A DNA stretch of 64,000 nt from Mesodorylaimus sp. YZB2_4 (taxonomy: Eukaryota > Nematoda > Enoplea > Dorylaimida > Dorylaimidae). The notes below the pieces were generated by a model. The model did not search any database, was not told the origin of the DNA, and was given only the letters and a program-made list of their open reading frames with translations. The translations under genes and the position numbers were made by a program. This document shows positions 1 through 64,000 of the stretch, piece after piece (positions within the stretch are counted from its first letter, which is position 1; each line of letters begins with the position of its first letter). The DNA is taken from the NCBI GenBank assembly GCA_030248295.1, contig JASANH010000073.1, positions 186,001-250,000 of the forward strand, written 5' to 3'.

Positions 1-77
1 TTCGAGTATGCCCAACGGCATGTACCAATATTCGTGTCACTGCAGCACAGACTCAAAAACAACATGGCAACTTGTGT

Positions 78-1454
78 TCAAAAGTGATTGACATGCTGAT
101 TGGATCTGTTGGATCTGGCCCCCGATGCCGTGGCCCCGTCTTGCAACGGCACCACTTGCGTAGCGTTGACACTGAAGCCGCAGATCTGGAACGCAATTGC
201 TCGCACATCCGAGGCGAAGATTAGCATGCACATGGGCGGCACTGAACGGGACCAAAACACGATCATCACAGCCGTCACCACGGCCCACATGCCCGACATG
301 AAATAGTTGACGATGCGGAATGCTAAAAAGAAGTGAACTCGTTAGCTTGCACTACTTGTTGCTGGTCCAGGAAAGGGGAGAGGGCGAATGCAAAGATCCA
401 CAATAATCCAATCGGAATTTCATGTTTTTCCACTGTGGATTCCACGTGGATCGAAGCGTGGATCTCTGCGGGTCCGCTGCTATTGACTTGAAATCCATAG
501 TGGAATGCCTGTTTTGAAGGAAGCTGGGGTGCGGGATACAAATACATTTTCAGAATAGACCCCAACTTGAAGAAATTTCTTACCCAGAACATTAGCCAAT
601 AATGACAACCATATGAAAAACGCTTGGAGCAGCAGTCGTGTTCGATGCCCGCGAGCAGCTTTCTGCACTTGAGCGAGTTCGACCCCCACGTATCTTCTGT
701 AGAGGGCGTATGCGGCGTACACGTAGAAGATGCCGACCGCGTAGGCCCCGATGTATATGGCGATCGAGGACGGGGTGGTCAAAGGGGGCGCGCCAGAATA
801 ACAGACTGTCTTGAAATTGAAGAACTTCTCGTCGAACATCGTGTAGCAATCCACGTAATAATTGAACAGCATGGCCAGCCCGCCCAGCATCCAAGCCACT
901 GCACCGAACACGTAGCAATTCTTTTTCCGAAACGCTTTCTTATTCCATGTATTCTGACTGATGGCCAAGGCTCGATTGACCGAAATGAGGAATGTGATCG
1001 TGATCGATGCTATGAAACCGGCTGTTTGAAACGCCCCCACGATTTTGGCCCCCACCGTGCCGTAGATCTGATAGGACAATATGATGCACGGACACCCGTA
1101 GAAGGCGTAGACCACGAAAGTCAGTGTGTCAGTGATGTATATGTTCATGGTGAGCACGTGGAAAGAATGGAATTTCCTATCTGATACTGTTTTGAAAATG
1201 GATACAGCCACGAGACCGTGCAAAAATATGGCTACTAGGGAGAAGATGAAGTAGATGGAGAAGACCGTCAGGCGGTCTTTCAGAGGCGGGATGGCAGCCG
1301 ATGGCGTGGTATTGAGCAGGGCGGCCACTGGACCACCGATGACTGCAGGCCACTGGTCAGTGCCATTCGAGTCTGGGCCGCGGACAACCACTGCCAAATC
1401 GCCAGGATTGATATGCCCGAATAGGCTCGTACCATTGTCAACACTGAGATTCAT
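78..1454 (-). CDS. Seven-transmembrane receptor A (chemoreceptor-like GPCR), two exons
   Basis: Two coding exons on the minus strand, 584-1454 and 78-322, join through a canonical GT-AG intron in phase 1 and close in frame at 371 aa. I chose the ATG at 1452-1454 because it starts an extracellular tail with several N-glycosylation sequons (NLS, NGT, NGT, NTT) just before TM1. TM3 ends in a VNRALAIS motif where rhodopsin-family receptors have DRY. ECL2 has a conserved NYYVDC Cys. Exon 2 is TM7, where SRSVPPMCMLIF replaces NPxxY. Likely a plasma-membrane G-protein-coupled chemoreceptor-type protein; the ligand is unknown. Receptors B and C downstream share the intron position and most motifs, so the three form a tandem family. 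The similarity to nematode Srx/Srsx-like families is from memory and not verified. Confidence 0.85.
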
Positions 1455-2268
1455 CACGAATGAGACGATGCCAGCTTTCAAATAGCTTCAATGCGCTCTG
1501 CGATATGTTCGGCGGCTGAAATCAGAAGAGATTTCGAGATGACTTTTGAGAGGCCGTATCACCTCAATGCCTGAGCACCTATCGTCCTCTGCGCACCCAA
1601 GATTTAGGATGTGATGTCAATCGCGTGTCCTGCTCGCCGATTAATTATTTCTAAAACCTTCTGGATTGATTTTTGTAATTTCTCGATTACAAGTCGAACA
1701 TCACGAAAATTAGCTAGGTCAGGTTAAAATCTCGCGTGTCCTAACTCCCTTGATTTAGGACATTTCCATTTTTCAATCTTGAAAGAAGAGCCTATCCATT
1801 TGCATATTTGACTAGATCCTTGCCAGCCTGCCTTTGCGAACCCGCGATGGGCTTAGTTCCCCTTACTTTCCAAATACGGCAGAATTAGGTAGAACCACTG
1901 AGAATCTTTGGATATTAGGCCACAGCACTCATCGAGAACATATTTTTATATCGTCTGGGCGCAGTAAATCCAAATAATCCTTATTGTACTCATATCAAAA
2001 CACGAGTGGGCGGGCTATAGCCAAGCTATAGACCCATTCAAGGTGTGTGTACTTGGATCGCAAGCTGTTCTCTCCTCCACGTTCACACATCCGAAATTAG
2101 CATCATGTTTCGATGCCTCATTATCTTACTTCTTGCCCCACCCACCTCGCGATCTCGGCTTACACAATAGCGCAAATTAGGGTCAGGAAAGGCAAGCAAT
2201 GTCTTAGAAAACTTGACTTTAGTCGAAGTGGAGACTGATATCAAGCACTAATCAGCGGAGGACGCAGG
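1455..2268. other. Intergenic, no gene seen
   Basis: AT-rich spacer upstream of receptor A. I see no exon-like reading frame, RNA gene or clear repeat. It should contain the receptor A promoter (minus strand), but no specific site can be defended. Confidence 0.4.
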
Positions 2269-2460
2269 TCAAACTGGGAACACAGAGGAAAACATGATCT
2301 TCCGCCGAGCCATCGCAGAGCTCATCAGGTGCAAACTGAACTTCACCTCGTTTGTCAGTTTGGCCACCCCGAGCATCCTTAACACCATCCATCGAATATC
2401 TTCCTTGAAGATTAGCATGCAAATCGGCGGTATAGCTCGAGACCAGATGACCACCTTTCA
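2269..2460 (-). pseudogene. Relic TM7 exon of a fourth 7TM receptor
   Basis: On the minus strand this encodes WSRAIPPICMLIF followed by an EDIR..VLRML..LTN stretch, nearly identical to exon 2 of receptor B (3719-3927). The upstream half of the exon (the NYFMSG..AVVT part) and its splice acceptor are missing, and no matching exon 1 lies between here and receptor B. It is best read as the remnant of another tandem duplicate. An alternative terminal exon for receptor B is less likely because the 5' part of the exon is lost. Confidence 0.75.
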
Positions 2461-2761
2461 ACATGTCTTTTATTGGATTTGCTTTTCATAAGAAATTTCT
2501 GCTGACTTTTTAAACCAGTATCATCAAATTATACTTTGTTGTTGTGTGACGCAGACCCTGTTCCCTGGCATATGCATCAACATGCACTCCTTAGCGCCGT
2601 TGCAACTTGTGTCTGTCATGCATTCCATCAGAAAATCACAGCTGGTGAATTAGTTTTGGAGGAATAACACAGAAAATCCACTCGGACAGCTGATGGAAGA
2701 TAGAGCATCCATTGGACGCGTGATTGGTCAAGGTTTTTTTTGGAAATGGCAACAAAAAAGC

Positions 2762-3080
2762 TTATAGACCATTTCACAGATCTCGAACAACGCAAAATTT
2801 GAATTTCCCGCTTCGAGCCGCCCATAACAGGATTACATAGTTGCAGATCCTTACTTTAAAGCTTGTGCGCAAAGAGCAGCGTGCAAGCGGTGCGCTCTTG
2901 ACGGCTCATTAACGGAATAGCAACAAATGTTGGTCACATTTTGGAAAGAAAACTAATTAAAGCCATAAATTCCTGCAACTTGCGCACAGGCAAGTTAGGG
3001 GCTTTTATCTATGTAAAAAAGGCATAAGCGGATTGAAGCGGGAAATTCAAATCTTGCGCTATGCGATCTCAATGAATTGT
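2762..3080. repeat. TIR MITE-like element, E family, copy 1
   Basis: The two ends are imperfect inverted repeats. The left end carries TTTGAATTTCCCGC about 35 bases in, and the right end carries its complement GCGGGAAATTCAAAT. The interior is non-coding and contains GTGCGC-type words also seen in the copies at 42436-43176 and 44458-44728. Small, non-autonomous and palindromic-ended, it behaves like a MITE. No clean target-site duplication could be fixed. Confidence 0.65.
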
Positions 3081-3718
3081 CTACTGTATGTATCTCCTTG
3101 ACATTCCAGCAAGCTGAGAGCCAGTTCGGGTGCCCTTTGAAGAGACGGAGACAGGATAGGCTCGTCTGGAATCTCTGCACCATAAGTGCAGACGCTTGAT
3201 ATACCGCTTTGTCTAACTTCTGGCTGGAAGTGTCTGCAATACTAGTTCAACCTCGCAGAACTCAAACCACTGGTTTGCATCGCATGCCATTGACCAAATC
3301 CACTGGTCTGCATCGGAAACGCGAAAAACTTAGCTAATCTGACAACTCAAGGCTCAAGCTGACCCCAATGTCATTGCCGTCCCCGCCTAACCTTTCAAAT
3401 TTAGGATGATTATTCAGGCAAACTGAGCATGGTCGATGTCCACAGTGGATCAGAGCTCACCCTTCTAAGATGATGCAAAGACTGACGTAAAAAAGGCCCC
3501 TTCACACCAGAATATCGCATGAGACGGATTTTTCTGCGATGCGTTTAAAAATTAGCAGATAATCCTTGAGTGGGCATGTTGATGGAGGCAGTCAGCAAGA
3601 AGGTGTATGCCGACTCGTATGCAAACGCATGATAGCAGAATCAAAATCACAGACGCACAAAGAACGGATTTGTTTCTCATCAGAAAAGTGCTGACGTAAC
3701 TATATCGTAAAATGGCCA
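3081..3718. other. Intergenic, no gene seen
   Basis: Spacer between the E-family repeat and receptor B. No supported coding exon, RNA gene or tandem repeat was recognised. Confidence 0.4.
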
Positions 3719-4748
3719 TCATCCTCCAGTCCCAGTTAACCTTGCATTGAAGGGCATGACCTTATTTGTCAGTCTGTCCACCCTGAGCATCCTCAACACC
3801 ATCGATCGAATATCTTCCGCAAAGATTAGCATGCAAATCGGTGGTATAGCTCGAGACCAAAAGACGACCAGGACGGTTGTGACCACAGCCCACGTGCCCG
3901 ACATAAAATAGTTGACGGCTCGACTGGCTAGAAAAGAGGATCACTTAGCACCCCTCCTTGAACCACATCATTTTCTACTTACCGAATATATTAGCCAATA
4001 ATGACACCCAAATGAAAAAAGCTTGACATAACAATCGATTCTGGTGCGCTCTAGCAGCCATCTGAACCTGAGCCATTTCCACACCCACGTAGCGCCGATA
4101 TAAGCTATAGCAAGCGTAGACGTAGAAGAAACCCACGCCATAGGCCATCACGTAGATGACGATGGATGAGGGCGACACGAGTGGCGGAGGGCCAGAATAG
4201 CATACAGTTCTAAAATTGAAGAACTTTTCATCAAAAATTATGAAGCAATCGACATAATAATTGAATAACATAACCATCCACCCTGCCATCCACGCAAGCA
4301 GTCCATACACGTAGCACATTTTGATCCGAAAAGCTTTCTCATTCCAACAATTTTCACTAATTGCCAAAGCTCGATTGATAGAAATTAAAAATGTAATAAT
4401 TATGGATGAAATAAATCCTGCAGTTTGGAATGCTCCCATGGCTTTATCTCCACTAATCCCATAGATCTTATACGACAAGATAATGCTAGGACATCCGTAG
4501 AAGACGTAGACCACGAATGTAAGTGCGTCAGCAAAGTATAAGTTGAGGCTCAGGATATGAAATGAATGGAATTTAGTGCCGCCGATGGCTTTGAACAGTG
4601 CCACAGTCACAATCACGTGTAGACCAATGGCCAACAGTGCAAAGTTCAAGTAGATGAGAGACACCAAAAGACGATCGTGAAGAGAAGGAGTATCGAAAAG
4701 GGTCGAATTCGAAGAGTTAGTCATCAAAAAGGAGATTTGGGAATTCAT
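3719..4748 (-). CDS. Seven-transmembrane receptor B (chemoreceptor-like GPCR), two exons
   Basis: Exons 3983-4748 and 3719-3927 join in phase 1 at the same place as receptors A and C, giving 324 aa. The ATG at 4746-4748 starts a short Ser/Asn-rich extracellular tail with NSS and NST sequons. Features in order: TM1 around residues 25-48, TM3 ending ISINRALAIS, ECL2 with FNYYVDC, TM6 QAFFIWVSLLANIFG at the exon junction, and TM7 with SRAIPPICMLIF. The shortest N-terminus and C-tail of the three. Expected to act as a membrane receptor; the ligand and G protein are not inferable. Receptor A lies 3' of it and receptor C 5', all on the same strand. Confidence 0.87.
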
Positions 4749-5329
4749 TTGAATTTTCAAATTTTTCTGTACCTTTTAGGTTAACCTCATCAGATCACAA
4801 ACCTTGGCAACGAAAGGTTTGATAATCACGAAGAGTCTTCTCGACCCCTAATTAGTCTTGTTAATGATTGGCACAGAATCGGATGCCCGACCAATCAGTT
4901 TTTCACCTGCTGTTCTTCAATGCACAGCCACCTCGGCCGCCGCTAGTCCTCGAAGGCCAGTCCCGTCATAACCTGAAAATTTCCAGTCAGGAATGAAGCA
5001 GTATAGTCGATCCACCCTGCACCACTAGCACGTGTATGAGCAGGAGAATCCAATAAGCTGCACTTCAAGGTCGGGAACAGTGCTAGCACCATCTTTGAAG
5101 GGGGAACATGAAACTGTGATCGCCCCTATCACTTTCCCCGCGCTTCTGTTTCTACCCGCCTGCGTTATGTTTGCATTTCAAGACATGGAATACAAAAAAA
5201 GCCCAGCTGAGCGAATGGAAATTAAAGTAGTTAATTACTTAAACAAATGTTTATTCGAGTCATTGGCTAACCAGTCACATTTCGTGGCAGCTGGCCAACG
5301 TTTGCTTTAAATAGTTTTCCTCCAACATT
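4749..5329. other. Intergenic, no gene supported
   Basis: Upstream flank of receptor B. A 92-codon open frame at 5032-5310 has no recognisable family, splice context or composition that would mark it as coding, so I do not call it. Confidence 0.4.
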
Positions 5330-6110
5330 ATTCTCATTTTTTTATTAATCAAAAAATAATATTCTCCAGCAAACTTGTCTGTGGTCTACGATAAGAATCG
5401 CAGAGCTAGGGCAAAAGATCAAAACCAAACTACAGCGTATTGTATATCCAGTGAGCATACTGTAAAAAAAAAAGTACATAAACTCCTTATATAGGTTTAT
5501 ACGTCCACATCTGTGCCTAAATTATATATATGCAGTGGGCAAATACAATAATTCTTACAAACTTTTTTACTTTCTTTTTCGCATACGCGCATATTTATAT
5601 CTTGTACATGTGTATATTTATTTTTTATACGCAAGTCTTCTAACGTGCTTTTGTTTACTTTTGAGGTGAAAGACAAAAATTTACTATCTTTTTTTATACA
5701 TATACACGCAGGTGTATGCGTATTTCCTATAATCGTACGCGCATATCTATCTATATAAATATATAGGTATACAGATAAACCGTATATATCCGCTTATCCA
5801 ATTACTGCATATACGTATGTGAATATACATCCAAACAACAGATATCGCGCATATACATATATGCGCATACACAGTACATAGTTATAATATAATATATATT
5901 TGCACAATACATTTACATTTATGCAATATGTACTGTATATGTATGTGTACGATATATATATATATACGTACGGTATGCAGTATACCTCGCAACACTGTAC
6001 ATCTTGCATATCTTATATATATGCAATAGGACATCAAATTTTTTTACAGTGTATAAAAAACACGTATGTACAGAGGATGTATACGGACACACACAGATAT
6101 ACAGGGACAG
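5330..6110. repeat. AT-rich alternating pyrimidine-purine tract
   Basis: About 780 bases dominated by TA, TG/CA and CG dinucleotide steps, such as TATATATATA runs and CGCGCATATACATATATGCG. It is not a fixed-period satellite but a degenerate alternating Py-Pu region able to extrude cruciforms or adopt Z-like structure. It falls between receptors B and C. Short open frames here are low-complexity Tyr/Ile/Cys-rich translations and are rejected. Confidence 0.7.
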
Positions 6111-6814
6111 TATCGTCTGTCAGACAGAGATGGACAAGGGTCAAGGTCGACCCGCATTTTGAATGAAACTGATGTCCAGCCAAGCTGCTGTAGGCAAAAA
6201 TGCCCCTGCTCATTTTGATGGCGCGCCAATCTCCTTTTTGCATATCTCATTCTAAGGTAGTGTCGTATCTTGGCCCCAGTCCTATCACGAGATGCATCCT
6301 CAGTCCTTCAGCAGCAGTATCGAACAGTACCAGAATTATACAGCTAACCTAATAGCAAACCTTAAATTTTGTTCAATTTTTACAGAGATTTTCTTATTTT
6401 TCACACTGAAAAGACTTCAGAAAAGCTTGTGCGTCAGCGCTATTGCAAAGAAGAAGACATAACTTCGGAGGGTTAAGTTTGGAGGCCACATTCTAGGTTG
6501 CCTGGTCCAGACTCGTCCTTTGAATGTGGTAAAGTGGATAAAGGAAAGAAAACTGAAGTTGGAATTAGCTACAAGCGCCAAAAGCCTTCTTATGGCAACT
6601 TTTTACTGACGGGCTGTCCAAGATTTCTTGGGAGGCAATATATAAGAAAATGAAGCACAGCATTTTGCGTAGATAGGCTCATCAGAAAATGCATTTGTCA
6701 TATTTTTTAGACATTCAAATTTGAAAATTGATTTCAGTGCACAACTGGATAGTCACATAAGAGAGAATAAAATGAGTTCAAGCACATTATTATCAGGACA
6801 GTAAATTTTCACCA
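6111..6814. other. 3' flank of receptor C, no gene seen
   Basis: Non-coding by inspection. It contains the 3' side of receptor C but no clear minus-strand polyadenylation signal that I can defend. Confidence 0.35.
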
Positions 6815-8997
6815 CTAAATTCCAGACATATTTCGACGTGCGTTCGATCCTGTGAACATGCCATCTTGCAATGGAGTCACTGCATCGCCTCTCAGTCCAA
6901 TAATCTTGGCCACAGTTAATCTGATCTCCTTGGCAAAGATCAGCATGCAAACTGGTGGCGTTGCACGAGACCAAAATACAATGAGCACAGTTGCGATCAC
7001 TGCCCACATTCCAGATGCAAAGTAGCTGACGATCCTGCTGGCTGAAATACATTCTCTGTTCAGTCTACAGTACGTACTGGCTCGCTGTACTCTACAGTTC
7101 TCGACCCACTCTGGAGTACCGTAGAGTCTATTGAGCTTAGAAGAACACTCACACATCCACCCTCACTGAATGGCTCCAAATTCCACTCCACAACTGTGCC
7201 TACCAAGCTCGCCTATACTCGCGCTGAATATTCAAATGCGCGGGAGTTCAAACTTTCATCACTTCACTGAACGGTTTCACACTCGACTCCACAACTGCCC
7301 CTACCTAGCTCGTCTATACTCGCGCTGAATATTCAAATCCTACCGCTTATAACAAATGCGCGGGAAATCAAACGTTCATCAGTTTACTGAATGGTTTCAC
7401 ACTCAACCCCACAACTGAGCCTAGCTAGGCTATACGCGCGCTGAATATTCAAATGCTACTGCATACGACAAATGCGCGGGAGTTCAAACCTTCATCAGTT
7501 TACTGAATGGTTTCACACTCCACTCCACAACTGTGCCTACAAAACTCTCCTATACTCGCTCTGAATATTTAAATGCTACTGTATATAAGAAATGTGCGGG
7601 AGTTCAAACCTTCATCAGTTTACGGAGAGGCTTCAAACTCCTGCACAACTGCCCCTACCTAGCTCGTCTACGTTTACTCGCGCTGAATATTCAAATCCAC
7701 CGCTTATAACAAATGCGCGGGAAATCAAACATTCATCAGTTTACTGAATGGTTTCACACTCAACCCCACAACTGAGCCTAGCTAGGCTATACGCGCGCTG
7801 AATATTCAAATGCTACTGCATACGACAAATGCGCGGGAATTCAAATCTTGATCCCCTCACTGAACGGCTGCAAATTCCATTCCTCACCTGCGCCTGCAAA
7901 ACTCTCCTGTACTCGCGCTAAATATTTAAATGCTACTGCACATAACAAATGCGCGGGAGTTCAAACCTTCATAAGTTTACTGAATGGTTTCACACTCCAC
8001 TCCAATACTGCCCCTGCCTAGCTCGTCTATGTATACTCGTGCTGAATATAAATGCTACTGCATATGATAAATGCGCGGGAATTCAAACCTTTATCACTTT
8101 ACTAAACGGTTTCCAACTCCACTCCACAACTGTGCCTACAAAACTCTCCTATACTCGCTCTGAATATTTAAATGCTACTGTATATAACAAATGCGCGGGA
8201 GCCCAAGCCATCATCCCATACTTACCTAATATATTAGCCAGCAACGATAGCCATATGCAGAAGGCCTGGCACAACAATCTTATGCGATGGCCTCGAGCAG
8301 TCTCCTGCACTTGCGCCGTCTGAACATCGACATACTTTCGATACAGGCTATACGCCGCGTAGACATAAAAGACACCGACCCCATAAGCCATGACATATAT
8401 GAATATGGAAGATGGAGTGACCAAGGGAGGAGAACCCGAGGAACAGACTGTTTTGAAAGTAAAGAACTTTTCATCAAAAATTGTAAAACAATCTACATAA
8501 TAATTGAAAAGCATGGTCAACCCGCCCACAACCCAGGCCAGAATTCCAAAAATGTAACAATTACTATTTTGGAACGCTTTCTTATTCCATGAATTTTGGC
8601 TGATAGCAAGTGCTCGATTGACAGAAATGAGAAAAGTGAGGATAATCGAGGCTATGAAACCCGATGTTTGAAAAGAGCCCATAATCTTAGCACCCACAGG
8701 ACCATAGATTTGGTAGGACAATATGATGCAGGGACATCCATAAAAGGCGTACACTACAAAAGTCAGTGTGTCAGAAAAGTATAAATTTAGGGTCAAGATT
8801 TCAAAAGGATGAAAAGCCTTGGTGCCTCTTGTCTTCAACACTGCACCAGTGACAACAATGTGCAGAATGATAGCCAGTAGAGCGAATGTGATGAAGATGA
8901 AGAAAACGGTCAGGCGGTCGTGCAGGGATGGCAGAAGTGCCCATGTCGAGTTGGATGCACTAGGTGGGGAGAAATCAGAAAAGTTAGAGGAATTCAT
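6815..8997 (-). CDS. Seven-transmembrane receptor C (chemoreceptor-like GPCR), two exons
   Basis: Exons 8226-8997 and 6815-7041 join in phase 1 to give 332 aa. The ATG at 8995-8997 precedes a tail with NSS, NFS and NST sequons. It keeps the family signatures: LHDRLTV before TM1, SVNRALAIS after TM3, FNYYVDC in ECL2, QAFCIWLSLLANILG in TM6, and SRATPPVCMLIF in TM7. The single intron is 1.18 kb, far longer than in A (261 bases) or B (55 bases), because a 120-bp tandem array has expanded in it. The C-terminal tail (about 30 residues after TM7) is unlike A or B, as expected of divergent paralogues. Likely a membrane chemoreceptor; the ligand is unknown. Confidence 0.87.
7190..8215. repeat. About 120-bp tandem array inside the receptor C intron
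   Basis: Nine recognisable units recur every 115-137 bases. Each contains AATGCGCGGGAGTTCAAAC, a GTTTACTGAATGGTTTCACACTC-like block, a CTCGTCTATACTCGCGCTGAA-like block and an AATATTCAAATGCTACTGCA-like block. The array ends about 10-20 bases before the exon 1 splice donor at 8225, so it fills almost the whole intron. Confidence 0.9.
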
Positions 8998-9858
8998 ATT
9001 TTGATCTCCTACTTTCGACTCGGCGGCCGAGATTGGCTGTCAGAATGCAATGAATCCAAGGACAGGAGGGACACGATATGAAGCTGCTGCCTACAGAATA
9101 CAGCCCCGCAGCTAACTGGGGGATAACAGTCGCTGCTGCAGGCAGGAAATCAAAACGAGTGTCAGAAGAAACTCGACGAATGTGTCTCAGAGAACCGACT
9201 CTTCCTCTCCTCTTTCAATATGATCTGCTTGGAGGGAGCAGATAAAAGGAAAGGTGCGTCGTCGAATTTCTCTGGCGAGGTAAGACAGAAGGGATTCCTT
9301 GCTTTGCAAGGCATAATCTCTTGTGTCCCTAAGCGATATGAAAATAAAGACCCGCTGGCAAGAACGGATTAGGATGGGATACCTAATCTCTGCCTCGTTG
9401 CCTTATTGTATGGTCATAGGATCCAGCTCATGATTACGCCGCCTTTCTATCTTGGGCTTTTCTAACAGCAGGCCATCATCAGCTTATTGCTGACATCAGA
9501 TTTCCTGGCGTGTCTAGAAGCTTCTTTTGAAGCCGACCTGGCATCCTCTGTGGAACAGGGGCGTCAGGGTTTCTCATTGACTTGTGTCGAGAAGACGGAG
9601 TTACAGACGAGCAGTGCTTGAGCTTGGGGAACTCGAGTTCAGGTGCTAGTAGCCAACAAACGAGCAAGTGACACAATGTAAGGCCAGTACGATTATAATC
9701 AATAAATCGATAGCTAAGATTGATTAATGGGATAATCGATACCAAGATTGGGCACTCGGACAGAGTGCAGCTACGTCGGGCAGTCCGCAGTCACCTACCA
9801 CTCAATGCCTATCATATAAGCCTATGGGCTATCTGTGCTCTGAAGGGTGCTACCATGT
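8998..9858. other. Intergenic, no gene supported
   Basis: Flank between receptor C and the extra ERM tail exon. A minus-strand open frame at 9479-9745 shows no recognisable motif. The 3' untranslated region of a transcript ending with the exon at 9859-10023 could lie here. Confidence 0.35.
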
Positions 9859-10023
9859 TCACATGTTCTCGAACTGATCGATTCGTCGACGCGTGGTGCC
9901 AGCTCGTATCTGAGTCAGTGTCTTGTACTTGGTCTGTCCTTGGGATAACAGCACTTGGTACTGCACGTCCTCGCGCGTTTGACTTTTTTCGATACGGGCC
10001 GTATTCAAGTCAGATTTCAGTGC
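9859..10023 (-). other. Second ERM C-terminal exon: candidate alternative last exon or duplicate relic
   Basis: The minus strand reads an acceptor (CCTTCAG) at 10024-10030, then 54 codons and TGA. It ends KYKTLTQIRAG and then [10 protein letters not shown]. The true last exon of the ERM gene (12883-13050) has 55 codons ending [11 protein letters not shown] and then [10 protein letters not shown]. Both start in phase 0, matching the phase-0 end of exon 9 at 13182, so this exon could be spliced to exon 9 in place of exon 10. The regulatory Thr of the KYKTL motif is kept, there are no stops, and length is conserved to one codon, while the first half (KSDLNTARIEKS) is strongly diverged. It may be a functional alternative C-ERMAD tail or the last survivor of a tandem duplication. 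Confidence 0.7.
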
Positions 10024-10136
10024 CTGAAGGTAAAATAACACAATACTTCCTCTGAACTGATAAAATATGGTAGCTCAAGCTTGCGGGATAAGATTTCTGT
10101 CAATCAGTGGGGGCTGATAATATGAGGGATAGTGAG

Positions 10137-11475
10137 GTACCGTGATAAGTTACTAATAAGATTAATCAGTTACTGGCTGATAAGATTAATCAGTTACTGG
10201 CTGATAAGATTAATCAGTTACTGGCTGATAAGATTAATCAGTTACTGGCTGATAAGATTAATCAGTTACTGGCTGATAAGATTAATCAGTTACTGGCTGA
10301 TAAGATTAATCAGTTACTGGCTGATAAGATTAATCAGTTACTGGCTGATAAGATTAATCAGTTACTGGCTGATAAGATTAATCAGTTACTGGCTGATAAG
10401 ATTAATCAGTTACTAGCTGATAAGATTAATCAGTTACTGGCTGATAAGATTAATCAGTTACTGGCTGATAAGATTAATCAGTTACTGGCTGATAAGATTA
10501 ATCAGTTACTGGCTGATAAGATTAATCAGTTACTGGCTGATAAGATTAATCAGTTACTGGCTGATAAGATTAATCAGTTACTGGCTGATAAGATTAATCA
10601 GTTACTGGCTGATAAGATTAATCAGTTACTGGCTGATAAGATTAATCAGTTACTGGCTGATAAGATTAATCAGTTACTGGCTGATAAGATTAATCAGTTA
10701 CTGGCTGATAAGATTAATCAGTTACTGGCTGATAAGATTAATCAGTTACTAGCTGATAAGATTAATCAGTTACTGGCTGATAAGATTAATCAGTTACTGG
10801 CTGATAAGATTAATCAGTTACTGGCTGATAAGATTAATCAGTTACTGGCTGATAAGATTAATCAGTTAATGGCTGATAAGATTAATCAGTTACTGGCTGA
10901 TAAGATTAATCAGGTAATGGCTGATAAGATTAATCAGGTAATGGCTGATAAGATTAATCAGTTACTGGCTGATAAGATTAATCAGTTAATGGCTGATAAG
11001 ATTAATCAGTTAATGGCTGATAAGATTAATCAGTTAATGGCTGATAAGATTAATCAGTTAATGGCTGATAAGATTAATCAGTTACTAGCTGATAAGATTA
11101 ATCAGTTACTGGCTGATAAGATTAATCAGTTAATGGCTGATAATATTAATCAGTTAATGGCTGATAAGATTAATCAGTTACTAGCTGATAAGATTAATCA
11201 GTTACTGGCTGATAAGATTAATCAGTTAATGGCTGATAATATTAATCAGTTACTAGCTGATAAGATTAATCAGTTACTGGCTGATAAGATTAATCAGTTA
11301 ATGGCTGATAAGACTAATCAGTTAATGGCTGATAAGATTAATCAGTTACTGGCTGATAAGATTAATCAGTTACTAGCTGATAAGATTAATCAGTTAATGG
11401 CTGATAAGATTAATCAGTTACTGGCTGATAAGATTAATCAGTTACTGGCTGATAAGATTAATCAGTTACTGATAG
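10137..11475. repeat. 24-bp satellite, about 55 copies
   Basis: Unit GCTGATAAGATTAATCAGTTACTG, given here in two parts: GCTGATAAGATT and AATCAGTTACTG. The first 30 or so units are almost identical (TTACTG). The 3' third mixes TTACTG, TTAATG and TTACTA variants, so homogenisation is stronger on the left. TGATTAATCTTATCAG is partly self-complementary. The period is a multiple of three, so long open frames with an ADKINQLL octad appear; these are artefacts of the repeat, not genes. Confidence 0.95.
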
Positions 11476-11918
11476 GAAAGCGGCTGCCAGTTGTTAAACG
11501 CAACCTGACAATTTCCCCGGATAAAAGGAAAGTGATAAGGACTAACAGAATATAAGGTCCAAATGTTGTATAGTAGGGTATCATGGGTGGTCAGATCAGG
11601 TCTGACAGCCCTAATTATATTTATTCAACACTTTAAGTTACCTCCTGCCAAGACCAAGCTCTTAGTGGTACCCCTGCCAGCCAGGGCACTCAGGCTTGGG
11701 ATTCCCGAGTATACCTGCCATTTTGTCTTATATTTTAACCAGAATCCATCACATTGCCCCCCTTCGATGACTTAGAAAGTCAAGTCAAGTTTGCTGATTG
11801 ATTTGCTTTCACTGCCAGTCATTGGAGGACACTTTAGGGGGACCCTCAATCGATATTTTCAGGATCAATCTCAGAATAGATGACTAGGTATAAGGTAGAA
11901 ACAGAAAACAAAACATTT
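11476..11918. other. Spacer after the satellite, no gene seen
   Basis: Unique-looking sequence between the 24-bp satellite and the tRNA-derived fragment. The 70-codon open frame at 11563-11775 has no support. Confidence 0.35.
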
Positions 11919-11992
11919 GCACCCAGCGGGAGTCGAACCCGCACCTGAGATTAACAGTCCAGTGTCTGATCCGACAGTGCCAATATAGGCGA
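11919..11992 (-). repeat. tRNA-Asn(GTT)-like fragment, probable SINE head
   Basis: The minus strand shows an A-box-like TGGCACTGTCGGATCAG, an anticodon loop CTGTTAA and a perfect T-arm GCGGGTTCGACTCCCGC. The 5' strand cannot pair with the 3' acceptor strand (TGGGTGC) and the anticodon stem has an extra base, so it is not a working tRNA. It resembles the other tRNA-derived heads scattered in this window. Confidence 0.6.
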
Positions 11993-12097
11993 CTCAAATG
12001 GATGGTACACCTTGAACTCCACTGCTTGTACGGCATGTCTCTTCAAATTTAGAAAAACTGTTCATGTTTCAAAAAGAATCTTTACAAAAAGTTTTGC

Positions 12098-12160
12098 CGT
12101 GAGCGGGAGTCGAACCCTGGCCTCTCCACCACACCAGATCAATTACTCCGCCATCAGTCC
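12098..12160 (-). repeat. tRNA-derived fragment (SINE-like)
   Basis: The minus strand ends in GGTTCGACTCCCGCTCACGGC with a B-box, preceded by a degenerate anticodon region. Acceptor pairing is absent. It lies about 100 bases from the previous tRNA-like fragment, in the 3' flank of the ERM gene. Confidence 0.5.
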
Positions 12161-12882
12161 ATCCTTTGAGGATCAACCCATCATGGTGATGTTTCAGCCA
12201 AACCCACCCACCACCTGCCCAGCGACAAGCACTAGCACTAGCTACAGCGCTCTTGCAGCTTCCGTCATCTGCCTCCAAAGCACGCGTGTCCAACACAACT
12301 TGTATAATCGAGCACAATTCGACCAATAAACACACGCTTAGTACAACCACAAAAACATACTCGGTTAAGTATGGAGTTCTGAAAGCAGTAAAGACTCGAT
12401 TACGAGCCAAAATATAAATGAATAAGGCACATTGTTCATCATTCACGAAGCACACGACGGAAGATAAGAGGGTGGCCAGTATTCTACCTTACAACCGGGT
12501 TACAATACAAAAAATGCCAATCAAAAAAATATCAAATTACCACAATACCAAAAACCACATTCAACTTTTCCAAACAGCTCGAATATTGAGAGCAGACAAA
12601 TCGTCCACCAAATTCCTAAGATCCTGTTTCCTAAATCCAAAAAAGGAATGATTTCTTAACAGCTACCCAAAAAATTAATCAATATCAAAACGAATACGTC
12701 TTAATTTACCCAAAAATTATATCCTACCTAAAACGCTTCAAAAATTTGGATTATCAATAAACACAAAAAATTGCCACCAAATTGAATACAAACCAAAATT
12801 AGAAAACATATCCCGCGTAAATATTCCAAAAAATCCTAATAACCAAAACACATCTTTTTCTTTTCCCTCACTCCTCTCCACT
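12161..12882. other. 3' flank/UTR of the ERM gene
   Basis: AT-rich sequence directly downstream (minus strand) of the ERM stop codon. No other gene was recognised. If exon 9 can splice to the tail exon at 9859-10023, this stretch is intronic in that isoform. Confidence 0.4.
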
Positions 12883-15800
12883 TTAGACCATATTCTCGAA
12901 TTGATCGATACGACGTTGCGTATTTCCAGCACGAATCTGACGCAAAGTCTTGTATTTATCCCGCCCGGCCCGTTTGTTCTCCATATGCAGCACGTCGTAC
13001 TGAGTCACCTTCGTATCATCACGCAATTGATCCAAAGCCGACGTCAGTTCCTAAGCAAGCAATTGAGACTAACATAAACTGCAAGCATCCCTCGACCAGC
13101 AAGCGAACGGCTTATCCGTCCTTTCCGCATCATTTGCACGCCAGTTCATTCTCCCCCCAAGTTAGATAATAAAATACTTACGTCCAAACGAGCTTTCATG
13201 TTCGAGTTACGCTCCAAAGCCGTCGTTCGCTCAGTCTCCCATTGCGGCACATTGGCGTACTCGTCCGACGTCAAGTCCACGCCTAGTTTTAGGAAAGGAT
13301 ATAAACTCGGGTTAATAACCTTATTAACCCCGTTCGATCACGAGCTAGGGCCCGTCGTACTTTTACAACCCACCCACGTCGCCAAGCACAACTCACCAAC
13401 ACTTCCATTGGGAACTTGATCATCATTCTCCTCCGAATGTTCATTATCCTCGAACACGTTGTGGATGCGATTATGACGCATAGCATCCGACGAAGCACGA
13501 ACCAACGCCTCGCTAGCCGCCTCCTGTTGACGACGCGCTTCTTCCACTTCCATTTGTAATCGCCTAGTTTCTTCATCTTTTTCGGCCACCTGCAAAAAAA
13601 CAGAATTTTTTACCCCATTGTAACACGTCCTTCCTGGCCATCGCCTGACACCCGTCGGACAAATCCTTGGGGCACTTAGGTGATGCCAGACCCCAGCATC
13701 GACCGACTCGGGTGTGAGCTCACCAAACCGACCCGACCCGACCCAACGTTGTATTGCACCCATTCATTTGTTTTCTGGCATGATGCGCTTCCTTTCTTTG
13801 ATAAAGGACCATCGATAACAGACACCCGCAGTCAGCAAGAAGGGGCTGACGGATTTCGGAAAAAAACCGACAGGAGAGGAGAACTTTAGGGATAAGTTGA
13901 CGTGATCGTGCCTCGCGTCAGGATAGCGACAAATTTTTACTGTTAAACTTCAGCTGCAATATCCCGTTCCGCTTCTAGACTTGACTTTGTAGAGTGGAAG
14001 GTGACCAATATGAGGACAGATTTTAAAATTTTTTTAAGCTTGCCCCCTACCCCAATTCCCTGAGGGTTTTGCCAGTTGCCAGCCAGCAGTCGTAATGACA
14101 AGTGCGGCCGTGTGTGAGGCGATCAACTCTCATGGCAGGCTCCCTCTGACGGCCTCACTTGTAGCTGCTCCGCTGGAGCATCACCGCCGAGGGCATCCTG
14201 CGCCAGAATCGGCGTTTCCGGATGATAGAGGCAAGAACGGAGGGCCCCGACTGGCAATTAGGACCAGTTTTCTCGATCGAGGGCACCACTTCCACCTTCA
14301 ATTGAATTCCTGGCGAATCGCCCACAGCCAGTTCTCTGAGAACGGGTTTCCTTAACTGACGTCTTCGGCCAGAATAGAACTGAGGTGTCTCAGTCAGGGT
14401 TTCCCCCCCCCCCCCAATCAACCTCTCACAAGCCCCTGCGCTCCTATGTGCTAAGAAGGTGGGTGGGTCGAAAATTCGAAAATAACTTCGACGTCATGCA
14501 TGGGCGGCCACTCCAGTGGGTTGAACTGTCGATCCTGGCTGCCTGCATGAAGACATGACTTAACGCCAGAGAAGATATTTTGGCGGGAATTCAAAATTTC
14601 GATCCGGCCGACCTACAGCTTGGGTCGGTTCCCCCCAAACCGATCCGGCCCGGATCAGCGGGTCGGTTCGGCCGGGTCGGTCGATGCTGGGCCAGACCTC
14701 CAGTAGTCAAAGACTAGTGAAACATCAACCCGACTGGTTCAGCCTCCCTTGTACACATTGCCAACTCACGCAAATGTGTCACCATTCATTCAAATTCCCG
14801 ATCATACCTGATTACGAATCAATTCCACCTCGTCTTCGCGACGGCGAATTTCTTCCGCCAACTTCTCACGTTCCGACGCCTCCATCTCGCGTTCTTCGGC
14901 CAAACGACGAGTCAATTCGTTCAATTCACGCTCGCGCGAATCCAACGCTTCTTTGGCCGCTTGCAATTCACGCAATTGTTGTTCCAAACGACGAATAGTT
15001 TCTTGAGCTTCTTTCAATTCTAAAAAAAAACAACACAAAATCTTCTAATCCTTTGTTCGACGAATATCCAACCAAAACTGCTTCAATCTTATCCTCCCAC
15101 TTTATCATTAGCCTGTATAAGTCCGTTGTTCAGATATGCCTGATTCTCAAAATCCCAAACCTAACGTCGCGGTCGGGGAATCCAGGAAGCAAAAAAGCAA
15201 CTTTTCCGAGGTCGCTTCTGTCCAAGCTAGAAGTCTTTTCATAACTGGACGTTCATCGGGCCTCAAACTCCTTTCATCCCCCCAGCTTCTGGGCAGCCTG
15301 GACCTGCCTTCCCACAGTCAACCCCTCCATCGAGCACATCTCATCAGCCCCTTCTCCACTTACGATCTTGAGCGCGTTGCACAGTCGATTGCAAATCGAC
15401 CAACTGATCTTCGTATTCTTTTTGACGTTTTTCAGCCAATTCTCGCGCTTGAATTTCCCTTTGCAAACGTTCCCTTTCGGCCAATTTTTGTTGTCGTTCC
15501 TCGCGCGCCTGGGCTTTCATTTGTTGCACCTCGATCGTGTCTGGCTTACGACGACGCATATACAATTCGTGATTGCCCATGCACAGTGCTAGGATCCGTT
15601 TGTTGATACGTAGACGAGGAGCGATGAATACAAAGTCCTCAAAAGGGGCAAAACCATCAATTCCACAACTGCACCTCCCCCCACCCCAACTTACTGGTGC
15701 CTTCTTATCGATCGGTTTAATAACAAATTTCTTGTCATTAAAACTGATATTTCGAATTTCCGACCATGGAAAACCAATTTTCGGTGTCAATTTATCATTC

Positions 15801-17874
15801 TTTTCGTAAATATTCAAACCCAACGCATCAACGCCCAACCATAAATCCGTACTTTTCTTATTTTTGATCTCGAAATAATTCACTCCGTACATTTCTAAAT
15901 CTTGTGCAATTTTCAAATATTCTTTCATCGCATCTTCCCTAAAAATTCCTTTTTGCAATGATCAGCTTCGACAAGTGCGGGTTCGAATCCCGCTCAAGAT
16001 AAAACATTTTCTTCTTCTTTCCTACCTCCCAGAGGCAAGGCCTGGGTTCGAATCCCATCCGAGATACACTTTTTCTACATGTTTCCTCCCTCATATTATA
16101 GTGCCTAATGTTAGCTCCCATCGTTCTGTCCCCACTCGCGAGGCGTGGGTTCGAATCCCGTTCAAAGTAAAACATTTCGTTTTTCTTTTCTCCGTCAGAA
16201 GTGCGCAATGTTAGCTCCCTGACGATGAGGCAAAGGCCTGGTTCGAATCGCACTTAAAGCAAAACTTTTTCTACATCTTTCCAACCTCATATGTAAGCAC
16301 TCGATGTTAGCTCCAGCATGGAAGACGCGGGTTCGAATCCCGCACAAGTTAAAACTTTTTTTCCTACCTCTCAGAGGCAAAGCCTGGGTTCGAATCCCAT
16401 TCAACGTAAAAATTTGTTACATCTTCCTGCCTATTATACATAGCTCCCGTCGCTCAGTCAGCCCTTGCAAGGCGCGGGTTCGAATCCCACTCAAGGTAAA
16501 ACTTTTCTACACTTCTACCTCATAAATACCAGATGTCAGCCCACAGAAGCAGGGCCCAGGTTCGAATCCCACGCGAAGCAAAACTGTTTTCTTCTTTCCT
16601 TACTCATAAGTGCCAATGTTAGCTCCCTAGGCAAAGGCCCAGGTTCGAATCCCGCTCAAAGTAAAACTTTTTTCTTCTTTCCTCACTCATAAGTGAGTGA
16701 CGTACGTTAGCCCCCATAAGCAAGGCCCAGGTTCGAATCCCGCTCAAAGTAAAACTTTTTCGACATGTTTCCCACCTCATAAGTGCCCGATGTTCTTGCC
16801 ACATGGCAACTATTTTCGATTCCCATTCGCTGGGCGACAATTTGAATTGTGCTCGTACACGTTCGGGCAATAGACGATCGTTGGACAAATTACCAGACTT
16901 GTGTTGATCAGAATTGTAAGGACCGTATTTTGCTTGTAAAGCATAACTCGCCAACAAAACCGAAGTCTCGGGCGGACAATAAACTTCATCCGATAAAATG
17001 GCATCTTTCACTTGCAGATAGAATAAACGCTAAAAAAACACACATCATTTTCAAATTAGAAAATTCAAAAAAATTGAATCATTTCATTTTAACATTTCAA
17101 AATTTTTTTAAATCAATTTTTTCATTTTACAAAAATTTTTAAAATTTTTAAAAAACTTACCAAAGTTATATCTTGAATAATTTCTTCAGAAACATCTTCC
17201 GGATAGAATTTTGCACGAAAACGAAATTGCAAAGGTGAATCTTTTTTGATATCTTGACTAAGAACCTACAAAAAATTCACAAAATTGATTCATCATCGAC
17301 CCGGATTATTCATCGCTCACCTACCGAAACCCAGTCCCCCTGCCCCTTTTTTTATCCATTGCATTATAAAGCTTTTCCAAGCGCAGAAAATGGTTTCCCC
17401 TGCTTTTTTCACGTTTTCCAAACAAAAATTGAAACTCTTCTTAATTTGAAACCTCAAAATGCAAACTTTCACAGGTTTTCCCTGATTTTGCACAGTCTGG
17501 CGGCCTCAAGTCAGTCTGGCAGTTTGGCACTGGAGGTCCAAAATGAGCAGATAAGCTGGCCAATTTCGGATTCTGCTTACCTTTTTATTCAATTTCAGCC
17601 AAGTCATATATCCTTTACTATCGGTATGTTGTAAACCGAAATACCAAATTTCTCGCAATCCAATAGTTTTCACAACTTGATCAAACAATTGCTTGCCAGT
17701 CGTACTCGGTTGGATAGCGAATTCTAATTCCGCATCCATCGTCGTTACCCGCACACTAACCTAAAAAAATTTACATAATCAAATCAATCGAATCAAAAAT
17801 TTAAAAAATTCAAATCAAATTAAAGTTAAGCTGCAAAAATATTTTTAGCTCAAACTTACTGTTGACGGTGCCAT
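12883..17874 (-). CDS. Ezrin/radixin/moesin (ERM) family protein
   Basis: Links cortical actin to plasma-membrane proteins. Ten coding exons: 17860-17874, 17581-17760, 17161-17265, 16776-17029, 15695-15938, 15364-15637, 14808-15019, 13397-13589, 13182-13282 and 12883-13050. All junctions are GT-AG, and the model closes at 581 aa (vertebrate moesin is about 577). Residues 1-295 are the FERM domain ([89 protein letters not shown]). A charged alpha-helical coiled coil follows to about 440, then an acidic linker. The C-ERMAD ends in [12 protein letters not shown], where T561 matches the phosphorylated regulatory Thr that opens the protein. The start is at MAPSTVSVRV. Intron 4 is a tRNA-like array, and a hAT-like MITE sits in intron 7. 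Ezrin, radixin and moesin cannot be told apart here; an invertebrate usually has one ERM. Confidence 0.96.
13693..14690. mobile_element. hAT-like MITE, A family, copy 1 (998 bp)
   Basis: Ends are inverted: CCAGCATCGACCGA on the left and its complement on the right. The 8-bp flanks GCCAGACC (13685-13692 and 14691-14698) are identical, as expected for hAT transposition. It lies in ERM intron 7, at least 100 bases from either exon. The interior is non-coding and includes a segment near 14090-14360 related to the 33752-34213 element, so it is itself a composite. No transposase is visible, so it is non-autonomous. Confidence 0.82.
15950..16775. repeat. Tandem array of tRNA-3'-half-like units filling ERM intron 4
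   Basis: About ten units of 70-95 bases. On the plus strand each contains a B-box in a T-arm-like stem (GGGTTCGAATCCC), a short tail, AAAAC, then a T-run that looks like a Pol III terminator. A C/T-rich tract follows, then CTCATAAGTGC..GATGTTAGCTCC. This last block is the reverse complement of the end of ERM exon 4 with its GT donor (GGGCACTTATGAG then GTGGGA at 16776), so the array repeats an exon-end/donor look-alike as well as the tRNA tail. No A-box is seen, so the units are not tRNA genes. Confidence 0.85.
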
Positions 17875-18365
17875 TTTTTTAAAAAAGATCAATTCTCAAA
17901 ATCAAACTTTTTAAAACCCCGAAACTTGTTGTTTATATATGAATAGCAGACACGAAATGAATCACTAGCAATATGATGTAGGAGTGCCTGAGAAAACAAT
18001 TCTATCCAAAGTATTTCGGATCGTACAATGTCATAAACGACCGACCTACTACTAGATAGGCCCACGATTCAGGCGTCACAGCGGCGTCTCTACTTGCCAT
18101 TTAATCTTATCTTTCGCCTGCTACAAAATTTTTTACACGCAACGAGTCAGGCATAGCTTTTGTGTCGTCGTCAGTCTGGCAGTCAGCTTAGTGAAAATGT
18201 TAAGCACACACCGGGCTGGCCGACAATTTCCTTTCATGCTCGAACCAAGTAGGCGGACATCTCTGCGCCTGATTCCTACATGCCCTATCACACACTCTTC
18301 CACCAGACAAGTCATCAGCAACTGGTGAAAAGGCACTGCATTTCTTCCACGTCACAAATGAAGTA
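17875..18365. other. 5' flank of the ERM gene
   Basis: Sequence upstream of the ERM start codon, expected to hold its promoter and any 5' untranslated exon. No specific site or other gene was recognised. Confidence 0.4.
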
Positions 18366-19807
18366 GCAAAGGTGACAAAATCAAGATTTTTCTCGCTTAA
18401 TTTTTCAATTTGAAATACGTACATAGGCTTGAAAAATCTTTAAAACATCAAAGTTCCTAGTTTTGATGTTTTTAGACCACAAATGTGATGAAAATCACAT
18501 TTTCAAGATTCAATGAGTGAGATTTACTGCTTTTATGCCCACGCCCTTTTATTAGGCGCGTGCTCCCGCAAATGCGGGAGTGTCCATGGGACCCGCGGGA
18601 TGAGAGTCCTTTTTTCGTGCGGCGGGCGGGAGCGGGAGTCAAGCAACAAGGGTGCGGAGCCGAGTGGGTTCCGCCCAAAAAGTTATACCCCCGCCACATT
18701 TGTGTTGATGTTGATCTTTTATTTTCGAGAAGTAATGCCGATTTGCTTTGAAATGTCTTGATTTTGTGGCAGGTTGGTTTTTATGCCTTGAATTTCTTGT
18801 GAGTTTTATCTACTTGGCTGGTATTACGCATGAAGAGAGAGGACCTGTGATTTTAATAGCTTTCGCTCTGTGGATGGGCGGGAGTTGGAGTGATTTTTCG
18901 TCTCATGGGCGGGCGGGAGTGGGCATGTTTTTCTCAAGTGCGGGCGGGAATGTCTCGCAGGAAAATCCACGGGCGGGAAGCGGGAATGAGTTTGGTGAGC
19001 TGCGAGCGGGAGCATACGACGCTCAGGCGGGCGTGGGTAAACCAAAAAACCCACTCCCGCCACGTCCCTACTTTTCATGTCCTTTCATGCCTTTATGACA
19101 AACAGCACGCTTCTAATCATCCATACCAGAGTCAGGAATTTCTGGCTGTTACCGACTCCCTACATGGCAACTGGGCAGTCCAAGTGCATCCGAAACCGTT
19201 CGACACTCGGTAGTAATTGACATGGGCATAGGCCACTTGCGCTGACCGATTTGCGCTTCTTTCTGTTCCACCGCTCTTTGATTAAGTTGGGCCATCTTTT
19301 GTTTGTGTTTACTCGCAGAACATGCTGCTTAAGAAATGCAGCAAAAAGTGCTGAAAATGCGGGCATTTTTAGAGTTGGTTCCAGAATTAGAGAGACATGC
19401 TCTAGGCTGCAGATTCGCACACAAAGAACAAAATTCCTTGTCTGTAATTTTTCAAAGCGTTGCTGTCATTAGGGACACATGTTTTTGGGGTTTTTGTGCA
19501 AGCCGTATGCTTTCAGCGATTAAATTATCTACAGTATAAGGGTCGATCATGAGCATTTCTGGCACAGGTTTATGGCCAACGTCAACTTCACAGTTTCCTT
19601 TATCCAAATCATGAGCCGAAACCTGATCTCTGAGCGCATATTGCACATATATCTAGCAGTACACTATATCAATGATGCAGATTACAGTAGACTGCTGTGA
19701 AAACAAGTACTTCGATTTGATTTTTGATGTGTTTGCCAATAAATTAGCGTCTATACTGTATGTGTATATACAAAATGTAGGTTTCATTCGAGAATACAGC
19801 GTGTAAT

Positions 19808-19868
19808 AGGCATGGAAAATGCTCTCTGGCCTATTGGTGCACTGGTTCAGGGAACCGGTCCGCTGGCA
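19808..19868 (+). repeat. C-family palindrome, partial copy
   Basis: AATAGGCATGGA..ATGCTCTCTGGCCTATTGGTGCACTGG matches one arm of the complete palindromic element at 30752-30918. The second arm is missing. Confidence 0.75.
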
Positions 19869-20016
19869 ATTAGTGACCAGTGCAATCTGCCAGTTGGATG
19901 TGTTTATCTGAGCGTAGACGTCGTCTACAGCTGGTACAGTTTTATAAATTTTATCACCGGTATTACGATTTTAGTGATCGATTTTTATTCACAAAGGATG
20001 GCAATGTACGCGCAAG

Positions 20017-20396
20017 CCAGCATCGACTGATAGGCCTGGACGACCGTAGGCCTGGATCCCAATCCCGATCCGATCCGCTTCATAAAATACAAGATTAGTG
20101 GGGATGACGTGTTTGGCACTGAGTCCTCACCAACCTGTCCTGTTTCTTCGCTGTAACTCTGTATCAGACCACTCCAAAGACACGAAAGAGCTAACCAGCG
20201 CCCAAAGTGGATTAAATGCTGAATTGAGGAAAAACGGGACCTTCTCATCAGAGTACACCACACTTTATCATTTTCCAGCAGATAAAGCGCGAAAAATTTT
20301 AGTTGCCGATCTGGCTGATCCAGCAGTCAGATTAAATTGGGAACCGATCCACCCTCTTAATCGACGGATCGGTTCAGTCAGATCGGTGGATACTGG
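20017..20396. mobile_element. hAT-like MITE, A family, copy 2 (380 bp)
   Basis: Starts CCAGCATCGACTGA and ends in the degenerate complement. It is flanked by CGCGCAAG and CGAGCAAG, an 8-bp duplication with one mismatch. The interior aligns along its length with the copy at 53474-53814: GGGGATGACGT, the CTCACCAACCTGTCCTGTTTC block, and AAAGCGCGAAAAA near the right end. Non-coding. Confidence 0.83.
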
Positions 20397-21675
20397 CGAG
20401 CAAGTGATGGGCGCTGTGACATCGATCATCATCCAATTCTGCCCAAGCCAAACTTCGAGTCTTATCGTCAATGTTTTACATATTCTGGTATTGTGCTGTG
20501 GAATAATGTGCCACTGGATGTCGCCTGGGGAACTTATGGTTGGTTTTACCGTAAAATCAACATGTGCTCGTAAATTCCTCTGTTGTATTTTTTATGACTA
20601 CGTCTTTTGATCCTCGAGTGCATTCTTGCGTGTTTGATCACAAGTAAAGATTGACTGATTGATTGATCTAAACGGCGCATTTCGCAAGCGGCGCAACTAG
20701 GCATTGCTATGCTGTATCATCAGTTCCTGTAACGACAGCTTGAAATTTGGGCTATCGTTACTCGAAATTCGAAGTAACCAAGCAGCAAAAGCTCGAAATG
20801 CACAGGCTGGTGATGCCTTCAATTCATTGCGACATGACGGCTGTCAAGAGCTTGCCGACTACTCAGCAAGGCGGCACAGACGCGCAGAACGCATCAACCT
20901 CTGACGAAGCACTACTTCTTACTCATATACGAGCATTTCCAGCAATCCATTTCTGAACTGTCCTTTTACAAAATTTTTGTGGATTGAGCTCCTTGAACCA
21001 ATTTTGTCTATGCGGGGATTAACACAGCACGTCTGTTTGTGTATGTGCCTAGTTGCGCTATCCCCTCTTGCGCCATTTCAGATTGCGCCCTGTTTTATTT
21101 GCGCCAGTTGCGCCTTTTATATTCCGCTATTCCGATAACAATTGCAGGTCAGTCAGGCGAATTATTGTTTCTTTGTTGTTGAACAGCGACAAAATAGAAT
21201 ACGATTTATTGGTCTTGTTAGTCGCGCAGGCAACTCATCAATCAGTTGTGGCACAACGTGCAGTTCGACGAGTTCCTCAATCGAGATGATCATTGAAAAC
21301 AGAAAAAAAGGAGTGGACGACTGCTTCTTCGCTGGTTTTGTCTACTGAGCAGCTGGAATCAACAATGCGAGACAGCGGTGGCGATACGAAAGGATTGCAT
21401 AGCAAATTATGGACGATACTGATCAAATTCCACGTGATGGTCACAACCATCGACCAGATCCAGATCGAGAGATTGCGAAGAAAGCTGTGTACCAAATGGA
21501 AGAAACGGCAAGGAACGAAACAGTTCCAATCCCCAAAATCCATCCAGGAATCAAGAAGAGGAAGATAAACAGCGCAAATAAATGGTGCAACTGAAAGTGT
21601 TGCAATATGGAACGCAATGGTGCAACTAGGCCACACCCTGTGTCTCCACTAGGAGCATCACACGGTGTCATCCTG

Positions 21676-21821
21676 GTGTAACCAGCGCACACAAGCGGTG
21701 GGAGATAGTAGACTGAAGTCTCCCGGGCGAAAAGCGCCAGCTGGAGACATCAACCGAAGTGGCTGACGTCTCCAGCCATGGAAGGTACTGATCTCCCAAC
21801 CGCAAAGAATGCTGGTTACAC
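21676..21821. mobile_element. F-family hairpin MITE (146 bp)
   Basis: Inverted ends: GTGTAACCAGC on the left and GCTGGTTACAC on the right. Nested inner arms are GGGAGATAGTA and TACTGATCTCCC, with a central GAGACATCAACC..GGCTGACGTCTC hairpin. Pieces of the same family recur near 27950-27995, 29360-29450, 29565-29600, 29805-29870 and 38024-38131. No target duplication is certain. Confidence 0.7.
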
Positions 21822-21993
21822 TGGACAGACCACCCGCCCTTGGACAAGTCGGTCGACCCACCCTGTCGGTGTTCGACAGCCGAGACTGTCTACTCGTTTG
21901 GCTTCCGTCTCTCCACTCGGAGCACCTCGGCAGCTCTGAATGTCACCCACGGACTGGCCTGCAAGGTCAGCGATGGCTCGCAAAAAACCTCCC

Positions 21994-22066
21994 TCACTGG
22001 GAATCGAACCCGGGACGAGTCTAGCAACTTGCTCCCAAGCAATACCGCTGCACCGCCACGGCCGCC
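21994..22066 (-). repeat. tRNA-derived SINE-like fragment
   Basis: The minus strand reads GGCCGTGGCGGTGCAGCGG (A-box region), a GGGAGCAAG anticodon-like segment and a B-box GGGTTCGATTCCC. The arms do not fold into a full cloverleaf, so it is a tRNA-derived repeat rather than a tRNA gene. Confidence 0.6.
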
Positions 22067-22312
22067 TTATGAACTGTCCTTGCAAGTCAAGCAAATTCCC
22101 TTTTCCCGTTCACTCAGTCTGTTCCTCACACTGATGAATAACCAGACATAAAAGTAGTATGTCTCACCCGTTTAAACTTGAAAAAATCAAGATCGTGAAA
22201 ACGTGATATTTTTAAAACACTAACAAAGCGAATGCTTAAAAAATTTTTTTTCAAGCCTATCTTGCGAACGTGAAAATCAAGATCATGAAAATCTTGATTT
22301 TGTCATCTTTGG

Positions 22313-23966
22313 TTCACCATATTCCCATTTGTTCACCGCACCCTGCTCAAATTTCTCGCTTCACCATCTCGTATTGCATTGCGTATTTTAGTATTCCAAT
22401 TTTTATAAGTCCCGTTCTCCCAAAATTTATTTACTCAAGCTTAAAAAATTCCTCATTTTCGTGTTCCAAATTCCAAAAATCTTGAAAATATGAGCGCACT
22501 TTTCCTTTACACATTTCTTTTGTGTAGAAAAACGCCTCTCGTCAACGTTTGATATTTTTCATGACAATTCTATGTATAAGATTGGCAAACACGCCTCCGT
22601 GCGTGCATAGTTCGACGAGCAGGCAATAAATGCCGAAACTTGGCGGCAAACTGTCACGGCCCCCCGAACTGATTCATAACACCCCCCTTCCTTACAAGGA
22701 GCCGTGAGAAAGTAATAGGCCTGTCGGGGGAAGGGGCCTGCCTAAATTCCTCAGCTACCACGCTTTCTTCATAATCTAGCCCATATATGTTTAAAACAGA
22801 CGATAACAACACCAGGAGTGCATCATTTATAAATGATTCATTACAACATCGCTGACTTCGTGTGTGGAAGACAGGGTCAGATCGTCTTCTCAAAACAGGG
22901 TGTCGAAGATATGGCGGGAAATTCACATTTTTAGGCAAGAAAACCTGAAAATTTTTCTTTCGAGCGAGCCACGCAGTCAGCGATGTTGAAAACACGAAAA
23001 GAACATCTGCCGCCAATACCCTTCATATGGTGTCCTGTTTTCGACTATATTTTCCTATGATTTATTACGTTTGTTGAAAAAATTTAAAAAATTCTTACCG
23101 GTTTGGCGGGCATTTTGATCGATAATTTCGGGGATAATCAATGAAGCAAGTAGATGTGAAAACGAGGATTACGAATAAGCAAAGAATGCCGAATCAATTT
23201 CCAATTCGGTTGACGGAGACCAGTTTTCGTACAAAAATAACTAAATCGCCGAATTATTGGGCCTAGAAAAGAAGAGAATTCTTGAAAAACAAACAATTTA
23301 TTATTGATTTTCTTTTACGAAACTAGTTTTAGCTATATCCTGGCGAAAAGCAAAGCGAATAGAAAAGTTAGAAAACAAAAAATTGAGTAAATTCAAAACT
23401 AGACGGCGAACAAAATTGGCCGAGTTTCATAACTAGAACGGACAAAATTAAAGTACGAACTGGCGAATCAAAGAAAACATTTCTTTCTCAAAATTCTCAA
23501 TAAAGGATTAAAAATTCTTAAGAAAAGCAATAAATTGTTAGAAATATAAGCAATCCCTTTTATATTCTGCCCGATGTGTGCGTGCATATTCATGGAGGGG
23601 GCGGCATAATAAGACGCTCCTTGACTGAATCATCGATCAGCCAGCAGACGCACCCCGGCCAGGCAACCACGCACGCACGCACCCGCGCGAGCAATGGCCT
23701 GGCACGTCTGCGCACACCCGCCGCACTGCTCGCTAACGACGTGCTTGCTTTGGGCGGGTATGCAAAATATGATTTATGACAGTGACCGGTGGACGGACGT
23801 GAGAGAATATACACGTTCCAGTCCATCTAAATTCTTGGCCTGCCCACTTATGCCATTTGGGCATCGACCACGAGAGAAATGTAGAAAGCGAACTTTGCCA
23901 AACAGCCGCACACAACCAACACACATCCAACACTGACACGATTCACGTGCGAGCTGTCGAGCCAGC
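22313..23966. other. Gene-poor region, no supported gene
   Basis: AT-rich sequence with a minus-strand 120-codon frame (22654-23016) lacking any recognisable motif. A lone minus-strand ATG reads MPAKP into a GT donor at 23107, but its partner exons cannot be found. A GGCGGGAAATTCACA word at about 22914 resembles the E-family ends. Confidence 0.35.
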
Positions 23967-23967
23967 C

Positions 23968-24610
23968 CACGGCGGAGTGTAAGGCGAGAGTCGACCTGCA
24001 GGCAGTGTACAGTGGGGTCGACAGGCTGTGTGAAGCGCGGATAGGCAAACAGGCAGTGTAAAGCGAGAGTCGATTAGCAGGCAGTGTACAGTGGGGTCGA
24101 CAGGCTGTGTGAAGCGCGGATAGGCAAACAGGCAGTGTAAAGCGAGAGTCGACCAGCAGGCAGTGTACAGTGGGGTCGACAGGCTGTGTGAAGCGCGGAT
24201 AGGCAAACAGGCAGTGTAAAGCGAGAGTCGATTAGCAGGCAGTGTACAGTGGGGTCGGCAGGCTGTGTAAAGCGCGGATAAGCAAACAGGCAGTGTAAAG
24301 CGAGAGCCGACCAGCAGGCAGGGTACGGTAGGGTTGACAGGCAGTGTAAAGCGCGTCTACGGGCCACTCGTTTGACTTTTATTCCGCCAGCAGAGCTGAT
24401 TAGCCACTGGACACATCTCGCTGACGCCATGACTGTTGATGTACTGTTTGAAGCGCGGACAGGCAACAAGCAGTGTAAAGCTAGAGTCGCTCAGCAGCAG
24501 TTTCATTGGGGACAGGCTTGTCAAGCGCGAGTCAATATCAGGCAGTGTAAAGCGAGAGTCGACCAGCAGGCAGTGTACAGTGGGGTCGACAGGCTGTGTG
24601 AAGCGCGCAT
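23968..24610. repeat. About 80-bp tandem array
   Basis: Units contain GCAGTGTACAGTGGGGTCGA, CAGGCTGTGTGAAGCGCGGA and AGGCAAACAGGCAGTGTAAA, followed by GCGAGAGTCGACCAGCAG. Four near-identical 80-base units run from 23968 to about 24290, then degenerate units, an unrelated insertion around 24360-24440, and one more good unit at 24538-24605. The open frames seen here on both strands are repeat translations. Confidence 0.88.
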
Positions 24611-24639
24611 TAAATGCCATCAGTCTGGTATTCACTGCC

Positions 24640-25154
24640 CTTTAAGGTTATCGATTAGTACATCCGGCTTATTTGCTGTGCTAGGAGCGAGGCTAGTACA
24701 ATCAAAGTGGACTTCCGCTTAGCTCTCCCTGAATAGCAGTGCTTTTATAGACCTTTGCCCGCTTGTCAATAGCGCGTGTTGTTTTCAATATTCTCGGTCG
24801 ATATTTCCACTGACGACGTCCTTGCTTGGGCGGGTATGCAAAATGTGATTTATGACAGTGACCTGCTTTATGAAAGTCCGCTGTGAAATCAATCGGAAGA
24901 CACAGAGCAGAAAAAAAGAATGCGCGAACATTTAGTTAGCTTACAAAAAAGTTCGACTTTAACTTCAATTTTTTGAATTTCGCGCTCCTTTTTGCTATAA
25001 GCAGTGGCAGGGATGGCAGTGTAGAGTAGGCCCGCGCTACATTACACTGCCCGCGCACATGCGGGCTGCAGGTGTGGTGCAGCGTTCGAGGCGAGTGCAA
25101 ACGGTTTTGTATTATACGACACTTGTGTGTTTTTATCGAATTTCATAGACGGAT
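24640..25154. other. 5' flank of the MIC26/27 gene
   Basis: Spacer that should carry the promoter of the plus-strand MICOS gene. A TTTCGCGC word near 24976 resembles an E2F-type site, but this is weak evidence. No gene was seen. Confidence 0.35.
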
Positions 25155-26867
25155 ATGGCGAAAAACGAAGAAGTGAAAAAGAAAGTGAAAGTCGCTAATG
25201 TAAGTCAATTATTTTAATAATTTTTCTTCGTTGTGTTAATTCCTATATTTCAGCTCCCATCGTACAAATCCGATGAAGAGGACTTTTTTGTCGAAGAAAG
25301 GCCGTTGATTCTTGAAAAATTTGTTGCGCAAAAATGGGAATATTTGCGACCTTCCTATATCGCACTCCGAAATGGTTACGTTTCTGGAAAACAGTTTTTC
25401 GCTAATCTTCGCAACGTTGCTAAAAGTAAATCTGGCTTTTTTTTATTGCAACACCGTCGATGCGACAGTAAACACGCACAGTACAGTGTCTTGTGGTGGC
25501 CCCACTAGATTCAAGAAAGATTCTAGCCATTGACTCGATGATTGAAACTATGCGCAAATTTTAAATTTCTCTCTTTTCCATGCGCGCAATGTTGAGAAAA
25601 TGACTTCGAACGAAAGTGGGTGTGATCGATTAGGTTCTCTAGCTTCCTATGACAAGGCGCGCGAATTTTAAACTTCAAAATTTAATTTGGCTGACAAGTC
25701 AGAAAACGAGCGAGCATCAGTTGTTTACTGAGGTAAAGAAAAATTTAAAACTCGCGCGCTTTGTTTCTGTCGGTGCAACTGGCGCACAGTTGAAGTGAAA
25801 CACATTTTATTTTTGCAAAATTGTTATAAGCAGCTTGAAGCGGGAAATTTAAATTTTCCAATGCACAAGCCTGTGAAATGGAGAAAAGTGCTGTTTTTCG
25901 TTGCAGATTTGCCAAAGTATTTTACGGACGAGAGAAAGGTGACTACAGCGAAGGCACTGGCGATTACTGTGGGCGGAATGGGCGGTTATTTGTACGGAAT
26001 AAAGCGAGGTGAGTGGCAAATGAGGCAGTCCAATTCCATCCAAACGCATGGGGGTCTGTCTTTGCAAGTTTGTTGATTGTGGGACACATTCTAGCATCAT
26101 CACAACTGCATGCGGTTATTCAACAGAGATAGACCTTGATAGGGCTGCCATTTGCACCAGCGAAAACCCAGGGCAGCTAAGGCACCCTTTGCTGAAACTG
26201 CCAGCTCCGTGCAGAGGATACTAGTCCGAACCAGTATATTCGGGCCTCACCATGTGCAGATGGCACGTTAGATTTCAGACGTGAATTAGGCGCCAGATCG
26301 GGTCGGGTCTGACCCAAGTACCTGATGATCCAGGGTTCAGTATGAATACAGCGCTGGAAACGTTCCTCAGAATGTCATGCGCACTTAATCCATTGTCAAG
26401 CACCAAACAGCGCACTCGAGGGCTAAGGAACACATAGATTGACCCAGTCGAACCCTTCCCTGCAAGTGCGAGGCAGACGCCTTAACTCGCTAGGCCACAG
26501 ACCCAGGCAGTGATAGTGTCCTGTGCCTCACAGATTCCGCCTTCAATCTACAGGTGCGCATTCCAATTTCAGGTGGTCGAATGCGACGAGCCACGTACAG
26601 TGGTGTGGGCATGGGTTCTATGGCTGCCTTCTGCTACCCGCACGAAACCATGGACATGGGACGGAATCTGTTGCAGGGTGTCTACTACGATGCCAAACGG
26701 TACTGGCAAGAAGGAAGTTGGTGTAAGTCAAATTTAAGTTTTTCACGGCCATTTCACATGGAAACTAGTCTTTTGATGCAGATTCGAGGTATTATCCTCC
26801 GATTATGGTTCATAGCCCAGCCAAGTCAGCCAACGAGAATCCTGACCCTGGCAGTAAATCAAAGTAG
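25155..26867 (+). CDS. MICOS complex subunit MIC26/MIC27 (apolipoprotein O-like) homologue
   Basis: Mitochondrial inner-membrane protein expected to help form cristae junctions as part of MICOS, like vertebrate APOO/APOOL and worm MOMA-1. Five exons (25155-25199, 25254-25425, 25907-26008, 26573-26722, 26782-26867) close in frame at 184 aa. A charged N-terminus (MAKNEEVKKKVKV) and LPSYKSDEEDFFVEERP lead into an amphipathic stretch. The two family hydrophobic segments follow: ALAITVGGMGGYLYGIKRG, and GGRMRRATYSGVGMGSMAAF with CYPHETMDMGRNLLQG after it. The Gly-rich membrane turns are the family hallmark. The tail is hydrophilic. AATAAA follows near 27048. Intron 3 carries a tRNA-derived fragment. 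MIC26 and MIC27 cannot be separated by eye. Confidence 0.85.
26415..26505 (-). repeat. tRNA-derived SINE-like fragment in MIC26/27 intron 3
   Basis: The minus strand reads TGGCCTAGCGAGTTAAGGCG, TCTGCCTCGCACTTGCAGGG, AAGGGTTCGACTGGGTC. The same head recurs at 48147-48222 (GACCTAGTGGTTAAGGCGTC), so this is a dispersed family with a conserved A-box/anticodon region and a decayed T-arm here. Confidence 0.65.
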
Positions 26868-27376
26868 TTCCATACATGCACTCTGCAAATGAGTTTTCTA
26901 CCCGAATTGTAATGCGGATTTCTTGCCGACTACTCGTGATTAATTGCCATAATATTTGTGAAATGTCTTCCATTTAGGTGTTATTTCGAATGTGTGCACG
27001 CACCTGTTCCCTGCAAACTAATCCAGGCTGGCATGCTGGCGAAATTGAATAAAATTGAATTCTAATCAGGGATTCAATGACGTAGGAGGAAGGGGGGGGG
27101 TCAGGTCTTGTTTGACACTAACAGATACATGCACATTTTTTGCATGGCTTCATGTTTTCATCAATCGATTGATATTTGTGCACGCGATACGACTTTGATG
27201 AGGAAACGGTGTAGTGAAGAGGAGTCGACAAGGGGTCGCTTAACCTGTGCACACCTGCGCCTCCGTATTAGCTAAGCAGCAGAGGCCTACTATTGGTTGG
27301 CTTCCCTCGACGTAGGCTCAGATTGTCAGAGGGGATTGTCAGGTGCGGATGTGATCGAGGAGAAGTCTAGTACGAG
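26868..27376. other. Intergenic between MIC26/27 and the membrane-protein gene
   Basis: Contains the likely AATAAA of the MICOS gene near 27048 and the 5' flank of the next plus-strand gene. A run of nine or ten G residues sits near 27095. No other gene was seen. Confidence 0.4.
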
Positions 27377-30300
27377 ATGGGGGCAGTGGTCGTGTGCGTA
27401 TTCACTGCCGTATGCATGTCTGTGGCTGACGGGTACCCCTCGCCGAGGAGAGAACGGTTTACAGGTGAGCCTACTCTACCACCATTTTTGACAAACTTTA
27501 ATGACATTTTTAAAATGTTTTGCCAATTTGAGAACTCATATTTTGTATTTTTACACATGACAACTGACTGTGCTAAGAGGGGTGTAGCCAGGACTTGAGT
27601 TGGGGGGTTCGAATCCCGCTCGTGGTTAAACTTTTTTGTGCGTGTATGCTGACTTGTACCTTTTCAGGTGATCCATTAGTGCCAGCCAACGAGAGTCTGA
27701 CTGCCTTCTTCGTTTCGCTGGCCATCATGGTATCGATATGCGCCACGTTGCTGCTGGCCGTGTGTGCGTGCTGTCGATTGGATAAATATGTGCTCGAGCT
27801 GGCCAAGAACATCAGCGCACGATGTCGGGTGAGTGTGGCCGAGTATCGATCAGGGGGTCAGGCATGCGAGAACATGGAGGCCCTGATGGCTGATGATCCT
27901 CACCTTCAAGACATGCCATGGCCATGGCGAGTGGGAGAGAGTAATCGGTCTACCCTGGCTGAAACATCCACCCGAGGGGTTGATGTTTCAGCCCAGGTAC
28001 AGTCGCAGGACATCCGCCGACTTTGGTCGGCCACACTCTCTCCTGCGCCTGCCAGGCTTGGCTACATTGGCGTCACGAACAGAATGACGCTGGCTGGCTT
28101 CGTGCATCCTTACCTGTGTCCTGGCTGGAATGAGAAGCTGTACTTGAGCAGGAGTCCACAGCCAAGCTGAAGCCGCTTTTGGGGCCTCACTTTATCTTCT
28201 GCCACCCTTCAGTCCTACAGACATCTGCCCGAGGACGTGCACGCGGTCAGGCAAGAGCAAAGCAGTCTTGCACAAAGCCAGGTCGCTACATCGGACAGTA
28301 TCGCCCTGAAGCACACAGCATACGCATTCGCCGATCACTTGCTGTGGGCTGACCAGTCCAAGGTCAATGGGTCGAGCCACAGTGAAGTCAAGGATCAGGC
28401 CCCAGCTGGTCAGCCAGCACAGCCAGACGGGGTCAGCTGCACAGCTGCTGAACAAAGCACAGCCTCAGTGGATGAGGACGCAAAGCACGGGTCAGTGGAG
28501 AGTTGCCGTGGGCGGGGGAAGGTGGTCAATAAGAGGGTGCGTCGCATGCCGAGACAACTCGATGGTGACTTGACCGTGATTTCCATGGCGGAGTATCAAG
28601 AGGAGCAATGGGACGCATGGGAGGCGAGGCAGTTCTTTCTGGATCCAAATAAGTAAGTTGGTCAGACTGGGCCTGGATTCCACATGCGCATGCCCAAATG
28701 GGATTTCAGAAACTGGGACCAGAGCAGGTGGGAGTCTCACAAGCAGACTGCAACCAAGCCTGGCAGGCGCAGGAGAGAGGGTGGAAATCTGCGACTGTTG
28801 CAGGCAGTGCGGCCGTGGCGCTGTGGTTACATAGGAGAGAAAGATCGATTCTCTGGCCCTGCAGGTGCAAACTGCTCGTTGAGTACTGTGGTCTCACCCG
28901 CCAGCGCTTCACCCCTAACGGCCCGTCATTTCAGTTTCGACGATCTATCGATAATGTGTGAAAGTGAGCTGGCCACTTACCGTGTGTACTTCAGTGATGT
29001 CGAATGGGCCGAGATCAGGGGTCGTTGGGAACTGGCCCACGACCTCGACCAAATCATGGACCAGGATTATCCCGAGAGTGACTGCAGCGTGTGCAGTGAT
29101 TACGAGCAGACCGACAGTGATTACTGCCAGCCTAAACGGGTCCTGGCTGCCAAGAAGTCTGCAGTGTTCAAAGCAGCCTTGCGAACAGTCACGTCAGTTT
29201 CCGATTCAGAGGCGTATCTAACTTCGCAGCGGAGCAGCATTTTGAGCAGAGTCGACAGCGAGGATGGACTGGGCACGGATGAGGAAGTGAGTGTTAAGCC
29301 AGGCGGCGGGAGTCTCTGGGACGAGGAACTCCGGCTGGAAGAAGGCGCGTCTCGCGACTATATCTGTCGCTGAAACATCAACCAGAGTGGTTGAACCCCA
29401 GCCAGGGAAGAGTATCCATCTCCAGATCACTAGGAATGCTGGTTACATGAGCAATACATCTAAAGCAGTGGGGAGGCCATGCAAACAGTCTGCAGTCCAT
29501 AACCAAGCCTGGCAGGCATAGAGGGGAATTACAAAAGATGAATCTTGCGACTAGACCTGCAGCTGAAACATCAACCCGACGGGCTGAAGTTTCCCAACCA
29601 GTGGGGATCGATTACTCTCTCCTACTCGCCATGGCCTACCAGGCACGATGGTTACAAGTCTCCTCCTGGTACCCGGAGACACACTGCCATGATCCAGTGC
29701 GCTCTTGTGTTTTCATATGCCAACAGGTGCAATGGTCTGATACATACATACATACTCACACACAGGTGCAGTCAAGGCCTGACTATGGGATATCGCTGTG
29801 CTGGCGTGTAACCAGCATTCCTAGCAGTCTGGCCTGGCTTGGAGGTCAACCACTCCAGTTGATGTTTTGAGAGCAGGTATGGTCGCAAGACTTGCCTTGC
29901 TCCAGTTGGAGTTTATGCCCAGGGTCTTTGGTCTTGACTATCTCCTGGGTGCACTGATTGCAACATCAAATCAAGTGAACCCTGTAAGTGTACGACTGGT
30001 CTCAAAAACGACCCGACCCAACTACCTATTTCAGAGTCACCACCTCGAACTTTACCCACCTAAGCTGGCCAACAGGCAAACCAGCAGGGTGTATGGACCA
30101 GCCATAGGAGACCTCTCTTTCGGTCTCCTTATGAGGGCACCCTGCTAGGTACCATGCGGCTTCGTCTCCCCTGGGGACCTGAATAGCACCAGTCAGTCGC
30201 ACCTCGCCTAGTGTGCATGCTCAGAGAGTGTACTCCAGCCTATGGGTATCGAATCATCAGACCTGCAGAAAACGGCCTTTGTCCCAGAGGAGTCCACCCT

Positions 30301-30626
30301 GGCCAGCACTACTGGTAGCTTGCTGGGAATAGAAGGTCTCTGAACAAGCATGGGAGGAAGCGCCCTATTGCCATCGATACTTGCTGGATTAGACATCAAA
30401 CCATGCCAACCTCAACAGCATTTTACCCTGCATGTTGCAACCACTCCTCAGTCCCATCTAATCTGCTCAGTGGGGTTTAGGGGACCTGGCCCTGGACATA
30501 ATTTGTGTATCTTTTCAGTCATCACTGGAGACCATTGCACCAGCGGATGAGCTGTTCAGTATGGACCCTGAGCCGAAACCAACCCAAGCACAGAACACTG
30601 GCGGTGGCGACACGGATGGACAGTAA
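27377..30626 (+). CDS. Unrecognised single-pass membrane protein with acidic cytoplasmic tail
   Basis: Five exons (27377-27464, 27668-27828, 28213-28652, 28935-29286, 30519-30626) join with GT-AG junctions and consistent phases to give 382 aa. Residues 1-19 look like a signal peptide. A short ectodomain carries one NES sequon. Residues 42-62 form one hydrophobic helix, followed by CACCRLDKY, a juxtamembrane Cys cluster that could be palmitoylated. The rest is a polar tail: basic patch NKRVRRMPRQL, then WDAWEARQFF, a very acidic YPESDCSVCSDYEQTDSDYC segment, and several SxSDSE/SRVDSEDG casein-kinase-like sites. I do not recognise the family. Type I topology is inferred from the signal peptide. 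Three introns contain F-family or tRNA-like repeats. Confidence 0.68.
29290..30518. repeat. Intron 4 of the membrane-protein gene, filled with F-family fragments
   Basis: GCTGAAACATCAACCAGAGT near 29365, GCTGAAACATCAACCCGACG near 29570 and GTGTAACCAGCATTCCTAG near 29809 match parts of the 21676-21821 hairpin family. No coding exon other than the flanking ones is recognised. Confidence 0.55.
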
Positions 30627-31220
30627 ATCAAGCTGGTGACTTTGTCCATGTGTGCAAGTGCCTCATATTGTGTGGTGAACTTGTGTGCTATGTGTTGTCC
30701 ATTTGTGTACATGGTCACTTGTCATTGTCTCAGTGCATAGCCAACCAGTATAATAGGCATGGACTATGCTCTCTGGCCTATTCGTGCACTGGTTCAGGGA
30801 GCCGGTCTGCCTCTCCTAAGTTGGGACTGAACACTCGTGTCTCACGCCAGCCCCAACTTGGGCGAGGCAGACCGGTTCCCTGAACCAGTGCACCAATAGG
30901 CCAGAGAGCGTAGTACATGCAACCAGAGCAGGCCCCCACAACATCCCGTGCGGCACACCCTAACCGACCAGTCACCACTGATTGCCGTCTGACCTTGCTT
31001 TTGTTTTCGTCTGACTTGGATCCTCTACAAGAACACACGCCAGTCCTCCTTTGTACTGAACTTTCGACTGGCGCGCACAGAGAAAGTTGAAGGGAGCTCA
31101 CATTCGAGACGCACCCCGCCTAGCGCTCGATGGGTGCAGCCCTGGCGCGGCTGTAATTCATTCACGCGTAAAAGATGACATAAATAGGACAGCCATGGCC
31201 TTAGCTGGCTCCACACAACT
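30627..31220. other. Intergenic between membrane-protein and CAP genes
   Basis: Contains the complete C-family palindrome at 30752-30918. The remaining sequence is the CAP gene promoter region, with no definable site. Confidence 0.4.
30752..30918. mobile_element. C-family palindromic MITE (about 167 bp)
   Basis: Two arms of about 75 bases are almost perfect inverted copies. The left arm contains CTCTCTGGCCTATTCGTGCA, CTGGTTCAGGGAGCCGGTCT and GCC; the right arm is its complement. The loop is about 20 bases. The word CAACCAG occurs on both sides and may be the target duplication. Transcribed, it would fold into one long hairpin. A half copy is at 19808-19868. Confidence 0.8.
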
Positions 31221-32282
31221 ATGACAGGTGTGAACATGGTGAACTTGTCACTGGCATTGCCTTGCTGCCTGGTCCTGGCGTGTGTGACGTGGGCACAGCA
31301 GCTCTATCGATTCGACCAACAAGACATCACCAGCCTTCTTCGCATCCACAACCAGGCCAGGAAGGCTGTCGGGGCAACGGCCATGAAGAGGATGGTAAGC
31401 GTGTCCCGCGTTGCTGAGAGACTATTACTCGCTTCCTCTCTTCACCACTCTGGCAAGTGCTAGTCTGACTGACTACTGCAGTAAATCAGTTGGAATGACC
31501 ACTGTGCTGAAATGGCCGCCCTGGGGGGCCGCAATACATGTTCAGGGCAGGACCTACTTGTCACGCGGGCCAGCGGCCAGTGCTCGTATCACTACACCTC
31601 ATACATGTTAGACAAGGCACTCTTGCCCCAGTACTAGGCGTGTGGCCTGTGGAGAGGGTAGTGTATGTGGATGACTCTTCTATGGACACATACCTGGAGG
31701 GTATGGGAGAGCATCCACTCCCCGCGGTATCCTCCACCGCACGCACAAACAGTCAGGCTTTTGCAGCACTGGAGTCCATCGTTGGCAGAGAAGGCATCGG
31801 AAGTGGTAGCCCAGTGCCAATTCCGTCACAGCGTGCCCTTCATAGACACCACCAACCTGGCCTACACTCACATCGGCGAGAATGTGTTCGCCATAAGCGG
31901 TGCCAAACCCACACCCGACATGGTCATCGGTTCATTCCTCAAAGAAGAGGCCAACTTCGACCACAGCACAGGCCAGTGTCGACCAAAGAGAAAGTGTGGT
32001 CACTACAAGCAAGTAGTCTGGGCCAGCACCGAGTCCCTCGGCTGCTCGATGGCAGCATGCGAGGACATTCCTGGCACGTCCTGGAGTACCAGTCGACAAT
32101 GGATGGCTGCCCAGGGCAACCCTGGCGGATACCTGGTCACATGTCTCTACGGGCCAGCTGGCAATTTCCAGGGGCAGAAGCCCTTCATCAAAGCCTGGCC
32201 CCCATCCAACACATGCACACAGTGCTCCCTCTACCACACTAACGGCACGTGGTACGAGTGCGACGGAGATGGCCTGTGGTGA
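31221..32282 (+). CDS. CAP-superfamily secreted protein (SCP/TAPS, CRISP/antigen-5-like)
   Basis: Exon 1 (31221-31394) gives a signal peptide and the start of the CAP domain: DITSLLRIHNQARKAVGATAMKRM. A phase-0 intron leads to exon 2 from 31767 (HWSPSLAEKASEVVAQC). The domain continues with CQFRHS, the family's GENVF, the CAP1 motif GHYKQVVWASTESLGCSMAAC, and CAP2 YLVTCLYGPAGNF. The conserved His of the HNQAR helix and the GHYxQVVW His are present. Reading through to TGA at 32280-32282 gives about 230 aa. Alternatively the GT at 32280 splices to a short exon at 32327-32364 ending HPPTPDHSPL. A Cys-rich CTQCSLYHTNGTWYECDGDG tail follows the domain. The role is extracellular; the substrate or partner is unknown. 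Open frames inside the intron are spurious. Confidence 0.88.
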
Positions 32283-32364
32283 GTGCCTGCTCACCACCAT
32301 CTACAGCCAATGCACCATCCCTTTTCAGTGTACACCCCCCGACCCCTGACCATAGTCCACTGTG

Positions 32365-33066
32365 ATCATGTCTGCGCTGTTCACGCGCCTTGCCAACCAG
32401 TCCCAACCCAACTTTTATGGTTATCAATGCACGCACAATCAATGGGAGTGGATGCCAGCCAGAAAAGAAACCATGCAAAGTGCTGCAGCCAAGGAATATG
32501 GGCTCCACGAAAGACACGCACATCTAATCATGAATGACACGAATCAAAGGCCAGGAAAACACTCTCGTCACGAGATATGCCACGCCGCCCAGTCTCGCCA
32601 AGGCACTTGCCACACAAATTTGATGGGTGCGCGACCCGCCTTCCTACATCAGCCACATCACAAACATTGCAGCCTATTGCTAACAGTCTTACCGCCACAA
32701 AAATAACATCTGGCACACAAAATTTAAAAGAAAAACCTAAATAAATAGATTCCACAAGAGGTCAAAAAAAGTAAGTTAATGAACAAAGTGGTGACCCAAT
32801 ATATAACCTATCAGGCAAGAGTGTCCTTCCACCCCACCCACCAGCAAATGACCTATTCGGAGGCACAGATAAGGATTTGTACACAACACTATTCCCCATA
32901 AATCAGCAGCAGAAAACAAGCGAACCACTTAAATCACAGCCACGTGCAAGTTGGACGGGAAGGACAGAAGATGTCTAACTTACGTACATGCTAACCCAAG
33001 CCGAGCAATCATTTCAATTCAGGCCGCTGCCACTTCATATTTACCCCCTTTCTTCAAACCACAAAT
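32365..33066. other. Intergenic between convergent CAP and RGG-protein genes
   Basis: Holds the 3' flanks of both genes. AATAAA near 32742 is a plausible polyadenylation signal for the CAP gene. No other gene was seen. Confidence 0.4.
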
Positions 33067-35788
33067 CTATCGACGTTGAAAACCACCATTTCTACTTTGC
33101 CCACCACCGCGTCCACCTCCATTACGATCGTCACGTTGAGCCTGAGGCGGTGGTCGACGACGAGCTGGCATCATAGCAGAGGCACCGCATACTTCAGGCA
33201 GAATATCTTCCGCAATACCCTGCAAAACGATACATTTTCTAGCAACATACCAATCCCGCCACAAGGCCAGCATCGACCGAGCTGGATCGGAAACTAATCT
33301 TTTACGCTTTATTTGCTGGCAAATGATGAAGAATGAAAAACTGCCGCTTTAGACGCTGCTCAACTCTCCTGCGCCCTTTCGAGTGGTCTGACAGAGTTAC
33401 AGCGAGAAAACAAAGCAGGCTGGTGAGGACGCAGTGCCCCATCGCTCATCCTCCTGATCCGAAGCTCAGGATCAGGATCCAGGCCTGGGGTCGGATCAGT
33501 CGATGCTGGCCCCGAGGCGGGACTAAACGCTAGGAATATGACGATTAACCCTTGACTACCCAAAAGCCCACACCATGATGGAATAATTTTCATTTTTTTG
33601 CAATTTTACGAAAAAAAAACTGTAATTCCCTCAATTTTTCGAAATCCATAACAGAACTTGCCCATGACATGCCAGGTCGCTCTACCCACTTGACCTTTTG
33701 TGGGTGGGGTTAGAGTCAGCCCAGTCCACCCCCCATGGGACTTAGCTGTCCAGCAGTCATGATATAAGCGAGGCTGTGAGGTGACCAGCTCTCACGGCAG
33801 CTTCCCTCTGCGTCTTCACTAGGAGCGCCACACGAGGGCAGCCTGTGCAAGACTCAGCGTCCCAGGATGATACTGTGCGAGAACGGAGGGACCTTCTTGG
33901 TTGAAGTGGCTCAGTTGGCAGGCGCTGGTCCCGCATTGCTTGGGCTAGCAACCCTGACTGGGAGGCCGCAGTTCTGTTCCGACTGGGGACGGCAGTTAAG
34001 TCAGTCCGTCACTGGCCTTGCACACCTGGCTCTGGGCGACTCACCCCGCCGAACGAGTAGGGAGTCAGGAAACTGGTTCCCAATCACCAGTCGAGAAGGA
34101 CCCTACCTTCTCGCCCAGTATCATCCTGGGATGCTGGTGGCACAGGATGATTCGTCACGCAGAGGGGAGCTGGTCACCTCACAGCCTCGCTTATCGTATC
34201 AGGACTGCTGGCCGGCTATGGGGCCCTCAGCAGCGAAGGTGGCCCCAGTGGGCACGTAAGAGGAAACCTGCCTTGACAGCTGGCGGGTGACATGGGTTGG
34301 AAGTCCAAGGGGGCACTGGTGTGGCCACCCACCCATCGTCCACACGTGACTGACCTGCAATTTTAGATTTTCACGTAAACTACGAGTCAATGCCGCCAGC
34401 TGATCGGCGTCCATACTATCCGACTTCATCATGATGCCACCCAAGGCGATCTCGCTGACCGATTTATTACCACCACTACCTGAAGAAAAACCAGTAAAGC
34501 AACCCACATTTCATTCAATAAGTCACCCTTACCAACATGGCTGCCATCACCATCGCCACTACTAACTAGGCTGGACATACTGGAATGCTTCTGCGGTTCG
34601 CCACCACCGCCGCTTCCAATGCTGATAACTAGAAAACAATGAAAATTACATTTATATCCTCCAAAAAACAGTCAAAAATCGATTTACCTTCTCCACAATT
34701 TTTCACCACATCAACCAATCGATCAGGTTCGTATCGGAATCGAGAAGTTGCTCCGAGTTCATCTTCCAAGCGTCGATCGGCCATGAAACGCTAAAAATGA
34801 CACAAAACTGCACAGGCTAGCCAAACCCGTCAAAATGATGTTTTAGTCGGAAGTCTTGGTCAACAGCTACTGCCTCACAAAATGACTCATTCCACACTTA
34901 CTCGAATTTGACTACGTAAATCATCGATTTGACGATCATTCATTTTCGCCGCCTGCTCAGCTCCTTCTTTCAATTCTTTGGCACGCTGTTCTCGTTGTTG
35001 AATCATTTGGTCACCTTGTTTTTTGCAATTGTCCAATTCTTCTAACATAATTCGCTCGCGCTCGTTCAAACTTAAAAAAGCAAGAATTCTACCAGTTTTT
35101 AGGTCTTCCTTCCGGCGCCTGGGTCGTGGCCTAGCGCTAGTAAAAGGGGGCGGGGGTTCGACTCCCGCCCGGGTGAAAATGATTTTTAATTAATCATATT
35201 TACACAAAGCGCACTTACAGATTGCGTATTTCATTGAACGATTGACGTAATCGATTTCGAGATCTTTCTATTTCCTCATCGAATAATTTGCCAGTCCGTT
35301 CAATATCGGCGTCATGTTTCGCCATGTTTTTCGCTTCTTTTTCCAAAACTATAAACCAAACTGAAATGTAATCCTAGTCCAAAAGTGAAGTGGCTCGACT
35401 TACGTTTGCGCTTGCTCATCGCTTCCTCCTTGGAGCTAGTCGGACGAGAATTGGAGAAAATGCTGTTTTGGTTGGTTCGACCACCGAACGACTGACGACC
35501 TCCACGTCGGCCGCCAGTACCGTTGTGCATCGAACCTAGAACCAGTGATTATTTTGTAGGGGACACAGACACACGGGCTAACAAGCCCCCTTGCCGCCAA
35601 AAATCGATCAGATTAGGTCACTTACCATTTTGGTTTGAATGATTGTTATGCAGACCATCACCAGATGCGTGCCCATTGGCTAAACTGCTATCGATCGATG
35701 ACGGTTGAGGTTTGGGTTTTGGTTTGGTCGATTTCGCTTTACCAGCCGTTTGCCATTCGTTTCCATTCGAGGCAGTGCTTGGATTCAT
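33067..35788 (-). CDS. Coiled-coil protein with RGG-type termini, family not recognised
   Basis: Eight exons (35626-35788, 35404-35535, 35219-35348, 34902-35070, 34688-34790, 34533-34628, 34355-34479, 33067-33219) join in consistent phases to 356 aa. The N-terminus is Ser/Lys/Pro-rich (KAKSTKPKPKPQPSS). Then GTGGRRGGRQSFGGR, an Arg-Gly patch, and a basic SKRK. About residues 100-230 form a continuous coiled coil (KEAKNMAKHDADIERTGKLF, REQRAKELKEGAEQAAKMND). A Gly/Ser linker follows. The C-terminus is ARRRPPPQAQRDDRNGGGRG ending GGFQRR, an RNA-binding-type RGG tail. The composition suggests an RNA-associated protein, but I cannot name it. Intron 7 carries an A-family MITE and a larger TIR element. 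Confidence 0.78.
33267..33509. mobile_element. hAT-like MITE, A family, copy 3 (243 bp)
   Basis: Starts CCAGCATCGACCGA and ends in TCGATGCTGG. Flanks CCACAAGG and CCCCGAGG match at six of eight bases, a decayed 8-bp duplication. It lies 47 bases upstream of exon 8 of the RGG-protein gene, inside its last intron. Confidence 0.75.
33752..34213. mobile_element. G-family TIR element (462 bp) in RGG-gene intron 7
   Basis: The left end reads CCAGCAGTCATGATATAAGC, then GAGGCTGTGAGGTGACCAGC. The reversed right end reads CCAGCAGTCCTGATACGATA, then AGCGAGGCTGTGAGGTGACC. Related single ends occur at 14080-14165 and 46065-46135. Non-coding interior; no certain target duplication. Confidence 0.72.
35108..35175 (+). 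repeat. tRNA-derived SINE-like fragment
   Basis: GGTCGTGGCCTAGCGCTAGT followed by a perfect T-arm GCGGGGGTTCGACTCCCGCC. The anticodon arm is lost. It lies in intron 3 of the RGG-protein gene. Confidence 0.6.
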
Positions 35789-36905
35789 TATCGAATTTCA
35801 AATTGAAAAATTGAAAAAATAACCGATTCGTTACGACTCGAATGTGACTGGAATTATACGATCAATGTCAACCAAGTTTGGTTTCACTATTCGCCGGTAT
35901 GCAATGCACCGATATTCGTTGACGCAAAAAGGAGGCTATCAAGAAGCCGCCTGAGTAAACGGAAATAAAAGTTAAGATTTATTCATTCGCCTATTCCATT
36001 ACGCCGTGTTTAACTGAGAAAAAAAGACGAGCATTCGACTAATTTGCACGGAAAGTCCCTAATTGTATTTCCAACGCTCATAATCGAGGTCAACCAACTT
36101 GATTGTGGGAAAATTTTTAATTTTACAACGAAAAGTTAGCTAACACTGCGAAAATTGGTTTTTTTCGCGGAATTTAAATTAAAACGAATTTATACCAGTT
36201 TGATTTTGTGTCATTAGTGTAATAAACTTGTGATAAAAATAATATACGTCCCTACATCTACTCTGCCTGGCTCAACACCTCAGCACCTCCCATCCATGTC
36301 TTCCCGCATTTGCTCGTGAATTTCTCACTCGAACTTTCCCAAGCCCTAATATGCGCAAGAATCAGCGACACGAATTTATAGAACCCATACTCAGGTCACT
36401 CACCGCTCAAGAATTGAGAATCGAGGAACTCGCAAAATTACCGCAACGAAAACGGTTGTACGACTCGACTGCCATCCAAGTGTCTGGTATTTCCAAAACT
36501 GTGTGGGTGGGGTGGCGCACAGCGACGAAAAATTTGGATATGATAAAAATAAGTTCAGATATCAGAAACAAAAAAAAGAGAATTATTCGGATTAAGGAAA
36601 CAAAGTTTCAAAATCGAGTGAAATTTTTAGTTTATGGAAGAGATTTATCGCGTATTCAATCTCTATATTGCAAAAATCACCTCTAGCGACATAAACCTGG
36701 AACTATATTTTACCTATCACAGTCGACAAAATCTCCAAGAATTTTCCCAGGTTTTGTTTTGACATCTTGCTGAAAAGCATGTCGAGTTTCGCTGTTCGTT
36801 TGCAGATTTTATTATAAATCCTTAAATTTTTGGCCACATTGGCCTCAATTTTCGGGCGTAAATTTCTATCGTACTGTGAATTTTTATATAAAAATTGCCG
36901 CAAAA
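35789..36905. other. Shared upstream region of divergent RGG-protein and SLC25A44 genes
   Basis: 1.1 kb separates two divergent start codons and should contain both promoters. A 111-codon plus-strand frame at 36351-36686 is Lys/Ile-rich with no recognised motif. I leave it uncalled, though its length is unusual for this composition. Confidence 0.45.
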
Positions 36906-39890
36906 ATGAGCAGCACGGACATGGCATTTTTCGATACTAGTCAAGTTCAGTTTATCGAATGGGATATGTTGGATAAACGAAAATATATCCCTCTGAATGT
37001 TTGTTCGACGGCGGCCGTACGCGCATTGCTTTATCCTCTAACCGTGGTCAAGACTCGAATTCAAGTGACGAAACGAAGTGCCTATCGGAGCACAACGCAC
37101 GCATTGTTCTCAATTTTCAAACACGAAGGAATTCGAGGATTATACAGCGGGTATCTAATCAGCACTTTCCAGGTAAGATGCCGTGTGATTTGTGATACCC
37201 AGTGTTGGTTGCGGGGGGACTTTGGGTATCTCATCGTCAGGAGAAGAATTACTTTGCTGCTTTGAGGTGTCGCCCTAGCTAGCATGCAGGTGTACAGGCC
37301 GCCCCGGTGGTGTGCAAGGCATGTCTAGGAACTATCAAGTTGTCTCTGCGCCTCGCTGGCCTGGCGGTGGGTGACACCCTTCATGCCTGCAGGAGTGGTC
37401 TCGAATCCGGGTTCCCTCACGGGGCGACAAAGCGACACGCGCGCTCTTGCCCGGCATGCATCCCGGGTGGACCCTAGTCGATGGCAAGCCCCTCCCCTGC
37501 ACCGGCAAGGACGGGTTCAAAAATGCGGGTACAGTCTGTCCATTTTTCAGGTCTTCTCCGGTTTAGTTTACACGTTAACTTACGAGGGCACACGACATTT
37601 TCTCTCCAAGAACAACATGGCGTCTAGCAATTCAGTACGTGCCTCGTTGGGCGGTGGTCTGGCCTCGGCCACGTGTCTCCTGTTGGTCGTGCCGTCGGAC
37701 ATCGTCTCGCAGCACATGATGGTATTCGAACGACACCGCGCAATGCCCCAGTCGACCCCCAATTCGTCCCCTCGACCGACCGTCGTCCAACAGCGACACG
37801 TCGACTCGTTGAATATACGACAGTTGCTACAACGCGAACCCAGTGGCCGCATTTGGTGGCTGATAACACGCGAGATCTATCGTCGAGATGGACTTATCGG
37901 ATTCTATCGAGGATATCCCGCCTCGCTCCTCTGTTATGCACCCAGCAGTGCCGCACTTTGGGCCTTCTACGTCGAGTTCGCGAGTAAGGCCCATTGCACG
38001 TCCTTTGCCGATCCAGGCAGCTTGACCCGTCAGGATGATGTTTCAGCCGCTGAGTCCTGTAACCAGCGCACACAGGCGTGTTTTTACGACTGCACCTGCA
38101 CCTGCGACTGAAACATCACCAAGACGGGTGAAGACTCGTTTGTGCTGGCGACCGATCTTTCTCAGATTTTCATGTTCTAGGATTACTGTAATCTGTTCCT
38201 GAACATCGGGGAGCAAGTATAAATGAACCAGTCTAGGCGCCTGTACTCGCTCCTCGATCAGTGTCCCCGCGTTTTTTCCTACCAAGTCCAAAAAATCGAC
38301 GATTCCCCCCTTAAATTTTGAACAGTGTTCTAATCGATGCAGTTTTTATCGGTGAATCCGAAAATGAAGTTTAAATTATAGTTTAAACGCGATTTTGATC
38401 TGTATTTCCTCGTTTATGAAAGTAGTTTTTTAAAGAGCCCACTCAATAATATTCAGATTATTGGCTATGTCTGATTTATTGATCAGATGTCAAATTCGTG
38501 TAGTCGATTGACCATTGTGACAGTCGATCGACGAATATGATCACTTTGATCAGTTGATTGACCGATATCATCAGTTGATTGACCGATATCACCAGTTGAT
38601 TGATCGATATCATCAGTTGATTGATCGATATCATCAGTTGATTGATCGATATCATCAGTTGATTGATCGATATCATCAGTTGATTGATCGATATCATCAG
38701 TTGATTGATCGATATCATCAGTTGATTGATCGATATCATCAGTTGATTGATCGATATCATCAGTTGATTGATCGATATCATCAGTTGATTGATCGATATC
38801 ATCAGTTGATTGATCGATATCATCAGTTGATTGATCGATATCATCAGTGGATTGATCGATATCATCAGTGGATTGATCGATATCATCAGTTGATTGATCG
38901 ATATCATCAGTTGATTGATCGATATCATCAGTTGATTGATCGATATCATCAGTTGATTGATCGATATCATCAGTTGATTGATCGATATCATCAGTTGATT
39001 GATCGATATCATCAGTTGTCGATCGATAAATCAACTGATCATATCGATTAGAGTAGCTGATCATGTTGATCACCCTATCATGCCAAACAGAGGATTGATC
39101 GGCCGGTCATCCGCCTATTGGTCTGGCATCAATCGATCGGCATTTTTATCGATCGTATCGGTTCACATGGGCTGTATGCTATCAATATTTTCAATCGTCT
39201 CTTCTCTAATCGATCAATCGATCTTATCGCATCTGTTATCGTGAATTTCGAATCATGTAGGATTGGTGTCGGGCACTGAGGCCCGTTTGTGCGAATAGCA
39301 GAAAACGTTTTTCCCTGGGACTGCACCTTTCCACAGTAGACGCAGGGGCAGAGTCCCCAGGACAGTGCGCTCTGGATCGGGGCTACAGAGACAGTATAAA
39401 TGTGCTTTTGGTCAAAATCAAACGAGCCCGGACGAATGTCCTTTTCAGGTCTTTTCTATCAACTGCTGCCCAGTTCGTCGCACATTTTAGCCCACGCCCT
39501 GGCAGCGCCTTGTTCCGGTGCAGTCGTTGCTGTCCTTTTCAACGCACTAGATTTATTCAGGGCAAATTTGCAGGTGAGCCTTTTGATCTTGGCCGCACCC
39601 TTAATACCATTAAAGGGTATCCCCAGAGGCGCGGGTTCGATTCCCGCTCACGCCTTAACTTTTGGTTTTCCCCAGAATAGCAACAACACCACTGGTTTCA
39701 GGTGCAAAGGAATTCGTGGTCGGACACGATACGTTGTCTTTGGCGGGAGGAACGGTGGCGAATATTCACCAAGGGTCTTCCAACTCGTCTGGCCATCACG
39801 CCCACGACCACATTGCTTATGCTCGGTTCGTACGAATGCGTTAAACGGTACAGCGTCCATTCCGAATTGCGGACAATCGTTCACTGGTGA
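36906..39890 (+). CDS. SLC25A44: Mitochondrial carrier, SLC25A44 homologue
   Basis: Six-helix inner-membrane carrier; the vertebrate protein takes branched-chain amino acids into mitochondria. Four exons (36906-37172, 37551-37983, 39449-39573, 39702-39890) close in frame at 337 aa. The N-terminal IEWDMLDKRKYIPLNV is the family opening. Three carrier repeats follow. Their signatures are degenerate, as in the family: PLTVVKTRIQV, PSDIVSQHMMV, and NALDLFRANLQ, where Asn replaces the signature Pro. The last exon (FTKGLPTRLAITPTTTLLML, SYECVKRYS, then a C-terminal HW) is recognisably SLC25A44. AATAAA at 39964 lies 74 bases after the stop. Intron 2 (1.46 kb) holds a 21-bp satellite. The gene converges on EPRS, whose stop is 270 bases away. 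Confidence 0.9.
37330..37500 (+). repeat. Dispersed repeat J, copy 1 (tRNA-tail-containing)
   Basis: Shares CCCTTCATGCC, TCTCGAATCCGGGT, CTTGCCCGGCATGCATCCCG and GACCCTAGTCGATGGCAA with 49560-49740. The TCGAATCC word within it is a decayed B-box. It lies in SLC25A44 intron 1. Confidence 0.7.
38024..38131. repeat. F-family inverted repeat in SLC25A44 intron 2
   Basis: ACCCGTCAGGATGATGTTTC near 38027 is mirrored by GAAACATCACCAAGACGGGT near 38111. Between the arms is GTAACCAGCGCACACAGGCG, as in the F-family copy at 21676. Confidence 0.65.
38548..39020. repeat. 21-bp satellite, about 22 copies
   Basis: Unit ATCATCAGTTGATTGATCGAT, given here as ATCATCAGTTG plus ATTGATCGAT. Central units are nearly identical; edge units vary (GACCGATATCACC, GTGGATTG). 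The unit contains the palindrome ATCGAT and near-palindromic TGATCGATATCA. The 21-base period gives repeat-encoded open frames on both strands. It fills part of SLC25A44 intron 2, and degenerate GATCGATC-rich flanks extend to about 39240. Confidence 0.95.
39605..39665 (+). repeat. tRNA-tail fragment in SLC25A44 intron 3
   Basis: AGAGGCGCGGGTTCGATTCC followed by CGCTCACGCC is a T-arm with B-box. Intron 3 is only 128 bases, so this fragment makes up about half of it. Confidence 0.55.
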
Positions 39891-39963
39891 TCGATTACAA
39901 TCCGCCCACATTAGCTAGCGCGATTAGCCCAAGTGCTGTGCTGTAAACAATTTTTTAAAGTCC

Positions 39964-39969
39964 AATAAA
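39964..39969 (+). promoter_or_regulatory. Polyadenylation signal of SLC25A44
   Basis: AATAAA 74 bases after the SLC25A44 stop codon, in the 270-base gap to the convergent EPRS stop. Confidence 0.6.
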
Positions 39970-40159
39970 ATCCTATAATCATGCTCATTTTTCAAAAACT
40001 CATGTCATAACTGATTCATAATCACCACACCCAACCAAATGGATAGCCATAAAGCTACACCAGAAAAACCAATCCAAGGGTCTCCAATTCACAAACTTCA
40101 ACCGACCATTTCGTTGAAACACAAATAAGCACTTGGTACCTAAAACTCCTCATCACCTG

Positions 40160-54225
<14,066 letters not shown>

Positions 54226-54576
54226 GGTCAAAATGAGGGTACAATTTGCCAAATCGAAATTTAAAAGCCGAATACAAACTTATATCTCGACAAGCTTCTC
54301 CTCCGCTGATGAAAAATTGTGAGATCTGGCTACGTTCTGCGATTGTGATGCGCAGGTACAGAGCGCACGACTGCGTATGGCGGGAAATTCAAATTTATAC
54401 TTAATCTGGGAGCCATTCCAGATAACTTCATACTTGGCATACCGAGACTAAAAGATATATAGAGTTGTCCACATTTTTTTTACCAAAAACCAGTTTGGAC
54501 AGGTTTATACACAGTACTTTATGTCTTCAGAAAAGTAGGATCTAAGACATCACGACTCGTGCTGTACACCAAGTAC
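54226..54576 (-). promoter_or_regulatory. EPRS upstream region with E2F/CHR-like word
   Basis: 351 bases separate the SPRTN stop from the EPRS start on the same strand. On the minus strand AAATTTGAATTTCCCGCC at 54378-54395 lies about 155 bases before the EPRS ATG. It combines TTTGAA (CHR-like) and TTTCCCGC (E2F-like). Either it is a single E-family TIR remnant or a working site; sequence alone does not decide. Confidence 0.45.
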
Positions 54577-55896
54577 TCAGGGGGAAGATTCTTCGTTTAG
54601 CATCGATTTAGTCAAGCATTCATCCAAATGATTGTTCATTAGCAAAGTTTCGATCATAATTTGGCAGACAGGGCAGGCAACTCGAGAGGCGCTCGTTGAA
54701 GGCTTCTCGTCGGCAGTCTCGTCTTTGATTTTTGGCATAGTCGTTCGTTTTTTAGCCACTGGTTGATAAAATTCATCCAATCGTCGCATTTTCCCACCCA
54801 CAGGTTCGCCCAATATTTGACCCTGGCCTGGGAATCGATCAATAGCTGTGGCATTTTTCGCTCCTCGAGGATTCGACGAGTCTTGCGAATTAGTGGGATT
54901 TAAAATTTTCGATTTCTTCGACGAATATCCTTCAGGTTCTTTGACCTTTTCAAATTCACCACCGCAATTCAGTTTATGTTCCTCGTGCCATCTGTCGTTT
55001 GGACCAGGCGCGCGATTGGTGGCTCGTTTAACGTAACCGAAGAATGGCGGACGATCACGACACGGGCCACGACAACGCCACCAATGCTGACGATGGAATG
55101 CAACTTCGTCGTTAAAATTATGATAAATCTGCAATACGACCACAAGAAAATAAGTTTCACAGTGGCAAGGGAGGAAGAGAGGGCGAACAGGTTTTGGAGA
55201 GCAAATGCTTTCAGATTTCAAAGACGTCAAATAATAAACCCATAGAACGCAATTTTGATAGGGTGAAGCTCCAGTTTTAAAAGTTCTCTTACTCGGCTTT
55301 GATTAGGCCAACTAAACCTGTTAGAGCCGCGGACTTCCTCTTACCGTTATGCTAGCACCAGTCGCGGCGTTGATGCGATTCATATGAGCTTGAAACTGAG
55401 GTCCATGACTATCACGATCCTAAACAGATATTTGTAGTCACAACTTTTGAAATTTCCACGAAAAAGCCAAAATGTTTACCCGATCTCTCACGGTCACAAA
55501 CAAATAAGCATGAATCATTTCGTGCAATAATGTTTCGACCAAATCCTTTCTTGGACGGAATTTTAAAAGCGGTTCGCTCAATCTGATCGAACACAATCCT
55601 CCGTGACCTTCGTACACGCAAAGACCTGCGCAACTGAAAATATGCACGATAAAAGTCCATCATGAACGCGATTAGGTTTCGAAAAACGGGTCTTACTAAG
55701 TCATTCTCGGACTCCAACGAACTTCGCATCCAGCGAGCGCTCCATCGAAAAACGTATCATTATAATCTAAAAATAATGCGTGAATATCCGGATTCGGATC
55801 AACTGTTTCCCAAGTCGAGTCCACAATCGATGTTTCCGAATCCGCTTTTGAAGTCGATTTTTTTGTGATTGAGTTAGTTCGAATGACTAAAGCCAT
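54577..55896 (-). CDS. SPRTN: SPRTN/Spartan DNA-dependent metalloprotease
   Basis: Nuclear protease that degrades proteins crosslinked to DNA during replication. Four exons (55697-55896, 55480-55633, 55345-55419, 54577-55128) join in consistent phases to 326 aa. The SprT domain begins at PDIHALFLDYNDTFFDGALA. The zinc site is HEMIH at residues 104-108 with Glu105 catalytic, and His123 in RDSHGPQFQAHM is the probable third ligand. WWRCRGPCRDRPPFFGYVKR is the zinc-binding basic segment. The C-terminus has a UBZ4 finger: Cys295, Cys298, His310, Cys314 (CPVCQ..NNHLDEC), which binds ubiquitin on PCNA or chromatin. The protein is shorter than human (489 aa): the linker with SHP and PIP motifs is reduced and I cannot point to either motif with confidence. 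Confidence 0.95.
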
Positions 55897-56511
55897 AATA
55901 AAACGGGTTGCAAATGAAAAACTACTCTAGAATTATTCCGATTTTTCTTCAAAGCGGTACCCACCAACAGACCAGCATACGCCACTGCACTGCACTGTAT
56001 ATCAAATAGCAGAAAAAAGCGCGAAATGCTGGTTTCCCGCAGCTTAGCAGACAATTAGACACTATAGTGCGCAGGTACACTTATACTTATATCGAATGGC
56101 GCGTATTTCAAATTAGTCAAAGTGGAACAACGAAAAAATGTACCTAAGAAATGGAACAACAGAGCAATAAACTGCTTGCTCTGTGACGGTATGCATTAGG
56201 CATAGCCACTGACCATAGTTTAAGTTCAAACTGTTTGAGCATACACTATGCAAGATCAATGCCAGGAGGACCACAGGTTGAAATCATTTCCGGTCCCTGT
56301 CGTCTGGCCATCGAATGGACTGTGGTTAACCTCATCGCCAAGAGTCACAAGCGGTCTGATGTGAGCGCACAAACAAAACTAGCGGTGAAATTAAAGCATT
56401 TGTCTGACGATCAGTTTGCTTCTCCAAGTGTCTCGAGTTTCGAGACAAATTCTTTCAAAACATCTCACATTTTCTCGCATTCTGACCAGTATATCCATTT
56501 TTCATATCGGA
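55897..56511. promoter_or_regulatory. Divergent upstream region of SPRTN and the receptor pseudogene
   Basis: About 140 bases upstream of the SPRTN ATG, TTTCCCGC occurs at 56033-56040 (plus strand), with GCGCGAAA 20 bases before it. Both resemble E2F half-sites, consistent with an S-phase gene, but the functional claim is inference. Confidence 0.4.
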
Positions 56512-57416
56512 ATGAACCAATCTTCGCCATTCTCCGAGTGGCAATTGCGCAACCTCTCCTTGCGTATCCTTCACTCTGTCGCCCCCTGGGCTGCAATCCA
56601 AATTGGTTTGTCCGCGACTCAGCTTCTCTCTAGTTCTATTATTTTCCTCGCCATCATTTCATCCAGCAACTTACGTCAAAATCAAACATTCGTCTTACTG
56701 AGCAATGCTATGGTCAGCGATGGCCTTCTCTCCGTCGGCAGCACGATCAGCAGCTGTACTAGGCTCTATTCGTATCACCGATCTTGGCCCAGTCCGAGCA
56801 CTGTTCGCTGGTGCATGTACAGTACAGGGACATATGGCGCATGGTTTGCTACACCAACAGGAAGGGCTTCGTGTTCCTGTTAGCCTTGGATCGATTGATG
56901 GGAGTGGCAGTGCCAGCTTGGTACCAGCAGCACAACGCGAGGAGGTTGTTCCGAGTGCTGATGGCGGTCATATACCTGAGGACTGCTGGCATCAGCGTCA
57001 TTTATCTAACCAGTGTCAACGACGACCCCGTCCCGCTGTGCGGCTACATCAAAGTGATTCACTTGGCCCCGCCACTGCTCAGTTCCATCTCCGTGTCGCA
57101 GACTGCTTCCATCGCCATCTTATACTTGGGCACAATCACCATCAAAGACATCCAGCTGGACATTGTGAGAAGGAATCATGGCAGCGTGGACGAGGCCAGG
57201 AAGCAACTACAAGTCCACGTGGTCTAAACACTGGCCTTGATCCTCGTTGTCCACATCTCAACCACAACTTTGGGCAATGCTCTGCTCGTTATCGGAAGCA
57301 ATTCCAGGGCTGACATGGGGGATATGCTCGAAAGGAACTACGTTTTCTTCACGTGCTCTGCCAACTTGATTTCTCTCAGCACAATTCTCTACCCCCATCT
57401 TGATTCTAAGAAGTAG
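56512..57416 (+). pseudogene. Broken 7TM receptor, one frameshift and one in-frame stop
   Basis: The frame starting at ATG 56512 encodes an extracellular tail with NQS and NLS sequons, TM1 (LSATQLLSSSIIFLAIISSS) and TM2 (LLSNAMVSDGLLSVGSTISS), then runs into a wrong frame near 56780. TM3 to TM5 continue in the next frame from about 56800 (FVFLLALDRLMGVAVPAWY, VLMAVIYLRTAGISVIYLTS, a DDPVPLCGYI loop Cys). A TAA at 57225-57227 then interrupts the frame just before TM6, which remains open behind it (TLALILVVHISTTTLGNALL), and TM7 ends at 57416. DRL stands at the DRY position, and the family differs from receptors A-C. It is intronless, unlike A-C. AATAAA near 57606. A sequencing error could explain one lesion but hardly both. 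Confidence 0.8.
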
Positions 57417-57786
57417 GTACTGATTTCAGACAAGCCGTGTCAGAGCTAGGAGGAGGCTGGAAATGGAAAACAACCAAAGTGAAACCTATTATTGGCAATT
57501 TAGGAAATGGGGTATCAGCCAATGGTGGCCAGGCAATAACTCCAGGATATGGGAAAAACATAAAATGAAATCCAGAAAACTTGAATGCCCTTTGGACCTT
57601 TGGTAAAATAAAGTCAGGCCAAAGATTTATTCACAATGTTTTAAGAGTATTGTGCATATGCCATGCATTGTGTTGACGTTTTGCAATCTTGCCGGAAATA
57701 AGTCAGCAATTACTGTATTTCTTTCATGAGCACACCATAATTTCTTTTTTGCGGGAACGTAGCAAGTCGCAAAGGCATGCCAATCC
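57417..57786. other. Convergent 3' region
   Basis: Lies between the plus-strand receptor pseudogene and the minus-strand NHL-like gene. It contains AATAAA near 57606 (plus). No gene was seen. Confidence 0.4.
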
Positions 57787-60700
57787 TTAGATTGCACAAA
57801 CATACAAAATGGCAATATCCTTATCGCACCCGCGCCCTTTGCTATTCGATCCAATGGAGTAAAGGCGTGCAGCAGAGTCAGCGCCTTCCACCAAGACCAT
57901 ACCTCTCGGATTATTGAATGGCAAGACGCTGACAACATTTCGGAATGTCCGATCTTGAAGATGGAATCGTTGAAGATGCTTGTTCTTTCCATTTCTGCTG
58001 TCCCCATCGGCCACGTAGACATAACCATTCGAGTCAGTGCATATACTCCGAGGCCACACGACTTGTCCAACGGGGGCGAGGGAGTATCTGATCGATTCAT
58101 CCTTGAATCCGTCTGGAGATTGGGTGAGAGTGAACAAGTATTCTCCAGTTTGCAGGCTCCGAACATCCACAGTGTGCCTTTTCTGGTCACCATGATCGCT
58201 CACTATCAAATAGTCCCGATCGTCATCGACCATCAAGTACCAGATATTTGATGGTTGCTTGAAGACGTGGCAGCTGGATTCGAGAGAATTCAAATCAATT
58301 CTCCAAACGCAACTCGATTGATTGGCTGTGTTTTTATCCAAATATAATGTAGATAGAAGGAGCCAAGCCTGTAAATATTTCATATAAATTTCTCTCGCTT
58401 TTTTGGTGGAGAAAGCTGTGTTGTTAATTTCAATTTGACTTTAACAGAGACTAAAAATTTTTTTGACCTTGACTTTGACTTTGACTTTGACGCAGCAAAA
58501 ATGCTTAATTTTGACATTGACATTGACATTGACTCAAAATTGACCTTTTGCAAAAATTTCAAAAAGGCTCCATAGACACACCCTTTGTCCCAACAGGTAG
58601 CTCGCCTTTGTCCCTCCTTTTCAAAGCCTTCGCCAAGTCTGGAGGTTGGCTACGGCCGAGCCTGTCTGGACCTGTTCGGATTGGATATCCGATGCAATCC
58701 AAAACATCACCATCCGGAAATTCAGATCGGATTTTCCGATCTGAACTTTTCGATCCGACCTTCTAAGCCGAAACTGTTTGCAATCAAACAGCTGTTGCGC
58801 AGTTTTCTCCAACCTTTTTAGTGTGATGAGTGAGGATATCAGTAATGCATGGATGCTTTCTTTCTTCTGCTCATGATTAGGGTTACAAGTCAACTTCTTC
58901 TTATTATTATTTGAGACCAGATAAAACAATTGAAAATCCGTTCCTGGGTGCAAAAGAAAGCTTTCTGCAAAATATCAGAGGCGTTTGGCCAGCTGATCAG
59001 CGATGGCCTAAAGTCCTGAGAATTTTTGAATTCTTGTATGGTAAGGAGCCTGAGCGTTGAGAAAAACATGCATGGCTTTTTCCAAACCTCGCTTTTCGGT
59101 TAAGCTTCCAACGCTCGGGTTTTGGGTAAAAAATCCAAAAGAATGAAAAAATCCCGGGACTTCAGGCTTTGGCCATTGCTGGCCGATTGATCAGATGCCA
59201 CTGATATTTTTCAGAGTGTTTTTCTTGCACCGAGGAATGAATCGCAATTTTTGTTTTGCTGAGTTTAACGCAACAGTTGGCGAGGTTGCCTTCTCAGATT
59301 TTGCAAATGTTTGATGTCAGATTACTGAGTGGAGCTTTCAAATTTGCTGAACTTAATCTTGAGTAGAAGGTTGCTTTGTTAAAAAAGGAAAACCAAGAGT
59401 CAAGCACCGTCTACATTGTAATTCTTTTTCATATTACCATGAATTTGGTGGACCATCTTGCTTCACCAAAAGGGCATACAAAATCTTTCTAATATTTACG
59501 ACTCATTTCCGCTTCCTCCATATTCAATAAAACGTCAGTTCTGTCCTGCTACTTTTTGGTACGTGGTTTTGGTTCGATACTTATCTGAATGCTTAGTGGC
59601 ACAGGAAAAAGCAGGACTCAATCTTCTTAAAAAAATTCAGCAAAAAAGAAGCAAAACCCACCTTAGTACAGTTGTATACAAGTAGTATAGGAGCGATTGG
59701 ATCACCGTTACTCACCCAGGTTACCCAGGGTGGGTGAGGTCAAGACAGCCCACCCTTAGCCAATGTACAGTACTGGCTCACATTAATGACCCAGCCAAGT
59801 ATAGGAGCGAGCAGGTCACCGTCCATCCTCCAAGTCCACCAGGGTGGAGGAGGTCAAGACAGCCCACCCTTAGCCAATGTACAGTACTGGCTCACATTAC
59901 TGACCCAGCCAATGACCATATCGGCGGTACTCACTGTCCATACCCAGTATCATCCATGTGATTACATGATTGACACATGTCAAATCCAAATCCAGCTTAA
60001 GTGACGCTTCTATGAAGCGGCGAGGTTTTTTGAATTTCCCGCCTTCACGTATAAAGGGCCTGTTATGTCTGCTATGTTGCGCCAATTTGAAAGTGACAAC
60101 AACATGTCTTCGAAACCTACACCGGAGCAGCTCGGAGCTGCTCATTTTGTTGCAGGAGCAGTTCCTCCTTACTGAGGAGCAGCTCGGAGCTGCTCATTTT
60201 GTTGCAGGAGCAGCTCCTCCTTGGTGGGGAGCAGCTCGGAGCTGCTCATTTTGTGGCAGGAGCAGCTCCTCCTTGGTGGGGAGCAGCTCGGAGCTGCTCA
60301 TTTTGTTGCAGGAGCAGCTCCTCCTTGGTGGAGAGCTGCTCAGAGTTGCTCATTTTTTGGCAGGAGCAGGTCCTCCTTGGTGGGAACTGCTCCTCCTTGG
60401 TGGGGAGCAGCTCGGAGCTGCTCATTTTGTTGCAGGAGCAGCTCCTCCTTGGTGGGGAGCGCAGCACTTTGGTAGCAGGAGTAGCTCCTACTTTGTGGGG
60501 ACCTTTCCATTTTATGAGGTGAGCGGCAAATGTGAGAGCATACACCATGCCAGTTTCCTACAAATCCAGTCAGGACGTTCACTTTTTACCTTAGGCGGCT
60601 TTACTTCATGGTCCATGTTGCACTTATAAGCCTACAACCCCGCTCATATTAGCGGGGGAGCTGCTCATGTTAGCGGGGGAGCAGCTCATGTTAGCGGGGA

Positions 60701-63700
60701 GCAGCTCATGTTAGCGGGGGAGCAGCTCATGTTAGCGGGGGAGCAGCTCATGTTAGCGGGGAGCAGCTCATGGTAGCGGGGGAGCTGCTCATGGTAGCGG
60801 GGGAGCAGCTCATGTTAGCGGGGAGCAGCTCATGTTAGCGGTGGAGCAATCACTGCCCTGATGCCTTCATATATTCTTCCTCATATGAATGTGAAGAGAG
60901 GGCTAACTGCCAAGTGACGATAAAAGGCAACAGTTTTGTTGCATCTGCCAGTTTCATATTTTTTCGAGTTGGCGAATGGTTCGGTTTGGATTACTCTCGA
61001 AAATGGTCAACGATAACGATAGCTCGTCTGGCGAGAATGGCGACGATGAATGCACAAAATGTGACAAGACATTTTGTTCGAAATATTCATTGAGGCGTCA
61101 CATGAAATCTGTTCATGGAAAGCGAGCGCGGACCAGTACTGTTGATGGTAGCAAGGATGGTGATAGCGAAGAAGCGGATGGCGGCGGAGACAATGACGAT
61201 GACGATGAAATAGAACAACCAATAAAATTTGGCGGACATTCTTGAAACGGATCTTGCGTAATTGGAGGGAAGATGATGATTTTCAAATGCCAGAAACGGA
61301 AGATGATTTTCTAAACCTCAAAGATCAAGTCCGAGAGGAGTTGTACAGTCAAACGGTCAAACTTTTGAACGACTACAATGCACTGGTCGATTCTCCAATA
61401 TATAAAAAGATTCGAGTCACTGAAGATCGCCTATTACAATTGATGGATGACGAAGATAGTGATGATCAGCAAGAAGCCTTCCAAACGGCCTTCGATCAGA
61501 GGAAAACATTGCTATTGAATTTTTTGAATGACAACCTAGATGTAGTTGAAAATTATGCGGAAACATCAGACAGTGGAGAGGAAGATGGAGAAGAAGAAGA
61601 AGAGGACAGTGATTAATCCACCCAACTGATTCTATAAAACTACTGTGCACAAACATTAATACCTTGATATTCAATCATGATCAATATTTATGTTTCTTTT
61701 AATAAATAGCTACTCACCTGCTAACATGAGCAGCTCCCCCGCTAACATGAGCAGCTCCCCCGCTAACTTCACATTCATATGAGGAAGAATATATGAAGGC
61801 ATCAGGGCAGTGATTGCTCCACCGCTAACATGAGCTGCTCCCCGCTAACATGAGCTGCTCCCCCGCTACCATGAGCAGCTCCCCCGCTACCATGAGCTGC
61901 TCCCCGCTAACATGAGCTGCTCCCCCGCTAACATGAGCAGCTCCCCCGCTAATATGAGCGGGGTTGTAGGCTTATAAGTGCAACATGGACCATGAAGTAA
62001 AGCCGCCTAAGGTAAAAAGTGAACGCCCTGACTGGATTTGTAGGAAACTGGCATGGTGTATGCTCTCACATTTGCCGCTCACCTCATAAAATGGAAAGGT
62101 CCCCACAAAGTAGGAGCTACTCCTGCTACCAAAGTGCTGCGCTCCCCACCAAGGAGGAGCTGCTCCTGCAACAAAATGAGCAGCTCCGAGCTGCTCCCCA
62201 CCAAGGAGGAGCAGTTCCCACCAAGGAGGACCTGCTCCTGCCAAAAAATGAGCAACTCTGAGCAGCTCTCCACCAAGGAGGAGCTGCTCCTGCAACAAAA
62301 TGAGCAGCTCCGAGCTGCTCCCCACCAAGGAGGAGCTGCTCCTGCCACAAAATGAGCAGCTCCGAGCTGCTCCCCACCAAGGAGGAGCTGCTCCTGCAAC
62401 AAAATGAGCAGCTCCGAGCTGCTCCCCACCAAGGAGGAGCTGCTCCTGCAACAAAATGAGCAGCTCCGAGCTGCTCCCCACCAAGGAGGAGCTGCTCCTG
62501 CAACAAAATGAGCAGCTCCGAGCTGCTCCTCAGTAAGGAGGAACTGCTCCTGCAACAAAATGAGCAGCTCCGAGCTGCTCCGCTGTAGGTTTCGAAGACA
62601 TGTTGTTGTCACTTTCAAATTGGCGCAACATAGCAGACATAACAGGCCCTTTATACGTGAAGGCGGGAAATTCAAAAAACCTCGCCGCTTCATAGAAGCG
62701 TCACTTAAGCTGGATTTGGATTTGACATGTGTCAATCATGTAATCACATGGATGATACTGGGTATGGACAGTGAGTACCGCCGATATGGTCATTGGCTGG
62801 GTCAGTAATGTGAGCCAGTACTGTACATTGGCTAAGGGTGGGCTGTCTTGACCTCCTCCACCCTGGTGGACTTGGAGGATGGACGGTGACCTGCTCGCTC
62901 CTATACTTGGCTGGGTCATTAATGTGAGCCAGTACTGTACATTGGCTAAGGGTGGGCTGTCTTGACCTCACCCACCCTGGGTAACCTGGGTGAGTAACGG
63001 TGATCCAATCGCTCCTATACTACTTATACAGTTGCCACATACTGGAACCGAAATCTTTTACGAAAATGTGAGGAAGTGGCTCAGCAATGTTTTAAAACGA
63101 CATCAGATCACGCGATTTGAAACGATATACAGGAATTGCTAGGAAAAACCTCGTAAAGTCTTGGTCTTGGATTTAAATAATGCGTGCACAAAATGTCAAA
63201 ATTTGGTTGACTTCTCACGAGATTTTTGACTTTGCCAGGGGCTCCAAAAACTTTTTGACTTCGACATGGACTTTAACTGAGGCCAAAAGTTTTTTTGACA
63301 TTAATATTGACTTTGACGTAATTTTGAAAACATACGATTTAGACTTTGATATTGACGTCACTTGCAACACTAGTCACCCCCCAAGTGTTATTTGCAAAAG
63401 GAAGACAAATGAATTGTTAATTCTGAATCTTACCATTTTCTCACTGTACGTAAATCTTCTCGCAATCCCCCAGCTTGGGTCGCAGTCAATCTGAACAGCT
63501 GGTTTCCAGTCAACGTTTTTTCTGTCTCGATCTGTTTGATAAGGGTAAATGAAAATGGATTTGTGATCAGGATCCAATTTCTTAACAGATACAGAGAACA
63601 GAGCTATCAAATATTTGTGTTGAGGAACTAACATGGATTCGGCAGATAAAGTCTTGGGTGCAGAAATGAGCATGACATCGAGACAATATTGAGAATTTAT

Positions 63701-63847
63701 AATTGTAACTAATTCTCTGGTGGACAGGTTGAACTCTTGCAATCCATTAGCGCATGCGATATAGAATAAATCATCTTTCTCCGATACGGCTACAGAATTT
63801 GGATAGAGCACCTGATCTGGCAAAATGATTGACATCGGAGTCTCCAT
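57787..63847 (-). CDS. NHL/beta-propeller-like protein, two exons seen, 5' end uncertain
   Basis: Exon 63434-63847 (or longer at its 5' side, open to about 63958) ends ATG then GTAAGA. Exon 57787-58368 begins after TTTACAG in phase 0 and runs to TAA. Together they give at least 332 aa. Propeller-type repeats are visible: LPDQVLYPNSVAVSEKDDLF with YIACANGLQEFNL, KHKSIFIYPYQ-like blades, VVWPRSICTDSNGYVYVADG followed by LQRFHLQDRTFRNVV, and NNPRGMVLVE. Repeats of the form P.sI.tdsnGyvYVAD are NHL-like. No RING, B-box or signal peptide is seen in the window. The roughly 5.07 kb intron contains the 59681-63024 foldback element. The specific family is unresolved. Confidence 0.65.
58430..58545 (+). 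repeat. TTGACT/TTGACA hexamer-like repeat, copy 1
   Basis: GACTTTAACAGAGACTAAAAATTTTTTTGAC followed by repeated TTTGAC and ATTGAC units. A related stretch lies at 63225-63355 in the same orientation (GACTTTAACTGAGGCCAAAA, TTTTTTTGAC), so the two flank the foldback element as direct repeats about 4.7 kb apart. Confidence 0.7.
59681..63024. mobile_element. 3.34 kb foldback (long inverted-repeat) element
   Basis: Left arm 59681-60896 and right arm 61767-63024 are inverted copies of about 1.2 kb, essentially identical by eye, starting AGTAGTATAGGAGCGATTGG. TATACA flanks both sides (59675-59680, 63025-63030). If the arms start one base earlier, the duplication is ATAC. From the outside in, each arm holds two AGTACTGGCTCACATTA-type direct repeats, a GAATTTCCCGCC word, about 400 bases of GCTCGGAGCTGCTCATTTTG / GGAGCAGCTCCTCCTTGGTG repeats, and a 21-base array (CTCATGTTAGCGGGGGAGCAG). 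The 870-base loop carries a plus-strand C2H2 reading frame. This is the layout of FB/foldback transposons. No transposase motif is recognised. It lies in the intron of the NHL-like gene. Confidence 0.9.
60976..61616 (+). CDS. C2H2 zinc-finger reading frame in the foldback loop, apparently frameshifted
   Basis: From ATG 60976 (or 61003) one frame encodes an acidic N-terminus, one C2H2 finger (CTKCDKTFCSKYSLRRHMKS then VH; C-X2-C-X12-H-X4-H) and a very acidic stretch, then stops at 61243-61245. The next frame is open from 61209 and continues as LKRILRNWREDDDFQ, then a predicted helical region (DDFLNLKDQVREELYSQTVK, QEAFQTAFDQRKTLLLNFLN) and an acidic EEDGEEEEEDSD end with TAA at 61614-61616. 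A one-base shift around 61210-61240 would join them into about 213 codons. AATAAA lies near 61699, just before the right arm. Either a decayed transposon/captured gene, a programmed frameshift, or two exons with a tiny intron. I do not recognise the family. Confidence 0.6.
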
Positions 63848-64000
63848 GATGTAAAAATGCTCAAAATTATGTGAAAGTGATTGAGTCAATCCAATGCCTG
63901 ACAAAAATCCGCAGCAACCACACCAAATTTTGTGCACCGAGACGTTGGAATAGCGCAATATTGAATCTCCATTTTGTATTTTTCGATTAGTGGAATGGAT

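What the first reader, a model, noticed from the sequence alone, without database searches (positions are those of the whole stretch)
59681..63024. Intact-looking foldback element with ~1.2 kb near-identical arms and an internal zinc-finger gene
Two arms of about 1.2 kb read as inverted copies with almost no differences apart from about two extra 21-base units on the right. They are bounded by a short direct repeat TATACA and enclose an 870-base loop with a C2H2/acidic reading frame and its own AATAAA. Near-identity of the arms implies recent insertion or ongoing arm-to-arm conversion. The arms are built of nested tandem palindromic units (GCTCGGAGCTGC), as in Drosophila FB elements, but the internal gene matches no transposase I know. 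It could be a new foldback family that carries, or has captured, a DNA-binding protein gene.
Basis: partly seen in the sequence, partly recalled or inferred. Interest (0 to 1): 0.88.

Follow-up and report, generated by a model that had tools for sequence, protein, structure and literature searches.

The report
Foldback parasite of a virus-like transposon
This 3.3-kb hairpin-shaped piece of jumping DNA in a nematode-like genome has the ends of a virus-like transposon (a Polinton, or Maverick) but none of its enzymes, so it probably spreads by borrowing them, while carrying a zinc-finger gene of its own that selection seems to have kept.

Summary
The foldback element is real: 59681-63024, 3344 bp, arms of 1216 and 1258 bp around an 870-bp loop. 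It is not an isolated foldback superfamily. It starts AGTAGT, ends ACTACT and is flanked by a 6-bp duplication, TATACA: published Maverick/Polinton hallmarks. Four paralogous empty sites show the flanks meeting with a 6-bp overlap. Its outer ~300 bp recur (90-95%) on long elements bearing polymerase-B motifs, chromodomain-integrase and P-loop ATPase genes. The core (repeat arms plus zinc-finger gene) is dispersed (43 gene loci by my merging) and is joined to two unrelated Polinton end types. Of 17 copies with both ends read, 14 have a perfect 6-bp duplication. The gene (one C2H2 finger, acidic tail) is a full-length frame in 19 of 43 loci and shows purifying selection; its frame is broken in the window copy. 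No relative passed E<=1e-3. Best reading: a non-autonomous Polinton satellite with foldback arms, inserted in trans by Polinton enzymes, encoding its own selected protein. Helper dependence, packaging and the protein's role are inferred.

The parts
59675..59680 (.). left copy of the 6-bp target-site duplication TATACA
   Evidence: empty sites
59681..63024 (.). whole foldback element, AGTAGT...ACTACT, 3344 bp
59681..60896 (+). left arm, 1216 bp
59684..59912 (+). outer 114-bp unit in two tandem copies (left arm), private to this copy among the 8 loop-bearing copies
   Evidence: (right arm)
59798..60102 (+). terminal segment shared with Polintons of this genome (type A end)
60050..60058 (+). TATAAAGGG, promoter-like motif within the shared end; also in the Polinton ends read (L012, L013, L022)
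60124..60460 (+). array of 52-bp units with GGAGCAGCTC palindromes (left arm)
60642..60848 (+). array of 21-bp units (left arm)
60897..61766 (+). loop, 870 bp; 95-99% identical in 7 other fetched copies
60976..61245 (+). first piece of the zinc-finger gene (C2H2 finger, basic patch, acidic stretch)
61242..61616 (+). second piece of the same gene in another frame (acidic tail); continuous with the first in several other copies
61701..61706 (+). AATAAA, candidate poly(A) signal
61767..63024 (-). right arm, 1258 bp
61815..61959 (-). array of 21-bp units (right arm)
62217..62581 (-). array of 52-bp units (right arm)
62603..62907 (-). terminal segment shared with Polintons (right copy)
62793..63021 (-). 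outer 114-bp unit in two tandem copies (right arm)
63025..63030 (.). right copy of the target-site duplication TATACA
   Evidence: empty sites

Best explanation
It is a non-autonomous satellite of Polinton/Maverick virus-like transposons that has taken a foldback form. SHOWN: it has the end motif and 6-bp TSD of Mavericks; it shares its terminal ~300 bp with long elements of the same genome that bear polymerase-B motifs, chromodomain-integrase and P-loop ATPase genes; copies have inserted at many sites; the core sits behind two unrelated end types, both also found beside Polinton genes; its own zinc-finger gene shows purifying selection. INFERRED: the Polinton protein-primed polymerase copies it from the AGTAGT ends and the Polinton integrase inserts it in trans, perhaps with packaging in the helper's particles. 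The long arms arise and stay alike because the two ends of one strand anneal and template each other during such replication. The TATA-like motif in the shared end drives the satellite gene. The small C2H2/acidic protein binds DNA, possibly the repeated palindromes in the arms, to raise the satellite's copying or to regulate helper or satellite expression.
For: Ends AGTAGT//ACTACT equal the commonest vertebrate Maverick end motif, found with 6-bp TSDs (PMC8097293). Perfect 6-bp TSD in 14 of 17 loop-gene copies with both ends read, and in the 15.0-kb Polinton at C225 and the C59 element. Four exact paralogous empty sites. Shared ends with elements carrying integrase and/or candidate capsid genes: type A at C225, C655, C418, C921; type B at C222, C569, C724, C678, C750, where the end lies 2.70-2.83 kb from the integrase piece. 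PolB motifs A, B and C by eye, chromodomain E=1.6e-8, P-loop ATPase. Satellite and Polinton ends interleave in the trees. No enzyme in the element: only zf-C2H2 above cut-off. Purifying selection on the gene. Arms within an element 97.6-100% alike in 7 type-A copies and a private duplication present in both arms.
Against: No movement, transcript or particle was observed. Polymerase and integrase identities rest on motifs and sub-threshold Pfam scores (PF03175 E=0.033; rve E=0.094); the candidate capsid has no hit in Pfam, PHROGs or PDB and could not be folded. The 62 PF03175 matches in the genome include none in C225, C655, C418 or C921. TSDs fail at C12, C287 and C336. 16 of 43 gene loci have no end listed nearby, though the end searches scored only 40 candidates each. 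C150's left end is nearer to another copy than to its own right end, and C476 has mosaic ends. Many tree forks are weak, and in the type-A tree one origin of the satellite ends is not ruled out. The selection test used 10 intact copies of 13 examined, six of them found as best protein matches, which favours conservation.
Confidence: 0.85

Rival explanations
1. A plain deletion derivative: an internally deleted, passively spread Polinton end pair that picked up a host zinc-finger gene fragment with no role for the element.
For: Non-autonomous derivatives are common for DNA transposons (established knowledge); the window copy and several others have broken frames.
Against: Replacement changes are depleted (14 synonymous against 8 replacement variants at a site ratio of 1:4.17; p=6.7e-6); 19 of 43 loci keep a full-length frame; the gene travels with the repeat arms behind two end types.
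Confidence: 0.2
2. An autonomous new foldback transposon whose C2H2/acidic protein is itself a novel transposase or recombinase.
For: The gene is conserved within the element and matches nothing at E<=1e-3.
Against: About 204 residues, one finger and acidic low-complexity stretches, no recognised catalytic domain; ends and TSD length are those of integrase-bearing Polintons in the same genome.
Confidence: 0.05
3. A member of the Drosophila-FB-like (Mutator-related) or Galileo-like (P superfamily) foldback elements.
For: Long inverted arms built of nested tandem repeats.
Against: The TSD is 6 bp in 14 of 17 copies against 9 bp recalled for FB; the ends equal those of Polintons.
Confidence: 0.01
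4. Assembly artefact: one arm is a false mirror copy of the other.
For: C287 has mirror-image flanks outside the element, so such errors may occur in this assembly.
Against: In the window the two flanks differ, carry a TSD and match head to tail at empty sites, and the arms differ in repeat number; 13 other copies have their own TSDs.
Confidence: 0.02

Closest known systems
Polintons / Mavericks
   Same: End motif (AGT)2//(ACT)2, 6-bp TSD, terminal ~300 bp shared with polymerase/integrase-bearing elements of the same genome
   Different: 3.3 kb instead of about 15 kb; no polymerase, integrase, ATPase or capsid gene; foldback repeat arms; its own zinc-finger gene
Foldback elements: Drosophila FB (recalled), Galileo (abstract of PMC3688188 seen), Tetris and nematode Tm1 (listing only)
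   Same: Long inverted arms with nested tandem repeats
   Different: 6-bp TSD and Polinton ends; no Mutator- or P-type transposase seen
Tlr elements of Tetrahymena, once proposed as non-autonomous Polinton derivatives (passage in PMC4028283)
   Same: The idea of a non-autonomous Polinton relative
   Different: Per that passage Tlr elements encode their own capsid protein and are a separate old lineage; the window element encodes no such gene
Virophages and satellite viruses
   Same: Proposed dependence on a related larger element's replication proteins (analogy only)
   Different: Here the supposed helper is an integrated animal element and no particle is known
Cargo-bearing nematode Mavericks (wosp, krma; passage in PMC10680173)
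   Same: Nematode-type host, Maverick ends carrying extra genes
   Different: Those are described as Mavericks with cargo; here the core enzymes are absent

Membership tests
Polinton/Maverick (as a non-autonomous derivative) | 5'-(AGT)2//(ACT)2-3' type end motif | tested here: met
   AGTAGT at both ends of the window copy and most others read; motif in PMC8097293
Polinton/Maverick (as a non-autonomous derivative) | 6-bp target-site duplication | tested here: met
   14 of 17 loop-gene copies with both ends read; 3 misses: C12, C287, C336; empty sites
Polinton/Maverick (as a non-autonomous derivative) | terminal sequence shared with an enzyme-bearing element in the genome | tested here: met
   type A: C225, C655, C418, C921; type B: C222, C569, C724, C678, C750
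Polinton/Maverick (autonomous) | own protein-primed polymerase B and integrase | tested here: not met
   no such frame in the 3.3 kb; hence not filed as an autonomous Polinton
Foldback-type architecture | long inverted arms with internal tandem repeats and a short loop | tested here: met
Drosophila FB / Mutator superfamily | 9-bp TSD (recalled) | tested here: not met
   6 bp
Satellite virus / virophage-like dependence | replicates or is packaged only with a helper | not testable with these tools
   only shared ends and absence of enzymes were seen

The most novel reading that the evidence does not exclude
A true satellite virus of an animal's endogenous Polintons: a hairpin-like DNA replicated and packaged by Polinton proteins, able to switch helpers by exchanging whole terminal repeats (type A and type B) at a fixed junction, and using its own C2H2 protein on the palindrome arrays in its arms to out-replicate or control the helper.
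Probability: 0.3. Interest if true: 0.88.

Novelty: new variant of a known kind. Interest (0 to 1): 0.74.

Why it matters
The foldback elements named here have been tied to cut-and-paste transposases. A foldback element riding on a protein-primed, virus-like transposon would explain its near-identical arms by replication of the ends. It would also suggest that animal Polintons have parasites of their own, as virophages parasitise giant viruses. A selected gene on a non-autonomous element, and one core found behind two unrelated end types, make helper switching and parasite-host conflict inside one genome testable.

Tried and rejected
FB/Mutator membership: rejected on TSD length and shared ends. 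Host-gene locus: rejected; the loop gene has 55 matches in the genome. Rfam: nothing at gathering threshold in the window. Relatives of the loop protein: none at E<=1e-3 among 183 candidates; in viral contigs 136 stretches matched a pattern and none was confirmed. Relatives of the 461-aa candidate capsid: one (49% identity) among 6735 candidates and the same one among 8000 scored, a capped list; none in viral contigs. Hypermutation, suspected from TGA-rich matches: rejected for C221, which is 95% identical at DNA level with many small indels; C55 and C796 were not read. C789, a gene fragment near a candidate capsid: a 95% loop fragment that runs into sequence unmatched by the six other queries tried, left open. 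A first type-B tree contained up to 36 bp of host flank in four or five rows; redone with flanks trimmed. An Elongin_A hit to the loop protein (E=0.089) was disregarded.

Literature: the phrases non-autonomous/nonautonomous Polinton or Maverick, miniature Maverick and Polinton-derived gave 3 listed papers, all for 'Polinton-derived', not opened for it. The other nine searches listed no paper whose title or abstract start describes a foldback-shaped Polinton derivative. Passages seen: PMC6431247, PMC4028283, PMC8097293 (section 7 in full), PMC10680173, PMC11071308; abstract and outline of PMC3688188. Kapitonov and Jurka 2006, Widen 2023 and Jeong 2023 are not held, so nematode-Polinton work on short derivatives could not be checked. 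Repbase or Dfam may hold non-autonomous Polinton entries (uncertain recall, not checked).
Full report
OBSERVATION. The window holds a foldback element at 59681-63024. Its arms (59681-60896 and 61767-63024) match in three main inverted blocks at 98-99%. The loop is 870 bp. TATACA stands directly outside both ends. The structure is not chance: arms and loop recur together at 7 other fetched loci.

THE GENOME. The window lies in a 145-Mb, 1067-contig assembly. Chemoreceptor genes of the Srx family in the window (E=1.6e-17 and 5.3e-13) point to a nematode. That Srx is a nematode family is established knowledge; the species is unknown.

IT IS MOBILE. Both ends were read for 17 elements that carry the zinc-finger loop gene: the window copy, C57, C150, C173, C8, C43, C101, C476, C11, C37, C104, C127, C48, C250, C12, C287 and C336. 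Fourteen have a perfect 6-bp direct repeat outside AGTAGT. C12 and C336 do not. C287 has mirror-image flanks and is probably an assembly palindrome. The window element sits in a dispersed repeat. At C31, C91, C34 and C127 the left-flank match (query ending at window 59680) and the right-flank match (query starting at 63025) overlap by exactly 6 bp, as expected of an empty site with one copy of the target. C10 fits with its left match one base short; at other contigs in both lists (such as C188 and C77) the matches stop short of the junction and say nothing. The letters at these sites were not read.

THE ENDS ARE POLINTON ENDS. The element begins AGTAGT and ends ACTACT. A study of vertebrate Mavericks reports (AGT)2//(ACT)2 as their commonest end motif, and perfect 6-bp TSDs (PMC8097293; passages, section 7). 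In this genome the outer segment, window 59798-60102, recurs at both ends of a 15.0-kb element at C225:61308-76302 with TSD CCGATT. It also recurs at C655 beside the integrase piece, and at C418 and C921 beside the integrase piece and the candidate capsid gene. On one strand C225 carries pieces of a family-B DNA polymerase: by eye, a motif-A-like DANALY, a motif-B-like GNSSYGK and a motif-C-like DTDS, with a sub-threshold Pfam hit (E=0.033). On the other strand it carries integrase pieces followed by a chromodomain (E=1.6e-8), a P-loop ATPase (AAA_22 E=4.6e-4, below cut-off) and a 461-aa frame that I take for a capsid gene only by length and place. The matching integrase frame at C724 gives a sub-threshold rve hit (E=0.094) and nothing in PDB. 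Pfam, PDB and PHROGs searches of the 461-aa frame were empty; it has 102 matches in the genome and one relative elsewhere. Two modules facing the centre is also the usual vertebrate Maverick layout. Genome-wide, PF03175 gives 62 matches, with none in 14 control genomes, but none lies in C225, C655, C418 or C921.

ONE CORE, TWO KINDS OF END. The core (52-bp and 21-bp repeats plus loop gene) also occurs with a quite different outer ~400 bp (type B) at C11, C37, C104, C127 and elsewhere. Type-B ends also sit next to integrase and candidate-capsid genes at C222, C569, C724, C678 and C750, 2.70-2.83 kb from the integrase piece. In the copies compared (window and C57 with type A; C11 and C37 with type B) the core starts at the same place, CATGTC(T/A)TCGAAACC. 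In trees of the ends, satellite and Polinton rows do not separate: 3 label changes in both trees. In the type-B tree C678 (Polinton) groups with C127 (satellite) at 98/99 support and starred branches force at least 2 changes; in the type-A tree one origin is not ruled out, and many forks are weak. C476 has mosaic ends. I read this as exchange of terminal repeats between satellites and Polintons; repeated formation of the satellite is not excluded.

COUNTS. One search gave 55 matches to the loop protein, which I merged by hand into 43 loci. Of these, 19 have a full-length match (one from residue 3) without internal stop. Set against (each scored only its best 40 candidates), 17 loci have an end on both sides within about 4 kb, 10 on one side and 16 on neither.

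THE GENE. It encodes a 204-aa protein from the ATG I used, with one C2H2 finger (PF00096, 27.1 bits over a cut-off of 25.2), a basic patch, an acidic middle and an acidic tail. The window copy is frame-shifted by a small indel. Of 13 copies examined, 10 are intact, and these hold 14 synonymous and 8 replacement variants where site numbers stand at 1:4.17 (p=6.7e-6). Four of the ten were found by their arms and six as best protein matches, which favours conservation; L009 and L011, both found by their arms, alone show 8 against 5 (p=0.001). No relative among 183 candidates from 5.8 billion proteins at E<=1e-3, nor in viral contigs. The palindromic pattern GGAGC(A/T)GCTC, either way round, has 32-112 positions in the 14 loop-bearing loci read, 19 in L021 (an arm without loop in the piece read), 0 in the Polinton loci L012, L013, L022 and L027, and 1-5 in L014, L031, L033 and L035.

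ARM HOMOGENISATION. In the 330-bp end comparison the two arms of an element are 97.6-100% alike (window, C57, C150, C173, C8, C43, C101) and mostly nearer to each other than to any other end. C150 (left end nearer to C57) and C476 are exceptions. The window copy has a 114-bp terminal duplication in both arms that the other 7 loop copies lack; the simplest cause is copying of one arm from the other.

HOW IT MOST LIKELY WORKS. Shown: Polinton-type ends, repeated insertion with 6-bp TSDs, ends shared with enzyme-bearing elements, a gene under selection, alike arms. Inferred: replication by the Polinton polymerase from the AGTAGT ends (terminal repetitions are held to allow the jumping-back step of protein-primed replication; PMC8097293 discussion passage), integration by its integrase, arm copying through annealing of the two ends of one strand, expression from TATAAAGGG in the shared end, and DNA binding of the zinc-finger protein to the arm repeats. 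The nearest precedent for the last point is Galileo, whose arm repeats hold several binding sites for the THAP domain of its transposase (abstract of PMC3688188).

KNOWN OR NEW. Nematode Mavericks that carry cargo genes are known (meeting report PMC10680173, passage). Tlr elements were once proposed as non-autonomous Polinton derivatives and later re-classed (PMC4028283, passage). None of my ten paper searches listed a foldback-shaped Polinton derivative with its own selected gene, but key nematode-Polinton papers are not held here. I therefore call it a new variant of a known kind.

Noticed in passing
L044:488-561, L045:760-833, L055:416-489, L059:48-121: ARAGORN calls a tRNA-Gly (ccc or tcc) inside the type-B terminal repeat of satellites: 4 of the 7 type-B satellite end pieces given, 0 of 5 type-B Polinton ends, although L051 (Polinton) has a similar stretch.
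   Followed up: partly
L014:2959-3471 (C59:375458-375970): A 3.0-kb element with type-A ends and TSD GCCGTG carries a frame with a dsRNA-binding domain (R2D2 E=9.4e-5, Loquacious 2.1e-4). It has 73 matches in the genome, many on contigs with the candidate capsid gene (C225, C906, C730, C382, C316, C410, C320): a Polinton accessory gene that may counter RNA interference.
   Followed up: partly
L022:2641-3345, L020:8969-9673: A 235-aa membrane-protein-like frame without Pfam match lies just inside the type-A end of Polintons, behind the same TATAAAGGG motif.
   Followed up: no
G000, genome-wide: Heavy Polinton load: 102 matches to one candidate capsid protein and 119 to one integrase piece, in several divergent groups.
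   Followed up: no
G000:C287:90430-94820: The flanks of this copy are mirror images of each other, so the locus is probably an assembly palindrome.
   Followed up: no
L018, L019 (C313:3000-18500): Several type-A-like ends (about 76-80% alike to the window's) share the same outer flank, TTCGAAACAAGTC or close to it, suggesting duplication of one inserted locus.
   Followed up: no
L072 (C789:13060-13760): A truncated zinc-finger gene fragment (95% over 365 bp) that runs into unmatched sequence lies about 2 kb from a candidate capsid gene.
   Followed up: partly
window 10869-11555 and 38476-39073: Two long frames made of short tandem units (MADKINQL... and MISINQL.../STDDIDQ...), probably coding-like minisatellites.
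   Followed up: no
window 59081-59680 and 63025-63400: The element sits in a dispersed repeat: the flanks have 48 and 45 matches in the genome at roughly 70-89% identity apart from themselves.
   Followed up: partly
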